The notes below the pieces were generated by a model, which was not told the DNA's origin, made no database searches, and worked only from the letters and a program-made list of their open reading frames with translations. Below are positions 1 to 64,000 of a stretch of 64,000 nucleotides of DNA, piece by piece. Source of the stretch: Granulicatella elegans ATCC 700633 (GTDB taxonomy: Bacteria > Bacillota > Bacilli > Lactobacillales > Aerococcaceae). How positions within the stretch are numbered: position 1 is the stretch's first letter; the number at the start of each line of letters is the position of its first letter. The DNA lies in assembly GCF_000162475.2 (NCBI RefSeq), contig NZ_KI391971.1, positions 808,901-872,900 on the forward strand. Reading direction: 5' to 3'. Position numbers and translations under genes: made by a program.

Positions 1-885
1 ACTTCTTTTGCTACCTTAGCATTTTATGGTTCACAAAGAATATTTGAAGGTATTATGTTTATGTTTGTTCTTTATTTAGTATTACAAAAGGAAATCAGTA
101 TTGGAATGTTACTATCAGTTCCAGCAATTCTAGCGTTATTTTTAAATTCTACAGGTATGTTCCTAGAAATAGTTATACAAATGCAAGGTATGAATGATAT
201 TATTGAGAAGTTAGAAACTAAAATGATAGCAGAAACAATAGAATATGATAATTTATCCTTAATTGAAGGGAACAATATAACATATTCTATTGACGAGAAA
301 AAGATTTTTGATAATTTATCTTTTAAATTTGAAAAAGGTAAAAAATACGCAATTTTAGGTCCTAGTGGAAGTGGAAAGTCTACTTTGCTCAATATTCTTT
401 TAGGTAGAATAAATAATTTTGATGGAGAATTAAAAGTAAATGGCGTTGTTAAAGAAAAGAATAAGGATGTTCTTTTTTCAAAAGAGATTGCATATGTGAG
501 TCAAGAAGGTGCAATTTTTAATATGTCAATTAGAGAAAATATTCTACTTGGTATGAAGAAAACTGATGAAGAAATTTTTGATATTTTGAAAAAGGTTAAA
601 CTGTATGATTTAGTAAATAACTTACCTGAAAAATTAGATACGATTATTTCTTTAGATGGAAATAATTTATCAGGTGGAGAAAAACAGCGTCTTACATTAG
701 CTCGAGCATTAATACGTAATACACCATGTATTATTTTAGATGAAGCAACTTCAGCTATTGATGCTAAAACGGCGGTTGCCATAGAAGAGCAAATTGTAGA
801 AGATTCTGAGAAAACGGTCATTATCATTTCACATCATTTAGATGATAAGATAAGTTCAAAATTAGATAAAATTTATTTTTTATAA
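1..885 (+). CDS. ABC exporter, C-terminal part (5' end outside window)
   Basis: The frame is open from base 1, so this is the C-terminal 294 codons of a larger gene, not a gene starting at the ATG at 55. The first ~70 residues are hydrophobic and fit the last membrane segments of an ABC exporter. A complete nucleotide-binding domain follows: Walker A GPSGSGKST, signature LSGGEKQR, Walker B CIILDEATSAID and an H-loop in IIISHH. Fused membrane-plus-ATPase architecture is typical of type I exporters for peptides, lipids or drugs. The substrate cannot be told from this part. A strong terminator follows directly, so it ends its own transcription unit. Confidence 0.85.
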   Translation, partial: TSFATLAFYGSQRIFEGIMFMFVLYLVLQKEISIGMLLSVPAILALFLNSTGMFLEIVIQMQGMNDIIEKLETKMIAETIEYDNLSLIEGNNITYSIDEKKIFDNLSFKFEKGKKYAILGPSGSGKSTLLNILLGRINNFDGELKVNGVVKEKNKDVLFSKEIAYVSQEGAIFNMSIRENILLGMKKTDEEIFDILKKVKLYDLVNNLPEKLDTIISLDGNNLSGGEKQRLTLARALIRNTPCIILDEATSAIDAKTAVAIEEQIVEDSEKTVIIISHHLDDKISSKLDKIYFL

Positions 886-897
886 AACCTAGGGATT

Positions 898-924
898 CGC
901 GCCAAATTTTTTGGCGCGTTTTTC
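898..924 (+). terminator. Rho-independent terminator after ABC exporter
   Basis: CGCGCCAA pairs with TTGGCGCG across a short T-rich loop and is followed by a run of T. It lies 13 bp after the stop of the ABC exporter gene. Confidence 0.85.
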
Positions 925-1016
925 TTTGGCTTACGTCCCATTTAAAAGATTCGTTAACCTAAAACCATAACTCCTTATTTGATAAATTTCTATTCTATTG
1001 TTATAAGTTAATTTCA

Positions 1017-1175
1017 TTAAAAAATATCCCAAATAAGTTGCAGTACAGATTCGGAAGGCTCTTCATTTTTACAAATAAAGCCTTTACATTGATTTACAGG
1101 AAGAATATAATTTAAAAAAGCATTAAAAGATTTGGGAATTTTTTCGAACTGTTGAGAAAAAAAGTGAGGCTCAAT
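1017..1175 (-). other. Open reading remnant in intergenic gap, no start codon
   Basis: The gap between 925 and 1210 has no convincing gene. On the minus strand about 50 codons stay open and end in TAA at 1019-1017. The translation has a protein-like composition (two Cys, mixed polar and hydrophobic residues, for example NQCKGFICKNEEP), but there is no ATG or ribosome site. It may be the tail of a decayed gene. Chance is a real alternative in such AT-rich DNA. Confidence 0.2.
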
Positions 1176-1210
1176 TATTTAAAAAGGTAGGTATAATGAG
1201 GAGGGGTAGA

Positions 1211-2110
1211 ATGTTAAATATTAGTATAGCTAAGTTTTCATATGGGGAAAAAGAAGTATTAAATGATATTCATATTCAAATTGACAAGCCTAGAATTATT
1301 GGATTAGTAGCGCCAAATGGAACTGGAAAATCTACACTGATAGAGATTATTGCGGGTAACTTAAATAGTAGAGATGTAAGTGTTTTGTTGGATGATAAAA
1401 ATTATAAGAATCATTATTTGGAAATGAAACGAAAAATCGTGAGAATGTGTAATCAAGATGATTTGTATTCTGAGTTGACAGGGTTACAACATTTACAATT
1501 TTACGCTGAAATGTGGAATATTAAACCATCATTTGTGGATGAAGTTGTCTCAAAATTACAAATGACTGAATATATCTCCAATAAAGTGTCTAGTTACTCG
1601 TTAGGAATGAAACAGAGACTTTGTTTTGCGTTAGTTGTTGTAACAAATTGTGAAGTGATGCTATTAGATGAAGTGATGAATGGACTGGATCCAGATAACG
1701 TGCAATTAATATCTAAGGTACTTCAAAGTTTAAAAAATGAAGGTAAAATTATTATCATTGCGTCACATTTATTGAATAATTTAAATAGTATTGCTGATGA
1801 GGTGTATTTCTTAAAAGATAAGAGGATTGCTTTAAAATATCAACTTGAAGATCAGTGTAATCAATCAATCGAAATACAATTTTCATCATTGGATAGTTAT
1901 AAAGAGTTTACTGAACAATTTATGAATTTGAATAGGCTATCTAATCCGTCAGAATTGACCATCAGTATTATAGATTTGAATGAGCTAGATCTTATATTTT
2001 CGTGGATTCAATCAAATTTGAAGGACATATACAGTTTGGCTTATGGAATAAAAGGGTGCGAAATCATTTATCAAGAACTGTTCCATTCAAATGATGAAGG
2101 GAGAGAGTAA
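1211..2110 (+). CDS. ABC-2 type transporter ATP-binding protein
   Basis: Cytoplasmic ATPase of a three-gene ABC-2 system with the two permeases that follow. Walker A is PNGTGKST, the signature is SLGMKQRL, Walker B is VMLLDEVMNGLD, and the H-loop sits in IIASH. About 85 residues after the ATPase core form the accessory tail usual in bacteriocin-immunity and multidrug ABC-2 ATPases. I chose the ATG at 1211 because GAGGAGGGG sits just before it; the in-frame ATG at 1196 lies upstream of that site and has none. The stop is directly followed by the start of the first permease. The substrate is unknown; self-protection against peptides is an inference from the architecture. Confidence 0.85.
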   Translation: MLNISIAKFSYGEKEVLNDIHIQIDKPRIIGLVAPNGTGKSTLIEIIAGNLNSRDVSVLLDDKNYKNHYLEMKRKIVRMCNQDDLYSELTGLQHLQFYAEMWNIKPSFVDEVVSKLQMTEYISNKVSSYSLGMKQRLCFALVVVTNCEVMLLDEVMNGLDPDNVQLISKVLQSLKNEGKIIIIASHLLNNLNSIADEVYFLKDKRIALKYQLEDQCNQSIEIQFSSLDSYKEFTEQFMNLNRLSNPSELTISIIDLNELDLIFSWIQSNLKDIYSLAYGIKGCEIIYQELFHSNDEGRE

Positions 2111-2111
2111 T

Positions 2112-3326
2112 ATGAAAAGCCAGATTATCATGGTATTGACGAATCGACTGGTAAGAATTCAGGTAATCATTTTTCTCTCTATTGTATTTATTTTTTCAAT
2201 TTTACGTCTCTATGAGCTAAATCATCAGTATCAATTGATGAATGAATTTACTCAAACAAATATAAAAATCCATGAACAATCCAAAAATAGTCTATTAATG
2301 GATAGTAAAATGTCACAACGAGAGTTACATGAAGATGAAAAATTATTCGTTGAGATTGATAATGCATATATAGATGCTGGAAATGCTTTTCAGAATAGAA
2401 ATTATAGAAAATATATTCAATTAATGATTAAAGCTTGGGAAGTAGAAGACTCTATTCGTGAAAAGTATGAGATTACGATTACAAATAAAAATACTTTAGG
2501 ATCTACTGCATCTAAAAATGGAATATTATTTAAAAAGCAAACACAACAGTCAATGTTACATTATCAACAATTAGAAGACAAAAATTTTGATGATAAGAAT
2601 GTAATGAATGAATTGATAGGTATAACTGCTGTTCAGTCTTTCTTACCATTATTGGATTATAAAATTCCAAATATTTTTTTCTTACCATTCCTTTTCTTAT
2701 TTACGCTAGTGATGTCTAATTCTATATTTTTATCAGATTCTAAACATAGGAGTTTATTGAATACAAAACCAATCAGTAATTTTAGGTATAGTTTTCAAAA
2801 AATGATTAGTAAATGGATTGTTATAAGTTTTGTTCAATTTGTAGCATTTCTGTTCTATTTTGGGGTGATTTCAATCAAAAATGGAATAGGAGATTTTACT
2901 TTAAAAACGGTCATATTTGAAAATGATACACCTATAACTATTTCTTATTTCAGTCTGTTTCTTATTATCTTATGCTTTGTACTGTTATTGAATTTATTTA
3001 TTGTAAGCTTATGTAGTTTATTAAACCAACTATTTAGTAATCAAATCCTAACTTTTCTTTTTGGAATAATCGTTATATTTTTAGAAACGGTCATGAAAGT
3101 TTTAAATGTTGAAATGCCGTATATTGGTTTTATTCCTTCGTCTTATTTTAGTTTTGGACCAGTAATATATGGTGTTAAAAATGAGTTCTATTTAAATGGA
3201 CACTTTTCAATGGTTCGAGGAGTGTTAGTACTTGTAATTACTAGTGTAATTTGGTTTATATTTTCTATTGGAATAATGACTTTGAAAGAGAAGAGGGAGC
3301 GTTATGAAAAAATTTTCCTCCATTAA
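2112..3326 (+). CDS. ABC-2 permease with large extracytoplasmic domain
   Basis: Membrane protein of about 404 residues. One membrane segment near residues 10-30 is followed by ~150 polar, helix-rich residues and then about six membrane segments. This layout (TM, long external domain, TM bundle) is typical of large ABC-2 permeases in Firmicutes. The ATG at 2112 is preceded by GAAGGGAGAGAG and starts right after the ATPase stop. Its end overlaps the next permease by 23 bp, so the three genes are translationally coupled. Motifs do not identify a substrate. Confidence 0.8.
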   Translation: MKSQIIMVLTNRLVRIQVIIFLSIVFIFSILRLYELNHQYQLMNEFTQTNIKIHEQSKNSLLMDSKMSQRELHEDEKLFVEIDNAYIDAGNAFQNRNYRKYIQLMIKAWEVEDSIREKYEITITNKNTLGSTASKNGILFKKQTQQSMLHYQQLEDKNFDDKNVMNELIGITAVQSFLPLLDYKIPNIFFLPFLFLFTLVMSNSIFLSDSKHRSLLNTKPISNFRYSFQKMISKWIVISFVQFVAFLFYFGVISIKNGIGDFTLKTVIFENDTPITISYFSLFLIILCFVLLLNLFIVSLCSLLNQLFSNQILTFLFGIIVIFLETVMKVLNVEMPYIGFIPSSYFSFGPVIYGVKNEFYLNGHFSMVRGVLVLVITSVIWFIFSIGIMTLKEKRERYEKIFLH

Positions 3327-4386
3327 ATTAGATTATAACTATTTAGTTTCAACGGGTTACTTTATAAAGCTTCCTATCATTATGGTTGTTATGTTTATAT
3401 TATTGATAGGGTATAACAAATGGGTTCCTACAGAAACACCACAAAAAGTATTAAATACTCAATTTATGATGATGGATGACTTGCAGGCATTAATTGCTAA
3501 AGATTACAGTATACCAAGTAATGTTCGAGAAGAGTCGGAAATACAAATTGCTCAAATCTATCAAAACTTGTCTGAAGAAAATTTTAGTTATAAAAAGCCT
3601 GTTACTTCAAAAAAACTATTGTCCATTTATACAGAACGTATTAGGTTATTAAATACTCTTAAAACTTTGTTACCCAATTATATTGATAAGTTGCCTGATA
3701 TTAGTAAATTGGAAGATGAAAAGATTATTTTAGAATATTTAAGTGAAAGTAATCAAGATTATTTGCATTATAAAACTAGTTATGTAGTGATAAAAATTAT
3801 TCTTTATTTTCTTTCTTTAGGTGGATTTTTATTTCTTTATATTTTTATGGTTACTAATTTCCATAAGCGAAAATTATCTCATAAAAGTTTACTCAAAGCA
3901 TTACCTATTTCAATGGCACAGCTAAATAAAGATGAGTGGTTTTATACGCTTGGCTTATTTTATTTCTTACCAGTAATAATAATTTTGATTGGAATTTCTT
4001 TATATTGTATAGCTTTAGGGATTAATTTTTTTAATTATCCATTTCTTATTGGAACTATAGAAGGTTCTAAGATCTATCCAGCTTCTCATTTGTTATTAAT
4101 ATCAATTTTTTATCCAGTAGTGTCAACTTACATTTACTTTATTTTAGAAAAAATTTTTGTGTTCCTTTTTAAAGATGAAATATTGTCGATTATTTGTCTC
4201 CTCACTTTAATTGGTACTTGTAGTATTTTTGGTCTATTTAATACTCCTTTTGGGATGATGATAGTGTTACCAATGATTCAAAATAATCAGTCTCTTACTA
4301 TGGGATTTTTATTATTAACTACGTGTATGTTGTTGACTTTTTATGTTACGAATTATCTATTCATAAAATTTTTAGATATAAGGTAA
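3304..4386 (+). CDS. ABC-2 permease, second subunit
   Basis: A 360-residue membrane protein with the same plan as the gene before it: an N-terminal membrane segment, a polar region rich in Asp, Glu and Ser (about residues 40-155), then five or six membrane segments. It starts inside the previous gene behind GAGAAGAGGGAG. The two permeases probably form a heterodimer with the ATPase at 1211. The layout is shared with the one-permease system at 14105-15873. A terminator is not obvious before the toxin-antitoxin promoter at 4511. Confidence 0.8.
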   Translation: MKKFSSIKLDYNYLVSTGYFIKLPIIMVVMFILLIGYNKWVPTETPQKVLNTQFMMMDDLQALIAKDYSIPSNVREESEIQIAQIYQNLSEENFSYKKPVTSKKLLSIYTERIRLLNTLKTLLPNYIDKLPDISKLEDEKIILEYLSESNQDYLHYKTSYVVIKIILYFLSLGGFLFLYIFMVTNFHKRKLSHKSLLKALPISMAQLNKDEWFYTLGLFYFLPVIIILIGISLYCIALGINFFNYPFLIGTIEGSKIYPASHLLLISIFYPVVSTYIYFILEKIFVFLFKDEILSIICLLTLIGTCSIFGLFNTPFGMMIVLPMIQNNQSLTMGFLLLTTCMLLTFYVTNYLFIKFLDIR

Positions 4387-4510
4387 AGTTGATGGAAGAA
4401 TGATGCATTGAAAAAATACCGTTATAATTTGCTATGTTGGCTTTTTAAGAGGTATTAAGATGCTTATACAAGCCCACTAATTATGGAGTAAAGAAATGAT
4501 CCTATATAAT

Positions 4511-4539
4511 TTGACATTTGTAGTAATTTACAATACAAT
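4511..4539 (+). promoter_or_regulatory. Promoter of the RelB/ParE-type operon
   Basis: TTGACA at 4511-4516, a 17-bp spacer and TACAAT at 4534-4539 make a near-consensus vegetative promoter. The ribosome site AAGGAGGT at 4553 follows closely, so the 5' leader is short. Confidence 0.7.
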
Positions 4540-4566
4540 TGCATTACATTTTAAGGAGGTGTGATG

Positions 4567-4875
4567 ATGGGAAAAACTGCAACCATTAATGTAAGAGTTG
4601 ATGAAGATGATAAAAAATCTGCTGAATTTGTGTTAAATCAACTAGGTATGCCAATGTCTACGCTAGTTACTTTACTTTTAAAGCAAGTTTCGCTAACTAA
4701 GAGCATACCATTTAATATTTCTTTACCTGTGACTCCTTATTCAGAAAGTATTGAAAATATGACTTCTGAAGAATTTGGTAAAATGATGGTTCAAGAATAT
4801 CATAATGCTGAAGGGGAACATGTTCGTCCAGTTAATGAATTTTTTAATGAGTTTAGGATGAAAATTGATGACTAA
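4567..4875 (+). CDS. RelB/DinJ-family antitoxin
   Basis: About 102 residues. The N-terminal part (ATINVRVDEDDKKSAEFVL, then GMPMSTLVTLLL) is a ribbon-helix-helix DNA-binding and dimerisation region of the RelB/DinJ type. The C-terminal half is acidic and likely wraps the toxin. GTG, ATG and ATG occur in a row at 4561, 4564 and 4567; I prefer 4567 because AAGGAGGT is six bases before it. By family, the antitoxin neutralises the downstream toxin and represses its own promoter. It overlaps the toxin gene by 8 bp. Confidence 0.85.
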   Translation: MGKTATINVRVDEDDKKSAEFVLNQLGMPMSTLVTLLLKQVSLTKSIPFNISLPVTPYSESIENMTSEEFGKMMVQEYHNAEGEHVRPVNEFFNEFRMKIDD

Positions 4876-5185
4876 GATAGAAGTAAAAATTACTAAAAAT
4901 GCTGAAAAAGATATGATGTTAATTTATGAATATATTTTAAATGACTTGAAATCTCCACAAACTGCATTAAAATATTTCAATCAATTAGCATCATCAATAA
5001 ATAGTTTAAATTTATTTCCTGAGAGATGTCCAATAGTTAAAGAATTTATTAAACTAGGAATTAAAATTAGACGTCTTAATGTCAATAACCATGCTATATT
5101 TTATAAATATGAGAATCATATAGTTACTATACTTAGAGTGTTTCATGCTTCAAGCAATTTAGAAAAACTGATAAAAGATTTATAG
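4868..5185 (+). CDS. ParE/RelE-superfamily toxin
   Basis: 105 residues with the hallmarks of the RelE/ParE fold: an N-terminal strand (IEVKITKNAEKDM), two helices, IKIRRLNVNNHAIFYKYE and the final strand TILRVFHAS. The pattern with a conserved Arg after FPERCP and the final R-V-F-H fits ParE-like plasmid-stabilisation toxins. Whether it cuts mRNA or poisons gyrase cannot be told by eye. The ATG at 4868 overlaps the antitoxin stop region, as is usual for such pairs. Intact, with a terminator after it. Confidence 0.82.
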   Translation: MTKIEVKITKNAEKDMMLIYEYILNDLKSPQTALKYFNQLASSINSLNLFPERCPIVKEFIKLGIKIRRLNVNNHAIFYKYENHIVTILRVFHASSNLEKLIKDL

Positions 5186-5202
5186 TAACGATTCAATTGA
5201 AC

Positions 5203-5259
5203 AACTCCAATTTCTAGATAGATTCTGTCTATTTAGAGGTTGGAGTTATTTGTATTTTT
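5203..5259 (+). terminator. Terminator after the toxin-antitoxin pair
   Basis: AACTCCAA pairs with TTGGAGTT, enclosing a second inner stem (TAGATAGA with TCTATTTA). A T-rich tract follows. Confidence 0.7.
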
Positions 5260-5353
5260 CTCTTTTCAAGCGCTAGTGGCTATGTTACAATCGTGTTGTT
5301 TATAGAACATAAACATTTAAAATTTAATAGACAACAAAGGAGTTAAAAACACC

Positions 5354-6997
5354 ATGTATTTAGAGATGTTTTTAGGTGCAGTTGCAGGTTTAAGTTTGTT
5401 CTTGTACGGAATGAAATTAATGGCAGATGGATTGCAAAAATTTGCAGGAGATAAGCTAAAAAGTATCGTTCGTACATTAACAAAAAATCGTTTGATGGCT
5501 GTTTTAGTTGGGATGTTCGTAACAATGGTGATTCAAAGTTCAAGTGCTACATCAGTAATGGTAGTCGGATTTGTGAATGCTAGTATTATGACGATTCAAC
5601 AAGCAGTTGGTGTAATTTTTGGGGCCAATATTGGTACGACAATTACAGGGCAAATGGTTTCCTTTAATCTTTCTCAATGGGCACCTATTGCAATTGGTAC
5701 AGGAATTTTAATGGGAGCAATTGTGAAAAATCCTAAGGTAAAAGAATTTGCTGAAATCTTAGTAGGGTTTGGAATTTTGTTCATCGGTATGAACTATTTA
5801 AAAGATGCTTTAGCGCCACTAAAAGATTTACCAGCCTTTACAGAATGGATTGTTAATTATGGACATAATCCACTATTTGGGGTAGCACTTGGATTTATTA
5901 TGACATTAGCTCTTCAAAGTTCATCCGCAACGATTGGGGTATTAATTGCCTTAGCTTCACAAGGTGTTTTACCATTTGCTACAGCTCTATATATTATTTT
6001 TGGAGATAACATTGGTACATGTACAACAGCGTTAATTAGTAGTTTAGGTACTTCAAGACGTGGAAAACAAGTCGCAGTGATTCATTTAAGTATTAATATT
6101 ATTGGTACTATCTATTTTATGTTATTTTTTACTGGAATTTTAACAAATATTGTTACTTCTATGAATGCTACTGATATAGCAAGACAAATTGCAAATGCTC
6201 ATACTATTTTTAATATCGTGAACGTGATAGTATTATTCCCATTTGCAAATCTACTAGTAAAATTAGCAGACTTCATTATTCCAGAACCACAAGCTGAAAT
6301 AATGGAAGAAGAAGAAAAACTAGTATCTTATTTAGACAAACGTATTTTAGTATCACCATCGATTGCGTTACAAAATACAATGTATGAATTTGCTGCTATG
6401 TCTCATGCTGCAGACAAAACTTTAACGTATGCGATTGATGCCATTCGCTTACGTAGTCAAGAAAAAATTGAAAAAGCATTTGCTAGTGAGCAACAAGTGA
6501 ATCAGTTCCAAAAAGCAATTATTGAATATTTAGTAGAAATATCTCAACAAAGTGTTTCAACGTCTGACCAAGAAACTATTGATGAATTATTTAGTACTGT
6601 AAATGATGTGGAACGTATTAGTGACCATGCAGAAAATATTGCAGACTTTGCGAAAGCGGTATTGGAACGTGATATCGTATTAGATGAAAAGACATTATCT
6701 GAATTAGAACATGTATTTGGTTTAGTTCAAAAAGGATTTGCGATGTCGATTGATACTTTATCAACTGGTAATATTGAAAAAGTAAAAGAAGTCATTACGA
6801 TTGAGCGAGAAATTGACCGATTGAAAATTGAAATTCGTGATAAATATATGAAACGAATGAATAAGGGAATTGCGAGTGCCGATTCAGGTATTTTCGTCAT
6901 GGATTTACTAAGTAATTTAGAACGTATTAGTGACCACTTTAGAAATATTGGAGAGACTGTTCAAAGATTAGGTCGTCCAGTGGTCGTAACAGAATAA
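5354..6997 (+). CDS. Na/Pi cotransporter family protein with PhoU-like tail
   Basis: A 547-residue protein. The first ~310 residues hold two copies of the NptA-type membrane repeat, each marked by a QSSSAT motif (residues ~55 and ~197) with GANIGTT or GDNIGTC nearby. The last ~220 residues are helical and PhoU-like, with two E-R-I-S-D-H motifs. By family it moves phosphate with sodium across the membrane. The ATG has AAAGGAG upstream. The gene stands alone, with terminators on both sides. Confidence 0.88.
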   Translation: MYLEMFLGAVAGLSLFLYGMKLMADGLQKFAGDKLKSIVRTLTKNRLMAVLVGMFVTMVIQSSSATSVMVVGFVNASIMTIQQAVGVIFGANIGTTITGQMVSFNLSQWAPIAIGTGILMGAIVKNPKVKEFAEILVGFGILFIGMNYLKDALAPLKDLPAFTEWIVNYGHNPLFGVALGFIMTLALQSSSATIGVLIALASQGVLPFATALYIIFGDNIGTCTTALISSLGTSRRGKQVAVIHLSINIIGTIYFMLFFTGILTNIVTSMNATDIARQIANAHTIFNIVNVIVLFPFANLLVKLADFIIPEPQAEIMEEEEKLVSYLDKRILVSPSIALQNTMYEFAAMSHAADKTLTYAIDAIRLRSQEKIEKAFASEQQVNQFQKAIIEYLVEISQQSVSTSDQETIDELFSTVNDVERISDHAENIADFAKAVLERDIVLDEKTLSELEHVFGLVQKGFAMSIDTLSTGNIEKVKEVITIEREIDRLKIEIRDKYMKRMNKGIASADSGIFVMDLLSNLERISDHFRNIGETVQRLGRPVVVTE

Positions 6998-7006
6998 ATT
7001 GATGAG

Positions 7007-7036
7007 AAGATGATGCCATTTGGTGTCATCTTTTTT
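7007..7036 (+). terminator. Terminator after Na/Pi cotransporter
   Basis: AAGATGATGCCA pairs with TGGTGTCATCTT with a tiny loop, followed by a T run. Confidence 0.85.
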
Positions 7037-7109
7037 AGTGATTAATTGTTATTTATAGATAATTATAGTACAATCAATAAGGATAAAAATGTTATAAAAG
7101 GAGAATTTC

Positions 7110-8735
7110 ATGTTAAAAGTTTCAAACGTAAGTTTATTATTTTCAGATCGTAAATTATTTGATGAAGTAAATATTACATTCACACCTGGCAACTGTTATG
7201 GAGTTATCGGTGCAAACGGTGCGGGTAAATCTACATTTTTAAAAATCTTGTCTGGTGAATTACAACCAACAACAGGGGAAGTTATTTTAGATCCTCATGA
7301 ACGTTTAACAGTCTTAAAACAAGATCACTTCGCTTTTGAAGATGAACGTGTTATTGATACTGTTATTATGGGGCATAAACAATTATTTGATATTATGAAA
7401 GAAAAAGATGCCATCTACATGAAAGAAGATTTTTCTGATGAGGATGGAATTCGTGCTGCAGAACTTGAAGGAGAGTTTGCAGAATTAAATGGTTGGGAAG
7501 CGGAAAGTGATGCTTCACAATTATTACAAGGTTTAGGAATTGCAGAAGAATTACACTATAAATTAATGAGTGAATTAGTGGAAGCTGAAAAAGTAAAAGT
7601 ATTATTAGCTCAAGCATTATTCGGTAAACCTGATGTACTATTACTAGACGAGCCAACAAACGGTTTAGATGCTAAATCAATCGCATGGTTAGAAGAATTT
7701 TTAATTAATTTTGAAAATACGGTTATCGTTGTTTCCCATGACCGTCACTTCTTAAATAAAGTATGTACACATATGGCTGACGTTGACTTTGGTAAAATTA
7801 AATTATTCGTAGGGAACTATGATTTCTGGTTACATTCAAGTCAATTAGCAGCTAAATTAATGGCAGACCAAAATGCTAAAAAAGAAGAAAAAATTAAAGA
7901 ATTACAAGAATTTATAGCTCGTTTCTCTGCGAACGCTTCTAAATCAAAACAAGCGACATCTCGTAAGAAAATGTTAGATAAAATTACACTAGACGATATT
8001 CAACCATCAAGCCGTAAATATCCATTCGTTGGATTTACTCCTGCAAGAGAAATCGGAAATGACTTATTAATGGTTGAAGGATTATCAAAAACTATTGATG
8101 GCGAAGTAATTTTTGAAAATGTAAGCTTCCAATTGAAAAAAGATGATAAAGTTGCTTTCTTAAGTCGTTCAGATATTGCGATTACAACATTATTCAAAAT
8201 TTTAACTGGGGAAATGGAAGCAGATAGCGGTACATTCAAATGGGGAGTAACAACTAGTCAAGCTTACTTACCAAAAGATATGACGGAAGAATTCTCAAAT
8301 CCACAATTAAATATTTTAGAATGGTTACGTCAATATGCACCGGTTGAAGAACAAGATAATACATTCTTACGTAGTTTCTTAGGTCGTATGTTATTCTCTG
8401 GAGACGATGTTATGAAACAAGTAACAGTTCTTTCAGGAGGAGAAAAAGTACGTTGTATGTTATCTAAATTAATGTTATCAAAAGCAAATGTTTTATTATT
8501 AGATGACCCAACAAACCACTTAGACTTAGAATCTATTACAGCATTAAATGATGGCTTAATTGCCTTCAAAGGTTCATTATTATTCTCAAGTCATGACCAT
8601 GAGTTTATTCAAACAACAGCAAACCGTATTATTGAAATCGGACCAAAAGGTGTCGTGGATCGTCTAGAATCAACATATGATGAGTTCTTAGAAAATGACG
8701 AAGTTCAAGCACGTGTAGATGCTTTATATCAATAA
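7110..8735 (+). CDS. ABC-F family ATPase, YkpA/YbiT type
   Basis: 541 residues with two ATPase domains and no membrane segments, which is the ABC-F plan. Domain 1 has Walker A GANGAGKST and Walker B VLLLDEPTNGLD. Domain 2 has Walker B VLLLDDPTNHLD, signature LSGGEKVR and a degenerate Walker A (SRSDIAITT). The linker (residues ~245-320) is Lys-rich, with an arm insertion in domain 1 around residues 95-130. The domain-1 signature reads MSELVEAEKVKV instead of LSGGE; as I recall, a changed domain-1 signature is a trait of the YbiT/YkpA branch. ABC-F proteins act on the ribosome. RBS AAGGAG. Confidence 0.85.
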   Translation: MLKVSNVSLLFSDRKLFDEVNITFTPGNCYGVIGANGAGKSTFLKILSGELQPTTGEVILDPHERLTVLKQDHFAFEDERVIDTVIMGHKQLFDIMKEKDAIYMKEDFSDEDGIRAAELEGEFAELNGWEAESDASQLLQGLGIAEELHYKLMSELVEAEKVKVLLAQALFGKPDVLLLDEPTNGLDAKSIAWLEEFLINFENTVIVVSHDRHFLNKVCTHMADVDFGKIKLFVGNYDFWLHSSQLAAKLMADQNAKKEEKIKELQEFIARFSANASKSKQATSRKKMLDKITLDDIQPSSRKYPFVGFTPAREIGNDLLMVEGLSKTIDGEVIFENVSFQLKKDDKVAFLSRSDIAITTLFKILTGEMEADSGTFKWGVTTSQAYLPKDMTEEFSNPQLNILEWLRQYAPVEEQDNTFLRSFLGRMLFSGDDVMKQVTVLSGGEKVRCMLSKLMLSKANVLLLDDPTNHLDLESITALNDGLIAFKGSLLFSSHDHEFIQTTANRIIEIGPKGVVDRLESTYDEFLENDEVQARVDALYQ

Positions 8736-8769
8736 GTTCGACTTTAATTTGCTATAGGAGAGAAGCGCT

Positions 8770-9252
8770 ATGAAAAAAATTTATTTTGCCAGTCCATTAT
8801 TTTCAGAAATGGAATTAGCTTTTAACGAAAGTTTTGTTAAACGAATTCGAGAAGAATATCCTCAATTGGAGGTTTATCTTCCACAAGAACAAATGGCGAT
8901 TAATGATAAAAATTCTTTTGCAGATTCAACGATGATTGCTAGATATGATACAGATGCTTTACTAGATGCAGATTTAGTTATTGCCATTTTAGATGGTGCG
9001 ATTATTGATGCAGGTGTTGCTAGTGAGATTGGAATTGCGTATCAAGCTGGTATTCCAATTTTGGCTTTATATAGTGATAGTCGTCAATATGGGGCTGAAA
9101 ATGCAGAAAAATTAGTAGCATTACAAGAAGTTGCTGAATCTCAATTCCCATATGCAAATTTATATACAGTAGGTCTCATTAAATTAAGAGGGGAAGTCTT
9201 CTCAAGTACGCAAGAATTACTAGAAGCTTTACCAGCTTATATTATGGCTTAA
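8770..9252 (+). CDS. Nucleoside 2-deoxyribosyltransferase
   Basis: 160 residues. The start KKIYFASPLFSEMEL and the later DADLVIAILDG and DAGVASEIGIAYQAGIPI stretches match the nucleoside deoxyribosyltransferase family, in which a Glu in the SEIG region is the catalytic nucleophile. By family it swaps the base on deoxyribonucleosides for purine and pyrimidine salvage. RBS TAGGAGAG. It follows the ABC-F gene by 34 bp and may be co-transcribed with it. Full length for the family. Confidence 0.85.
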   Translation: MKKIYFASPLFSEMELAFNESFVKRIREEYPQLEVYLPQEQMAINDKNSFADSTMIARYDTDALLDADLVIAILDGAIIDAGVASEIGIAYQAGIPILALYSDSRQYGAENAEKLVALQEVAESQFPYANLYTVGLIKLRGEVFSSTQELLEALPAYIMA

Positions 9253-9349
9253 GTACTGTGTTTTTGTTTATTTCTTATGAACAACATTGAAAAAATATTA
9301 ATTTTATTTCCAGTTACAATGGTTTTGTCAATTATGATAGTATTTTTAC

Positions 9350-9377
9350 TTGGAAATTGAATGATAATTTTTATACT
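9350..9377 (+). promoter_or_regulatory. Promoter of structured-repeat RNA
   Basis: TTGGAA at 9350-9355, a 16-bp spacer and TATACT at 9372-9377. Transcription would begin near 9384, just where the first RNA repeat starts. This placement supports a dedicated promoter for the RNA. Confidence 0.55.
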
Positions 9378-9383
9378 ATTAGT

Positions 9384-9509
9384 GATGAGTCGGAGTAGAG
9401 ACGTTAAACCTACTTCCAGAGGTCGGAATGGAGACTGAAAACCCATATCCAGTGCAGAAGGAAACTGTGAAAAACCAAAGGAGGTTGATTTTTCAGCCTC
9501 CTTTTTTTT
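9384..9509 (+). ncRNA. Tandem-repeat structured RNA, candidate type III antitoxin
   Basis: Three abutting units: 9387-9418 (32 nt), 9419-9451 (33 nt) and a shorter 9452-9477. Units 1 and 2 agree at roughly three quarters of positions. Each folds into a hairpin with the same bulged base: GGAGTAG with CTACTTCC in unit 1, GGAATGG with CCATATCC in unit 2, so GTAG/CTAC is replaced by ATGG/CCAT with pairing kept. Loops share AGAC and AAAC. A terminator closes the RNA 11 bp before the start codon of the nuclease-like gene. Promoter, repeats, terminator and then toxin is the order of type III systems such as ToxIN and AbiQ/antiQ. The alternative is a leader attenuator. Confidence 0.5.
9477..9509 (+). 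terminator. Terminator between repeat RNA and nuclease-like gene
   Basis: AAAGGAGG plus TGA pairs with TCA plus CCTCCTTT, followed by eight T. In type III toxin-antitoxin loci a terminator in this position sets the RNA:toxin ratio. Confidence 0.85.
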
Positions 9510-9714
9510 GAGGTGAGACGATGGTAGAACAATCATTTAAAGAAAAAGTACGATTAAAATTGATGGACTGTGCAGTTTTATACTATGATTTGCTAGTTCG
9601 GAAAGATTACCTAATTTTCTCCAGGGATTTTAAATATCAGAAATATTATATCGTTTCTGCTTTTGAGGATAATTTTTTACATTTAACAGGAGTTCACACA
9701 AACTTAAAAGCAAA

Positions 9715-9722
9715 AAAGTTTT
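9715..9722. repeat. Left target-site duplication (AAAGTTTT)
   Basis: AAAGTTTT here and at 13513-13520 directly abut the two ends of the inserted element. Eight bases is the normal target duplication for the ISL3 family. Confidence 0.85.
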
Positions 9723-9748
9723 GGGTCTTCGGAATATATAGTGGAATT
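9723..9748 (+). repeat. Left terminal inverted repeat of the ISL3 element
   Basis: Starts GGGTCTTCGGAATATA and continues to GTGGAA. It is the inverse of 13487-13512 with about seven mismatches in 26. Confidence 0.8.
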
Positions 9749-9887
9749 ACTTTCTTAATAGTTTAAAAACAACTGGTGTTTAAATCGGATTTTCTGGTGG
9801 GATGTTAGGATAATCAATAGTATTATATAAAAGTATCAATCACATACGAGTGATACTTTGGGAAAAAAATAAAATAGTCCAATTTAC

Positions 9888-9919
9888 TTGACCGTGTACT
9901 ATGGTACATGGTTTATAAT
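9888..9919 (+). promoter_or_regulatory. mer operator-promoter
   Basis: TTGACC at 9888 and TATAAT at 9914 are 20 bp apart, the overlong spacer typical of MerR-controlled promoters. The spacer holds a dyad, GTGTAC-TATG-GTACAT, extended by CC and GG. MerR family members bind such a dyad and untwist the DNA when metal is bound. merR and merA are both downstream, so this is probably an autoregulated single promoter. Confidence 0.8.
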
Positions 9920-9938
9920 ATTCAGGGGGTGAAATAAG

Positions 9939-10331
9939 ATGATTTATCGCATTAGTGAGTTTGCAGATAAATGTGGAGTTAATAAAGAAACGATCAGATA
10001 TTACGAGCGAAAAAATTTATTACAAGAACCTCACCGAACGGAAGCTGGTTATCGGTTATATTCATATGATGACGTTAAGCGTGTTGGGTTTATTAAACGA
10101 ATACAGGAACTTGGTTTCTCTTTAAGCGAGATTTATAAAATACTTGGTGTTGTAGATAAAGATGAAGTTCGTTGTCAAGATATGTTCGAATTTGTTTCTA
10201 AAAAACAAAAGGAAGTGCAAAAACAAATAGAGGATTTAAAACGAATTGAAACTATGTTAGACGACTTAAAACAACGATGTCCAGATGAAAAGAAATTACA
10301 TTTGTGTCCAATAATAGAAATATTAACATGA
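9939..10331 (+). CDS. merR: Mercury-responsive regulator MerR
   Basis: 130 residues. An N-terminal winged helix ([20 protein letters not shown]) is followed by a long dimerisation helix. Cys79, Cys114 and Cys123 are at the positions used by Bacillus-type MerR to bind Hg(II) in a trigonal site. By family it represses and, with mercury, activates the promoter at 9888. RBS CAGGGGGTG. It lies 28 bp before merA and inside the ISL3 element, so it is a passenger gene. Confidence 0.92.
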
Positions 10332-10359
10332 GAGATTAATTAACGAAAGGAGCTTTTTT

Positions 10360-12000
10360 ATGAATAAATTTAAGGTAAACATTTCAGGAATGACTTGTAC
10401 GGGTTGTGAAAAACACGTAGAATCAGCACTTGAAAAGATAGGTGCTAAAAATATTGAGTCTAGTTATCGTCGTGGTGAAGCAGTATTTGAACTGCCCGAT
10501 GATATTGAGGTTGAAAGTGCAATAAAGGCGATTGATGAAGCAAATTACCAAGCCGGAGAAATTGAAGAAGTATCATCACTAGAAAACGTGGCGTTAATTA
10601 ATGAAGACAATTATGACCTTCTTATTATTGGTTCTGGTGCTGCTGCCTTTTCTTCGGCAATTAAAGCTATAGAATACGGTGCAAAAGTTGGAATGATTGA
10701 GCGTGGAACGGTTGGGGGAACCTGTGTGAATATTGGCTGTGTTCCGTCAAAAACTCTTCTTAGGGCAGGGGAAATCAATCATTTATCAAAAGACAATCCG
10801 TTTATAGGTTTACAAACATCCGCTGGAGAAGTGGATTTAGCTAGTTTAATCACGCAAAAGGATAAATTGGTGAGCGAACTTCGGAATCAAAAATATATGG
10901 ATTTAATTGATGAATATAATTTTGATTTAATTAAAGGTGAAGCAAAATTCGTTGATGCTAGTACGGTTGAGGTCAATGGGACAAAGTTATCTGCAAAACG
11001 CTTTTTAATTGCAACAGGTGCATCGCCTTCGTTGCCCCAAATTTCAGGACTTGAAAAAATGGACTATTTAACTAGTACAACACTTCTTGAGTTAAAGAAA
11101 ATACCAAAACGATTAACTGTAATTGGTTCAGGATACATTGGAATGGAACTTGGACAACTATTTCATCATTTAGGTTCAGAAATAACGCTTATGCAAAGAA
11201 GTGAGCGACTTTTAAAGGAGTATGATCCTGAGATTTCAGAGTCAGTTGAAAAAGCGTTAATTGAACAGGGTATAAACCTTGTCAAAGGGGCAACTTTTGA
11301 GCGTGTTGAACAAAGTGGAGAGATAAAAAGGGTTTACGTAACAGTAAATGGCAGTAGAGAAATCATTGAATCAGATCAGTTACTTGTTGCCACTGGAAGA
11401 AAACCAAATACGGATTCTTTAAATTTAAGTGCAGCAGGTGTTGAAACTGGAAAAAATAATGAAATCCTGATCAATGATTTTGGTCAAACAAGTAATGAAA
11501 AGATTTATGCAGCAGGAGATGTGACTTTAGGACCACAATTTGTATATGTAGCAGCCTATGAAGGTGGAATTATTACTGATAATGCTATTGGTGGATTAAA
11601 CAAAAAAATAGATTTATCGGTAGTTCCTGCTGTTACGTTTACGAATCCGACGGTTGCAACGGTTGGTTTAACAGAAGAACAAGCAAAAGAGAAAGGGTAT
11701 GATGTGAAGACATCTGTATTACCTTTAGATGCTGTTCCAAGAGCAATTGTAAACCGTGAAACAACCGGTGTATTTAAACTAGTAGCAGATGCAGAAACAC
11801 TAAAAGTATTAGGGGTTCATATTGTATCTGAAAATGCAGGAGATGTCATCTATGCAGCATCATTAGCTGTTAAATTGGGCTTAACGATAGAAGATTTAAC
11901 AGAAACCCTAGCACCATATTTAACAATGGCTGAAGGGCTAAAATTAGTTGCACTTACGTTCGATAAAGATATTTCGAAATTATCTTGTTGTGCAGGCTAA
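10360..12000 (+). CDS. merA: Mercury(II) reductase
   Basis: 546 residues. Residues 1-75 are a heavy-metal-associated domain with GMTCTGC. The FAD-binding fold starts at [11 protein letters not shown], the redox-active disulfide is in [12 protein letters not shown], and the NAD(P)H fold is at [12 protein letters not shown]. The C-terminus ends LSCCAG, whose Cys pair hands Hg(II) to the active site. It reduces Hg(II) to volatile Hg(0) with NADPH in the cytoplasm. No merT, merP or merB is present, so uptake must rely on other routes. RBS AAAGGAG. Full length and intact. Confidence 0.95.
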
Positions 12001-12150
12001 GGGAACTTTTTTACAACTCCCTATTCAAGTGAACCAGCTAATGCTTTAAGGGATTTTCTAAGTGCATTTGTGGTCACAAAAATAATTTAACACTGATGAT
12101 TTCGACATCAAATCTATAATTGATACCTTAACACCGCAGAGTAATAAAGG

Positions 12151-13482
12151 ATGGATAATATGTCAGACTTATTATCCCTACCAGACATTAAAACAATAGA
12201 ACTGCCACAAGAAAATGAAACCGATATGATGTTTAAAGTTGAAGCAGTCGGACCACCTGAACGTTGTCCTGAATGTGGTTTTGACAAGTTGTACAAACAC
12301 AGTTCAAGAAATCAACTAATTATGGATTTGCCCATTCGTTTAAAGCGAGTGGGCTTACAATTGAACCGTAGACGATACAAGTGTCGTGAATGCGGATCTA
12401 CCTTCTGGGAACGCCTAATATCTGTAGATGAAAAGCGTAGTATGACCAAAAGGCTTTTAAAGTCCATTCAAGAGCAATCCATGTCTAAGACCTTTGTAGA
12501 AGTCGCAGAAAGCGTTGGTGTTGACGAGAAAACCATTAGGAACGTTTTTAAGGACTATGTGGTACTCAAAGAACGTGAATACCAGTTTGAAACTCCTAAG
12601 TGGCTTGGGATAGACGAGATACATATTATCCGTAGACCTCGGCTTGTATTGACTAATATTGAACGCAGGACTATTTATGACATCAAGCCTAACCGTAACA
12701 AGGAAACAGTCATCCAACGTCTTTCAGAAATCAGTGACAGGACTTACATTGAGTACGTCACAATGGATATGTGGAAGCCCTACAAAGACGCAGTGAACAC
12801 TATCCTTCCACAAGCTAAAGTTGTCGTAGATAAGTTTCATGTAGTTAGAATGGCTAATCAAGCCTTAGATAACGTCAGAAAGTATTTGAAAGCCCATATG
12901 AGCCAAAAAGAAAGACGTACCCTTATGCGTGAAAGGTTTATCCTTCTAAAGCGTAAACACGATCTAAATGAACGTGAATAATTCCTCTTAGATACTTGGT
13001 TAGGTAATCTTCCTGCTTTAAAAGAAGCCTATGAACTCAAAGAAGAGTTTTACTGGATATGGGATACTCCTGATCCAGATGAAGGTCATCTTCGTTATAG
13101 TCAATGGAGACACCGTTGTATGTCCGGCAACTCTAAAGACGCATATAAAGCCCTCGTGAGAGCCGTAGACAACTGGCATGTTGAAATATTCAACTACTTT
13201 GATAAAAGGCTCACTAATGCTTATACGGAGTCAATTAACAGCATTATTAGGCAGGTAGAGCGAATGGGTAGAGGTTACTCGTTTGATGCCTTACGAGCCA
13301 AAATCCTTTTCAATGAGAAGCGCCATAAAAAGCGTAAGCCACGATTTAATTCAAGTGCTTTCAATAAAGCTATGTTATACGATACTTTCAATTGGTATGA
13401 AGTGAATGATCACGACATTACAGACAACTTAGGTGTCGATTTTTCCACACTTATTAAGAATTTGGAGAAGGGTGATTTATAA
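12151..13482 (+). pseudogene. ISL3-family transposase with one in-frame stop
   Basis: A single frame of 443 codons is broken only by TAA at 12979-12981. The N-terminus has two CxxC pairs (CPECGFDK and CRECGSTF), the zinc-binding DNA-binding part of ISL3 transposases. The catalytic domain contains GIDEIHI, VVDKFHVVRMANQALD and, after the stop, YTESINSIIRQVERMGRGYSFD. The match continues in the same frame past the stop, so a point mutation rather than a frameshift broke it. The gene before it, merA, ends 150 bp upstream; that gap shows no other gene. Confidence 0.88.
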
Positions 13483-13486
13483 GCCC

Positions 13487-13512
13487 TTTTCCACCATAAA
13501 ATCCGAATACTC
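13487..13512 (-). repeat. Right terminal inverted repeat of the ISL3 element
   Basis: Read inward on the minus strand it begins GAGTATTCGGATTTTA, matching the left end. It lies just after the transposase stop codon, as in other ISL3 elements. Confidence 0.8.
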
Positions 13513-13520
13513 AAAGTTTT
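13513..13520. repeat. Right target-site duplication (AAAGTTTT)
   Basis: Second copy of the 8-bp AAAGTTTT found at 9715-9722. Confidence 0.85.
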
Positions 13521-13897
13521 TTGAAAAATGTTATCAAAAGACTTTAGAGGATGGTGATTTTGAAATCAATGATAAGAGCCAAAAAGGTTCTATTCGTAGG
13601 AAGATGAGTGTTTTAGAGAATGCAATTCAAATATTTTCATCAGAAGCAATTATCGTTGAAGAGAATTTTAATAAAAATAGGATTTCTTGTTCTTTTGCTT
13701 CTTCAGACAAAGTTTGTACAATTGGATTCACAAAAACGAAAATTACTAAACCACAAACGATATTAAAGGGATATCAATTGCAGAATGAAGTGAAAGTTGA
13801 TTTGATTTTATGTAGAGACAAAGGAGAAACTGAGTTTCAGACAGTTGTGTATAATGCCTCGGATATGACTTTAGAGGAATGTATGGAATTAATATAA
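13521..13897 (+). pseudogene. C-terminal fragment of PBECR4-like nuclease gene
   Basis: Continues the frame of 9521-9722 after removal of the element: KKF is followed by FEKCYQKTLEDGDFEIND. The fragment runs 124 codons to the TAA at 13895. It contains SCSFASSDKVCTIGFTK and QTVVYNASDMTLEECMELI. It has no ribosome site or plausible start of its own, so an apparent start at 13433 inside the transposase is not real. A terminator follows at 13918. It was probably the second half of a ribonuclease-like toxin. Confidence 0.75.
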
Positions 13898-13917
13898 AAA
13901 TAATACAGATGTGATGA

Positions 13918-13947
13918 GACAGTAGGATGATTTCTATTGTCTTTTTT
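13918..13947 (+). terminator. Terminator after split nuclease gene
   Basis: GACAGTAG pairs with CTATTGTC (one G-U) and is followed by T6. It closes the original repeat RNA plus nuclease unit. Confidence 0.7.
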
Positions 13948-14104
13948 ATACAAAGTAAGAACAGACAAATCCAGGCGTAAAAATATGTTTTTCAGATAAG
14001 ATATACGAGGTTGGTAATTTCTGTATTGTAAAAAATTATATCAAATGATAAAATGAAAACGATATCAATTTAAAAATGTAAATTAGCAAAAAGTGGGGAA
14101 TTGT

Positions 14105-14692
14105 ATGATTACACTGAATCAAGTTCGTCTAAAAACAAGAGAAATGATTTTAAAAGATATAGACTTTACCTTTGAAAAGGGAAATATTTATGGAATGGTT
14201 GCCATTAATGGTTCTGGAAAAACTACATTATTTCGTGCAATTAGTCAGTTAATTTCGGTAAATAGTGGAAAGATTATAGCTCCTTCTTCACTATTTTACT
14301 ATGAAACGATTGAATGGTTTGATGGAAATCTGAGTGGAATGGACTATTTACTTTATATCAAAAATGTTTGGAATTCTTCACAAAATTTAGAACATGAAAT
14401 TGAGTATTGGGAAATGGCTGACTATATTCATTTACCAATTCGGAAGTATTCATTAGGTATGAAACAAAGATTATTAATAGCAATGTATTTTATGAGTCAA
14501 GCAGAGTGTTGGTTAATGGATGAGATTACAAATGGTTTAGATGAGTATTATCGCACTAAGTTTTTCAATCGAATAACAGAAATTCATTCACAACAACTGA
14601 TTATCATTAGTTCTCACTATAAAGAAGAACTGATGAATGTTTGCGACAAAATTGTCAAGATTGAAAATTGTCGAATAGAAGAGGTACAGTAA
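14105..14692 (+). CDS. ABC-2 transporter ATP-binding protein
   Basis: 195 residues, short for an ABC ATPase because it lacks a C-terminal accessory domain. Walker A INGSGKTT, signature SLGMKQRL, Walker B CWLMDEITNGLD, H-loop IISSHY. I chose ATG 14105, with GGGGAA five bases upstream, over GTG 14093. It overlaps the permease start by one base (TAATG). It pairs with the permease at 14692 as a bacteriocin-immunity-like ABC-2 system; the substrate is unknown. Confidence 0.82.
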   Translation: MITLNQVRLKTREMILKDIDFTFEKGNIYGMVAINGSGKTTLFRAISQLISVNSGKIIAPSSLFYYETIEWFDGNLSGMDYLLYIKNVWNSSQNLEHEIEYWEMADYIHLPIRKYSLGMKQRLLIAMYFMSQAECWLMDEITNGLDEYYRTKFFNRITEIHSQQLIIISSHYKEELMNVCDKIVKIENCRIEEVQ

Positions 14693-15873
14693 TGAAACAT
14701 TTTAGTTTGTTTTTAGTGAAAAAAGTTTTTAAAAGTCGATTAAATGTGATTATAGTTGCATTGCTAGCAATTGTCATCAGTATTGCATTTTATTTGAATA
14801 GTAGAACGGCACAGAATCTTAGTTTGGAAAGTCAACTACAAAGTAATATTGTAAAAAATGAACAAATGATTAAAGAAAATGAAGATACTTTATCTAAAGA
14901 GACGGACAGTGAATCAGAAAAATATCAGTTTACAAAGAATAATTTAGAATTGAATCAGAATAAGTTAGAAAAAAGAAAAGAAATTTTATCTTTATTAGAA
15001 CAACAAAAGTGGAAAGAGGCTTATTATTTACAAGCTAAATATGAAGAAAAGATTTTCGGAATCATTTCAAAAGAGTCTTATTCTAGTTCGGAATCTAAAC
15101 AGGCAGTATATCGTGAATGGAAGGTTTATGAAGCTTTATATCCATTAAATATTAAGGCGCATCTTTTGGATTTTCCAACTTATGGCATTGATCAAGTAGT
15201 ATGGACATTAACTACCATTATTCCAACTTTATTTTTAATTTCGATCATTTTTATATTAACACAATTATTTACGGATCGATTTAAAGGCAATTTGGATACC
15301 GCTAAGTTACTTCCTTTTTCAAAAGTGAAGTTTGCTATTAGCTCTCTTGGAGTAGGTGTGGTGTATGTAATGGCTGTATTTATAGCAATTTGTGGAATTT
15401 CATTAATTCTAGGTATTTTTAATCAAGGATTAGGAACTTTAGAATATCCATTTCCAATTTTTGATTTGGTGAAGCAAGAGATAGTGATTGTTAAAATACA
15501 GGATATATTATTTAGGAGTTTAGCGTTAGAATTTCTAGTATTTATTGTTATTGTTGAAGTAGTCTATTTGATTAGTTTCTTTTTCAAACAAAAGACAGTA
15601 GCTTTATTTATCTCGTTAATTTCAATCGGTGGATTAGTTTTTGGTATTAATGTTATTGAACCTCTACAGAGAGTAGCGCATATTATTCCATTTACTTATT
15701 TACGTTCCGTTGAAATTTTAACAGGAAGATTACCTCAAAATATTCATAATGCACAATTAAGTGGGAGTATGGGATTAACTATTATCCCTATAATAATGAT
15801 TATCTTATTCATTTGTATTTTATTATTAGAGAAAATGAAAGGTTTGTCGATAAAAAATTTTTCCAATAAATAA
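14692..15873 (+). CDS. ABC-2 permease with coiled extracytoplasmic domain
   Basis: About 393 residues. A membrane segment near residues 13-35 is followed by a ~130-residue charged, coiled-coil-like region (many E, K, N, Q) and then five to six membrane segments. The plan is the same as in the permeases at 2112 and 3304. The start ATG overlaps the stop of the ATPase gene, and GAGGT is upstream. A terminator follows at 15886. Export or sensing of an antimicrobial peptide is a guess from the architecture. Confidence 0.78.
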   Translation: MKHFSLFLVKKVFKSRLNVIIVALLAIVISIAFYLNSRTAQNLSLESQLQSNIVKNEQMIKENEDTLSKETDSESEKYQFTKNNLELNQNKLEKRKEILSLLEQQKWKEAYYLQAKYEEKIFGIISKESYSSSESKQAVYREWKVYEALYPLNIKAHLLDFPTYGIDQVVWTLTTIIPTLFLISIIFILTQLFTDRFKGNLDTAKLLPFSKVKFAISSLGVGVVYVMAVFIAICGISLILGIFNQGLGTLEYPFPIFDLVKQEIVIVKIQDILFRSLALEFLVFIVIVEVVYLISFFFKQKTVALFISLISIGGLVFGINVIEPLQRVAHIIPFTYLRSVEILTGRLPQNIHNAQLSGSMGLTIIPIIMIILFICILLLEKMKGLSIKNFSNK

Positions 15874-15885
15874 TGCTGAATTATG

Positions 15886-15925
15886 AAACGTAACAACACT
15901 GTAATACGGTTGTTACGTTTTTTTT
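15886..15925 (+). terminator. Terminator after ABC-2 operon
   Basis: AAACGTAACAAC pairs perfectly with GTTGTTACGTTT, followed by further T. Confidence 0.9.
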
Positions 15926-15941
15926 ATATGTAAATTGTATA

Positions 15942-17081
15942 ATGAAGAATATTATGGAGAAAGTGTGGTGTATTGTACTGGATAATCGATTAAGAAAAAG
16001 TTTTATTTTTAGTGGATTAGTATGTCTATTAATGACTAGTTATCCAATGTCCATTCATGCGCAGGAACTTTCTCAAGAATCGATTCAACAATTAGAACAA
16101 GAAATTTCTCGAAAGTTAAATGATGTTAATGAGAAATATCGACAAGTTGAACGATTGAAACAAGACTTAAATGAATTGAAATCCAATCAAAAAGAATTAG
16201 AACTTCAAATAAATGAACAACAAGAAAAATTAGCAGAAAAGGAAACCGTCGTTAAAGAAAGAATGGTAGCTTTACAATCAAGTGGAGTAATTTATCAACG
16301 ATTTGTACAACTGCTTCAAGCAACAAGTATTTCGGATTTCTTTCATCGATTAATCGTTATTCAAGAATTATTCAAATCGGATATTTTAACGATTCAAAAT
16401 TATCATAAAGAGGTTCAATCATTAGTAAATTCGCATAAAGAATTAAAAGATACAGAAGATACTTTATTGAAAAAACAAGAAGATTTACAAACAGAATCTA
16501 TCCTTTATGCGGATAGTATTCAAGAGTTAAAACAAAATCTTGCGAATAATAAAGAAGCATTGTTTGCAATCCATGAACAAGAAAGTAAGATTCAACAATT
16601 AAGTGAAAATACGGAACCTACGACACATCATGCTCCTGAGGAGAAGAAAAAAGATGAAGTAGTTCAAGAAACAAAACAAGTTAGTTCAACGGGAGTCAAA
16701 TCTTCCACTATTGAAAATAAAATTGAATCTAAAGGTAGTATTGAGACTTCTCCTAAGAGTCAAGCAGTTTCAAATGAAGTAAAATCTACTTCGAGTGGAA
16801 AAGAATTCGCTGCAGAAGCAACTGCTTATTCTTATAAACAACCTGGATTAAGTAATTATACAGCAATGGGAATTGATTTAAGATCAAATCCTAATGTTAT
16901 TGCTGTCGATCCTTCTCAAATTCCTTTAGGTACTTTAGTGGAAGTACCAGGCTATGGAATTGCGATTGCTGGTGATACAGGTGGAGATATTAAAGGAAAT
17001 CGAATTGATTTACATTATCCGGAAGTACAACAGGCAATGGATTTTGGAAGAAGAAAAATTACGATAAAAGTGATGAATTAA
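15942..17081 (+). CDS. Secreted coiled-coil protein with C-terminal 3D domain
   Basis: Up to 379 residues. A hydrophobic segment ending in SIHA-QE looks like a signal peptide. Residues ~40-215 are a PcsB-like coiled coil rich in Q, E, K and L; a Ser/Thr/Lys linker follows. The last ~95 residues hold ATAYSY, AVDPSQIPLGT, GDTGGDIKGNRIDLHY, the 3D domain (three conserved Asp) found in lytic-transglycosylase-like cell-wall proteins. It probably acts in peptidoglycan remodelling. The start is unsure: ATGs at 15942 and 15954 lie close to a TATAAT-like element and neither has a good ribosome site. Confidence 0.8.
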   Translation: MKNIMEKVWCIVLDNRLRKSFIFSGLVCLLMTSYPMSIHAQELSQESIQQLEQEISRKLNDVNEKYRQVERLKQDLNELKSNQKELELQINEQQEKLAEKETVVKERMVALQSSGVIYQRFVQLLQATSISDFFHRLIVIQELFKSDILTIQNYHKEVQSLVNSHKELKDTEDTLLKKQEDLQTESILYADSIQELKQNLANNKEALFAIHEQESKIQQLSENTEPTTHHAPEEKKKDEVVQETKQVSSTGVKSSTIENKIESKGSIETSPKSQAVSNEVKSTSSGKEFAAEATAYSYKQPGLSNYTAMGIDLRSNPNVIAVDPSQIPLGTLVEVPGYGIAIAGDTGGDIKGNRIDLHYPEVQQAMDFGRRKITIKVMN

Positions 17082-17083
17082 GA

Positions 17084-17117
17084 AGTATTTCAGATTAAAT
17101 CTGAAATTCTTTTTTTG
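17084..17117 (+). terminator. Terminator after 3D-domain gene
   Basis: ATTTCAGATT pairs with AATCTGAAAT, followed by TTCTTTTTTT. Confidence 0.85.
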
Positions 17118-17239
17118 TTAACATACGTTTAATTGAAAAATATATTTTTGATGTGATGATTTGTTAACATTAATTCAAAAACTCTTTGATAAACTTGTAA
17201 CAGAATTTATAAAAGTAAGGTGAAAAGGGAGTAACAAAT

Positions 17240-18016
17240 GTGAACTTGTTAGAAGAAATACAACATTATTGGAATCATCGTTACTCAGGATATTCCAAAG
17301 TGAATCAAAAAGAATTAGAGGGAATTCAAAGAGAAAGATGGAAAAAACAATTTGAACGATTGTTACCAGCTAATAAAAATCTTAAAGTTCTAGATATAGG
17401 AACTGGACCTGGATTTTTTACAATTATTTTAGAAGAATTAGGTTATACAAATATAATGGGTATTGATGTTTCCGAAAAAATGCTAGAAGTTGCCAAAGAG
17501 AATATTCAAAAATATGGTAAAAAAGATTCAAGTATAGAACTCATTCAAATGGATGCCCAAAAGTTAGAATTTAAACCAGAAAGTTTTGATATTATTGTTA
17601 GTCGAAATTTAACTTGGAATTTAGAAAAACCTCAACAAGCTTATTCAGAATGGTTAAGAGTGTTGAAACCCAATGGAGCTTTATTTATTTTTGATGCGAA
17701 TTGGTATGCATTTCTTCAAAATGAATCATTAGAAAAAGAATTTGAAGCAAAACGGAAAAAAGCTATAGAAGAAAAGTTAGAAGATTATTGGCAAGGTGAA
17801 GGTGTTGATGAAGAAAAAATGGACTGGATTGTTCAACAATTGCCTTTAACTTATCAACTAAGACCGCAATGGGATACGGAATATTTTTCTGCACAAGAAG
17901 GCATAGTAGTAGAAACGGAAGAAAACTTTGGAGATTTAGTGTGGGATTATGAAGAACTATTGAATTACGGTGCAACACCAATGTTTTGTATTAAAGTTGT
18001 AAAGGGGGATGCGTAA
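17240..18016 (+). CDS. Class I SAM-dependent methyltransferase (metallotransporter operon, 1)
   Basis: 258 residues. The SAM motif LDIGTGPGFF is at residues 51-60, the acidic loop is at GIDVSEKM, and SFDIIVSRNLTWNLEKP and FDANWYAFLQ follow. This NLTWNL/DANWY pattern recurs in methyltransferases beside nickel-type importers in Firmicutes (from memory). The substrate is unknown. The start is GTG at 17240 with AAAAGGGAG; an ATG two bases earlier is followed at once by TGA. It opens a six-gene operon; its stop overlaps the next gene by one base (TAATG). Confidence 0.8.
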   Translation: MNLLEEIQHYWNHRYSGYSKVNQKELEGIQRERWKKQFERLLPANKNLKVLDIGTGPGFFTIILEELGYTNIMGIDVSEKMLEVAKENIQKYGKKDSSIELIQMDAQKLEFKPESFDIIVSRNLTWNLEKPQQAYSEWLRVLKPNGALFIFDANWYAFLQNESLEKEFEAKRKKAIEEKLEDYWQGEGVDEEKMDWIVQQLPLTYQLRPQWDTEYFSAQEGIVVETEENFGDLVWDYEELLNYGATPMFCIKVVKGDA

Positions 18017-18747
18017 TGACATCGAATCAAACAATACAAGAACGTGTTGAAAATTATTGGACAAATCGAAGTTCCTCTTTTTTAGAACAACGAACAAGAG
18101 AATTTCATAGCCCATTAAAAGATAGATGGATTACAGAATTTGAAAAATATTTACCACAAAAGACTGAGTTAAAAATATTAGATATTGGATGTGGAACAGG
18201 ATTCTTTACAGGCATTTTAAGTCAAATGGGTCATGAAGTAATAGGAATTGACTTAACAAAGGAAATGATTCATTTGGCTGCTGTATTTGCTAAACAGGAG
18301 AAGTTTGATGCGCAATTTTTAGTGATGGATGCTCAAAATCTTGAGTTTAAAGGTGCAAGTTTTGATATCGTCATTGCAAGAAATGTTACTTGGACATTAC
18401 CAGATGTTCCAAAAGCTTATCAGGAATGGCTTCGAGTATTAAATAAAGGTGGATTACTCATAAATATCGATGGGAATTATGGTGCTTCAAGTATGACAGA
18501 TACAAGTCATTTACCACAGCATCATGCCCATCATCATTTAAGTCAAGATACTTTAACAGAATGCGAAATGATTCAAAGAAGTTTAACCATTTCTAGCGAA
18601 GTTCGACCTCAATGGGATGTGCAATATTTATTAAATCAAGAAGTTGACTCTCTTCAAATTGATCAATCAATTAGCCAAAGAATTTATCTTGAAAAAGATG
18701 AATTTTATAATCCGACCCCTTTATTCTTACTATGTGCTAAAAAGTAA
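18016..18747 (+). CDS. Class I SAM-dependent methyltransferase with His-rich loop (2)
   Basis: 243 residues, a clear paralogue of the gene before it: LDIGCGTGFF at 55-64, SFDIVIARNVTWTLPDVPKAYQEWLRVL, then INIDGNY. Where its paralogue has DANWY, it carries a His-rich insertion HLPQHHAHHH (residues 165-174), which may bind metal. The paralogues could methylate two sites on one small molecule; this is inference. It is 13 bp from the importer genes, so it is surely co-transcribed with them. Confidence 0.8.
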   Translation: MTSNQTIQERVENYWTNRSSSFLEQRTREFHSPLKDRWITEFEKYLPQKTELKILDIGCGTGFFTGILSQMGHEVIGIDLTKEMIHLAAVFAKQEKFDAQFLVMDAQNLEFKGASFDIVIARNVTWTLPDVPKAYQEWLRVLNKGGLLINIDGNYGASSMTDTSHLPQHHAHHHLSQDTLTECEMIQRSLTISSEVRPQWDVQYLLNQEVDSLQIDQSISQRIYLEKDEFYNPTPLFLLCAKK

Positions 18748-18760
18748 GGAGTGGTTGTGG

Positions 18761-19696
18761 ATGTTTAAAGTATTGAAAAAATTTTTAACGATAGTTGTAT
18801 TATTTGTTGGTATTTCATTTTTTGTGTTTTTACTCATTCATCTAGCACCTAGTGACCCAGCTTCTGTAAAAATGTCAGCAGGAACAGGTCGTGTCTCTAC
18901 AGAAGCTCTTGCACTCATGCGTGAGGAAATGGGACTGAATCAACCATTACTTGTACAATATGGAAATTGGCTTTTTAAATTTCTTCAAGGAGATTTTGGA
19001 AAGAGTTTAATGTCTGATATCAAGACTGAGAAATTAATCATTCCGGCTGCTATGAATACGATTCAATTGGCAGTGATAACTTTAGTGGTTTCACTAGGAA
19101 TCTCCATTCCATTGTCGATATTTTTTGTACAATGTCAAAACCGGATTGTAAAATCACTCTTTCAAATGATTTTATTTTTCAAAATGTCATTGCCGTCTTT
19201 TGTGATAGGATATCTTTTGATGTATGTATTTAGTGTTCAATTAAAATGGTTTCCTTTACTAGCTAAGCAAGGTGGTACTGGATTAATATTACCGATAATA
19301 ACGATTATTATTCCAGTAAGCGCAAAATTTATTCAACAATTTTCAGCGTTGTTAGAACAAGAATTACAACATGAATATGTTAAAGTGCTTTATTACCGTG
19401 GAATGGAAGAGTCCAAAATCTTTCAACGACATTTATTGAAAAATATATTTCCTACGATGGTGACCATTATTTTATTATCGTTTGGTTCTTTAATGGCGGG
19501 TGTCGTTGTAGTAGAAACCATTTTCTATTGGCCAGGAATTGGGAAGTTATTAGTGGATAGTATTAGTTCGAGAGATTATCCACTCGTACAAATGATTGTA
19601 GTTTCTATTAGCTTTTTATATTTAGTGCTCACTCAAATTTCTGATGGATTACAAAATTGGACAGATATCCGTATTAAAGGCGGTGATTTGCCATGA
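18761..19696 (+). CDS. Nickel/peptide-type ABC importer permease (NikB-like)
   Basis: 311 residues. It has an N-terminal membrane segment, the APSDPA motif after it, and six membrane segments in all. The cytoplasmic loop has EYVKVLYYRGMEESKIFQRHLLKN, the EAA-type contact with the ATPase. This is the DppB/NikB plan. RBS TAAGGAG before ATG 18761. The end overlaps the next permease by four bases (ATGA). Confidence 0.85.
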   Translation: MFKVLKKFLTIVVLFVGISFFVFLLIHLAPSDPASVKMSAGTGRVSTEALALMREEMGLNQPLLVQYGNWLFKFLQGDFGKSLMSDIKTEKLIIPAAMNTIQLAVITLVVSLGISIPLSIFFVQCQNRIVKSLFQMILFFKMSLPSFVIGYLLMYVFSVQLKWFPLLAKQGGTGLILPIITIIIPVSAKFIQQFSALLEQELQHEYVKVLYYRGMEESKIFQRHLLKNIFPTMVTIILLSFGSLMAGVVVVETIFYWPGIGKLLVDSISSRDYPLVQMIVVSISFLYLVLTQISDGLQNWTDIRIKGGDLP

Positions 19697-20475
19697 TAAA
19701 AAGGGAAAAATGCAGAATTGGCATTATTATTTTAGTAGTTCTATTACTATTGTGGAGTACTTTATTGTTAAACTACGAAACTATGAATGCGAATGATTTG
19801 TTAAGTCCACCAAGTTCTCGTCATTGGTTTGGTACGGATGATTTTGGTCGTGATGTTTTTATTCGAGTGATTGTAGGAGCTAGATATTCAATTGGAGCTT
19901 CTCTGTTCATTGTTGGATTATCTTATTTAGGCGGTATTCTTCTAGGAGGACTAGCGGGAGTCTTTGGTGGATGGATCGACAGAATCATAACAAGTATGTT
20001 AGATATTTTGTTAGCCATTCCTAGTTTATTGATTGCCATTACGGTAGCTGGAGTATTAGGTGGAGGATTAAGAAATGGAGTCATCGCTCTTGTAATAAGT
20101 TATTTACCGTATTATGCCAAATTAACAAGAGGAGAAATTCGTAAAATAAAAGTTCGAGAATATGTGACCGTAATGTATATGCAAGGAGCTCCATTATGGT
20201 ATCGGATGATTACGATTTTAAAAAATATTCAAAAACCATTAGTGACGTATATGATCGTCAATATTTCGAGTACTATTTTAAGTTTAGCAACTTTATCTTT
20301 TTTAGGAATAGGAGTAAAAGTTCCTCAACCAGAATGGGGAACAATGTTAAATGAGGGAAGATTATCATTTGAACAAGCGCCATGGTTAATGGTTGCTCCA
20401 GGACTTGCGATTACGATAACGATTATTATGTTTAACGGAATTCATATTTGGATTCAACAGAAAGGGAGATCATGA
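19693..20475 (+). CDS. Nickel/peptide-type ABC importer permease (NikC-like)
   Basis: 260 residues. HWFGTDDFGRDVFIRVIVGAR near residue 40 is the hallmark of the DppC/NikC subunit, and REYVTVMYMQGAPLWYRMI is the ATPase contact loop. Five to six membrane segments. The ATG overlaps the preceding stop and its own stop overlaps the lipoprotein start, so translation is coupled along the operon. Confidence 0.87.
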   Translation: MIKREKCRIGIIILVVLLLLWSTLLLNYETMNANDLLSPPSSRHWFGTDDFGRDVFIRVIVGARYSIGASLFIVGLSYLGGILLGGLAGVFGGWIDRIITSMLDILLAIPSLLIAITVAGVLGGGLRNGVIALVISYLPYYAKLTRGEIRKIKVREYVTVMYMQGAPLWYRMITILKNIQKPLVTYMIVNISSTILSLATLSFLGIGVKVPQPEWGTMLNEGRLSFEQAPWLMVAPGLAITITIIMFNGIHIWIQQKGRS

Positions 20476-21989
20476 TGAAATTAAAAAATATGTTATTAAC
20501 CATTGCAGCAGTAGTATTAGTGGGATGTGCACCTGTCCAGCCAGCATCTCAACAACAAGAAAGTAGCCAAAATTCAACTTTTAAAATTGGATATTCTCAA
20601 TTCACAGCCGGAATTGACCCAGCAAAAGATTGGGAAGGTTGGTATACGATTCGTTTTGGAATTGGGGAAACATTATTCCGTTTAACAAAGGACTTTGATG
20701 TAGAACCTTGGTTAGCATCCTCATATAAGAAAATTGATGATCAAACATGGGAAATTCATTTAAAAGAAAATCTTACTTTTTCTAATGGAAAACCTGTGAC
20801 TACTGATGCAGTTATTGCTAGCCTTCAAAGAGTAGGAGAAAATCATAAGTCAGGAAAAATTTTTAAAACAGCTACTTATGCAGCTAATGATTCATTAACG
20901 TTTACAGTACATACTGAAAAACCGAGTCCTCAATTTATTCATGAATTAGTGGATGCTAAAACAGCTATTGTAGATGTAACAAGTAGTGACAAAATTATAG
21001 GAACAGGCCCTTATGAAGTGGCAGAATTTAAACCAAATGATTCCATTTCATTAACAGCTTCCACTCATTATTGGGATGGTAATGCATCGATTAAAGAAGT
21101 TCATTATCAATTAATTCCAGATCAAAAAACATTGGAATTAGCGATTAAATCAAAAGAAGTTGATGGTGGATTAGATTTGAATGATGACGTAGCAGATTCA
21201 TTAATGAAAGATTCTTCTGTTCAAGTGTATAATCAACCAAGTACGAGAACGTACCATTTAGAATTGAATAAAGCAAGATTACAAGATAAAAAAGTACGTC
21301 AAGCAATTTTACATGCGATTAATAAACAAGAATTGACACAAGACTTCTTAAAAGGTCATGTCACTCCTGCAGACGGTGCTTTTTTAGATTCTAGTATTTA
21401 TTCAAGTGGTACATTTGCAAATAAACATTACCAACCAGAAATGACAACTAAATTATTAGAAGAAGCTGGCTATCAAACAAAAAATGCAGATGGTATTTTA
21501 GTGAATGCTCAAAATGAACCATTACAAATTGTTCTAAAAACTTATAAGAGATTAGCAAATGAAAAAATTGCTACAGCACTGCAACAACAATTCAAACAAG
21601 TAGGAATTGATTTAAAAATTGATATTCAAGAAAAAGTTGATGGATTAAATCAATTAGATTATGACATTGCATTAGCTTCAGCATTAACATTGCCAACGGG
21701 AGATCCTCACTACTTCCTAGCAGCAACTTTATCTAGTGATGGAGCTTTAAACTATGTGAAGAATGCAGACTCATGGTTGGATGAAAAAATTTCTACCTTA
21801 GGTCATGAAGTAGATTTAGAAAAAATTCGTAATGAAGTCGCAGAAATTCAAGATTATGCAAGAGAAGAAGCAGTTGTAGATTACATTGGATTTGTGAACT
21901 TACATGGAGCGATGAACAATTATATTCACAATTTTGAACTTTCTCCATCTGATTTCTATCATATTACGAATAAATTGGTAAAAGACTAA
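20472..21989 (+). CDS. Substrate-binding lipoprotein, NikA/SBP family 5
   Basis: About 505 residues. The signal peptide ends in the lipobox LVGC, so it is a lipoprotein. The family-5 binding fold is recognised by GIGETLFRL, WLASSYKKIDDQTWEIHLKE, LTFSNGKPVTTDAV and KVRQAILHAINKQELT. The early FGIGETL segment is close to NikA/CntA-type proteins, which bind nickel or metal-metallophore complexes. Peptide binding is the alternative. ATGs at 20472 and 20475 both fit AAAGGGAG. Confidence 0.85.
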   Translation: MMKLKNMLLTIAAVVLVGCAPVQPASQQQESSQNSTFKIGYSQFTAGIDPAKDWEGWYTIRFGIGETLFRLTKDFDVEPWLASSYKKIDDQTWEIHLKENLTFSNGKPVTTDAVIASLQRVGENHKSGKIFKTATYAANDSLTFTVHTEKPSPQFIHELVDAKTAIVDVTSSDKIIGTGPYEVAEFKPNDSISLTASTHYWDGNASIKEVHYQLIPDQKTLELAIKSKEVDGGLDLNDDVADSLMKDSSVQVYNQPSTRTYHLELNKARLQDKKVRQAILHAINKQELTQDFLKGHVTPADGAFLDSSIYSSGTFANKHYQPEMTTKLLEEAGYQTKNADGILVNAQNEPLQIVLKTYKRLANEKIATALQQQFKQVGIDLKIDIQEKVDGLNQLDYDIALASALTLPTGDPHYFLAATLSSDGALNYVKNADSWLDEKISTLGHEVDLEKIRNEVAEIQDYAREEAVVDYIGFVNLHGAMNNYIHNFELSPSDFYHITNKLVKD

Positions 21990-23413
21990 TGGGAAAAATA
22001 ATTATTGACGTTAAGCAATTAAATGCTGCATATGGACAAGAAGTAGTCCTCAAAGATTTAGACTTTTCCATTAAAGAAGGAGAAGTCATTGGAATTATTG
22101 GAGAATCTGGTATTGGAAAATCAACATTTTTAGAATGTTTACTTGGTAATATTCATCAAAAGGTAATGATGAATGCGACTAAAATGAAGTTTTTAGAAGA
22201 AAACTGGTTGACCTTATCTATTAAAAAGAGAAGAGATTATTTGAGGCAGGATATTGGCATCATTTTCCAAAATGGACAACATAGTTTAGATCCTTTATTT
22301 AAAATCGGTAAACAGTTGGAAGAATTAATGGTAGAACCCAATCATCAAACAATGATTGCAGTTCTTAAAATGGTTCAATTAGAAGAAAAAGTATTACAAT
22401 TATATCCACATGAGTTATCTGGAGGAATGCTACAAAGAGTGATGATTGCAATGGCGTTTATCAATCAGCCGAAATTAATTATTGCTGATGAACCCTTTAG
22501 TGCTTTAGACGCTCCTTTACAAAAGGAGATGATGCAATTAATTGTTAATCTTGCAAAGCAATATGATACTGCAACGATTATGGTGACACATCAACGAGAG
22601 TTAGCGTATCAATTTTGTACGAAAGTGTTGACTTTAGAAGAGGGTTATTTTGTAGAGAAAGAGGAAAAAGTAGAAGAAAAAATTTCTATTGTTCGTGACC
22701 GTGGTGATCAAAAAGAAGTATTTTTTCAATTGAAAAATGTAACAAATCATTATAAAGATGAGGATGTTATTCTTCAAAATCTTACACTTGATATTCCAAA
22801 ATATGAAGTAACAGGAATCATCGGACATTCAGGAGCAGGGAAGACAACTCTTGCAAAGATTTTATCTGGCTTTATTCCATATGAAGGTAGTATTAAGATT
22901 GAAGAAAAAGAATTAAGAGAAGTATTGACTCATGAAAAACAAAGCTATTACCGAAGAGTTCAATATTTATTCCAAAATAGTTTACTATCTTTTAATCCGA
23001 ATCAAACGATAGTGAAAAGCTTAGAAGAACCGTTAAGATTTATGCAGAAAATAAAGAATAAGACAGAACGAATTCAAAAGATACAGGAATTATTTACTAG
23101 TCTAGAGTTAGAATTCGATTGGCTAGAAAAATATCCTTATCAATTATCTGGAGGGCAATGTCAACGCTGTGCCATTGCAAGGGCTATTTTAGCACAACCA
23201 GAATGCTTAATTTGTGATGAAATAACAAGTTCACTAGATGATGCGAATCAGGAAAAAGTTATACAAGTGTTACAAAAAGTTCAGGAAGAAACTAATATGA
23301 CGATAGTATTGATTAGTCATAATCAGACATTAATTGAAGCGATTTGTTCGAATGTTATTGTGTTAAAAGAGGGTCAATTGATGGAGACAATAGATTTAAT
23401 AGAGAAAAAGTAA
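21989..23413 (+). CDS. Fused dual ATPase of nickel/peptide-type importer (NikD-NikE-like)
   Basis: 474 residues with two ABC ATPase domains in one chain. Domain 1: Walker A GESGIGKST, signature LSGGMLQRV, Walker B LIIADEPFSALDA. Domain 2 (from ~residue 250): Walker A GHSGAGKTT, signature LSGGQCQRC, Walker B CLICDEITSSLDD. In most relatives these are two genes (nikD and nikE); the fusion is a minor oddity. It overlaps the lipoprotein stop by one base and ends the operon. Confidence 0.87.
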   Translation: MGKIIIDVKQLNAAYGQEVVLKDLDFSIKEGEVIGIIGESGIGKSTFLECLLGNIHQKVMMNATKMKFLEENWLTLSIKKRRDYLRQDIGIIFQNGQHSLDPLFKIGKQLEELMVEPNHQTMIAVLKMVQLEEKVLQLYPHELSGGMLQRVMIAMAFINQPKLIIADEPFSALDAPLQKEMMQLIVNLAKQYDTATIMVTHQRELAYQFCTKVLTLEEGYFVEKEEKVEEKISIVRDRGDQKEVFFQLKNVTNHYKDEDVILQNLTLDIPKYEVTGIIGHSGAGKTTLAKILSGFIPYEGSIKIEEKELREVLTHEKQSYYRRVQYLFQNSLLSFNPNQTIVKSLEEPLRFMQKIKNKTERIQKIQELFTSLELEFDWLEKYPYQLSGGQCQRCAIARAILAQPECLICDEITSSLDDANQEKVIQVLQKVQEETNMTIVLISHNQTLIEAICSNVIVLKEGQLMETIDLIEKK

Positions 23414-23480
23414 AAAAATAAGTAAGTTAATAATTAAAATATGATTTATCATCAAAAGTTAACATTTCTATTCACATTAC

Positions 23481-23509
23481 TTGACAAACAGTTAACTTTT
23501 TAGTAAATT
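23481..23509 (+). promoter_or_regulatory. Promoter of hisS-aspS
   Basis: TTGACA at 23481, a 17-bp spacer and TAAATT at 23504-23509. The T-box leader starts just after. Confidence 0.65.
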
Positions 23510-23514
23510 AGTAT

Positions 23515-23759
23515 CAATTTCATAGGAAATCCAATGAAGGAGCTAAGTAGATTCACAGCAATTAGAGAGAGAAATCATGGCTGAAAGTTTCTCATAAAGA
23601 CTGAAAGAATTGAAAGACACTCTGGAGGAGAATAATGCAAAGTTATTCCGGCAAAGGAGCCGTTATTTAGTAGAGGAATAGAGGTAGCTCTATTCAAATT
23701 TAGGTGGTACCACGAAATAATCGTCCTGACTCATTCATTTGAGTCAGGATTTTTTTTTA
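23515..23759 (+). promoter_or_regulatory. T-box leader of hisS-aspS with terminator
   Basis: Contains AGAGAGA (the Stem I bulge motif), the T-box core TTTAGGTGGTACCACG at about 23698-23713, and a terminator (GTCCTGACTCA with TGAGTCAGGA, then T9) ending at 23759. Uncharged tRNA pairs with the core and blocks the terminator. The likely specifier region AAAGACACTC at 23613-23622 contains GAC (Asp, 23616-23618) and CAC (His, 23618-23620) overlapping by one base. The A after GAC fits the usual purine after a specifier. The 23414-23480 stretch before it holds nothing else I recognise. Confidence 0.93.
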
Positions 23760-23790
23760 CATATTTTTATACATAGAAAGTAGGGATAAA

Positions 23791-25107
23791 ATGATTCAAA
23801 AACCAAAAGGAACAGCCGATTTATTACCAGAGGAAATAAAAATTTGGCACTATATTGAAGAAACTGCTCGCATTATTTTAGGAGATTATCAATTTGAAGA
23901 AATGCGTACACCAATGTTTGAAAGTTATGAATTATTTAGTAGAGGTGTGGGTGATACTTCGGATATCGTTTCTAAAGAAATGTATGACTTTTATGATAAG
24001 GGTGACCGTCATATTACATTACGTCCAGAAGGAACAGCAGCTATCGTTCGTGCGTATGTAGAAAATAAATTATTTGGACCAGAACATAAGAAACCTTATA
24101 AAGTTTATTACATGGCTCCAATGTTCCGTTATGAACGTCCACAATCAGGACGTTTAAGACAATTCCACCAATTAGGTGTGGAAGTATTTGGATCAACAAA
24201 TCCAGCAACGGATGTTGAGACAATTGCAATGGCATGGGATTTATTAAAAGAACTTGGCTTATCAAATATGCGTTTAGTGATTAATTCACTTGGAAAAACC
24301 GCAGACCGTATTGCATACCGCCAAGCTTTAATTGATTATTTAGAACCATTTACTGAAGAATTGAGTGAAGATTCTAAAAATCGTCTTCATAAAAATCCAT
24401 TACGTGTATTAGATAGTAAAGATAAACGTGATATCGAAATCGTAAAAAATGCACCACGTATTTTAGAATTTTTATCAGATGAAGCACGTACTCACTTTGA
24501 AAAAGTGCAACAATATCTAACTGCCTTAGAAATTCCATTTGAAATTGATGAAACAATGGTTCGTGGATTAGATTATTATCAAGATACGATTTTTGAAATT
24601 ATGACGGATTCAAAATCATTTGGTGCTAAAACAACGATTTGTGGTGGAGGACGTTATGATGGTCTTGTACAAGAATTAGATGGACCAGAAACACCAGGAT
24701 TCGGATTTGGATTAGGAATGGAAAGACTTGTGTTATTAATGAAAGATGAACAAGTAGAAATTCCTGATTTACAAGAATTAGATGCTTATATTGTTGGGTT
24801 AGGAGAAGAAACGGAAGAGGAAGTATTAAAACTTTCTATCTCTTTACGCCAACAAGGTTATTCTGTAGATCGTGATTTCTTCGGTAGAAAAGCAAAACCT
24901 CAATTTAAAAATGCTCAAAAATATGGAGCAAAAGTTGTGATTACTTTAGGTGAAGAAGAATTGGCAAGTCGTCAAGTTCCACTAAAAGTAATGAACACTG
25001 GTAAAGAAGTAAAAGTTGACTTAGCAGATGTATATGAAGATTTTGATAGTCTATTCCGCCAAGCAACAATGGATACAACAGCAATTGATGAATATTTTGG
25101 AAAATAG
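23791..25107 (+). CDS. hisS: Histidyl-tRNA synthetase
   Basis: 438 residues, class II synthetase. Motif 2 is in [24 protein letters not shown]. The histidine-specific [10 protein letters not shown] and GGGRYDGL come before motif 3, [13 protein letters not shown]-terminal anticodon-binding domain follows. It charges tRNA-His. Under T-box control and followed 15 bp later by aspS. RBS AAAGTAGGGA. Confidence 0.97.
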
Positions 25108-25122
25108 AAAGTAGGGATTTGT

Positions 25123-26880
25123 ATGAAAAAGAGATCAATTTATTGTGGATTAGTCACAGAAGAATTAGTAGGAAAAGAAATTACATTACATGGTTGGGTA
25201 CAAAAACGTCGTGACCATGGTGGAGTTATTTTTATCGACTTACGTGACCGTGAAGGTGTAATGCAAGTGGTATTTAACCCACAACATAACCAAGCAGCTT
25301 TTGAAATTGCAGATACCTTACGTCCAGAGTACGTTATTGAAGTAACAGGTACCGTTGCATTACGTGGAGAAGGATTAACAAATCCAAACTTAAAAACAGG
25401 AACAATGGAATTAGAAGTTCACCAAGTTGAATTATTATCGAAAGCTAAAACTCCACCAATTTACATTGAAGATGACAAAGTAGCTTCAGATGAATTACGT
25501 ATGAAATATCGTTATTTAGATATGCGTCGTAAACCTGTCTTAGAAAACTTACGTTTACGTCATAAAACAACTCGTGCGATTCGTGAATATTTAGATACTG
25601 AAGGATTTATCGATGTAGAAACTCCATACTTAGCAAAATCAACTCCAGAAGGAGCTCGTGACTATTTAGTACCTTCACGTGTACATGAAGGAAGTTTCTA
25701 TGCTTTACCACAATCACCTCAAACATTTAAACAATTATTAATGGGTGGGGGATTAGACCGTTACTACCAAATCGTTCGTTGCTTCCGTGACGAAGATTTA
25801 CGTGGAGACCGTCAACCTGAATTTACACAAGTTGATATTGAAACAAGTTTCTTATCAGCTGAAGAAATTCAAGAAATGATGGAAGGTTTATTGAAAAAAG
25901 TGATGAAAGATACATTAGGAGTAGAAGTAACAACTCCATTCCCACGTCTTTCATTTGCTGAAGCAATGAGCCGTTATGGTAATGATAAACCAGATACTCG
26001 TTTTGCATTAGAATTAATTGATGTAGCAGATATTGTAAAAGATTCTGACTTAAAAGTGTTCAGTACAGTTGTTGAAAATGGTGGACATGTTAAAGCCTTA
26101 AACTTAAAAGGATTAGCAGATGAATATTCACGTAAAGATGCAGATAGCTTAGCACAATTTGTTGCTAAATACGGTGCTAAAGGATTAGCTTGGTTGAAAG
26201 TTGAAGAAGATGGTCTAAAAGGACCAATCGCTAAATTCTTAGTAAACCAAGAAACAGCATTAAGAGAACGTTTAGATGCAGAAGTGGGAGATATTATTTT
26301 CTTCTGTGCGGATAAACCAAGTGTTGTAGCTCAATCATTATCAGAATTACGTTTACACTTCGGTAGAAAACATGAATTAATTGATCAATCTAAATTCAAC
26401 TTCTTATGGGTTGTTGATTGGCCATTATTAGAATATGACGAAGATGCAAATCGTTATGTTGCAATGCACCATCCATTTACTCGTCCAGTAAATGAAGATT
26501 TCAATGCTTTATTAGAAGATCCAGCAGCAGCTAAAGCTCAAGCTTATGATATTGTATTAAATGGATATGAATTAGGTGGAGGTTCATTAAGAATTTATAG
26601 AAGAGACATGCAAGAAGCAATGTTTAACGTATTAGGATTCACAAAAGAATCTGCACAAGAACAATTTGGATTCTTAATGGATGCATTAGATTATGGATTC
26701 CCACCACATGGAGGAATTGCATTAGGATTAGACCGTTTAGTTATGTTATTAGCTGGAGAAGACAACATCCGTGAAGTAATTGCATTCCCTAAAAATGGTT
26801 CAGCAATGGATACAATGACACAAGCACCAAGTCCAGTATCTGAACAACAATTACAAGAATTATCATTAAAAATTCGCTAA
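25123..26880 (+). CDS. aspS: Aspartyl-tRNA synthetase
   Basis: 585 residues. The N-terminal OB fold holds [20 protein letters not shown]. Class II motif 2 is [23 protein letters not shown], the GAD insertion lies in the middle, and motif 3 is in [13 protein letters not shown]. By length and the GAD domain it is the bacterial type. It charges tRNA-Asp and shares the T-box with hisS. Confidence 0.97.
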
Positions 26881-26893
26881 AATCAATGAACAA

Positions 26894-26925
26894 TGGAGAA
26901 GTCGTCAATGAAGGCTTCTCCTCTG
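26894..26925 (+). terminator. Hairpin after aspS, weak terminator
   Basis: GGAGAAG pairs with CTTCTCC. The T tract after it is poor (TCTGTTCTTC), so termination may be partial and the next gene may receive read-through. Confidence 0.5.
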
Positions 26926-26956
26926 TTCTTCATAGAGAAAAAAGGAACGAATACTA

Positions 26957-27724
26957 ATGAAAAATAGCAAAGGTGTTGTGTTTAAGAGACAACAAGAAAT
27001 TTTGAAATTATTACAGGAACATAGGCAATTATCTGTTGAAGAATTATCTGCCAGATTAGAAGTTTCTGAAATTACAATCCGTAGAGATTTACAACGTTTT
27101 GAAGATCAAGGACTGATTGAACGTTTTTATGGTGGAGCAAAATATATTTCAGGTAAAATCGAAAAAGAAAATATTGAACAAAAACAATATAATTCCACTA
27201 AAAAAAATATTGCTCGTCGAGCATCTGGCTTAGTTCGCGAACATGATATGGTCTTTATTAATTCAGGTTCTACAGCCTTTTTATTATTGAATTATTTAGC
27301 AGACGAGAATGTAACGATATTAACGAATAATGGACGTTCTATTTTTAAAAAAGCTTCTTCAAAAGCTTCGGTTGTGTTAAGTGGAGGAGAAATTTTTGAG
27401 CAAAAGAAATCTTTAGTCGGAGATTTTGCCATTAATTCATTTTCAAAAGCACGTGCGAATATTTGCTTTTTAGGAGTGGGTGGTATTAATAAAAATGGAA
27501 TTACAACTGTAGCATTACCTGAAACTGCGGTAAATCGTGTCATTTTAGAGCGCACGAATGGCCCTAAAATCATTGTAGCTGAAGGAGCTAAAGTTGGAAG
27601 AGAATCCAACTTCCACACTGCAGATTGTTCTATGATTACTCATTTAATTACGGATTATTCCGCTGATGCTGAAACAGTTGCGTATTTAAAGAGTATTGGT
27701 GTAAAAGTTTTATTTATTTCCTAA
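26957..27724 (+). CDS. DeoR-family transcriptional regulator
   Basis: 255 residues. The N-terminal helix-turn-helix has the family signature (RQQEILKLLQEHRQLSVEEL, then SEITIRRDLQRFEDQGLIERFYGGA). The C-terminal DeoR sensor domain has INSGSTAFLLLNYL, VLSGGEIFEQKKSLVGD and FLGVGGI. Such proteins usually bind sugar phosphates and repress sugar genes; no sugar operon is adjacent, so its targets are unknown. It is 20 bp before trmK and may be co-transcribed with it. Confidence 0.88.
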   Translation: MKNSKGVVFKRQQEILKLLQEHRQLSVEELSARLEVSEITIRRDLQRFEDQGLIERFYGGAKYISGKIEKENIEQKQYNSTKKNIARRASGLVREHDMVFINSGSTAFLLLNYLADENVTILTNNGRSIFKKASSKASVVLSGGEIFEQKKSLVGDFAINSFSKARANICFLGVGGINKNGITTVALPETAVNRVILERTNGPKIIVAEGAKVGRESNFHTADCSMITHLITDYSADAETVAYLKSIGVKVLFIS

Positions 27725-27744
27725 TGGAAAGAAAGGAGTAAGAA

Positions 27745-28455
27745 ATGTCGGTAGAATTAGGCCCAAGACTGAAAACTGTTGCTTCTTTTTTAGAAGGGGT
27801 GACATTATTATGTGATGTTGGTTCTGACCATGCTTATTTACCGGTGTATGCCATTCAGCAGGGATTGATCACACATGCAATTGCCGGAGAAGTTGTAAAA
27901 GGTCCATACGAGTCTGCAATGCAAACCGTTCAAGATTATGTTTTAAACGATAAAATTTCTGTTCGTTTAGGGGACGGTTTAGATGTCGTTACTTCTGAAG
28001 ATGAAGTTAAAGCCATTTCTATTTGTGGTATGGGAGGAGAATTGATTGCTCGTATTTTAGAACAGGGTCGTGTAAATGGAACTTTAACGGGTAATGAGAA
28101 ATTAGTGTTACAGCCAAATGTTGCAGAACATTTATTAAGACAGTGGTTAGTGGACCATCACTATGAAATTTTAGAAGAAGTTGTAGTGGAAGATCATCAT
28201 CGCTTATATGAAATTATTGTAGCTGAAAAAAGAGAAGAGAGTGTCCCATTAACAGCAACGCAAATTAAATTCGGTCCAAAATTAATTGAGAACCCAACGG
28301 ATTTAGTGATTCGTAAATGGGAACGACAATTACGTAAAATTGAAGAAATTTTAACGCAATTGAAACAGAGCAAAGAAATTCCAATTGAAAAAGTAGAAAC
28401 ATTTAACCATCAATATCTTGAGTTGAAAGGATTGATTGATCATGCCAACCGTTAG
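27745..28455 (+). CDS. trmK: tRNA (adenine22-N1)-methyltransferase
   Basis: 236 residues. LCDVGSDHAYLPVYA is the SAM motif, and SICGMGGELIARIL followed by LQPNVAEHLLRQWL are characteristic of TrmK (formerly YqfN). It methylates N1 of A22 in tRNA. The C-terminal ~75 residues form the coiled-coil tail of the family. It overlaps the NIF3 gene by 14 bp, a common pairing in Firmicutes. RBS AAAGGAG. Confidence 0.92.
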   Translation: MSVELGPRLKTVASFLEGVTLLCDVGSDHAYLPVYAIQQGLITHAIAGEVVKGPYESAMQTVQDYVLNDKISVRLGDGLDVVTSEDEVKAISICGMGGELIARILEQGRVNGTLTGNEKLVLQPNVAEHLLRQWLVDHHYEILEEVVVEDHHRLYEIIVAEKREESVPLTATQIKFGPKLIENPTDLVIRKWERQLRKIEEILTQLKQSKEIPIEKVETFNHQYLELKGLIDHANR

Positions 28456-29566
28456 AGAGATTATCCGTAAATTTGAACAAAGAGTTCCGAAGTCTTTAGC
28501 AATGGGAAAAGATCCAATTGGCTTACATTTTGGGGATTGGAATCAAGAAGTCCAAGTAGTGATGACGACTTTAGATATTCGTCCTTCAATCATTCAAGAA
28601 GCAATTGAAAAAAATGTTGATTTAATTATAGCGCATCATCCACCAATTTTTAGACCGGTACAACAATTTGATTTAACAAATCCGCAACATAAAATGTATC
28701 AAGAAATTTTAAAACATGATATTGCGATTTATGCGGCTCATACAAACTTGGATGTTGTTTCAGGCGGTGTAAATGATTGGTTAAGTGAAGTCTTACAATT
28801 AGAAAAAGTAGAAGTACTATCTCCAACAGGAAAACTTCGTCAAATGAAAATTGCCGTATTCGTGCCTGAAGAACAAGCAAGCACAGTTCGTCAAGCAATG
28901 CATGAAGCAGGAGCAGGTCAAATCGGTAATTGTTACAAGGAATGTAGTTTTACAACTAGTGGAGTAGGACGCTTTACACCAACTGAAGGAGCGAATCCTG
29001 CAATTGGACAAGTGAATCAAGCAGAACAAGTAGTAGAAGAAAAAGTAGAAGTCATTTGTTATGAAAATCAAGTAGATGCTATTATTACTGCTATGAAAGC
29101 TAGTCATCCTTATGAAGTTCCAGCTTATGAAGTTTGGGCATTAGAAAATGATGCAAAAACACTAGGAATTGGACGAATTGGAAAATTACCTGAACCATTA
29201 TCTGTCGATGATTTTGTCACTTATGTAAAAAATCAATTCCAATTAAAAGGATTACGTTTTGTCACTCCACGAAATCGTTCGTTAGACAAGATTCGTAAAG
29301 TTGCCGTTCTAGGAGGTTCTGGTGGAAGTTTTTACCAAGCAGCTGTAGGTAAAGGGGCAGATGCATTTGTAACAGGTGATATTACGTATCATGTGGCTCA
29401 TGATATTCAAGAATCACCGATGTTATTAGTAGATGCAGGACATCATATTGAAGTCGTTTGTATTGAAAAATTAGCGAACTGGCTTGTACAATGGAATCAA
29501 GAAGAAAATTGGAATGTATCAGTGATTAAAAGTACGATTGATACAGATCCATTTGAATTTTTATAA
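28442..29566 (+). CDS. NIF3-like protein (YqfO type)
   Basis: 374 residues. Metal-binding motifs of the NIF3 family are present: LIIAHHPPIF, YAAHTNLDVVSGGVNDWL and, near the C-terminus, DAGHHIEVVCIEKLANWL. A central insertion (about residues 125-230) is the PII-like domain of the YqfO subgroup. GTP cyclohydrolase activity has been claimed for relatives but the cellular role is not settled. Start at ATG 28442 inside the end of trmK. Confidence 0.88.
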   Translation: MPTVREIIRKFEQRVPKSLAMGKDPIGLHFGDWNQEVQVVMTTLDIRPSIIQEAIEKNVDLIIAHHPPIFRPVQQFDLTNPQHKMYQEILKHDIAIYAAHTNLDVVSGGVNDWLSEVLQLEKVEVLSPTGKLRQMKIAVFVPEEQASTVRQAMHEAGAGQIGNCYKECSFTTSGVGRFTPTEGANPAIGQVNQAEQVVEEKVEVICYENQVDAIITAMKASHPYEVPAYEVWALENDAKTLGIGRIGKLPEPLSVDDFVTYVKNQFQLKGLRFVTPRNRSLDKIRKVAVLGGSGGSFYQAAVGKGADAFVTGDITYHVAHDIQESPMLLVDAGHHIEVVCIEKLANWLVQWNQEENWNVSVIKSTIDTDPFEFL

Positions 29567-29583
29567 GAAAGTAGGAATGTAAT

Positions 29584-30810
29584 ATGCCAAATCAATTAAT
29601 TGATCGTTTTATTCGTTATGTAAAAAAGGAAACTCGTTCAGATGAAGCAAGCACAACTGTTCCATCAACACCAAGTCAAACAGAGTTTTTAAAAGACTTA
29701 GTAGAAGAATTAGTAGAATTAGGATATCAAGATGTAAGATTAAATCCTAAAAATAGTTTCGTAACGGCAACAATTCCAGCTACAACTACAAAAGAAGTAC
29801 CAGTTGTTGGTTTTATTGCTCACGTAGATACAGCTGATTTTGAAGCTCGTAATGTACAACCTCAATTCCATGAAAATTATGATGGAGAAGCGATTGTATT
29901 AGATAAAGAAGGTAAATTTGTTTTATCTCCAAAAGATTTTCCAAATTTAAAAAATTATGTAGGGAAAACATTAATTACAACAGGTGGTACAACATTATTA
30001 GGAGCTGACGATAAAGCAGGTGTTAGTGAAATTGTTACTGCAGGTGCATACTTATTAGCTCATCCTGAAATCGAACACGGAAAAATTCGTGTAGCATTTG
30101 GTCCAGATGAAGAAATTGGACGTGGTGCTGATTTATTTGATGTGGAAGAATTTGGATGTGACTTTGCCTATACTATGGATGGAGGCCCAGTAGGAGAATT
30201 AGAATACGAAAGTTTCAATGCTGCTCAAGCTGAAATTACAATCCAAGGGAAAAATGTTCACCCAGGAACTGCAAAAGACACAATGGTAAATGCCTTAGAA
30301 ATTGCTCGACAATTTCAAAATGCTTTGCCTGAATTTGAAGTTCCAGAACATACTTCTGGTCGTGAAGGATTCTATCACTTAATGTATGCTAATGGTGTTG
30401 TTGAAGAAGCAAAATTAGTTTATATTATTCGTGACCATGATCGTAAATTATTCGAAGCGAAAAAAGCTTATTTACAATTAGTTGCAGATCGACTAAACGC
30501 ATCATTAGATAGTAATCGCATTTCAATTGATATGAAAGATCAATATTACAATATGGCTGAAATCATTGAAAAAGACTTTAGAGCTGTTGAAGTTGCTCAA
30601 AAAGCAATGGAAAACTTATCCATTACGCCGATTATTGAACCAATTCGTGGTGGTACAGATGGTTCTAAAATTTCATTTATGGGCTTACCAACGCCAAACA
30701 TTTTTGCAGGCGGAGAAAACTTCCACGGACGATATGAATTCGTCGCTGTAGAATCAATGGAAAAAGCACGTGATGTCATTATTGAAATCGCACAATTACT
30801 AGCGAAATAA
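29584..30810 (+). CDS. pepT: Peptidase T (tripeptide aminopeptidase)
   Basis: 408 residues of the M20 zinc family. [11 protein letters not shown] holds the first metal ligand, [12 protein letters not shown] the bridging Asp, and [15 protein letters not shown] the catalytic Glu. [29 protein letters not shown] near the end gives further ligands. It removes the N-terminal residue of tripeptides in the cytoplasm. RBS AAAGTAGGA. The next 292 bp contain repeat copy 1 and the promoter of the two-component system. Confidence 0.95.
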
Positions 30811-30815
30811 TAATA

Positions 30816-30952
30816 TGGCTTTTCTTATAGTAGCTAAGGACGGCAGCAGCTTCGCAAAGCGAATCTCATGCCTAAAAATTGAGCCTAAGGCTCAATTTTT
30901 CCTACACTATAAGCCAATCTGGCTATAGTGCTAAAGCTACAGAGAAAAGCCA
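30816..30952 (+). repeat. Structured intergenic repeat, copy 1 (long form)
   Basis: Ends TGGCTTTTCT and AGAGAAAAGCCA pair, as do inner GTAGCT and AGCTAC. Inside are hairpin A (GGC-AGCAG-C, stem TTCGC/GCGAA, TCTCAT-GCC), hairpin B (AAAATTGAGCC/GGCTCAATTTT) and hairpin C (CACTATAAGCCA/TGGCTATAGTG). It is nearly identical to copy 2 at 35375-35510, which is in the opposite orientation. A TTTTGACG tail after it also occurs, in variant form, after copies 3 and 8. Confidence 0.85.
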
Positions 30953-31102
30953 ATTTTATTTTGACGAAAGTTTATGAGTGGACGTTTAAAACTGAGCTTT
31001 TAGTGGAAGGGTACACTATTTTGTGTTCACATAGTTTATTGTAGACTATTATTAAATTATGCTAGAATATGCTTGAAATATATTTTCAAAGGAGAGTCAA
31101 TT

Positions 31103-31774
31103 ATGAAATCTAAAGTTCTAGTCGTAGATGATGATATTGCTATTTTAAGACTTATTAAAAATGTTCTAGAGAGTAAAAACTTTGTTGTGGACACACGAAC
31201 TACTATTCCTGAAATTGATATCTGTCATTTTATCGGCTATGATTTAATTATTTTAGATATCATGATGCCCCACGATGGAATTGAAATCTGTAAGTATATC
31301 CGAGAATTTATTCCTGTTCCAATCATATTTTTAACAGCCAAAAATTTAGAAGAAGATATTGTATATGGAATACAGTCCGGTGCAGATGACTATATCACAA
31401 AACCATTTAGCATACCTGAACTAGTAGCTAGAGTACAGATGCATATCCGTCGAGAAGTACGCAATAATAATTCTAGTGAGATTCTACAATTTGGAGCACT
31501 GGCAATTGATAAAACGAAAGAAGAGCTTAGAATTGCGGATATACATATTCCCACTACAAAAAGAGAATTCCAATTAATTTTGTTACTCTCCAGCAATCCT
31601 AATAGAATATTTTCAAACGAAGAACTCTTTGATTATCTTTACCCTCATGATTCTGAAACTCAGGGGAGGTCAATTACAGAGTATGTATACCAAATCAGGC
31701 AAAAATTAAAACCTTATGAAATTAATCCAATTAAAACAATCTGGGGAGGTGGTTATCAGTGGATAACGCTCTGA
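31103..31774 (+). CDS. OmpR-family response regulator
   Basis: About 223 residues. Receiver domain: acidic pair in VVDDDIA, phospho-acceptor Asp in LIILDIMMP, Thr in FLTAKN and Lys in DDYITKPF. A winged-helix domain follows, ending ITEYVYQIRQKLKPYEINPIKTIWGGGYQW. By position it should control the ABC genes at 33106-35303. Start ATG 31103 with AAGGAGAG. It overlaps the kinase gene by 16 bp. Confidence 0.92.
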   Translation: MKSKVLVVDDDIAILRLIKNVLESKNFVVDTRTTIPEIDICHFIGYDLIILDIMMPHDGIEICKYIREFIPVPIIFLTAKNLEEDIVYGIQSGADDYITKPFSIPELVARVQMHIRREVRNNNSSEILQFGALAIDKTKEELRIADIHIPTTKREFQLILLLSSNPNRIFSNEELFDYLYPHDSETQGRSITEYVYQIRQKLKPYEINPIKTIWGGGYQWITL

Positions 31775-32835
31775 CTTTTAACCAACTGATTAGACAAACA
31801 TACTTTAAAATTTTAAGACAATTTCTTATTAGTCTTTTTCTATTTTATTTTCTACCAATGTTATTTACTGCATTTACTAATATTACTGAAAAAAATGCAG
31901 GGGCATTTACCATTTATTTTAGCACGATTTCTTGGATTTATATTAGTCTTATTTTGTTTTCTATTATTGCTAAAAATATTAGCAATCTTTTAGAAAAGAT
32001 AAAGCAAGAAACAAATATTGTTTATAATCAAAGCCTACTTGGGGATATAAATGAACAATCCTCAGCTAAGTTAACTTTAATTGAACTGATTGAAACAAGA
32101 CAAAAAATTCAGGAAATGCAGTCAACGATTAAAAAAATGATTCAATCTGAAAAACAGCAAAAAAAGGAATTGATGTTTCAAGTCTCAGCTGCAGCGCATG
32201 ATTTGAAGACACCTTTAACAATTATTCAAGGAAATGCTCAATTTTTACAATCTATGGACATCACTGGAAATATTGGTCAATGTTTAGGAGATATCGAACT
32301 TGCTAGCCAACAACTTAATAAATACTTTAACCAACTAATCAATTATTCTAAAACATTCTATAATGATACTTCCAATTGGGAGAGTTTCTCATCGGATTAC
32401 TTAGTTGAATTATTTGAACAAGAAATTAAGTTACGTACTGACAAAAAGGCTAAAATCCAAATTTCAAATAACCTACCAATCCCTATTAATTTAACACTTA
32501 ATTTAAACTTATTTTTACGAGCTATCCTAAATATTATCAATAATGCAATTGACCATTCCATAAGTAATTATCCAGTCATAAGAATAGACTATCAGTTAAT
32601 GGATAATAAATTTTTTATTTCTATATGGAATAGCGATTCCTCATTTTCGGAGAATATACTTGAAAAATATGGCTTACTTTTCTATCAAGATAATCAGGAA
32701 ACAAATTTAGAACAAGGAAATCATTTCGGAATTGGATTAGCATTTGTTAATCGGGTAGCGAAAATTCATGGTGGAGAAGTGAAGTTGAGTAATTTTGAGA
32801 ATGGTGCTCTTGTCACTATTTCTATACCAGTCTAG
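31759..32835 (+). CDS. Sensor histidine kinase
   Basis: 358 residues starting at GTG 31759, with GGGGAGGTGG upstream. Two membrane segments (about residues 20-75) are joined by a very short external loop, the plan of intramembrane-sensing kinases that detect cell-envelope stress or peptides with an ABC partner. The H box is SAAAHDLKTPLTIIQG. The N box is INNAIDHS and the G box GIGLAFVNRVAKIHGG. It phosphorylates the regulator encoded before it. Confidence 0.9.
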   Translation: MDNALTFNQLIRQTYFKILRQFLISLFLFYFLPMLFTAFTNITEKNAGAFTIYFSTISWIYISLILFSIIAKNISNLLEKIKQETNIVYNQSLLGDINEQSSAKLTLIELIETRQKIQEMQSTIKKMIQSEKQQKKELMFQVSAAAHDLKTPLTIIQGNAQFLQSMDITGNIGQCLGDIELASQQLNKYFNQLINYSKTFYNDTSNWESFSSDYLVELFEQEIKLRTDKKAKIQISNNLPIPINLTLNLNLFLRAILNIINNAIDHSISNYPVIRIDYQLMDNKFFISIWNSDSSFSENILEKYGLLFYQDNQETNLEQGNHFGIGLAFVNRVAKIHGGEVKLSNFENGALVTISIPV

Positions 32836-32886
32836 TCTTTAGTTTTCAACTATGATAATCTTCAAACTTTAAATTAATAACTACTT

Positions 32887-32916
32887 TCGTCATCTTGTTT
32901 AAGGTGGCGATTTTTT
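32887..32916 (+). terminator. Terminator after two-component genes
   Basis: TCGTCATCTT pairs with AAGGTGGCGA (two G-U pairs) over a GTTT loop, then T6. Confidence 0.75.
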
Positions 32917-32957
32917 ATTGGGTTGATTTACTTTTATATCTATTTCTATGATAAGAA

Positions 32958-32992
32958 TTTCTGATATTTTTCTGATATTTATTTTGTATAAC
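32958..32992 (+). promoter_or_regulatory. Probable response-regulator operator and promoter of ABC operon
   Basis: TTTCTGATATT occurs twice in perfect tandem (32958-32968 and 32969-32979), an 11-bp period expected for side-by-side OmpR-type subunits. TATAAC at 32987-32992 serves as -10, so the repeats cover the -35 region. This is typical of a promoter activated by a phosphorylated regulator. A long leader with an AT repeat (33009-33022) follows to the ATG at 33106. Confidence 0.6.
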
Positions 32993-33105
32993 AAGAAGTG
33001 TAGACGACATATATATATATATGGAATTTGATGGTATACCAATTGATAAAGAGATAAATTTATTTAAGTCTCAAAAATTATATTTGTAAAAGGTGGAAAA
33101 GATAA

Positions 33106-33804
33106 ATGATACAATTTGAGAAAATTAGCAAAGGTTTTATTAGTAAGAGTGTTCTTTCAGAAGTTTCGTTTACGGCAAAAGAGGGAGAAATAACGGCACT
33201 AATTGGTCCAAATGGGTCTGGTAAATCGACTTTAATAAAAATATTACTAGGTTTGATTTCCCCAGATGAAGGCAGAGCGACTTTTGATGGAAAAAGTTAT
33301 GAAGAATTAGGTAAATACCCCTTTAGATATGTAGGTGCATTTTTAGATAGTTTTCAACCAAATCCAACAAGGACAGCCTATAGTCACTTAAGGTGGATTG
33401 CTTTAACTAGTGGTATAGATAAGAAGAGATGTTTAGAATGTTTAAAATTAGTTGGTCTTCATGATGTTGGTAATAAAAGGATAAAAGACTACTCCCTTGG
33501 AATGAAACAAAGATTGGGGCTGGCTACGGCTATTTTAGCGAATCCTAAAATACTTATTTTGGATGAACCCATTAATGGACTCGATCCAGATGGAATTAGA
33601 TGGGTTAGAGAGTTTCTAAGAGAATTTGTTAGAGGCGGTAAAATAGTTTTAATCACAAGTCATTATATGAATGAATTAGAACTTACAGTTGATAAAATTG
33701 TAGGATTATCAAATGGTAAGATAGTAATTGATGGTAGTAGCAAAGATGTTCTTGAAGAATATGGCTCTTTTGAGGAAGCCTATTTTAAATCTGTTATAAA
33801 TTAA
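33106..33804 (+). CDS. Lantibiotic/bacitracin-resistance-type ABC ATPase
   Basis: 232 residues. Walker A GPNGSGKST, signature SLGMKQRLG, Walker B ILILDEPINGLDPDGI, H-loop ITSHYMNE. The sequence FLDSFQPNPTRTAYSHLRW after Walker A is typical of the BcrA/LanF group, which protects cells from membrane-active peptides. It heads a three-gene operon with two permeases, downstream of a dedicated two-component system. RBS AGGTGG. Confidence 0.87.
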   Translation: MIQFEKISKGFISKSVLSEVSFTAKEGEITALIGPNGSGKSTLIKILLGLISPDEGRATFDGKSYEELGKYPFRYVGAFLDSFQPNPTRTAYSHLRWIALTSGIDKKRCLECLKLVGLHDVGNKRIKDYSLGMKQRLGLATAILANPKILILDEPINGLDPDGIRWVREFLREFVRGGKIVLITSHYMNELELTVDKIVGLSNGKIVIDGSSKDVLEEYGSFEEAYFKSVIN

Positions 33805-33820
33805 AGGGGGGTAAACTTTT

Positions 33821-34621
33821 ATGAAAAATATAAGTAGTGAATTATACAAAATATTCTCATTGCCACTCTTTTGGAGGGGAGTAGCAATTTTGATTGGAAT
33901 CAGTGTATTCTTTACCTTTCAAAATATTCAAGTAATTAATGCGATAGCAAATGGGAATACAGAAATTCTTATACTAGAAGATACGACTAGTCAATTAACA
34001 GAGTTTCAAACAGTAAGAGATGCGATATTATCTTCTCCTTACCAATCTAGTATATTATTTTTTCCAATCTTATTTGCACTGATTCTATCTACGGAGTATA
34101 AATTTGGACAGGAATCATTTACTAAATTATTAACACCAAAATGGCAGACAGTTTTAACAGGTCAGATTTGTTCTGGAATAATTGTATCTAGTATATTGAC
34201 GGTTGTTCTATCTTTAATAAATAGTGCGATGCTCTATGCAATGTTAGATGAAACATTACAAAATTATCTTAACTTAGGTCTTGTTTTAGAAGTAACGTTA
34301 AGAATTATTATCTTTTCCATAACACTGACATTACTTTCAATGTTTTTAGTAAAGATAACAAGAAAGCCTATTCCGTCTGTCATTATTATTGTAAGTATTC
34401 TTGTTATAACTTTATCAGGCATATTGAGAATTGTTTCTCCGACGCTTGAAAATTTATTTCCTTTAACAGGTGCAAAGTCATTCGCATTTGGAAGAGTAGA
34501 AAATAACAATCCTTCAGAAATGTATGGTTTATTATTATTATTATCTCAAGCATCAATAGTAACTATAATGATGTATATTAAAGCTTGGTATAAAAATAAG
34601 AAGGAGAAGAAACATGGATGA
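33821..34621 (+). CDS. ABC-2 permease (LanE-like)
   Basis: 266 residues with six membrane segments. The early ELYKIFSLPLFWRG and EYKFGQESFTKLLTPKWQ segments fit ABC-2 permeases of the BcrB/LanE type. RBS AAAGGGGGG. It overlaps the next permease by 8 bp. Confidence 0.8.
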   Translation: MKNISSELYKIFSLPLFWRGVAILIGISVFFTFQNIQVINAIANGNTEILILEDTTSQLTEFQTVRDAILSSPYQSSILFFPILFALILSTEYKFGQESFTKLLTPKWQTVLTGQICSGIIVSSILTVVLSLINSAMLYAMLDETLQNYLNLGLVLEVTLRIIIFSITLTLLSMFLVKITRKPIPSVIIIVSILVITLSGILRIVSPTLENLFPLTGAKSFAFGRVENNNPSEMYGLLLLLSQASIVTIMMYIKAWYKNKKEKKHG

Positions 34622-35303
34622 AATGATATATGCTCTTATGTATAAAAAATATAGTTTAATTACTGTGAAAATACAAATTTTAAGTCAGTTATTGCTTACT
34701 TTATTTATCTGTATTCTTAGTTTAATAACATTTGAAATCAATGATAATGATATTATACTATCTAATAATCAAATTTTGGTAATTTCATCTTATTTATTTA
34801 TGATAGGCGGACTGATAAATGGCTCTATAGAAGTCGAGAATTCAGAATCTAAAATAGTCTATTTATTAACCGGAAACAAAAATAACAGTACACAAAAAAT
34901 TATGATTGTTGAGATAATAGACTGTGTATTACAAGCAATTCTATCATTGTTAGTTATCGTAAGTTTCTTCATTGTTAAAGGAACTATTAAGGAAGTTAGC
35001 TTAATACAGTTTTTCTCTTATCTTTTTAGTAGCATTTTGTGTTTCTTGATTGCATATTATTTAACTTTATTTTTTAAGAGTTCGATGACAGCATTAGCTA
35101 CTTTGTTACTATTTCCAATATTAGTTATTCCCTATATTGAACGTGTACTTCCTGTAGTATTACCATACATCTATTCTGAAGCTATTGCTGAAAGTTTCAA
35201 AATATCAGCAATGTCTTCTAGTCATATTCTATTATTATTATGGAATTTGATTTTACTCTTATTAATCTATTTGAAAGTCAAAAAGAGGTTGAAAAAGGAT
35301 TAG
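34614..35303 (+). CDS. ABC-2 permease (LanG-like)
   Basis: 229 residues with about six membrane segments and little sequence that can be recognised. It starts with GGAGAAG upstream and overlaps the previous permease. Together with 33106 and 33821 it forms an ATPase plus two permeases, the LanFEG layout. No lantibiotic synthesis gene is near, so it is more likely a resistance system than producer immunity. The 383 bp after it hold repeat copy 2 and a leader hairpin. Confidence 0.72.
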   Translation: MDEMIYALMYKKYSLITVKIQILSQLLLTLFICILSLITFEINDNDIILSNNQILVISSYLFMIGGLINGSIEVENSESKIVYLLTGNKNNSTQKIMIVEIIDCVLQAILSLLVIVSFFIVKGTIKEVSLIQFFSYLFSSILCFLIAYYLTLFFKSSMTALATLLLFPILVIPYIERVLPVVLPYIYSEAIAESFKISAMSSSHILLLLWNLILLLLIYLKVKKRLKKD

Positions 35304-35374
35304 TCGAAATATGTTATCTACAGTTGAAAATCCCATATTTATCGAAAATACATCAACATCTGACAAAATACAAA

Positions 35375-35510
35375 TGGCTTTTCTCTGTAGCTTTAGCACT
35401 ATAAGCCAGATGGGCTTATAGTGCAGGAAAAATTGAGACCTTAGGCTCAATTTTTAGGCATGAATCAGCAGAGCTGGTTGCTGCCGTCCTTAGCTACTGT
35501 AGGAAAGCCA
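35375..35510 (-). repeat. Structured intergenic repeat, copy 2 (long form, inverted)
   Basis: On the minus strand it reads TGGCTTTCCT to AGAGAAAAGCCA and matches copy 1 almost base for base, except in hairpin A. There the copy-1 stem TTCGC/GCGAA is replaced by CAGC/GCTG, so pairing is kept. Hairpins B (AAAATTGAG/CTCAATTTT) and C (CACTATAAGCC with GGCTTATAGTG) are present. With copy 1 it brackets 31103-35303 in inverted orientation. Confidence 0.85.
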
Positions 35511-35623
35511 ATTGTATTTATTGTCTATGCTTTCTTATCATATCAGTAGATAAATTTTCTAAAAATCGTTACAATAGAGTAGAGTTTAACAGTAAAATCT
35601 AATCTAATGACGACACAAAATAT

Positions 35624-35667
35624 AATAGATTTGGATTTATAATTAGATAAATTCAAATCTATTTTTT
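35624..35667 (+). terminator. Hairpin with T run just before rqcH
   Basis: AATAGATTTG pairs with CAAATCTATT, with an inner GATTTAT/ATAAATT stem, and runs into T7. It ends only 20 bp before the rqcH start, and a TACAAT box lies upstream near 35570. It may be a leader attenuator or simply the end of upstream transcription. Confidence 0.6.
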
Positions 35668-35686
35668 TATCTATATGGAGGAACTT

Positions 35687-37411
35687 ATGACATTTGACGG
35701 TTTATTTACAAAATGGATGACGGATGAAGTTTCTAAAGAAATTATTGGAGGGAGAATTAGTAAAATTCATCAGCCCCTCCCATATGAAATTCAATTAACC
35801 ATTCGCTCCAATCGTAAAAATTACTTACTATTATTATGTGCTCATCCCATGATGGCACGTTTCCAATTTATTACAGAAAAAGGGGATAATCCTGAAATTG
35901 CTCCTAATTTTTGTATGATTTTAAGAAAATACCTAGAAGGAGCGATTATTCAAGATTTTACTCAAGTTGGAGCTGACCGTATTATTCATTTAGACGTGGA
36001 TACAAGGGATGAACTTGGAGATGAAGCAAAATGGCGTTTGACACTTGAAATGATGGGAAAACATAGTAATGTTTTCTTAGTGGATCGAAGAAACCAGCAA
36101 ATTATTGATTGTTTAAAACGAATTCCATTAAGTCAAAATACTTATCGTACATTACAACCGGGTGCTACTTATCAATTACCTCCTCATCAAACAAAAATGA
36201 ACCCATTTGAAATGACGTTATTTGAACTAGATGCAAGATTAACAAAGGGATTAGGAGAAGATTCTCTTGCAAAATCATTAATGAGTCTTGTACAAGGGAT
36301 GAGTACATTAACAGCAAATGAAATTGTTGAACGTTCCATGATGTTTGATGAGACGATTGCTGAAAGTTTATGGAAGTTTTTAGAACAAAATAATGAAAAG
36401 CCAACACCTACCTTAGCAAAACTTTCGAATGGAAAAAGCTATTTTACAGTTTGTCCATATTATTCATTCCAAAATGCTGAAAATCAATCATTTGAAACAT
36501 TGTCTGAATTATTAACAGCCTATTATGTTCATAAAGTTCAGGAAGAAAAAATTCAACAGTTGGCGGGTAATTTACTTCAAATGTTGAAATCAGAATTGAA
36601 AAAAAATCGAGAAAAATTGGTTAAATTTGAAGAAGATTTACAAAAGAGTGAGAAAGCTGAACAATATCGTATTAAAGGGGAGTTATTAAATACTTGTCTG
36701 TACCAAATAGAAAAAGGTCAAACTGAAATTCAAGTGGAGAATTATTACGATAATAATGAATTACTAACGATTCAATTATCTACATGGTTGACACCTTCTC
36801 AAAATGCGCAAGCTTATTTTAAAAAATATCAGAAATTAAGAAATTCAATTGAACATATTGAAAAACAACAGGAAGTTACTCATCAAGAAATTCAATATTT
36901 AGAACAAGTACTATATCAAATTGAAGAAGCAGATGTGCAAAACTTAGAAATTATTCGCGAAGAATTAGTAGCAAGTGGTTACTTAAAGCGTTCCGCTATG
37001 AAAAAAGGAAAGCAAAAAATAAAACCTTCAAAACCATATGTTTTCTACTCAAATGATGGTACAAGAATTTTAGTGGGTAGAAATAATTTGCAAAATGATA
37101 CCTTAACATTAAAACAAGCCAAAAAAGAATATTTATGGTTACATGCGCAAAATATTCCTGGATCACACGTTATTGTAGAATCAGCAAATCCAACCGATGA
37201 AACGATTGGGCAAGCAGCGATGTTAGCAGCGTACTATTCTAAATATCGTCATTCAGCAACTGTTCCAGTGGACTATGTTTCTGTTTCAAAAATTAGAAAG
37301 CCAAATGGAGCTAAACCGGGATTTGTAGTGTATGAAGGACAACAAAATACGTATATCACTCCAGATGAAGCAGTGATTCAACAAATTCGGGAAAATAAAC
37401 CAAAAGAATAA
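35687..37411 (+). CDS. rqcH: Ribosome quality-control factor RqcH (FbpA/NEMF family)
   Basis: About 574 residues. The N-terminal NFACT-N domain has GGRISKIHQPLPYEIQLTIR. A coiled coil spans residues ~290-420. The NFACT-R domain carries YLWLHAQNIPGSHVIVE and the tail ends KPNGAKPGFVVYEGQQNTYITPDE. By family it binds obstructed 50S subunits and adds alanine tails to stalled chains. Older annotations call it fibronectin-binding protein. Start ATG 35687 with TGGAGGA. Confidence 0.92.
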   Translation: MTFDGLFTKWMTDEVSKEIIGGRISKIHQPLPYEIQLTIRSNRKNYLLLLCAHPMMARFQFITEKGDNPEIAPNFCMILRKYLEGAIIQDFTQVGADRIIHLDVDTRDELGDEAKWRLTLEMMGKHSNVFLVDRRNQQIIDCLKRIPLSQNTYRTLQPGATYQLPPHQTKMNPFEMTLFELDARLTKGLGEDSLAKSLMSLVQGMSTLTANEIVERSMMFDETIAESLWKFLEQNNEKPTPTLAKLSNGKSYFTVCPYYSFQNAENQSFETLSELLTAYYVHKVQEEKIQQLAGNLLQMLKSELKKNREKLVKFEEDLQKSEKAEQYRIKGELLNTCLYQIEKGQTEIQVENYYDNNELLTIQLSTWLTPSQNAQAYFKKYQKLRNSIEHIEKQQEVTHQEIQYLEQVLYQIEEADVQNLEIIREELVASGYLKRSAMKKGKQKIKPSKPYVFYSNDGTRILVGRNNLQNDTLTLKQAKKEYLWLHAQNIPGSHVIVESANPTDETIGQAAMLAAYYSKYRHSATVPVDYVSVSKIRKPNGAKPGFVVYEGQQNTYITPDEAVIQQIRENKPKE

Positions 37412-37421
37412 GGAGAAACAA

Positions 37422-38567
37422 ATGAACGCAGTAAGAGCAGCTTATATTCATATTCCATTTTGTTCTCATATTTGCTATTATTGCGATTTTAATAAGGTAT
37501 TTATTGAGGGGCAACCGGTTGATGAATATGTTGATTTATTAGTAAGAGAAATGCAATTACGAGCAAAGGCTCATCCCATCTCTCCTTTAGAGACTTTATA
37601 TATCGGGGGAGGAACACCTTCAACTTTAACGCCAAAGCAATTAGCAACATTATTTGAAGGAATTCATCGCTATTTACCACTAGAGAAGAATTGCGAATTT
37701 ACAATGGAATTAAATCCAGATGATGGGCAAATGGAACGGTTAGAAGTAATGAAAGAGTATGGGGTTAACCGTATTAGTATGGGAGTTCAATCTTTTAATG
37801 ATGAATTATTAAAAAAAATTGGACGTAAACATAGTAAAAAGACAGTTTTAGAAAGTATAGGAAATGCTCGAAAATTAGGATTTGAGAATATAAGTATTGA
37901 TTTGATTTTTAGATTGCCTCAACAAACGATTCAAGATTTCGAAGATAGTTTAAAAATTGCAATGGATTTAGATTTACCACATTATTCGATTTATTCCTTA
38001 ATTTTAGAACAAAAGACCGTTTTTTATAATTTAATGAGACAGGGAAAACTTCCTTTGCCAACTCAAGATGAGGAAGCAGATATGTTTCAATTAGCCATGG
38101 ATTCTATGGAAAGTTTTGGACGGCATCATTATGAAATTAGTAATTATGCACTTCCAGGTTTCGAATCTAGACATAATTTACATTACTGGAAAGCAGATGA
38201 GTATTTAGGGTTTGGTGCTGGTGCTCATGGTTATTTAAATCAAGAACGCTATCAAAATTGTGGTCCCATTCAACATTATTTAGAACCATTACGGAATTTT
38301 GCACTTCCAATTTTACAAAAGGATGTATTAAGTAAAAAATCTCAAATCGAAGAATTTATGTTTTTAGGATTAAGAAAAATGTCTGGTGTTTCTAATCTTG
38401 AATTTAAGAGAAGATTTGGACGAAATATGAATGAAATTTATCAAGATATTATTGAGGATTTATTAGAACAGGAATTGATCCAATTAACAACAGAGGGAAT
38501 TGCGTTAACTCATAAAGGAAAGTTTTTAGGAAATAATGTATTCCAAGCATTTCTTTTAGAAGATTAG
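37422..38567 (+). CDS. hemW: Radical SAM protein HemW
   Basis: 381 residues. The radical SAM cluster motif is CSHICYYCDF near residue 14. GGGTPSTL and ELNPDD follow, and YEISNYALPGFESRHNLHYW is typical of HemW. HemW is a haem chaperone related to coproporphyrinogen oxidase HemN; it is often misnamed as the oxidase. RBS AAGGAG, 10 bp after rqcH. Confidence 0.9.
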   Translation: MNAVRAAYIHIPFCSHICYYCDFNKVFIEGQPVDEYVDLLVREMQLRAKAHPISPLETLYIGGGTPSTLTPKQLATLFEGIHRYLPLEKNCEFTMELNPDDGQMERLEVMKEYGVNRISMGVQSFNDELLKKIGRKHSKKTVLESIGNARKLGFENISIDLIFRLPQQTIQDFEDSLKIAMDLDLPHYSIYSLILEQKTVFYNLMRQGKLPLPTQDEEADMFQLAMDSMESFGRHHYEISNYALPGFESRHNLHYWKADEYLGFGAGAHGYLNQERYQNCGPIQHYLEPLRNFALPILQKDVLSKKSQIEEFMFLGLRKMSGVSNLEFKRRFGRNMNEIYQDIIEDLLEQELIQLTTEGIALTHKGKFLGNNVFQAFLLED

Positions 38568-38615
38568 GTTAAGATTTTATATGAATTGCTGTAAAGAGAT
38601 GAAAGAGGTGATAGA

Positions 38616-39227
38616 ATGACACTATTAAGAAGAACTAAAAAGAAAAGGAATTATTGGAAAATTGCTTTTTTTGCCTTAATTGCAATCAATTTATTTGTAG
38701 TGATTTCCTCAATAATTCCTAGTCGAACTAAACATCAAGTTTCAACAACGCAAATTGTAGAACAAGGAGAGAATTGGATGGAAGTCACATTAAGTAAAAA
38801 TGAAATTCAAAATATTTTAGAAATTGTTTCCAAAAAGAATCAAGTAGAAAATCCAAATTTTCCAAACTTTGTGATGAATGATTCAGTCATTCAAATTACT
38901 GGAGATGCTAACGCGTTAGGGGTAACTGTACCATACAAAATGACGACAGTTCCTTATGTAACGGAAGAAGGAACCATTCAATTAAAAATAGAGTCTGTTC
39001 AATTAGGAGGTTTCTCTTTACCAGTATTTTTAGCTTTAGGAAGATTACAACAAATAGAATTTCCAGAATGGTTCCAATTAAATACTGAGAAACAATATTT
39101 CTTATTAAATTTATCAGGAATTCATGAAGGAAGTACGATTAAAGCAAAAAAAATTAATTTAAAATCGAATGAATTTATTTTTTCTATTTCAATTTCTAAT
39201 GACAATATAGTAGAATATCTACAGTAA
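38616..39227 (+). CDS. YpmS-family protein (DUF2140)
   Basis: 203 residues. A basic N-terminus and one membrane anchor (about residues 15-35) are followed by an extracytoplasmic domain. The pattern WMEVTLSKNEIQNIL, DSVIQITGDANALGVTVPYKMTT and FPEWFQLNTEKQYFLLNLS fits the YpmS family. Function unknown. RBS AGAGGTG. Confidence 0.75.
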   Translation: MTLLRRTKKKRNYWKIAFFALIAINLFVVISSIIPSRTKHQVSTTQIVEQGENWMEVTLSKNEIQNILEIVSKKNQVENPNFPNFVMNDSVIQITGDANALGVTVPYKMTTVPYVTEEGTIQLKIESVQLGGFSLPVFLALGRLQQIEFPEWFQLNTEKQYFLLNLSGIHEGSTIKAKKINLKSNEFIFSISISNDNIVEYLQ

Positions 39228-39267
39228 GAAAAATTTAAAAGTCTATAAGACAGTTAGGAGATCACAC

Positions 39268-39975
39268 ATGAGTGTACATATTAATGCAACAAAAGGACAA
39301 ATCGCTGAGGTAGTTTTAATGCCGGGAGACCCACTTCGTGCAAAATACATTGCGGAGCATTATTTAACAGATGTTGAACAATATAATAGTGTAAGAAATA
39401 TGTTTGGATATACAGGTTTATACAAAGGACAACGAGTATCTGTTCAAGGTAGTGGAATGGGTATTCCTTCAATGATGATTTATGCCAATGAATTATATAC
39501 TGAATTTGGAGTTGAAAAGATTATTCGTATTGGTTCAGCTGGTTCAATTCAACCTGATGTAAATGTTCGTGATATCGTATTAGCTCAAGGAGCTACAACA
39601 GATTCATCAATTATTACAAATATTTTCCAAGGACAAGTAAACTTCGCACCTTTAGCTTCATTTGATTTATTAGATAAAGCTTATCATTTAGCAAAAGAAC
39701 GTGGTGCAACTGTTCACGTTGGAAATATTTTATCTTCAGATCGTTTCTATAATGCTGAATTAAACAAAAAAAAATTACAAGAATATGGCGTACTTGCCAT
39801 TGAAATGGAAGCTGCTGGTTTATATGCATTAGCGGCACAACATAAAAAACAAGCTCTAGCAATTGTAACAATCAGTGACCATATTTTAACAGGTGAAGAA
39901 ACGACAGCAGAAGAACGTGAAAAAACATTTAATGAAATGATGGAAATTGCTTTAGAAACAGTTCATAAAGGTTAA
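39268..39975 (+). CDS. deoD: Purine-nucleoside phosphorylase, DeoD type
   Basis: 235 residues, full length. It starts SVHINATKGQIAEVVLMPGDPLRAKYIAE. The nucleoside site holds IEMEAAGLYALA, and TISDHILTGEETTAEER carries the catalytic Asp. It splits purine (deoxy)nucleosides with phosphate, for salvage. RBS TTAGGAG. Confidence 0.95.
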   Translation: MSVHINATKGQIAEVVLMPGDPLRAKYIAEHYLTDVEQYNSVRNMFGYTGLYKGQRVSVQGSGMGIPSMMIYANELYTEFGVEKIIRIGSAGSIQPDVNVRDIVLAQGATTDSSIITNIFQGQVNFAPLASFDLLDKAYHLAKERGATVHVGNILSSDRFYNAELNKKKLQEYGVLAIEMEAAGLYALAAQHKKQALAIVTISDHILTGEETTAEEREKTFNEMMEIALETVHKG

Positions 39976-39991
39976 TGTATAGGTAAAATAT

Positions 39992-41449
39992 ATGGAAGAA
40001 AATCAAGAAAAAGTTGTTAATAAACCTAAAAAAGGAATTCGAGTATGGGTTTTTATCGTTTCATTAATTGCTACAATGCTCATTTCAGTTTTTATAACAG
40101 TTGCATTAGTGATTACACAACTGCCAAAAGCAGATAACAAATTAGCATTTGGTATATTTAAAAAGAATGAAATTTTTCAAATTGAAAAAGTATTTTATTA
40201 TTTAAAACAAAATTATTTAGATAAAGATGTTACTAGTGAACAATTAATTCAAGGTGCTTTAAAAGGAATGGCTGAATCAGTTGGAGATCCTTATACTACT
40301 TATTTAGTAAATGACGAGACAGCACAATTAGATGAAACCGTCAATGGAGCATTTGGTGGAATTGGAGCTGAATTAAAATCAGATCAAAGCCGAGTAGTAA
40401 TTAGTACAACGATGGAAGGAAGTCCTTCACAACAAGTAGGACTTCAAGCTGATGATGTGATTACAAAAGTTAATGGCGAGGATATGACTGGTAAGACCAT
40501 TTCCGAAGTTGTAAAAAAAGTACGTGGAGAAGTTGGTACAGATGTTGTTTTAACAATTGAACGCGCGGGCACTTCTTTAGAAGTAAAATTAACAAGAGCT
40601 AGCATTGCGATTAATACTGTAAAAGCTGAATTAGATAAAGAGGATACAACAATTGGTCATGTTCGCATTACTAGTTTTGCAAAAAATACTGCTGAAGAAT
40701 TAGAAAAAGCAGTAAAAGATTTAACTGAAAAAGGGGCAAAATCATTTGTATTCGATGTACGATATAATCCCGGAGGTCTTTTAGATCAAGCTTATAAAGT
40801 TGCCAATATGTTTTTAAAAGATGGTGAGCCAATTGTTCAAGTAGAAGATAGATTTGGCGAGAAAAAAATCTATAAAGCTTCTTCATCCATTGGTGAATTC
40901 AAAATTACTCAGCCATATGTTCTTCTAGTGAATGAAGGAAGTGCAAGTGCTTCTGAAATTTTAGCAGCAGCTATTAAAGAAGGTGCTGGAGGACAAATTG
41001 TAGGAACAAAAACTTATGGTAAAGGTACTGTACAAAGTGTTGTCGATATTACTGATAATAGTGAGCTAAAATATACGAATGCTAAATGGTTAACCCCAAA
41101 GGGAAATTGGATTCATAAAGAAGGAGTCACTCCAACGAAAGAAGTGAATTTACCTGATTATGCATTTCTAAAAATTATTGATGCAAGAGAAACATTAAAA
41201 GTAGGCACAGTTTCACAAAATGTACTTTCTGTTGAGACGATTTTAAAAGGCTTAGGATATTCTGTTACAGCAGATGGCTATTTTGATGAAGCTACAAAAG
41301 AGGCAGTAAAAGCCTATCAACAAAAAGAAGGATTAACTGCAACAGGAGAAGTTGATGAAGAGACTGCTCAAAAATTAATGAATAGTGTCAGAGAATTAAT
41401 TCAACAAAACGATACACAGTATCAAGCAGCAAAAGAATTATTAAAATAG
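39992..41449 (+). CDS. C-terminal processing peptidase, S41 family
   Basis: 485 residues. An N-terminal membrane anchor (about residues 20-42) puts the enzyme outside the membrane. A PDZ domain (about 115-200) precedes the S41 core: VRYNPGGLLDQA, the nucleophile Ser in NEGSASASEI and the Lys in TYGKGTVQ. A C-terminal peptidoglycan-binding domain (about 405-470) suggests it acts in the wall. The CtpA/CtpB naming is not certain. The ribosome site is weak (TAGG). Confidence 0.9.
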   Translation: MEENQEKVVNKPKKGIRVWVFIVSLIATMLISVFITVALVITQLPKADNKLAFGIFKKNEIFQIEKVFYYLKQNYLDKDVTSEQLIQGALKGMAESVGDPYTTYLVNDETAQLDETVNGAFGGIGAELKSDQSRVVISTTMEGSPSQQVGLQADDVITKVNGEDMTGKTISEVVKKVRGEVGTDVVLTIERAGTSLEVKLTRASIAINTVKAELDKEDTTIGHVRITSFAKNTAEELEKAVKDLTEKGAKSFVFDVRYNPGGLLDQAYKVANMFLKDGEPIVQVEDRFGEKKIYKASSSIGEFKITQPYVLLVNEGSASASEILAAAIKEGAGGQIVGTKTYGKGTVQSVVDITDNSELKYTNAKWLTPKGNWIHKEGVTPTKEVNLPDYAFLKIIDARETLKVGTVSQNVLSVETILKGLGYSVTADGYFDEATKEAVKAYQQKEGLTATGEVDEETAQKLMNSVRELIQQNDTQYQAAKELLK

Positions 41450-41464
41450 AATGGAGGTTTTTAA

Positions 41465-42082
41465 ATGGAAGAAGTAAGTTCATTTATTCCTCGTAATATG
41501 CGTAAAAGAAAACTTCCTAAACCAACAATATGGGAAGAATTACTGAGTTGGTTTGCCTCCTTTGCCGTATCATTTGCGATATTAGCTTTATTATTTGTAT
41601 TTGTTGGAAAACCTTTTACGGTTAGTGGACAATCGATGTATCCAACACTACATGATTCAGATCGCATGTTTATGTCAAAATTAGGGGATATTCATCGATT
41701 TGATGTTGTCGTTTTACATGCACCTGATCAAGATAAAGAATATATTAAACGAGTGATTGGAATGCCAGGTGATACAATTGAAGTTAAAGATGGCAAATTA
41801 TATATCAATGGTCAAGTAGTGGACCAACCATTTATTAATAAAGAAATACTTGTGAATAAAACCGTCTATATTGATGATTTCACTTTACAAGAATTAACTG
41901 GAGAATCAAAAGTACCTGAAGGAAAATATTTTGTAATGGGAGATAATCGTGGAGTTTCAAGAGATAGTCGAATGATTGGATTTATTGAACGCTCTGCAAT
42001 TGAAGGGAAAGCAGTCTTTACAATTTGGCCATTAAATCGAATTGGTGGTCAAACAAATTACTCTTATTTATATTCTGAATGA
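41465..42082 (+). CDS. lepB: Signal peptidase I (first of tandem pair)
   Basis: 205 residues. One membrane segment (about 30-52) precedes the catalytic domain. The Ser nucleophile is in SGQSMYPTL, the Lys in YIKRVIGMPGD, and GDNRGVSRDSR is box E. It cleaves secretion signals on the outer face of the membrane. RBS GGAGG; 15 bp after the S41 protease. It is a close paralogue of the next gene. Confidence 0.93.
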   Translation: MEEVSSFIPRNMRKRKLPKPTIWEELLSWFASFAVSFAILALLFVFVGKPFTVSGQSMYPTLHDSDRMFMSKLGDIHRFDVVVLHAPDQDKEYIKRVIGMPGDTIEVKDGKLYINGQVVDQPFINKEILVNKTVYIDDFTLQELTGESKVPEGKYFVMGDNRGVSRDSRMIGFIERSAIEGKAVFTIWPLNRIGGQTNYSYLYSE

Positions 42083-42098
42083 TAAGGAGAGATTTTAA

Positions 42099-42689
42099 AT
42101 GAGTTATGAAGATGAGTATGAATATAAACCTTCTATATTGTCTATTATTTGGTCTTGGATTTGGTCATTTATAGTAGCGTTCATTATTGTAGGGGGAGTG
42201 TATTTCTTCCTTGGAAGACCTTTTACAGTGAGTGGAGCTTCAATGTACCCAACATTACATAATGGTGATCGAATGGTGCTATCTAAAGTTGGAGATGTTC
42301 ATCGTTTTGATGTTGTTATTCTAAAGGCTCCAGATGAAAATGTTGAATATATTAAACGTGTTATTGGAATGCCTGGTGATACAGTAGAAATGAAGAGTGG
42401 TGTTCTTTATATTAATGGTAAAAAAGTGGACCAACCTTTTATTAATACTGAAGCATTGGCAAAACAAACGGTTTTTATTGATGATTTTACTTTAGAGAGT
42501 CTTACTGGTGAAGCCAAGGTTCCTGAAGGAAAGTATTTTGTTTTAGGGGATAATCGTGGAGTTTCTAAAGATAGTCGAATGATTGGTTTTATTGATCGTT
42601 CAGCAATTGAAGGGAAAGCAGTCTTTACAATTTGGCCATTTGGTCGAATTGGAGGACAAAAGAATTACGGTTATTTATATTCTGAATAA
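42099..42689 (+). CDS. lepB: Signal peptidase I (second of tandem pair)
   Basis: 196 residues with Ser in SGASMYPTL, Lys in YIKRVIGMPGD and GDNRGVSKDSR. Most of the catalytic domain matches the previous gene; the N-terminal ~35 residues and the membrane segment differ. It is a tandem duplication 16 bp downstream. Both copies keep all catalytic residues. Specialised substrates for each copy would be a guess. Confidence 0.93.
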   Translation: MSYEDEYEYKPSILSIIWSWIWSFIVAFIIVGGVYFFLGRPFTVSGASMYPTLHNGDRMVLSKVGDVHRFDVVILKAPDENVEYIKRVIGMPGDTVEMKSGVLYINGKKVDQPFINTEALAKQTVFIDDFTLESLTGEAKVPEGKYFVLGDNRGVSKDSRMIGFIDRSAIEGKAVFTIWPFGRIGGQKNYGYLYSE

Positions 42690-42692
42690 ACG

Positions 42693-42846
42693 ATAGAAAT
42701 TGACTTTTCTTAAAGTAGTATTAGGACGCCAGTAGCCCCCTGTGGGGTCTCTTGGCTAAAATTTGAGCCTGTAGTCTCAAATTTTCCTGTACAAGAAGTA
42801 TAGAATACTTCTTGTACCCATACTACTCTGAAAAGTTTTTTCTATT
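42693..42846 (+). repeat. Structured intergenic repeat, copy 3 (long form)
   Basis: Ends ATAGAAATTGACTTTTC and the inverse GAAAAGTTTTTTCTAT pair, as do AGTAGTAT and ATACTACT. Hairpin A: GCCA-GTAGC-CCC/GGGG-TCTC-TTGGC. Hairpin B: AAATTTGAG/CTCAAATTT. Hairpin C: a perfect 13-bp inverted repeat starting GTACAAGAAGTAT. The 501-bp gap 42690-43190 otherwise holds copy 4, a terminator and the man leader. Confidence 0.8.
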
Positions 42847-42877
42847 TGACGTAAAGATATGAGAGTACGTTTATAAT

Positions 42878-42955
42878 TGTGATTTATTTAAAGTAGTTAG
42901 GATGCTAGCAGCCACCTAACGGTGTATCATTGCTATAGCTACTTTATAAGTAATT
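42878..42955 (+). repeat. Structured intergenic repeat, copy 4 (short form)
   Basis: Ends TTTAAAGTAG and CTACTTTATAA pair. Only hairpin A is kept: GCTAGCAGC, stem CACC/GGTG, then TATCATTGC. Hairpins B and C are missing. It lies 32 bp after copy 3 in the same orientation. Confidence 0.7.
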
Positions 42956-42993
42956 TCTTTTTCTAATCTTTCTTAAAAAGTCATATTTATGCA

Positions 42994-43033
42994 AAGGAAA
43001 GCTGGAATTTTAATGTCCAGTTTTCTTTTTTTT
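42994..43033 (+). terminator. Terminator in gap before mannose PTS
   Basis: GGAAAGCTGGA pairs with TCCAGTTTTC (one mismatch) and is followed by T8. Confidence 0.75.
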
Positions 43034-43094
43034 ATAACAAATTTCCAATATTTGAGGAGATATTCTATATAATTAGTTAAAATCATTATTATTT

Positions 43095-43110
43095 ATTAAA
43101 CGTTTTCTTT
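43095..43110 (+). promoter_or_regulatory. Possible cre (CcpA) site before mannose PTS
   Basis: ATTAAACGTTTTCTTT matches the core of the catabolite-response element (AAACGTTTTC) with poorer ends. Control of mannose PTS genes by CcpA is common in lactic acid bacteria. No clear -35/-10 pair was identified near it. Confidence 0.4.
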
Positions 43111-43190
43111 TACAAAATAAAAAAATAATGTTAAACTTCGAGTGGTGCATAAAAAGGATGCATTAATATAGATTTATAGGAGGAAATCAT

Positions 43191-44174
43191 ATGGTTGGAA
43201 TTATTATTGCAAGCCATGGTGAATTTGCTGCTGGTATTAAGCAATCTGGTTCAATGATTTTTGGAGAACAAGAAAAAGTTGAATCTGTTGTATTTATGCC
43301 AAGTGAAGGACCAGATGATTTGCAAAGAAAATTGCAAGAAGCCATTGCGAAAGTTGATTCAGAAGAAATCTTATTCTTAGTCGATTTATGGGGCGGTAGT
43401 CCATTCAATCAAGCAAATAAATTGTTTGAAGAAGCTCCTGAACATCGTGCGATTGTTGCTGGATTAAACTTACCAATGTTAATCGAAGCGTATGCGAGTC
43501 GTTTCTCAATGAATACAGCTCACGAAATTGCGCAAGCGATTGCTCCAACTGCAATTGAAGGTGTGAAAGTTCGCCCAGAGGAATTGCAAAAGAAAGAAGA
43601 AGTAGCCGAAGAACAAACGGTTGCACCTAAAGGAGCTATTCCAGAAGGAACAGTTTTAGGAGATGGCAAAATTAAGTTTGTATTAGCTCGTATTGATACT
43701 CGTTTACTTCATGGACAAGTTGCTACTAACTGGACTAAAGCAACAAATCCAAATCGTATTATTGTTGTATCTGATTCAGTATCAAAAGATGATTTACGTA
43801 AAAAATTAATTGAACAAGCAGCTCCTCCAGGAGTTCGTGCTCACGTTATCCCATTGGATAAATTAGTTCAAGTTTATAACGACCCACGTTTTGGCGATAC
43901 AAAAGCATTATTATTATTTGAAAACCCACAAGATGCTTTAGCAGTTATTGAAAAAGGTGTAGAAATTCCAGAATTAAATATTGGTTCTATGGCTCATTCA
44001 GTAGGTAAAGTTCAAATTAATAATGTATTATCTGTTGACCAAGCAGATGTTGATACGTATAAGAAATTACGTGATTTAGGCGTAAAATTCGATGTTAGAA
44101 AAGTATCAGGAGATTCACCTTCTGATTTATTCAAATTAATCGCTGCAAAAGCAGGCGAAGGATTAAGCATTTAA
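43191..44174 (+). CDS. manX: PTS mannose-family EIIAB component
   Basis: 327 residues. The EIIA domain comes first: [12 protein letters not shown], with the phospho-His at about residue 9. A charged hinge ([15 protein letters not shown]) leads to EIIB, with its phospho-His in [14 protein letters not shown]. It passes phosphate from HPr to the incoming sugar (glucose, mannose and relatives). RBS TAGGAGG. First gene of an EIIAB-EIIC-EIID-ManO cluster. Confidence 0.94.
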
Positions 44175-44186
44175 TAGGAGGTCATT

Positions 44187-44996
44187 ATGGATTTTAATAT
44201 TGTAGCAATTATTGCAGTCCTAGTTGTTGCCTTTTTAGCTGGTATGGAAAGTATTTTAGACCAATTCCAATTCCATCAACCAATTATTGCATGTTCATTA
44301 ATTGGATTAGCAACAGGACATTTATCTGAATGTATTATTTTAGGTGGAGCTTTACAATTATTAGCTCTAGGTTGGGCTAATATCGGTGCAGCGGTTGCTC
44401 CCGATGCAGCGTTAGCTTCAGTAGCATCTGCCATTATTTATGTAAAAGCTGGTGACTTCTCTACAGATGGTCGTAATATCGCGATTGCAGCAGCTATCAC
44501 TTTAGCAACTGTAGGTTTAGTAACAACTATGATTGTTCGTACTTTATCAGTTGTTCTTGTTCACCAAGCTGACAGAGCAGCAGAACAAGGAAACTTCCGT
44601 GGTGTTGAATTTTGGCACTATGTAGCATTAGCTACACAAGGTTTACGTATTGCAATTCCTGCAGGAGCTTTATTATTCATCCCTTCTTCAGCAGTACAAG
44701 CTGCTTTAGGTTCATTACCAGCATGGTTTACTGGTGGTATGACAGTAGGTGGGGGAATGGTAGTAGCCGTTGGTTATGCAATGGTTATTAACTTAATGGC
44801 AACTAAAGAAGTATGGCCATTCTTCTTCTTAGGTTTTGCTTTAGCACCAATTAAAGAATTAACTTTAATTGCAACTGGTATTATCGGTTTAGCAATTGCT
44901 GTAATTTACTTAAACTTACAAAAAAATAACTCAGGTGGTTCAGGATCAAATTCTGGTTCAGGAGACCCACTTGGCGATATTTTAAATGATTACTAG
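44187..44996 (+). CDS. manY: PTS mannose-family EIIC component
   Basis: 269 residues, polytopic. DFNIVAIIAVLVVAFLAGMES and the QFHQPIIACSLIGLATGH segment are EIIC hallmarks. The last ~22 residues are unusually rich in Gly and Ser (SGGSGSNSGSG) before DPLGDILNDY. It forms the sugar channel with EIID. RBS TAGGAGG. Confidence 0.94.
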   Translation: MDFNIVAIIAVLVVAFLAGMESILDQFQFHQPIIACSLIGLATGHLSECIILGGALQLLALGWANIGAAVAPDAALASVASAIIYVKAGDFSTDGRNIAIAAAITLATVGLVTTMIVRTLSVVLVHQADRAAEQGNFRGVEFWHYVALATQGLRIAIPAGALLFIPSSAVQAALGSLPAWFTGGMTVGGGMVVAVGYAMVINLMATKEVWPFFFLGFALAPIKELTLIATGIIGLAIAVIYLNLQKNNSGGSGSNSGSGDPLGDILNDY

Positions 44997-45011
44997 AATG
45001 GAGGAACAAAT

Positions 45012-45926
45012 ATGTCAGAGAAAAAAGTTTCATTAACGAAAAGCGATCGTATTAGCGTTATGTTACGTTCTCAGTTCCTTCAAGGTTCATGGAACTATGA
45101 GCGTATGCAAAATGGTGGTTGGGCATTCTCATTAATCCCAGCACTTAAAAAATTATATCCTAACAAAGAAGAAGCTAGTGATGCTTTAAAACGTCACTTA
45201 GAGTTCTTTAATACTCACCCATATATTGCTGCTCCAATTCTTGGGGTAACATTAGCTCTTGAAGAAGAAAAAGCGAATGGAGCAGATATTGATGATGCTG
45301 CTATTCAAGGGGTTAAAGTTGGTATGATGGGACCTTTAGCAGGTATTGGGGATCCAGTATTCTGGTTTACAGTTCGTCCAATTCTTGGAGCGATTGCAGC
45401 TTCATTGGCAACTGGGGGTTCATTATTAGCACCATTATTCTTCTTCATTTCTTGGAACTTAGTACGTATTGCTTTCTTATGGTACACACAAGAAGTTGGA
45501 TATAAACAAGGTTCTGAAATTACAAGTGACTTATCAGGTGGTATTTTACAAACTATCACTAAAGGTGCTTCAATCTTAGGGATGTTCGTAATGGGGATTT
45601 TAGTTCAACGATGGACTTCTATTAACTTCCCATTAGTTGTTGCTCGTGCTAAATTATCTGAAGGAGCATACATTCAATTCCCTGATGGAGCTGTTGATGG
45701 TTCAACTTTACAAAAAATCTTATCTGCATTAGCAGGTGGTACTTCATTAACTCCTGAAAAAGTTACAACATTACAAGATAACTTAAACCAATTAATTCCA
45801 GGTTTTGCTGCTTTATTATTAACATTCGCATGTATGTGGTTATTAAAACGTAAAGTAAGCCCAATTTTAATTATCTTTGGATTATTTGCATTAGGTATTC
45901 TTGGTCGTGTAGCAGGAATTATGTAA
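45012..45926 (+). CDS. manZ: PTS mannose-family EIID component
   Basis: 304 residues. MLRSQFLQGSWNYERMQNGGWAFSLIPALKKLY and the GPLAGIGDPVFWFTVRPILGAIAAS stretch identify EIID. It completes the membrane complex with EIIC, which can also serve as a receptor for class IIa bacteriocins. RBS TGGAGG. Followed by a strong terminator. Confidence 0.95.
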   Translation: MSEKKVSLTKSDRISVMLRSQFLQGSWNYERMQNGGWAFSLIPALKKLYPNKEEASDALKRHLEFFNTHPYIAAPILGVTLALEEEKANGADIDDAAIQGVKVGMMGPLAGIGDPVFWFTVRPILGAIAASLATGGSLLAPLFFFISWNLVRIAFLWYTQEVGYKQGSEITSDLSGGILQTITKGASILGMFVMGILVQRWTSINFPLVVARAKLSEGAYIQFPDGAVDGSTLQKILSALAGGTSLTPEKVTTLQDNLNQLIPGFAALLLTFACMWLLKRKVSPILIIFGLFALGILGRVAGIM

Positions 45927-45943
45927 TATAAAGATTAATTTAG

Positions 45944-45977
45944 GATGAACAGATTTAATATCTGTTCATCTTTTTTT
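45944..45977 (+). terminator. Terminator after manXYZ
   Basis: GATGAACAGAT pairs perfectly with ATCTGTTCATC, then T7. Confidence 0.9.
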
Positions 45978-46025
45978 GTTTTATGTTAAAATAAACTTAT
46001 TAGTTTATTATATAAGGAGAAGGTT

Positions 46026-46388
46026 ATGGCACAGTCACTAAATACAAAAGTTATTTATACAACAAAGGCCAATGTTTTTGTTGGGTGGATTGGAAATAAG
46101 CATGGCGATATTCTTGTTGGAGATAGAGCGTTTGAGTTTTATAATGAAAAAAATCCGGAGGATTATATTCAAATTCCTTGGAACGAGATTGATAAAGTAC
46201 GTGCGCAACTGTTCTTTAAGGATCGTTACATTCGAGGATTCTTTATTGATACGAAATCTGCTGGTTCGTTTAATTTTGTTGTAAAAAATGCCGGTAAATG
46301 TTTAAAAGAGATGCGTACATTTGTTGGAGAGGAAAATATTGTACGTAGTAAACCATTGTTTACGATGAGGAATTTATTCAAAAAGTAA
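46026..46388 (+). CDS. manO: ManO-like protein (DUF956)
   Basis: 120 residues, no membrane segment. FVGWIGNKHGDILVGDRAFEFYNEKNPEDYIQIPWNEIDKV fits DUF956, which regularly follows mannose PTS genes and is thought to regulate them. RBS AAGGAGAAGG; it lies beyond the manXYZ terminator, so it has its own promoter or gets read-through. Confidence 0.85.
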   Translation: MAQSLNTKVIYTTKANVFVGWIGNKHGDILVGDRAFEFYNEKNPEDYIQIPWNEIDKVRAQLFFKDRYIRGFFIDTKSAGSFNFVVKNAGKCLKEMRTFVGEENIVRSKPLFTMRNLFKK

Positions 46389-46398
46389 ATATTATTTA

Positions 46399-46513
46399 TA
46401 ATGACTTCTAAAATAGTAGTAAGGGACGGAAGCAGCCTCGCATTTGCGAGTCTCATTCCCAATAAAAGTAGCCATTTAGGCTACTTTTATCATTACTACT
46501 ATGAGAAGTCATT
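46399..46513 (+). repeat. Structured intergenic repeat, copy 5
   Basis: Ends AATGACTTCT and AGAAGTCATT are perfect complements. Hairpin A: GGGACGGAAGCAGC, stem CTCGCA/TGCGAG, TCTCATTCC. One further hairpin, ATAAAAGTAGCC/GGCTACTTTTAT, takes the place of B and C. It is followed by a GTGGAGCATAGAGAG tail that recurs after copy 6. Confidence 0.8.
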
Positions 46514-46556
46514 GAGTGGTGGAGCATAGAGAGCCTCTGCGTTTATGATGTTATAT

Positions 46557-46639
46557 AATGACTTCTAAAATAGTAGTAAGGGGCGGAAGCAGCCTCGCAT
46601 TTGCAAGTTTCATCCCTAAAACTACTAAGACAAGTCATT
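46557..46639 (+). repeat. Structured intergenic repeat, copy 6 (short form, tandem with copy 5)
   Basis: Same left end AATGACTTCTAAAATAGTAG as copy 5, the same hairpin A with small changes, then directly the right end ACTACTAAGACAAGTCATT. Copy 6 lacks the second hairpin. Copies 5 and 6 with tails form a tandem duplication filling the gap 46389-46701. Confidence 0.8.
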
Positions 46640-46701
46640 GGTGTGTGGAGTATAGAGAGTCTGTACGGATAAAATTTTATTTATGATATATGGAGAAGAG
46701 T

Positions 46702-47670
46702 ATGATTCGTTTTGAAAATGTATATAAAGAATATATTGATTCAGATATACAATTAAAAAAGTCTTTTAAAGAAAAATTATTTACAAAAAAGGCAAAGAAA
46801 ACAGTTATTCAAGATTTAAATTTAGAAATTAACGAAGGAGAAATTGTTGGTTATATAGGTGAGAATGGTGCTGGAAAATCTACGACAATAAAGATGTTAT
46901 TAGGAATTATCCCTGCAGATTCTGGTAATGTAACAGTTTTTGAAAAGGATTCGTTCAAGAATCGTCGAAAAAACGCTTCTGAAATTGGAGTTATGTTTGG
47001 ACAGAAGTCTCATCTCTGGTGGGATTTACCACTGTTAGATTCTTTCAAATTTTTACAAAAAATTTATTCTAAATCCTCTGTTGAAGATGATAAATGGTTA
47101 GAATGGCTAGTAAATGAATTAGAAGTAAAAGAATATATAAATCAACCAGTTCGAGAACTTTCTTTAGGACAACGTATGCGTGGAGAATTTGTTTGTGCTT
47201 TACTTCATTCTCCTAAGTTAGTCATTTTAGATGAACCTACAATTGGTATTGATGTTCAAACAAAACAAAAAATGATGGAAATTATTTTAAAAGTTAATGA
47301 GCAAAAAAATACGACATTCATGATTACCAGTCATGATTTTCAAGAGATTGAGAAAGTTTGTCAAAGAATTATTATTCTGAACAAAGGCATCAATGCATAT
47401 CAAGGAAGTATTGAAGAGTTTAAAAATCAATATTCTTATTTGAAAAAAGTTATAATTTATCACGAACAAGGACAGCATGAATTGATAGAGAATTCAACTA
47501 TAAAAGTATTAGCAAAGAATATTTTTTCTACTGAGTATTTTTTTGATACTCGTGAAATTTCAGAAACATTAGCTATTGAATTTATTCAAAATAATTATCA
47601 TCCTGATAATTTAGAAGTTGTTCATTTAAGTTTATCAGAATTAATGACGGTAAAGAGGGTGTTAGAATGA
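46702..47670 (+). CDS. ABC-2 exporter ATP-binding protein
   Basis: About 322 residues. Walker A GENGAGKST, signature SLGQRMRGE, Walker B LVILDEPTIGIDV. The GQKSHLWWDLPLLDSF segment is typical of ATPases that pair with DUF990-type permeases. Start ATG 46702 with GGAGAAG. It overlaps the next gene by 4 bp. Members export drugs or unknown substrates; no clear substrate here. Confidence 0.87.
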   Translation: MIRFENVYKEYIDSDIQLKKSFKEKLFTKKAKKTVIQDLNLEINEGEIVGYIGENGAGKSTTIKMLLGIIPADSGNVTVFEKDSFKNRRKNASEIGVMFGQKSHLWWDLPLLDSFKFLQKIYSKSSVEDDKWLEWLVNELEVKEYINQPVRELSLGQRMRGEFVCALLHSPKLVILDEPTIGIDVQTKQKMMEIILKVNEQKNTTFMITSHDFQEIEKVCQRIIILNKGINAYQGSIEEFKNQYSYLKKVIIYHEQGQHELIENSTIKVLAKNIFSTEYFFDTREISETLAIEFIQNNYHPDNLEVVHLSLSELMTVKRVLE

Positions 47671-48446
47671 AAGGTTTATTAGCATACATACTTTACCAGT
47701 TTAAGTCTAATAAAAAATATCGCATGAATAATGTTATGACGATTATGAGTACATTTATCGCTATTGTAATTCAGTATTATATTTGGACATATGTTGAAAA
47801 AACAAATGGAATGAATACACAACAAATTATTATTTATTCTATGTTTGCCTTAACATTATCGTCTTTATTACCTTTATTTTCTTCAGCTGACTTTATGAAT
47901 CATATTATTTTAAAGGGAACAATAGCTAATTATTTACAGCGTCCACAAATGCTGTTTTTTGTTAATTCCTCTATTCAAATTGGAAATAGTTTTTATAAGA
48001 TTATTTATCGAATTATTCCGATTTGGGTTATTTATATTATTTTTTTCAAAATTAATCTCATGACTGTAAATAGTGTTCTTTTGTTAGCATTACTATCTTT
48101 ATGTTTTAGTTGGATACTTTCATTAATTATTGGTCATATTATAGGATTACTTTCTCCGTATTTAATTAGTATAAATGGAACTAAAAGTTTAATTTCTGGC
48201 TTAATATTATTACTTGGAGGGGGAGTTTTACCGATAGATATTTATCCTGAACCCTTAAAATTTATTGTATTAAAACTGCCTTTTGTTGCATTACAATATT
48301 TTCCTAGTGCAATATTAAGTGGAAGTCAATTATTTTCTTATACGACTGCACTTTTAATTCAATTCTGTTGGATTCTTTTCTTTCTCTTAGTTTTATTCAT
48401 TATACAAAAAAGAGTCTACTCAAAACTTGAAATTATGGGAGGGTAA
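47667..48446 (+). CDS. ABC-2 permease, DUF990-like (first)
   Basis: 259 residues with six membrane segments and an internal LSPYLISINGTKSLISGLILLLGGG segment. The ATG overlaps the ATPase stop. Together with the next permease it should form the membrane dimer. Confidence 0.8.
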   Translation: MKGLLAYILYQFKSNKKYRMNNVMTIMSTFIAIVIQYYIWTYVEKTNGMNTQQIIIYSMFALTLSSLLPLFSSADFMNHIILKGTIANYLQRPQMLFFVNSSIQIGNSFYKIIYRIIPIWVIYIIFFKINLMTVNSVLLLALLSLCFSWILSLIIGHIIGLLSPYLISINGTKSLISGLILLLGGGVLPIDIYPEPLKFIVLKLPFVALQYFPSAILSGSQLFSYTTALLIQFCWILFFLLVLFIIQKRVYSKLEIMGG

Positions 48447-48447
48447 C

Positions 48448-49254
48448 ATGATGATTCGTTCGTTAAAATTTTATAGAAAAATTTATACTGAATTTATAAG
48501 AATGGATATCAAACGAATAATGATGTATCCTATTGATTTTGTTTTAGGAAATATGGGCTTTTTTCTAGAAACAATTTCAACCTTATTTGTACTTTATATC
48601 ATTGTTATGAATACAGGGTTTTTAGGTGAGTTTAGTGGATACGAAGTTTTATTTTTTTATTCATATTTAATGTTAGTAAATGCTCTATGGGAAATATTTT
48701 TTGTAACTGTACTTGAAATTCCATATATGATTCAAAGTGGAGAGCTAGATATTTTCTTAGTAAGACCTTTAAATATTTTATTTCAATTTATTATTTTTCA
48801 ACTAGATGAAGAATCTGTATTTGAAACGGTAGTAGCTTTATTGTTATTAATAGGATCAATCATTCAATTATCTGGATTATGGACAGTTATCTTCTTTATT
48901 AAATTACTTTTCTTTATACTTTCTTCTATTTTTGTTAGATATGCTATTTATTTATTTTTAAGTACTACTGCATTTTGGTGGGTATCAAATGATGGGCTTA
49001 AAAGTATTTTTTGGGAAGTTTCTCAACTTGGAAATTATCCAATTTCAATCTATCCTCAATGGTTAAAAGCTGTATTAATGATTATACCATTTAGTTTTAT
49101 TGGATATTTTCCTGTACATGAGTTATTACTAAGTACTAATCGATTTACTTTAGAAACATTAATGAATTTTAGTTCAGGATGGATTATATTTTATTTAGTT
49201 TATCAATTCTTTTGGAAACAAGGATTAAAGAAATATCAAAGTATTGGTGGTTAA
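48448..49254 (+). CDS. ABC-2 permease, DUF990-like (second)
   Basis: About 268 residues and six membrane segments. FIRMDIKRIMMYPIDFVLGNMGFFLETIS near the start and the Q-x-GELDIFLVRPLN stretch fit DUF990 family permeases. Start ATG 48448 with GGGAGGG, one base after the previous stop. Confidence 0.82.
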   Translation: MMIRSLKFYRKIYTEFIRMDIKRIMMYPIDFVLGNMGFFLETISTLFVLYIIVMNTGFLGEFSGYEVLFFYSYLMLVNALWEIFFVTVLEIPYMIQSGELDIFLVRPLNILFQFIIFQLDEESVFETVVALLLLIGSIIQLSGLWTVIFFIKLLFFILSSIFVRYAIYLFLSTTAFWWVSNDGLKSIFWEVSQLGNYPISIYPQWLKAVLMIIPFSFIGYFPVHELLLSTNRFTLETLMNFSSGWIIFYLVYQFFWKQGLKKYQSIGG

Positions 49255-49383
49255 ATCAATATAGTTAAAAACTTAAAATATTATATCACTCACAGCATTC
49301 AGCTTGACTTTTTCTTATAAAAATTATACGATAATAAGCATTCTATGAGAACGATATCAGGAAGAATGGAAAGGAGAAGTTTA

Positions 49384-50082
49384 ATGGAACAAATATTTTT
49401 ACATCAATTTGATGTTTTATTAGAATTACGTCATTTTTTATCCATCGTTCTCGCATGTTTATGCGGATGGGCGATAGGATATGAGCGTAAGTCACGTAAT
49501 AAACAAGCGGGGGTGAAAACCCATGTCATTGTTGCATTAGCTTCTGCTTTAATGATGATTGTTTCAAAAGAAGCCTTTTGGGAAACTCCAGACGCTGCAG
49601 ATACGACACGTATTGCTGCGCAAATCGTTAGTGGTATCAGTTTTATCGGTGGGGGTATTATCTACATGCGTGATATGCGTGTTAGTGGTGTTACGACAGC
49701 TGCTGGCTTATGGGCAACTTCGGGAATTGGAATGGCTATTGGCGGAGGTTTCTGGTTCTTTGGCAGTGTTTGTTGCGCTGTAGTGGTAATAGTTCAATTA
49801 TTAACACATCGCAAACTCAGTGTTCATAGAAAAATGTATCAATTAAATATTACTGGAATGATTAGTCATTTGAATGTTATTCATGATATTCATCGACATT
49901 GTAATTTAAAACAGTATCAAGCTGCCAATGTTGAAGTGAAGAAAATTCCAGAAGGATACGAGTTATATATTCAAATTGATAATGATGCTCGTGTTTTTGT
50001 TCAAGATTTTAAAAAGACAATTCAAGAAAAGGGAATTGATTTTAAAATTAAGAAAGTTAAATTTAAAGCAACAATGGGATAA
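49384..50082 (+). CDS. MgtC/SapB-family membrane protein
   Basis: About 232 residues. Four or five membrane segments in the first 150 residues, with CGWAIGYERKSRNKQAGVKTHVIVALASALMMIVS and VSGISFIGGGII as family marks; a soluble C-terminal domain of ~80 residues follows. MgtC relatives influence magnesium homeostasis and ATP synthase in some bacteria. Start ATG 49384 with AAAGGAGAAG rather than the ATG at 49345. Confidence 0.87.
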   Translation: MEQIFLHQFDVLLELRHFLSIVLACLCGWAIGYERKSRNKQAGVKTHVIVALASALMMIVSKEAFWETPDAADTTRIAAQIVSGISFIGGGIIYMRDMRVSGVTTAAGLWATSGIGMAIGGGFWFFGSVCCAVVVIVQLLTHRKLSVHRKMYQLNITGMISHLNVIHDIHRHCNLKQYQAANVEVKKIPEGYELYIQIDNDARVFVQDFKKTIQEKGIDFKIKKVKFKATMG

Positions 50083-50092
50083 TTTATATTAG

Positions 50093-50134
50093 AAAGCCTT
50101 GAAGGAGTAGGATAGCTCACTTCAAGGCTTTTTT
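50093..50134 (+). terminator. Terminator after MgtC-like gene
   Basis: AAAGCCTTGAAG pairs with CTTCAAGGCTTT, then further T. Confidence 0.88.
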
Positions 50135-50173
50135 GTTTATGATATAATGAACTCAATAGGAGGTAGAAGTTCT

Positions 50174-51139
50174 ATGGATAAATTTGAGAATTTAGAATCG
50201 CTAAGAAAAATGATTATGGCTGTTATTTATGGGCTTGCTGTTGGTGACGCATTAGGTGTTCCAGTAGAATTTGAAGCAAGAGATAGTTATAGTCTTACAG
50301 AGATGATAGGGTATGGGACATATCATCAACCCATTGGCACATGGTCCGATGATACTTCATTGACATTAGCCTTAATGGAACATTTAGGTGAAAAATCAGA
50401 CTTAAGTATCTTAATGGATAAATTTGTAGCTTATCGTGATGGTTATTTAACACCCTTTGGATATTGTTTTGATATAGGTATTGCAACAAATGAAGCAATT
50501 GAACGATATTTATCAGGGATTTCACCAGAAGCGTGTGGCGGGAAAGATGAGAGATCTAATGGTAATGGAGCTTTAATGAGAATTTCTCCTTTAGTAGTTT
50601 TTCTTTTGATTAAAATGTCTAATCTAGTTGAGCAAGTTGAGTTAATAAAGAAATATACAATGGTAACTCATGGGCATCCAAGGTCTATTGTTGCCTCGAT
50701 TATCTATCTTTTTCTATTAAAAGATATGCTATTCAATAATTCACTTCCAAAAGTATTAGATTCCGTTCAAATAAAATTAGAAGAAATATTTAGCCAAAAT
50801 TCTGAGTACTGGGAAGAATATGAAAATTATTTTAAGGAAATTTTTGATGAAGAATTTTATCATAAAAGTCGTGAGGAAATTAAATCTACAGGTTATGTGG
50901 TGGATACACTGAAAGCTTGTTTATGGTGCATAGGAACAACAAACAGTTTTAAGGATGCCGTTTTGAAAGCCGTGAATCTTGGAGAAGATACAGACACAAT
51001 TGGTGCCATTACAGGTACATTAGCTGGAGCTAAATACTCTTTTGAATCCATTCCTAAAGAATGGATAGAAAGAATAGCCAATAAAACTTTAATAGATGAA
51101 AAGTGTGAACAATTATTTAATGGAATGATTGATGCTTAA
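50174..51139 (+). CDS. ADP-ribosylglycohydrolase family protein
   Basis: About 321 residues. GLAVGDALGVPVEFEARD, WSDDTSLTLAL, NGNGALMRISPL and GEDTDTIGAITGTLAGA give the di-metal motifs of the DraG/ARH fold. It removes ADP-ribose from proteins or related molecules; the target is unknown. ATG 50174 with AGGAGGT. It stands alone and converges with a small minus-strand gene. Confidence 0.9.
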   Translation: MDKFENLESLRKMIMAVIYGLAVGDALGVPVEFEARDSYSLTEMIGYGTYHQPIGTWSDDTSLTLALMEHLGEKSDLSILMDKFVAYRDGYLTPFGYCFDIGIATNEAIERYLSGISPEACGGKDERSNGNGALMRISPLVVFLLIKMSNLVEQVELIKKYTMVTHGHPRSIVASIIYLFLLKDMLFNNSLPKVLDSVQIKLEEIFSQNSEYWEEYENYFKEIFDEEFYHKSREEIKSTGYVVDTLKACLWCIGTTNSFKDAVLKAVNLGEDTDTIGAITGTLAGAKYSFESIPKEWIERIANKTLIDEKCEQLFNGMIDA

Positions 51140-51151
51140 TAATCGTATTAT

Positions 51152-51403
51152 TTATTTTTTTAAGTAAAAGTATAGCAACATATCTAACACTTTCGTAATG
51201 ATCCATAAAATAATGGCATAATAAAAGAAATAGAAAAAATAAGAAATACTGACAATGATTCCTAATAAGACAAAAATGATAATGGAAAATACCCAAAATA
51301 ATTTTAGATATAGCAATAGTTTTTCGCGAATAAAAAATTCTTCATTACTTAATATTGATTGAGAACCATCAAATTTATCAATCAGTTGAATCAATTTTTT
51401 CAT
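51152..51403 (-). CDS. Small membrane protein, unknown function
   Basis: 83 residues. A polar start (KKLIQLIDKFDGSQSILSNEEFFIREK) is followed by two membrane segments rich in I, F and Y. On the minus strand GAAAGGAAG sits just before the ATG, so it is probably a real gene although no family is recognised. It converges with the ADP-ribosylglycohydrolase gene only 12 bp away, and is one of two minus-strand genes here. Confidence 0.6.
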   Translation of the reverse strand: MKKLIQLIDKFDGSQSILSNEEFFIREKLLLYLKLFWVFSIIIFVLLGIIVSISYFFYFFYYAIILWIITKVLDMLLYFYLKK

Positions 51404-51547
51404 ATCTTTCTTCCTTTCAAAATAAAAATAGTATTGTGATTATACACTAAAAGTTTGCCTGTGACTATGAATAATTTTGAAATAAAAAGGGAGTATGTTA
51501 AAATAGTTCAGAATAAAGTTACAAGTAGTAAGAAAGGGTGAAAATTG

Positions 51548-52405
51548 ATGGCAACGATACAATGGTATCCTGGACATATGGCTAAAGCTAAAAGAGAAGC
51601 CATTGAAAAACTAAAATTAGTAGATGTTGTAATCGAATTAGTGGATGCACGTATTCCAGAATCAAGTCGTAATCCAATTGTAAATGAGATTAAAGGACAA
51701 AAGAAACAATTAATGCTATTAAATAAGACGGATTTAGCGGATCCGATTCAAACAAAGAAATGGATGAAATATTATCAAGAAGAAGGTATTGAAGTTTTAA
51801 CCGTTGAAGCTAAAGATGGTAAAGGATTGAATCAAGTAAAAGCAGCGATAAAAGCATTGATGGCTGAAGAATTTGAAAAATTAGCTGCAAAAGGAGTTCG
51901 TCCTCGTCCGATTCGTTTAATGGTATTAGGAATCCCAAACGTTGGAAAATCAACATTTATTAATCGTATGATTCAAAAAAATCAAGCTGAAACAGCAAAT
52001 CGTCCTGGAGTTACCAAAGGACAACGATGGTTAAAAATTGGTAATGATTTTGAGTTATTAGATACGCCTGGTATTTTATGGCCAAAATTTGATAATCAAG
52101 AGATTGGGAATAAATTAGCTGTAACAGGAGCGATTAAAGATTCATTATTACATATGGATGATGTAGCACTTTTTGCGATTAATATTTTCAGAACCTACTA
52201 TACAGATGCTTTAAGAAAACCTTATGGTTTGAGTGCAACTGATTTAGAATTATCTGATGTTGATTTATTATTACTTATTACGAAAAAGTTAGGATTCAAA
52301 GATGATTACGAACGTGCAAGTGAGCGTATTATTTTTGATATTCGTGCTGGTAAATTAGGTCGATATACATTAGATACTGCACCAATTAGTTTGGAAGGTG
52401 TATAA
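51548..52405 (+). CDS. rbgA: Ribosome biogenesis GTPase RbgA (YlqF)
   Basis: About 285 residues. A circularly permuted GTPase: the NKTD motif (LLNKTDLAD) comes before the P-loop GIPNVGKST, and DTPGILWPK follows. IQWYPGHMAKAKRE opens the protein. It matures the 50S subunit. Start ATG 51548. It is one base from rnhB, as in many Firmicutes. Confidence 0.96.
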   Translation: MATIQWYPGHMAKAKREAIEKLKLVDVVIELVDARIPESSRNPIVNEIKGQKKQLMLLNKTDLADPIQTKKWMKYYQEEGIEVLTVEAKDGKGLNQVKAAIKALMAEEFEKLAAKGVRPRPIRLMVLGIPNVGKSTFINRMIQKNQAETANRPGVTKGQRWLKIGNDFELLDTPGILWPKFDNQEIGNKLAVTGAIKDSLLHMDDVALFAINIFRTYYTDALRKPYGLSATDLELSDVDLLLLITKKLGFKDDYERASERIIFDIRAGKLGRYTLDTAPISLEGV

Positions 52406-52406
52406 A

Positions 52407-53180
52407 ATGACTGAAAAATATACCATTAGTCAGATTAAAGAAATCTTAAGTTCGATTCATTCGATTGAAGATCCAATGTTTCAACAATTAAGTTTAGATA
52501 TGAGAAAAGGAGTGCAAACAGCACTCAAATCGTGCCAAAAAAGAATTGAAAAAGAACAAAAACGTGCAGAACATTTTATTGAAATGCAATATTATGAAAT
52601 ATTAGCTTATCAAGAAGGAGCTAGTTTTATTGCAGGAGTCGATGAAGTAGGACGTGGCCCGCTAGCAGGCCCTGTAGTAGCTGCTGCAGTAATTTTACCG
52701 AAAAATATTGAAGATTTAGGGTTTGATGATTCTAAAAAATTATCTGCTTCTAAACGAGAAGAAATTTATCGACTCATTCAAGAAAAAGCTATTGCCATTG
52801 GTATTGGAATTGTGGATGCAGATATTATTGACCAAGTCAATATTTATCAAGCTAGTCGTTTAGCAATGCAACAAGCAGTCAGTGAATTAAAGATTCAACC
52901 GGATTATTTATTAATTGATGCGATGAAAATTGATGTGAACACACCTCAAATTGGCATCATTAAAGGTGATGCCAAAAGTATATCGATTGCAGCAGCAAGT
53001 ATTGTTGCAAAACAAGTGCGTGATCAAATGATGCAAGAATTTGATGAATTATATCCTGGATATGATTTTTCTAATAATGCGGGTTATGGAACTCCAAAAC
53101 ACTTGGAAGGATTAAAATCAAAAGGAATTTGTCCAATTCATCGTAAAACTTTTGCTCCAATAAAAGATTATTTAGAATAA
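52407..53180 (+). CDS. rnhB: Ribonuclease HII
   Basis: About 257 residues. The catalytic core starts at GVDEVGRGPLAGPVVAAAVIL; DDSKKLSASKREEIY and LLIDAMK follow, giving the acidic active site. An N-terminal extension of ~70 residues is usual for this branch. It removes ribonucleotides and RNA from DNA. ATG 52407, with GGAAGGTG upstream. Confidence 0.96.
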   Translation: MTEKYTISQIKEILSSIHSIEDPMFQQLSLDMRKGVQTALKSCQKRIEKEQKRAEHFIEMQYYEILAYQEGASFIAGVDEVGRGPLAGPVVAAAVILPKNIEDLGFDDSKKLSASKREEIYRLIQEKAIAIGIGIVDADIIDQVNIYQASRLAMQQAVSELKIQPDYLLIDAMKIDVNTPQIGIIKGDAKSISIAAASIVAKQVRDQMMQEFDELYPGYDFSNNAGYGTPKHLEGLKSKGICPIHRKTFAPIKDYLE

Positions 53181-53250
53181 AAAATATTTTTAGCCTTTTT
53201 TTTCGTATATAACAAGTAGAAATGTTATTTCGAGAAAGAAGGTTATTTTT

Positions 53251-54117
53251 ATGGAATGGACAAGAAGAACATTAATGATTGCTCTAGCGATGAGGGATAA
53301 GGGAAGCAGCCAACAAAGATGGGAATTATATCAACGTTTATGTCAAAATGAATGGACAGAGGGAAAATTTACATTAGAAGCGATTCACCAGGAGTTAAGT
53401 ATAGAAGAGCTTGAATGGCTTAGGAATACTGATTTTGCTAGTTTAGAATTACAGTATCGAAAAGAAAATATTCACTTTTTAATGTACGAAGACGTTCTAT
53501 ATCCACAACGTTTAAAAGAAATTTATTTACCACCAGTTGTATTATTTTATAAAGGACGATTGGAGTTATTTAATCGTTTATCCATAGGAATTGTTGGAGC
53601 AAGAAATCATACTCCCTATAGCAAAGAAGCGCTAGAATATTTATTACCCGATATACTTGAAAGAAAAGTATCCATTATTAGTGGATTAGCTAGAGGAGTA
53701 GATAGTTTAGCGCATCAACTTACATTAGATTTAAAGGGCAAAACGATTGCAGTTATCGGAAATGGCATTAATATTTGCTATCCGAAGGAGAATAAAGCTT
53801 TGTATGATGCAATTGGGAGAAAAGGACTGATACTGTCTGAATATCCATTAGATAGTCCACCTTTAAAATTTCATTTTCCTTATCGAAATCGAATTATTGC
53901 AGGATTAAGTCATGGATTATGTGTAATCGAGGCAAAATTACATAGTGGAAGTTTAATTACCGCTAATGTAGCTTTGAGTGAAAATCGACAAGTATTTGCA
54001 CTACCAGGAAACATAACAAGTGAATATTCTAAAGGGACAAATGAGTTGATTACTGCTGGAGCATTTCCGATTCGAAATGCGAATGATATTTTAGAATCTC
54101 TTCATTATTTCCCATAA
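53251..54117 (+). CDS. dprA: DNA-processing protein DprA
   Basis: 288 residues. The Rossmann-like core is marked by GIVGARNHTPYSKEALEYLLP, SGLARGVDSLAHQLTL, IAVIGNGINICYPKEN and PYRNRIIAGLSHGLCVIEA. It binds single-stranded DNA and loads RecA during transformation; its presence says nothing alone about competence. RBS AAAGAAGG. It lies before topA as in many Firmicutes. Confidence 0.95.
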   Translation: MEWTRRTLMIALAMRDKGSSQQRWELYQRLCQNEWTEGKFTLEAIHQELSIEELEWLRNTDFASLELQYRKENIHFLMYEDVLYPQRLKEIYLPPVVLFYKGRLELFNRLSIGIVGARNHTPYSKEALEYLLPDILERKVSIISGLARGVDSLAHQLTLDLKGKTIAVIGNGINICYPKENKALYDAIGRKGLILSEYPLDSPPLKFHFPYRNRIIAGLSHGLCVIEAKLHSGSLITANVALSENRQVFALPGNITSEYSKGTNELITAGAFPIRNANDILESLHYFP

Positions 54118-54142
54118 AATTTTTACGCTTATAGTTTTTGAT

Positions 54143-54171
54143 TTGACAAACAAACTTTCGTTCGCTATGAT
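54143..54171 (+). promoter_or_regulatory. Promoter of topA
   Basis: TTGACA at 54143-54148, a 17-bp spacer and TATGAT at 54166-54171. Confidence 0.75.
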
Positions 54172-54222
54172 GAATAACGATTATTGAAAACAAGCATTTA
54201 CTTCTGTGAAGGGAGTTTCGAT

Positions 54223-56292
54223 ATGGTTAAGAAGAACTTGGTGATTGTCGAATCACCAACTAAAGCGAAAACAATTGAAAGATATTTAGGAAAAAATTTT
54301 AAAGTAGTGGCAAGTAAAGGTCACTTACGTGATTTACCAAAAAGTAAAATGGGAATCGATATTGAAAATAACTATGAACCTCATTATATTTCTATTCGTG
54401 GTAAAGGAGATTTAATCAAATCCTTGAAAAAAGAAGCGAGTAAAGCCGATGCTGTTTACCTTGCAAGTGACCCGGATAGAGAAGGGGAAGCTATTTCATG
54501 GCATTTAGCGCATTTATTAGGATTAGATACGACTAAACCGATTCGTGTAGAATTTAATGAGATTACAAAGGATGCTGTAAAAGAAGCCTTTAAAAATCCA
54601 AGAAATTTAGATATGGATTTAGTTGATGCACAACAAGCTCGACGTATTTTAGACCGATTAGTAGGATATACGATTTCTCCAATTTTATGGAAAAAAGTTA
54701 AAAAAGGCTTAAGTGCAGGTCGTGTACAAAGTATCGCTGTAAAATTAATTATCGATCGAGAAAGAGAAATTCAATCTTTTGTCCCAGAAGAATATTGGAC
54801 ATTAGATGCGACTTTCCAAAAATCAACAAAGAAATTTTCAGCTAGTTATTATGGAACAACTACTGAAAAAGTTGAATTAAAATCTCAAGATGAAGTGAAT
54901 CAAGTCTTAAAACAAATTGATGAAAAATCACCATTTACCGTTCAAAAAGTTACGAAAAAAGAAAGAAGAAGAAATCCTGCTGCACCATTTACAACAAGTA
55001 GCTTGCAACAAGATGCTTCTAATAAATTAAATTTTAGAACTCGTAAAACAATGATGGTCGCTCAACAATTGTATGAAGGTGTATCATTAGGAAGACAAGG
55101 TTCAGTCGGTTTAATTACGTATATGCGTACAGACTCAACTCGTGTTTCTCAAACGGCTAAAGACGAAGCAAAATCTTATATTTTATCTGAGTATGGTAGT
55201 GAGTATTCAAACTCAACACGTTCAACAAAAGTTTCTGAAGGAGCTCAAGATGCCCACGAAGCAATTCGTCCTTCATCAGTTATGAGAACTCCTGATTCAA
55301 TTGCATCTTATTTAACAAAAGATCAATTAAAATTATATACCTTAATTTGGTCTAGATTTGTGGCAAGTCAAATGTCTGCAGCTGTTTATGATACGGTTCA
55401 AGTTGAATTAGAGCAAAATCAACAAGTATTTAAAGCAAATGGATCTACTATTAAATTTGCAGGATATCAAAAAGTATATCAAGATAATTCAGATTCAAAA
55501 AAATCAAATGTTTTACCTGAATTAGTTGAGGGAGACACAGTATCTGTACAAAAATTAGATCCAGAACAACACTTTACTCAACCGCCTGCAAGATATTCAG
55601 AAGCAACTTTAATTAAAACATTAGAAGAAATTGGTGTTGGACGTCCTTCGACTTATGCTCCAACAATTGAAACGATTCAAAAACGTTATTATGTTAAATT
55701 AGTAGCGAAACGTTTTGAACCAACTGAATTAGGAGAAATTGTTCATCAAATGATTAATAATTATTTCCCAAATATTGTAGATACTCATTTTACTGCTGAA
55801 ATGGAATCTGAATTAGACCAAATTGAAGCAGGAAAACAAGAGTGGGTTCAAGTCATTGATCGATTCTATCAACCGTTTAAAGCTGAAGTGGATAAAGCGG
55901 AAATTCAAATTGAGAAAGTTCAAATTAAAGATGAACCTGCTGGATTTAACTGTGAAGTTTGTGGTAGTCCAATGGTCATTAAATTAGGACGTTTTGGAAA
56001 ATTCTATGCATGTAGTAATTTCCCTGATTGTCGTCATACTGCAGCAATTGTAAAAGAGATTGGTGTAACTTGTCCTCATTGTCATCAAGGGCATGTAATC
56101 GAGAGAAAATCGAAGAAGAATCGTTTATTCTATGGTTGTGATCGTTATCCTGAATGTGAATTTGTATCATGGGATAAACCTGTAGAAAGAGAATGTCCGA
56201 AATGTTCTCACTATCTTGTAGAAAAGAAAGTGAAAAGTGGCAAACAAATTGTATGTAGCCAATGTGATTATAAAGAAGAAATTCAAAAATGA
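54223..56292 (+). CDS. topA: DNA topoisomerase I
   Basis: 689 residues. The Toprim domain starts [18 protein letters not shown] and has [13 protein letters not shown]. The active-site Tyr is in [13 protein letters not shown]. The C-terminal ~110 residues carry three CxxC-type zinc ribbons. It relaxes negative supercoils. Start ATG 54223 with GAAGGGAG; the in-frame ATG at 54184 lacks a ribosome site. Confidence 0.97.
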
Positions 56293-56297
56293 TGAAG

Positions 56298-56321
56298 AAG
56301 AAGCCGCAAGGCTTCTTTTTT
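56298..56321 (+). terminator. Terminator after topA
   Basis: AGAAGCC pairs with GGCTTCT over a GCAA tetraloop, then T6. Confidence 0.9.
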
Positions 56322-56346
56322 ATGTGGTTATAGAAAAAACGGAAAA

Positions 56347-56483
56347 AGAAATTTTTTTAGTAGCATTAGTAATAAAATTCGAGTCGAATTTTATTACAGG
56401 TAAATTTGAGACCATGGCTCAAATTTAAGCTATGAGACACCGAAGGTGGCTGCTAGCGTCCTTTGCTACTAAAGTGAATTTCT
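56347..56483 (-). repeat. Structured intergenic repeat, copy 7 (long form, inverted)
   Basis: Read on the minus strand: left end AGAAATTCACTTTAGTAGC; hairpin A GACGCTAGCAGC, stem CACC/GGTG around TTCG, TCTCATAGC; hairpin B AAATTTGAG/CTCAAATTT; hairpin C GTAATAAAATTCGA/TCGAATTTTATTAC; right end GCTACTAAAAAAATTTCT. It fills most of the topA-xerC gap. Confidence 0.82.
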
Positions 56484-56577
56484 TTTGTAGTGAAAATTGT
56501 TTGGAAAATTTTGACAATTTAGTTGTCAGTTGTTAGAAACTATGCTACAGTTTTATATGGAGAAAGGATGTCGTTAA

Positions 56578-57519
56578 ATGGAAGAACAATTTCATGCGTT
56601 TATTCAATATTTAACCGTCGAGCGGAGATATTCGATGAAAACAGTTGAAGCGTACCAACGAGATATTGAACAATTTTTAATGTTTTTAAAAGAAATTCCA
56701 TTAACAAAATTATCAGAAGTTACGGCAGTGGACGTACGAATTTATCTAGGAAAATTACATCAACAACAATATAACCGTTCCAGTATTTCTCGTTTCTTAT
56801 CAAGTCTTCGTTCGTTCTATCAATACTTATTAGAACACGACTTTGTTGAAGAAAATCCATTTGCGAGTATTTCTTATAAAAAAGGACAAAAACGACTTCC
56901 TGAATTTTTTTATGAAGATGAGATGGAAAAATTTATTGCTTCCATTGATGGAAATCAGCCTTTAGACCAACGTAATCGCGCGTTAATTGAAGTATTATAT
57001 GCTACAGGGATGCGTGTGAGTGAATTAACTGAATTAACTTTACAGCAATTAGATTTAAAAAATGGCGTTATTTTGGTCATTGGGAAAGGTTCAAAAGAAC
57101 GTTATGTTCCAATCGGAGATTTTGCTACAGAAGCTTTACAGCTTTATTTAGAAGAAAGTCGTTCTTCTTTAATGAGCCAATATAAAAAAGAACATGCTTC
57201 TGTATTCGTGAATCATCTAGGTGATCCGATAACAACAACAGGTGTTCGCTATATTTTAAATCAATTATTACAAGAAAGTGGATTACAATTGAAAATTCAT
57301 CCGCATATGTTGCGACATACTTTTGCGACTCATTTATTAAATAATGGAGCAGATATGAAGACTGTTCAAGAATTATTAGGACACGTTAGTTTAAGTTCTA
57401 CTCAAATTTATACACATGTTACAAAAGATGCTTTGCAACAAAATTATCAATTATATTTTCCAAGAGCAAAACAAGAGGAAGATACTTTTGATGCATCCAA
57501 ATTTAACCATAAACCATAG
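56578..57519 (+). CDS. xerC: Tyrosine recombinase XerC
   Basis: 313 residues. N-terminal SAM-like core-binding domain, then the catalytic domain with Arg in ATGMRVSEL, Lys in [11 protein letters not shown], HxxR in [19 protein letters not shown] and the nucleophile Tyr in IYTHV. It resolves chromosome dimers at dif. RBS GGAGAAAGG. It is 11 bp before hslV, in the conserved xerC-hslV-hslU-codY order. Confidence 0.94.
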
Positions 57520-57530
57520 GAGGTTTTGAA

Positions 57531-58058
57531 ATGACAACAATATGTGCCGTTAAAAAAGGAAATCAATCTGCTATCGCAGGTGACGGTCAAATTACCATGG
57601 GTGAAAGAATTATTATGAAAGGTAGCGCTAGAAAAATTAGACGTATTTTCGGTGGTGAAGTCGTTGTTGGTTTTGCTGGTGGAGTTGCAGATGCGATTAC
57701 ATTAGAAGAAATGTTTGAAGACCAATTAAAGCAATTTAAAGGGAATTTGCAACGTGCAGCTATTGAACTAGCAAAACAATGGAGAACTGACCGTACCTTA
57801 CAAAAATTAGAAGCGATGCTAATTGTAATGAATAAAGATCAATTATTATTAGTTTCAGGTACTGGTGAAGTAATTGAGCCAGATGATGGGATTTTAACAA
57901 TTGGTTCAGGTGGGAACTTTGCATTATCAGCTGCTAGAGCTTTATTACGTTTTGGGGATGAAAATTTAAGCGCAGAAGATATTGCAAGAGAAAGTTTAAA
58001 AGTTGCTTCAGAAATTGATGTGTATACAAATGATGCAATTATTACAGAAGTAGTATAG
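57531..58058 (+). CDS. hslV: ATP-dependent protease subunit HslV
   Basis: 175 residues. It starts [20 protein letters not shown], so removal of Met exposes a catalytic Thr, the usual HslV arrangement rather than the Ser of B. subtilis CodW/ClpQ. It forms the proteolytic double ring used by HslU. RBS TAGGAGG; 11 bp before hslU. Confidence 0.96.
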
Positions 58059-58069
58059 GAGACGGGAAA

Positions 58070-59476
58070 ATGAATTCAAAAATTAGTAAGACACCTAGAG
58101 AGGTCGTACAAGAATTAGACCAATTTATTGTAGGTCAAGCTAGTGCCAAGCGTGCTTTAGCAGTTGCTCTACGTAATCGTTATCGTCGATTATTATTAGA
58201 TGAAGAAATGCAAAAAGAAGTGACGCCTAAAAACTTATTAATGATTGGACCAACTGGTGTAGGGAAAACAGAATTAGCGAGACGTTTAGCTAAATTAGTT
58301 GATGCTCCATTTGTTAAAGTAGAAGCCACTAAATTTACAGAAGTAGGTTATGTTGGTCGTGATGTAGAATCAATGGTGCGTGACTTAGTTGAAAATGCGA
58401 TTAGTATTGTTCAGAAACAAAAGCAAGAAGATGTACGTCCACAAGCTTATGATAAGGCTGTTCGTAAATTAGCAAAAATTTTAAAACCTGGTATCATGAA
58501 AAAAGTGGCAAATCCTCAACAAGATTCTCTAATGAATTTATTCCAATCAATGGGCTTACCAAAAACAGACCTACCACAAGAGGAAAAAGAAGAAGTAACA
58601 GAGGAAATTGCAGCATCAAGACGTGAAATTGAGCAACAATTGAGAAATGGTTTATTAAAAAATCAAGAAGTTACGATTGAAGTAGAAGAAAAACCATTAC
58701 GTATGGCTGGTAATTCAAATGGAATGGAGCAAATGATGCAAATCCAATCCATGTTAGACCAAATGACACCTAAAAAACGTTCAAAACGTACAGTTAGTGT
58801 AGAAGAAGCGTTAGATATTTTAACCGAACAAGAAGCAGATCAATTAGTGAATAAAGATGATGTGCATGCAGAAGCATTAAAATTAGCAGAAACATCAGGA
58901 ATTATTTTTATTGATGAGATTGATAAAATTGCTGCAAAAGGACATAATGGCGGGGAAGTTTCTAGAGAAGGGGTTCAAAGAGACATTTTACCTATCGTAG
59001 AAGGAAGCCAAGTTCAAACAAAATATGGTGCCATTCAAACAGATCATATTTTATTTATTGCTTCTGGAGCTTTCCATGTTGCTAAACCAAGCGATTTAAT
59101 GCCTGAATTACAAGGTCGTTTCCCAATTCGTGTGGAATTACAAGATTTATCAAAAGAAGATTTCGAACGTATTTTAACAGAACCTAAGAATGCTCTATTA
59201 AAACAATATAAAGCATTATTGGCTACTGAAAATGTTGAAGTTATCTTTACAAAAGAAGCTGTCTCAGCACTTGCTAGAACAGCATTTGAAGTGAATAGTA
59301 ATATGGAAAATATTGGTGCAAGAAGATTGCATACTATTCTAGAAACATTATTAGAAGAATTATTATTTGAAGCTCCTCAAATGCAAATGGGAAGTATTCA
59401 AATTACTGAGCAATATGTAGATTCAAAATTAAATACGATAACAGCTGATCGTGATTTAAGTCGTTATATTTTATAG
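58070..59476 (+). CDS. hslU: HslUV protease ATPase subunit HslU
   Basis: 468 residues. Walker A GPTGVGKT, Walker B IIFIDEIDKI, a variable I domain (about residues 110-245) and a C-terminal helical domain with ENIGARRLHTILETLLEEL. It unfolds substrates and feeds them to HslV. It ends 15 bp before codY. Confidence 0.96.
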   Translation: MNSKISKTPREVVQELDQFIVGQASAKRALAVALRNRYRRLLLDEEMQKEVTPKNLLMIGPTGVGKTELARRLAKLVDAPFVKVEATKFTEVGYVGRDVESMVRDLVENAISIVQKQKQEDVRPQAYDKAVRKLAKILKPGIMKKVANPQQDSLMNLFQSMGLPKTDLPQEEKEEVTEEIAASRREIEQQLRNGLLKNQEVTIEVEEKPLRMAGNSNGMEQMMQIQSMLDQMTPKKRSKRTVSVEEALDILTEQEADQLVNKDDVHAEALKLAETSGIIFIDEIDKIAAKGHNGGEVSREGVQRDILPIVEGSQVQTKYGAIQTDHILFIASGAFHVAKPSDLMPELQGRFPIRVELQDLSKEDFERILTEPKNALLKQYKALLATENVEVIFTKEAVSALARTAFEVNSNMENIGARRLHTILETLLEELLFEAPQMQMGSIQITEQYVDSKLNTITADRDLSRYIL

Positions 59477-59491
59477 GAAGGAGAGAGACCA

Positions 59492-60295
59492 TTGCAACAA
59501 GTACTAAAGGATTTAAGAAAAATCAATTCGGTTTTACAATATGATAATTTATGGACATTAGATGAAAAGGCTGATTTACCATTTAATAATTTAAGTGGTG
59601 TATTAGGGACTCTATTGAAAGTGGATTTATTTATTGCTTCACCAGAAGGTAGGATACTAGGATTTCATGATCAATTCCAGTTAAATAATGCTCGGATGCA
59701 TGAATATGTTTCAACAAGACAATTTCCTGATTTTTATATGAATGCTTTGAATTCTATTGAAACAAATTTAGAAAATATATCAGTAGATGCTGAATTAACA
59801 ATTTTTCCTGTGGAATTAAAACAGGAATATCTTGAAGCAAAAACAACGATTATTCCAATTTATGCTTCTGGGAACCGTTTAGGATTTGTTGTGATGGGAA
59901 AAGCTAAAGAGTCCTTTTCAGCGGGTGATTTGATTTTAGCAGAGCATGCTGCAACTGTTATTGGAACAGAATTATTGCACTGGCAAACAAAACGAATTGA
60001 ACAAGAAAACCGAGAAAAACAAAATGTCCATTTAGCTTTAAAATCTCTTTCTTATAGCGAAATTGAAGCCATTAAAATTATTTTATCATTATTTGATGGG
60101 ATTGAATTACGATTTACTGCATTAAAAATTGCCAAAGAATTTGATATTACACGTACGGTAATTGTAAATGCGATTCGTAAATTAGAATCTGCAGGGGTAC
60201 TTGAGAGTAGAAGTTTAGGAACAAAAGGAACATTCTTACGAATCAAGAACCAACACATTCACCAAGCATTGAATGATGAACTGGCTAATTTATAG
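59492..60295 (+). CDS. codY: Global regulator CodY
   Basis: 267 residues. GAF sensor for branched-chain amino acids in the N-terminal half and a winged helix at the C-terminus (LKIAKEFDITRTVIVNAIRKLESAGVLESRSLGTKGTFLRI). It represses nitrogen and nutrient-uptake genes when amino acids and GTP are plentiful. The start codon is TTG at 59492 with AGGAAGGAGAGAG. No ATG near the domain start fits. Confidence 0.96.
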   Translation: MQQVLKDLRKINSVLQYDNLWTLDEKADLPFNNLSGVLGTLLKVDLFIASPEGRILGFHDQFQLNNARMHEYVSTRQFPDFYMNALNSIETNLENISVDAELTIFPVELKQEYLEAKTTIIPIYASGNRLGFVVMGKAKESFSAGDLILAEHAATVIGTELLHWQTKRIEQENREKQNVHLALKSLSYSEIEAIKIILSLFDGIELRFTALKIAKEFDITRTVIVNAIRKLESAGVLESRSLGTKGTFLRIKNQHIHQALNDELANL

Positions 60296-60301
60296 ATAAA
60301 A

Positions 60302-60338
60302 AGGAATAACTTACCGAAAAATAGGTTATTCCTATTTT
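60302..60338 (+). terminator. Terminator after codY
   Basis: AGGAATAAC pairs with GTTATTCCT, followed by ATTTTA. Confidence 0.8.
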
Positions 60339-60380
60339 ACGTATATTTAAAACTTATAGTGGAAAAACGCCATTAAAGTT

Positions 60381-60545
60381 AAAAGATAGGCAGAAAAATC
60401 TTATTTGTTTGTGAGGTCGCCAGCAGCCTCGCAAGCGAGTCTCATGGCTAAAATTCGAGACCAAGGCTCGAATTTTACCTGTAATGAAAGCTAGTGGCTA
60501 GCTTTCATTACTTTCACTACAAAACGATTTTTATTCCTATCTTTT
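60381..60545 (+). repeat. Structured intergenic repeat, copy 8 (long form)
   Basis: Ends AAAAGATAGG and CCTATCTTTT are perfect complements; AAAAATC/GATTTTT and TGTGA/TCACTACA pair further in. Hairpin A: GCCAGCAGC, stem CTCGC/GCGAG, TCTCATGGC. Hairpin B: AAAATTCGAG/CTCGAATTTT. Hairpin C: GTAATGAAAGCTA/TAGCTTTCATTAC. Apart from this repeat and the codY terminator, the 354-bp gap 60299-60652 holds only the likely promoter region of the next gene. Confidence 0.85.
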
Positions 60546-60652
60546 GTTACGTCTTTATATGGCGCTTTGTCAAATAGGATTGGTGGATTTTCCCATAAAC
60601 CCAATATAGTATAATTAAATCAAAGATGACAATGGAATCAGGAGGATTTGTT

Positions 60653-61384
60653 ATGGTTAATAATGTAGCTGTTAAAGTCTCAAATCTTTCAAAAGAGTTT
60701 TTGTTAGGACAAGACAAAACTGTTTCTATTTTGAAAGATATTTCTTTATCTGTCAATTATGGAGATTTTGTATCAATACTTGGTGTCAGCGGTTCTGGAA
60801 AGTCTACTTTACTAAGTTGCTTATCAAGTTTATCTGAACCAACAAGTGGCGAAGTTGTTATCAATGGTGTAAATCCTTACACCTTAAAAGAAGGGAAGCT
60901 TGCTCAATTTAGAAGACAAGATATTTCAATTATTTTTCAAAATTATAATCTGGTACCTGCTCTACCTGTACTAGAAAATGTTACACTTCCTCTGAGACTT
61001 TCAGGAAAGAGTGTTGATAGCAATAAAGTAAGAAAAATGTTGGATAGTTTGAATTTTAAAGCAGAACTATCATCATTAGTTTCTACCTTGTCAGGTGGAG
61101 AACAGCAAAAAGTAGCTATTACTCGTGCAATAATAGCTGATAGTAAAATTATTTTTGCTGATGAGCCAACAGGAGCTCTGGACAGCGTCTCAAGAAAACT
61201 TATTTTTGAAACACTTCGTAATTTAGCTAGTCAAGGAAAATGTGTTTTTATGGTTACTCATGATATTGAGTTGGCTTCAAAAACTGACAGAGCACTCATT
61301 TTAAAAGACGGAAAAATATCTCAACAAATTATTAAACCTTCAGCTGATGAGCTCTACCAAGCACTTGAAACTAGTAAAGGTTAA
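60653..61384 (+). CDS. MacB/LolD-type ABC ATPase
   Basis: About 243 residues. Walker A GVSGSGKST, signature LSGGEQQKVAIT, Walker B IIFADEPTGALD; the DEPTGALD and QNYNLVP segments mark the MacB/LolD class that works with FtsX-type permeases. Start ATG 60653 with AGGAGG. It probably exports or senses antimicrobial peptides with the permease at 61402; this is inference. Confidence 0.88.
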   Translation: MVNNVAVKVSNLSKEFLLGQDKTVSILKDISLSVNYGDFVSILGVSGSGKSTLLSCLSSLSEPTSGEVVINGVNPYTLKEGKLAQFRRQDISIIFQNYNLVPALPVLENVTLPLRLSGKSVDSNKVRKMLDSLNFKAELSSLVSTLSGGEQQKVAITRAIIADSKIIFADEPTGALDSVSRKLIFETLRNLASQGKCVFMVTHDIELASKTDRALILKDGKISQQIIKPSADELYQALETSKG

Positions 61385-61401
61385 TTTGAGGAGGAGTTAT
61401 T

Positions 61402-62715
61402 ATGCTAAAATTAATCATTTACCAATTTCAGTACTCAAAAAGACAATGGTTAGGAACAATCCCATTACTATTTGTTTCTAGCCTGATTGTTGGAACATCT
61501 TTATTTGGGATTGCTAGTTCAATAAAGACTGCTAATATTAACGCTTCACAACTTTTTCAAATGCTAATTATTTTTGGCGGGACTACTCTATTTTTCCTTA
61601 TTTCAAATAATATAAGACTGCTAATAGATATCTTTAAAAAGGATTACCAATTATGGGCTATCTTAGGAGCAAGCAGAACTCAGCTATCTTTATTAGTATC
61701 TGGACAGTTTTATTTAATGGCAGTGATTGTTAGTAGTATTGGCACAATACTTTCATTTATCATGTCAGATAGTTACTACAAATTTTTACAAAATTTATTA
61801 GGAAGAGATGAGTTACCTGATTTAGTTATTACAGCCAACATTCAATCAATTTTATTGAGTATTTTTATAGTCCCAACAATTGTCGGGATAGGGGCTTACT
61901 TTTATTCAAGCCGAATACTTAAAATATCATCATTATTAAAACCAAAAAAGAAAAAAAGAAAAGTTACAGTAATTGGTTTTGTTAACACCACTGTTAGTTT
62001 ATTCCTATGGTTACTATGTATAGGTTTTATTGTTTCAGCAGGTTTTATCAGTAACAAAGAAATAATTGCAAAACAGTCAAGCATAATATTATTTTTATTA
62101 ATTATTCACATCCTTATTATCCAATCACTATCTCCATCGATTCAAATGTTTCTAATAAAATTTTTAATGAGGATGTTTCCAACTGAAAATTATGTAATCA
62201 ATACAGGATTTTGGAATCTACTATCCAAACCTAGCTATTTGAAAAGTATACAAACTTCAATGACCATAGGAGTAACTCTCATTTCTGGGTTTATTCTTTA
62301 CACCCAAAATATATATTCATTTATGAATACAGCAAACGGTGTAGACGAAGCAAGAGCTTCCTTTATTGCTTATCTGTCTGCTCCAATTATTCTGATTATT
62401 ACTAGTTCTATTTCTCTTACGATTTTATCTTCTAATAAAGATATTGAGGACATTAAACAGTTAAAGACACTAGGAGTGTCAAGATTACAACTTTTTAAAA
62501 TACGTATAGCCGAGGCAATAATACATTCGGTGTTAATTTTATTAGTATCAGTAGTTTTCAATTTAATAATTTTAATTTTAGTAAGCTTTATTGGACAAGT
62601 TTTAGGCAGTAGTTTAGTAGATATATCAGGTTTCTGGCAACCGAGCCTTATAATTATTTCTTTGTTAGTTATTTTTTATAGTATTACAAAGGGATTTTAT
62701 TTATTTCAAGATTGA
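61402..62715 (+). CDS. FtsX-type ABC permease
   Basis: 437 residues with about eight to ten membrane segments. The halves have similar FtsX-like segments (WAILGASRTQLSLLVSGQF and KQLKTLGVSRLQLFKIRIAEA), as in long permeases of bacitracin- or lantibiotic-type systems, though the big external loop of BceB is absent. RBS GAGGAGGAG. It ends the cassette. The 321 bp after it contain an inverted repeat and repeat copy 9. Confidence 0.83.
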   Translation: MLKLIIYQFQYSKRQWLGTIPLLFVSSLIVGTSLFGIASSIKTANINASQLFQMLIIFGGTTLFFLISNNIRLLIDIFKKDYQLWAILGASRTQLSLLVSGQFYLMAVIVSSIGTILSFIMSDSYYKFLQNLLGRDELPDLVITANIQSILLSIFIVPTIVGIGAYFYSSRILKISSLLKPKKKKRKVTVIGFVNTTVSLFLWLLCIGFIVSAGFISNKEIIAKQSSIILFLLIIHILIIQSLSPSIQMFLIKFLMRMFPTENYVINTGFWNLLSKPSYLKSIQTSMTIGVTLISGFILYTQNIYSFMNTANGVDEARASFIAYLSAPIILIITSSISLTILSSNKDIEDIKQLKTLGVSRLQLFKIRIAEAIIHSVLILLVSVVFNLIILILVSFIGQVLGSSLVDISGFWQPSLIIISLLVIFYSITKGFYLFQD

Positions 62716-62807
62716 TAAATTGGAATAGTTACTGATTCAAAAATATCACACTTATTAAGATTAAAATAAAAGCAATACTAAAACGAAAAAGACAAGGATA
62801 AATGAAG

Positions 62808-62851
62808 TGCCCCCAAAAAGTTAGTTTTTTGTGTCTAACTTTTTGGGGGCA
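62808..62851. repeat. Perfect 17-bp inverted repeat resembling IS ends
   Basis: TGCCCCCAAAAAGTTAG and its exact inverse are separated by 10 bp. The pattern TG-CCCC-AAAAAGTTAG(ACA) resembles the ends of IS3-family elements, here almost fused. The right copy is preceded by TGT, as a full IS end would be. No matching target duplication is seen (AAG left, GTA right). It could also serve as a terminator, though the T tract is poor. Confidence 0.6.
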
Positions 62852-62925
62852 GTACATTTTCAGTAGGTTATTCTTTTTGTTAGTAAATTCAGAACTTGTA
62901 GTAAATAAATGCAAATTTTGTAAAA

Positions 62926-63020
62926 AAAATAGGAAGAAAATTTTTTGTAGTGAAATTACAAGAGACTCGAAGAGGATACTGGCGACCTCACAACCAAAAA
63001 ATATTTTTCTTCCTATCTTT
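62926..63020 (-). repeat. Structured intergenic repeat, copy 9 (short form, inverted)
   Basis: On the minus strand it reads AAAAGATAGGAAGAAAAATA, then GTGAGGTCGCCAGTA, a shortened hairpin A with CTC/GAG and TCTC, and ends with TTTCACTACAAAAAATTTTC. Both ends match copy 8 closely; hairpins B and C are missing. It faces copy 8 across the ABC cassette 60653-62715. Confidence 0.75.
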
Positions 63021-63036
63021 TATTACGTTTTTTAAA

Positions 63037-63636
63037 TTATTTCTTCCATTTAAAAATATCAACTTTAGCTTCTGTGCCATTTAATATTCTTTGAATATTT
63101 GTGCGGTGTCGATAAATGATAAAGATATCTGCAAGTAATGCTATTGTTGTCAGAACCATATCTTGAAAATATAGAGATAAAAGAACACCAATTGAAATCG
63201 TAAGCATACTTGTAAAACTTACCATTTTTGAAATAGCCAAAGTCAAAATAAAGATTCCTAAACCAATTAGAAATAATACAGGCTGATACGCTAATATAAC
63301 TCCAGCAAAAGTCGCAACAGCTTTGCCACCCTTAAAATTTGCAAATAATGGATACGTATGACCAACTACAGCAAATAATGCAATAATGAGAGGGGAAACC
63401 CCGTGTAAATCCATTTGCTTTAACAGAAGAACACTAATCGAACCTTTTAAAAGATCCATTAATAAAACAATCGTTCCTGCCTTTTTACCAAGAATTCTAA
63501 AAGAATTCGTAGCTCCTAAATTTCCACTTCCATGTTGTCTAATATCAATTTGAAAAAACTTACGTCCAATCCATAATCCAGAAGGAATGGATCCTAATAA
63601 GTATGCCATCGTAGCACCTAAAAAAATGGATAGCAT
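63037..63636 (-). CDS. plsY: Glycerol-3-phosphate acyltransferase PlsY
   Basis: 199 residues, five membrane segments. GSIPSGLWIGR, GSGNLGATNSFRILG and FKGGKAVATFAGV are the three conserved PlsY motifs. It acylates glycerol-3-phosphate using acyl phosphate in the first step of phospholipid synthesis. AAGGAGAAAGAC precedes the ATG on the minus strand. It is divergent from parE, a common arrangement. Confidence 0.96.
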   Translation of the reverse strand: MLSIFLGATMAYLLGSIPSGLWIGRKFFQIDIRQHGSGNLGATNSFRILGKKAGTIVLLMDLLKGSISVLLLKQMDLHGVSPLIIALFAVVGHTYPLFANFKGGKAVATFAGVILAYQPVLFLIGLGIFILTLAISKMVSFTSMLTISIGVLLSLYFQDMVLTTIALLADIFIIYRHRTNIQRILNGTEAKVDIFKWKK

Positions 63637-63809
63637 AGATATGTCTTTCTCCTTTATCCGTTAAATTTAATTTATACTTATTGATTATAGCATATTTTAA
63701 AAAAATTAGTATGTTTTTAAAGGGAGTTAGGAAGAATTCTTGCAATATTTGAAAAATTAAGTATGATAGAGTAGATATGTTTTATAAATAGGAAGAAGGG
63801 GAGTCGTGA

Positions 63810-64000
63810 ATGAGTAAAGTCACTAACCAATATAATGATGATTCAATTCAAGTATTAGAAGGCTTAGAAGCCGTTCGAAAACGTCCAGGGATGTATATCG
63901 GTTCAACTGACCATCGTGGATTGCATCATCTTGCCTATGAAATTGTCGATAATGCAGTCGATGAAGCCTTATCTGGATATGCAAGTAAGATTGATGTCAC
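63810..64000 (+). CDS. parE: DNA topoisomerase IV subunit B (3' end outside window)
   Basis: The first 63 codons only. [22 protein letters not shown] and [14 protein letters not shown] are the start of the GHKL ATPase domain. GyrB begins similarly, but the neighbouring plsY favours ParE. RBS AGAAGGGGAG. The 173-bp gap to plsY must hold both divergent promoters. Confidence 0.88.

What the first reader, a model, noticed from the sequence alone, without database searches (positions are those of the whole stretch)
30816..35510. Two near-identical inverted repeat copies bracket a two-component/ABC resistance cassette
Copies 1 (+) and 2 (-) are almost the same length (137 and 136 bp) and far more alike than either is to other copies, including end sequences TGGCTTTTCT and AGAGAAAAGCCA. 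Between them lies a complete self-contained unit: regulator, kinase, terminator, operator, ATPase and two permeases. The arrangement resembles a composite element or a cassette that can invert or be exchanged by recombination between the repeats.
Basis: partly seen in the sequence, partly recalled or inferred. Interest (0 to 1): 0.7.

Follow-up and report, generated by a model that had tools for sequence, protein, structure and literature searches.

The report
Orphan lasso-peptide immunity island between repeats
Between two copies of a very common hairpin-forming repeat, this bacterium carries the leftover sensor-and-pump part of a lasso-peptide antibiotic gene cluster seen here in Streptococcus suis, with the antibiotic-making genes lost and only a scrap of one left behind.

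Summary
The repeats are two of at least 118 copies in this genome of a four-helix, strongly covarying element found mostly near gene 3' ends, also present in 128 of 147 sampled genomes of a Streptococcus-like genus. The pair is therefore not specific to the cassette. The five genes are 85-95% identical in protein to regulatory and immunity genes of a lasso-peptide cluster in S. suis. Between promoter and ATPase the window keeps the last ~80 bp of the lasso B2 gene; behind the kinase it keeps a scrap of a relaxase gene. So the cassette is most likely the remains of a lasso cluster that once lay on a mobile element: precursor, cyclase, PqqD-like, most of B2 and exporter are gone, while sensor and pump are intact with low dN/dS. 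The nearest relative (G001) has pepT, one short repeat, rqcH and no cassette, with break points inside the repeats. That supports gain or loss with ends in the repeats; I could not tell which. I found no transposase in the cassette; inversion by the repeats could not be tested.

The parts
30816..30952 (+). Repeat copy 1: four-helix element, begins 6 nt after the last base of the pepT stop codon
   Evidence: model R1 111.1 bits at 30823-30946
35375..35510 (-). Repeat copy 2, inverted
   Evidence: R1 111.1 bits at 35381-35504
30870..35487 (.). Stretch absent from the sister species G001 (indel unit: inner parts of both repeats plus cassette)
   Evidence: blastn of G001 stretch L087 against the window; sequence
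31103..31774 (+). Response regulator (OmpR type), 95% aa identical to the S. suis lasso-cluster regulator
31759..32835 (+). Histidine kinase with two to three predicted membrane segments near its start
32840..32923 (-). Broken fragment of a relaxase C-terminal domain gene (two stops)
   Evidence: tblastn of S. suis L043 relaxase piece (PF11083): 68% aa over 28 residues, E 5e-6; DNA match 83% over 104 nt
32887..32916 (+). Hairpin plus T run behind the kinase (terminator-like; lies inside the relaxase fragment)
   Evidence: fold -11.8 kcal/mol
32958..32979 (+). Operator: two 11-bp direct repeats, TCT-N8-TCT at 32960; conserved in front of the lasso precursor gene in S. suis
   Evidence: motif named for NisRK promoters in PMC9958725
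33024..33105 (+). Relict 3' end of the lasso B2 (leader peptidase) gene, with a 1-nt gap in the alignment
   Evidence: 86-88% nt identical to L041-L043 at 5204-5291, E 2e-24 to 2e-25; B2 of S. suis named by NF033537
33106..33804 (+). ABC ATPase (immunity pump)
33821..34621 (+). Permease 1
34614..35303 (+). Permease 2
29584..30810 (+). pepT (left neighbour)
   Evidence: TIGR01882 2.8e-190
35687..37411 (+). rqcH (right neighbour)
   Evidence: PF05833 4.5e-147
42708..42832 (+). Further copy of the repeat
   Evidence: R1 105.2 bits
46409..46505 (+). Further copy of the repeat, lacks one hairpin
   Evidence: R1 65.7 bits
56354..56476 (-). Further copy of the repeat
   Evidence: R1 114.8 bits
60400..60526 (+). 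Further copy of the repeat
   Evidence: R1 90.9 bits

Best explanation
The cassette is an orphan immunity island: the sensor (two-component system), its nisin-box-like operator and the three-gene ABC pump of a lasso-peptide cluster, kept after the peptide-making genes were lost. Proposed working: the kinase senses the lasso peptide of neighbours, the regulator binds the TCT-N8-TCT repeat at 32960, and the pump is switched on and clears the peptide from the membrane. Shown here: homology and gene order, relict B2 and relaxase scraps, conserved operator, intact reading frames with low dN/dS, absence from the six sampled congeners. Inferred: ligand, binding and pumping. The two flanking repeats belong to an abundant structured element of gene ends. 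They are most likely the sites at which the island was gained (by recombination between element copies on incoming DNA and a resident copy) or lost in the sister species, not a transposition or inversion machine.
For: S. suis L042 and L043 carry HK-RR divergent from precursor (42 aa), Asn_synthase-type cyclase, PqqD-like protein, B2 (NF033537 over cut-off), the same ATPase and permeases, and an exporter (domain scans on L042, L043 proteins 97% identical); DNA identity to the window 90-91% in two blocks. Window 32951-33008 matches the promoter of the S. suis precursor gene and 33024-33110 the B2 end, so about 2.76 kb is missing. In S. suis 10581 the cluster lies between a relaxase end and an integrase, and the window keeps a relaxase scrap. 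dN/dS is 0.10-0.28 for the five genes. Of 395 genomes of the order, 17 have permease 1; G000 is the only one outside genus g22. Of those 17, only G390 has B2. S. suis 2256 (L041) lost precursor, cyclase, PqqD and the front of B2 by a different deletion, exporter kept. Repeats: covariation score 0.395 versus at most 0.081 when slid, 37 of 47 pairs changed on both sides; 118 copies at E 1e-13; 44 of 45 classified intergenic copies lie in tandem or convergent gaps and 34 of 58 distances to a gene 3' end are 21 nt or less. Sister site: single short copy, no cassette.
Against: The 15 other g22 genomes with permease 1 lack lasso B2, so the module may in general serve other peptides, or the lasso cluster may have recruited an older resistance module. 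The low dN/dS is between two lineages and could in part reflect constraint on the S. suis side. The permease fold could not be confirmed (AlphaFold pLDDT 54; no PDB sequence match). The ATPase stays below the lantibiotic-protection cut-off. Polarity is unresolved: dS between G000 and G001 (0.318) equals dS between the G000 and S. suis cassettes (0.302-0.308). No strain-level data for this species.
Confidence: 0.76

Rival explanations
1. A composite or MITE-like mobile unit: the two inverted repeats act as ends and the island moves as one piece by a transposase acting in trans.
For: Inverted, complete copies with inner parts 92% alike; indel ends inside the repeats.
Against: No transposase in the cassette; outer arms differ between loci and are not a fixed terminal repeat; at least 11 of 20 fetched G001 repeat loci share their site with G000, so much of the family is static; no target duplication seen by eye. 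The genome was not searched for a transposase that could act in trans.
Confidence: 0.08
2. Invertible cassette: homologous recombination between the inverted repeats flips the island and changes its expression.
For: Inverted orientation and about 80 nt of 92% identity.
Against: The island has its own promoter-like operator region inside, so flipping would hardly switch it; helix 1 differs; no orientation data.
Confidence: 0.05
3. Ancestral island lost in G001: the common ancestor had both inverted copies and the island, and G001 is a deletion with its ends in the repeats.
For: The G001 site reads like the left part of copy 1 joined to the outer arm of copy 2 (TTGC-GCCGT then AGCTAC); short forms missing inner hairpins are seen at several loci; dS is compatible.
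Against: The G001 copy can also be read as an ordinary short element with a 3-nt insertion; permease 1 is absent in the five other congeners too.
Confidence: 0.4
4. A general peptide-antibiotic resistance module (as in G027) that a lasso cluster recruited; its ligand in this bacterium need not be a lasso peptide.
For: 15 g22 genomes have permease 1 without B2; G027 has kinase, regulator and pump in the same divergent order with a CAAX-protease-family gene.
Against: The window copy carries a B2 remnant and the lasso promoter, so this copy passed through a lasso cluster; permease 1 is 90% identical to the lasso version and only 46% to G027.
Confidence: 0.25

Closest known systems
Lasso-peptide biosynthetic cluster in Streptococcus suis (L042, L043; truncated in L041)
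   Same: Regulator, kinase, operator, ATPase, two permeases; proteins 85-95% identical
   Different: Window lacks precursor, cyclase, PqqD, most of B2 and exporter; regulator-kinase block inverted; no integrase in the cassette
NisRK/NisFEG-type immunity; nseFEGRK orphan sets in S. equinus (PMC9958725; start of abstract in a listing, and passages)
   Same: Two-component system plus three-part ABC pump without peptide genes; TCT-N8-TCT operator
   Different: Derived from a lasso cluster, not a lantibiotic one; found across genera; remnants of the lost genes still visible
Pneumococcal BOX elements (PMC3049150; abstract and passages seen)
   Same: Modular, hairpin-rich intergenic repeats with paired ends, many copies
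   Different: R1 finds none of 12 loci holding a BOX-type sequence; different sequence; present outside streptococci
Rfam RF02616 SSRC8_2 (S. pyogenes sRNA, PMC3675131; passages seen)
   Same: Antisense strand of helices 1-2 matches model positions about 145-210
   Different: Only part of the model matches; 26.6-45.8 bits, below the gathering score 72

Membership tests
Orphan bacteriocin (lasso) immunity module | Immunity/regulation genes homologous to those of a peptide cluster | tested here: met
   90-91% DNA identity to S. suis lasso cluster
Orphan bacteriocin (lasso) immunity module | No peptide-making genes nearby | tested here: met
   No lasso B2 match in G000 at E 0.001; only scraps in the window
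Orphan bacteriocin (lasso) immunity module | Confers protection | not testable with these tools
   needs a bench test
Lasso-peptide biosynthetic cluster | Precursor, B1, B2 and C genes | tested here: not met
   tblastn of S. suis A, C, B1 against the window gave no hit at E 1; B2 gave only its end (11 aa, E 0.59), which the DNA match extends
LanFEG lantibiotic immunity | ATPase reaches the NCBIfam cut-off for lantibiotic protection (TIGR03740) | tested here: not met
   183.1 bits, cut-off 309.75
NisRK regulon | TCT-N8-TCT box at the controlled promoter | tested here: met
   32960, conserved in L041-L043; 44 such words occur in the window on both strands, but TCTGA-N6-TCTGA only here
Composite transposon | Transposase carried by the ends or the unit | tested here: not met
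Composite transposon | Target site duplication | tested here: inconclusive
   none evident by eye at 30816/35510; AT-rich flanks
Invertible (phase-variable) cassette | Both orientations found | not testable with these tools
   one genome of the species; no reads
BOX elements | Shared sequence/structure model | tested here: not met
   R1 0 of 12 BOX-holding loci
RF02616 SSRC8_2 | Reaches gathering score 72 | tested here: not met
   26.6-45.8 bits
MITE | Terminal inverted repeats shared with an autonomous element, target duplications | tested here: inconclusive
   ends pair with each other but vary by locus; an autonomous partner was not searched for

The most novel reading that the evidence does not exclude
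The repeat is a widespread, not yet classified four-helix element of gene 3' ends in Lactobacillales. Its palindromic arms let inverted copies recombine with a single resident copy, so that foreign islands such as this immunity cassette are swapped in and out at gene ends without a transposase.
Probability: 0.2. Interest if true: 0.72.

Novelty: new variant of a known kind. Interest (0 to 1): 0.48.

Why it matters
It shows, with the scars still readable, how a peptide-antibiotic cluster on a mobile element can decay into a pure resistance island in another genus. That gives a testable prediction: this bacterium should resist the S. suis lasso peptide. It also points to a large, strongly covarying repeat family (at least 118 copies here; present in 128 of 147 sampled genomes of a Streptococcus-like genus) that Rfam matches only in part and below threshold, and whose function, perhaps gene-end processing or termination, is open.

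Tried and rejected
AlphaFold model of permease 1 had pLDDT 54, so no fold search was made. A PDB profile search gave nothing. Plasmid and phage collections held no permease 1 homologue at E 1e-5. A regular-expression hunt for repeats returned mostly noise and was dropped in favour of BLAST anchors and the covariance model. I suspected a BOX element because both hold CGTCAGC; the model test did not bear that out.

Rows dropped and limits. From 89 anchored copies, 58 long forms were aligned and 5 odd ones removed, giving the 53 of alignment A1. All were found through similarity to copy 1 or 2, so the ranks refer to that subset. The structure counted was drawn by hand from copies 1 and 2. One search's controls do not model relatedness fully, and quasi-palindrome correction could imitate covariation. 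One search counted 142, 96 and 32 matches in G000, G001 and G027 at E 0.001, but such weak rows can be second, opposite-strand readings of the same element (seen); the stricter count is 118, 46 and 31 at E 1e-13, a lower bound since 150 candidates per genome were scored; one search scored 23 per genome. In one search (mechanical ORFs, no control for the genome's own mix of gaps) 9 of 59 elements overlapped an ORF of 80 aa or more and 5 lay at an edge; 45 were classified.

Polarity of the indel was tried by dS and stayed open (a first single-gene value, rqcH 0.43, pointed to gain in G000 and did not hold in the pool).

Literature: no paper on a S. suis lasso peptide was recognised from titles and abstract starts in two searches (20 of 28 papers listed, 15 of 35), and none on this repeat (10 of 13 listed; 4 of 4). 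(orphan immunity, 10 of 12 listed) was seen as a listing only. Papers outside the held library were not searched.
Full report
WHAT WAS CHECKED. The window lies in a 1.74-Mb single-contig genome (G000) of an unnamed genus whose order also holds a genus g22 with about 2-Mb genomes; g22 is very probably Streptococcus, because its member G390 has the closest match to the S. suis-type permease together with lasso B2. That naming is inference. The two repeats, their coordinates, orientation and the genes between pepT and rqcH are as reported. The claim that the two copies are far more alike than any other is too strong: overall identity 0.810 to each other, and copy 1 has 0.802 to a distant copy. 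Helices 2-3 plus right arm are 0.92 (rank 2 of 1378 pairs) and helix 1 is 0.58 (rank 1161).

THE REPEAT. A covariance model (R1) from 53 copies describes an outer stem with GTAGC...GCTAC, a first hairpin around GGACGCCAGCAG...CTCATGGC, a second AAATTTGAGCC...GGTCTCAAATTT, and a variable third. With a structure drawn by hand, 92.3% of cells pair; 37 of 47 pairs show changes on both sides; covariation score 0.395 against 0.045-0.081 for slid structures and 0.136 for shuffles. R1 finds 118 matches in G000, 46 in G001 and 31 in G027 of genus g22 at E 1e-13 (lower bounds); at E 0.001 the counts were 142, 96 and 32, with 2 weak ones each in congeners G002 and G005 and none in G003, G004, G006 and the more distant G037, but weak rows can be opposite-strand second readings. 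Of 147 g22 genomes sampled, 128 have it at E 1e-6. Of 59 G000 copies placed against mechanical ORFs, 9 overlapped an ORF and 5 were at an edge; of the other 45, 30 lay in tandem, 14 in convergent and 1 in divergent gaps, and 34 of 58 distances to a gene 3' end were 21 nt or less (no control for the genome's own mix of gaps). Copy 1 starts 6 nt after the last base of the pepT stop. In the 12 G027 copies read, loops vary while stems switch in step. The antisense strand of helices 1-2 matches part of Rfam RF02616 (positions about 145-210) below its gathering score, a family from a S. pyogenes sRNA study (PMC3675131, passages seen). It is not recognised as the pneumococcal BOX element: R1 finds none of 12 loci with BOX-type sequence. 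Several other inverted neighbours stand within about 1 kb of each other, too close for a cassette of this size (for example 500176+/500567-, 568979+/569304-, 984589+/984950-), so an inverted pair is nothing unusual here.

THE CASSETTE. A genome scan with permease 1 found three S. suis records at 90% protein identity. In L042 and L043 the genes stand in a complete lasso-peptide cluster: a 42-aa precursor, an asparagine-synthetase-like cyclase, a PqqD-like protein, a B2 leader peptidase (NF033537, 73.2 bits, cut-off 33, scanned in L042), the same ATPase and two permeases, and an exporter, with kinase and regulator divergent. The window matches in two blocks in opposite relative orientation. Its middle gap is a mosaic: 32840-32942 matches a relaxase gene next to the S. 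suis 10581 cluster, 32951-33008 the precursor promoter with its TCT-N8-TCT repeat, and 33024-33110 the end of B2. The window thus has the regulator block inverted and about 2.76 kb of biosynthetic genes removed, so that the precursor promoter now stands directly before the pump. S. suis 2256 (L041) has lost precursor, cyclase, PqqD and the front of B2 with a different break point, and keeps the exporter. The five window genes are intact; dN/dS against S. suis is RR 0.10, HK 0.12, ATPase 0.13, permease 1 0.17, permease 2 0.28. Permease 1 occurs in 17 of 395 genomes of the order, G000 being the only one outside g22 and the six sampled congeners lacking it. Of those 17 only G390 has lasso B2. The plasmid and phage collections gave no match.

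MECHANISM. By analogy with NisRK-controlled nisFEG (operator TCT-N8-TCT; PMC9958725, passages seen), the kinase should sense the peptide and the regulator should turn on the pump. The same paper's abstract, as seen, reports 20 further S. [quoted passage not shown] Ligand, binding and pumping are inferred here. The ATPase resembles lantibiotic-protection ATPases but stays below that model's cut-off.

HOW THE ISLAND CAME TO LIE BETWEEN TWO REPEATS. In G001 the pepT-rqcH gap holds one short repeat, whose left part matches copy 1 (98% over 46 nt) and whose right arm and flank match the outer arm and flank of copy 2; the window stretch 30870-35487 is missing. So the difference between the two species has its ends inside the repeats. 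Two readings remain: gain in G000 by recombination of repeat-flanked incoming DNA with the resident copy, or loss in G001. Synonymous divergence does not decide: G000-G001 0.318 (0.275-0.367) over three flanking genes, cassette versus S. suis 0.302-0.308 (0.26-0.36). Of the 20 G001 repeat loci fetched, at least 11 map to the G000 repeat loci in hand, so much of the family is old and static. No transposase is present in the cassette, and inversion by the repeats could not be examined.

VERDICT. Observation largely right; interpretation partly right. The cassette is an orphan lasso-immunity island with its history still readable. The repeats belong to a large structured family and mark the indel's ends, but they are not evidence of a composite transposon or an invertible switch.

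Noticed in passing
L042 2638-2766: Predicted lasso precursor of S. suis: 42 aa with a YQKP leader motif and a glycine-rich core start, ending in WPWL (one residue different in L043); core borders are inferred.
   Followed up: partly
L041 and L042, about 9894-11115 (-): In two S. suis strains the lasso cluster also lies close to pepT (one DUF5684 gene between), as the window cassette does; no homologous junction was found, so this may be coincidence.
   Followed up: partly
L043 35-421 and 10385-11599: In S. suis 10581 the lasso cluster is flanked by a relaxase C-terminal domain and a tyrosine integrase, as for cargo of an integrative mobilisable or conjugative element.
   Followed up: partly
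L110 3618-8801: G027 (genus g22) has a related kinase-regulator/pump set beside a CAAX-protease-family gene and no lasso B2.
   Followed up: no
window 46409-46681: Two tandem copies of the repeat, the first lacking one hairpin; forms lacking hairpins are seen at several other loci.
   Followed up: partly
L045/L082, L044/L083, L049/L085: Orthologous repeat copies in G000 and G001 differ in hairpin sequence while pairing is kept, although flanks are about 89-94% identical; template-switch correction or exchange between copies might drive this.
   Followed up: partly
window 23525-23731 (+): T-box leader (RF00230, 97 bits).
   Followed up: no
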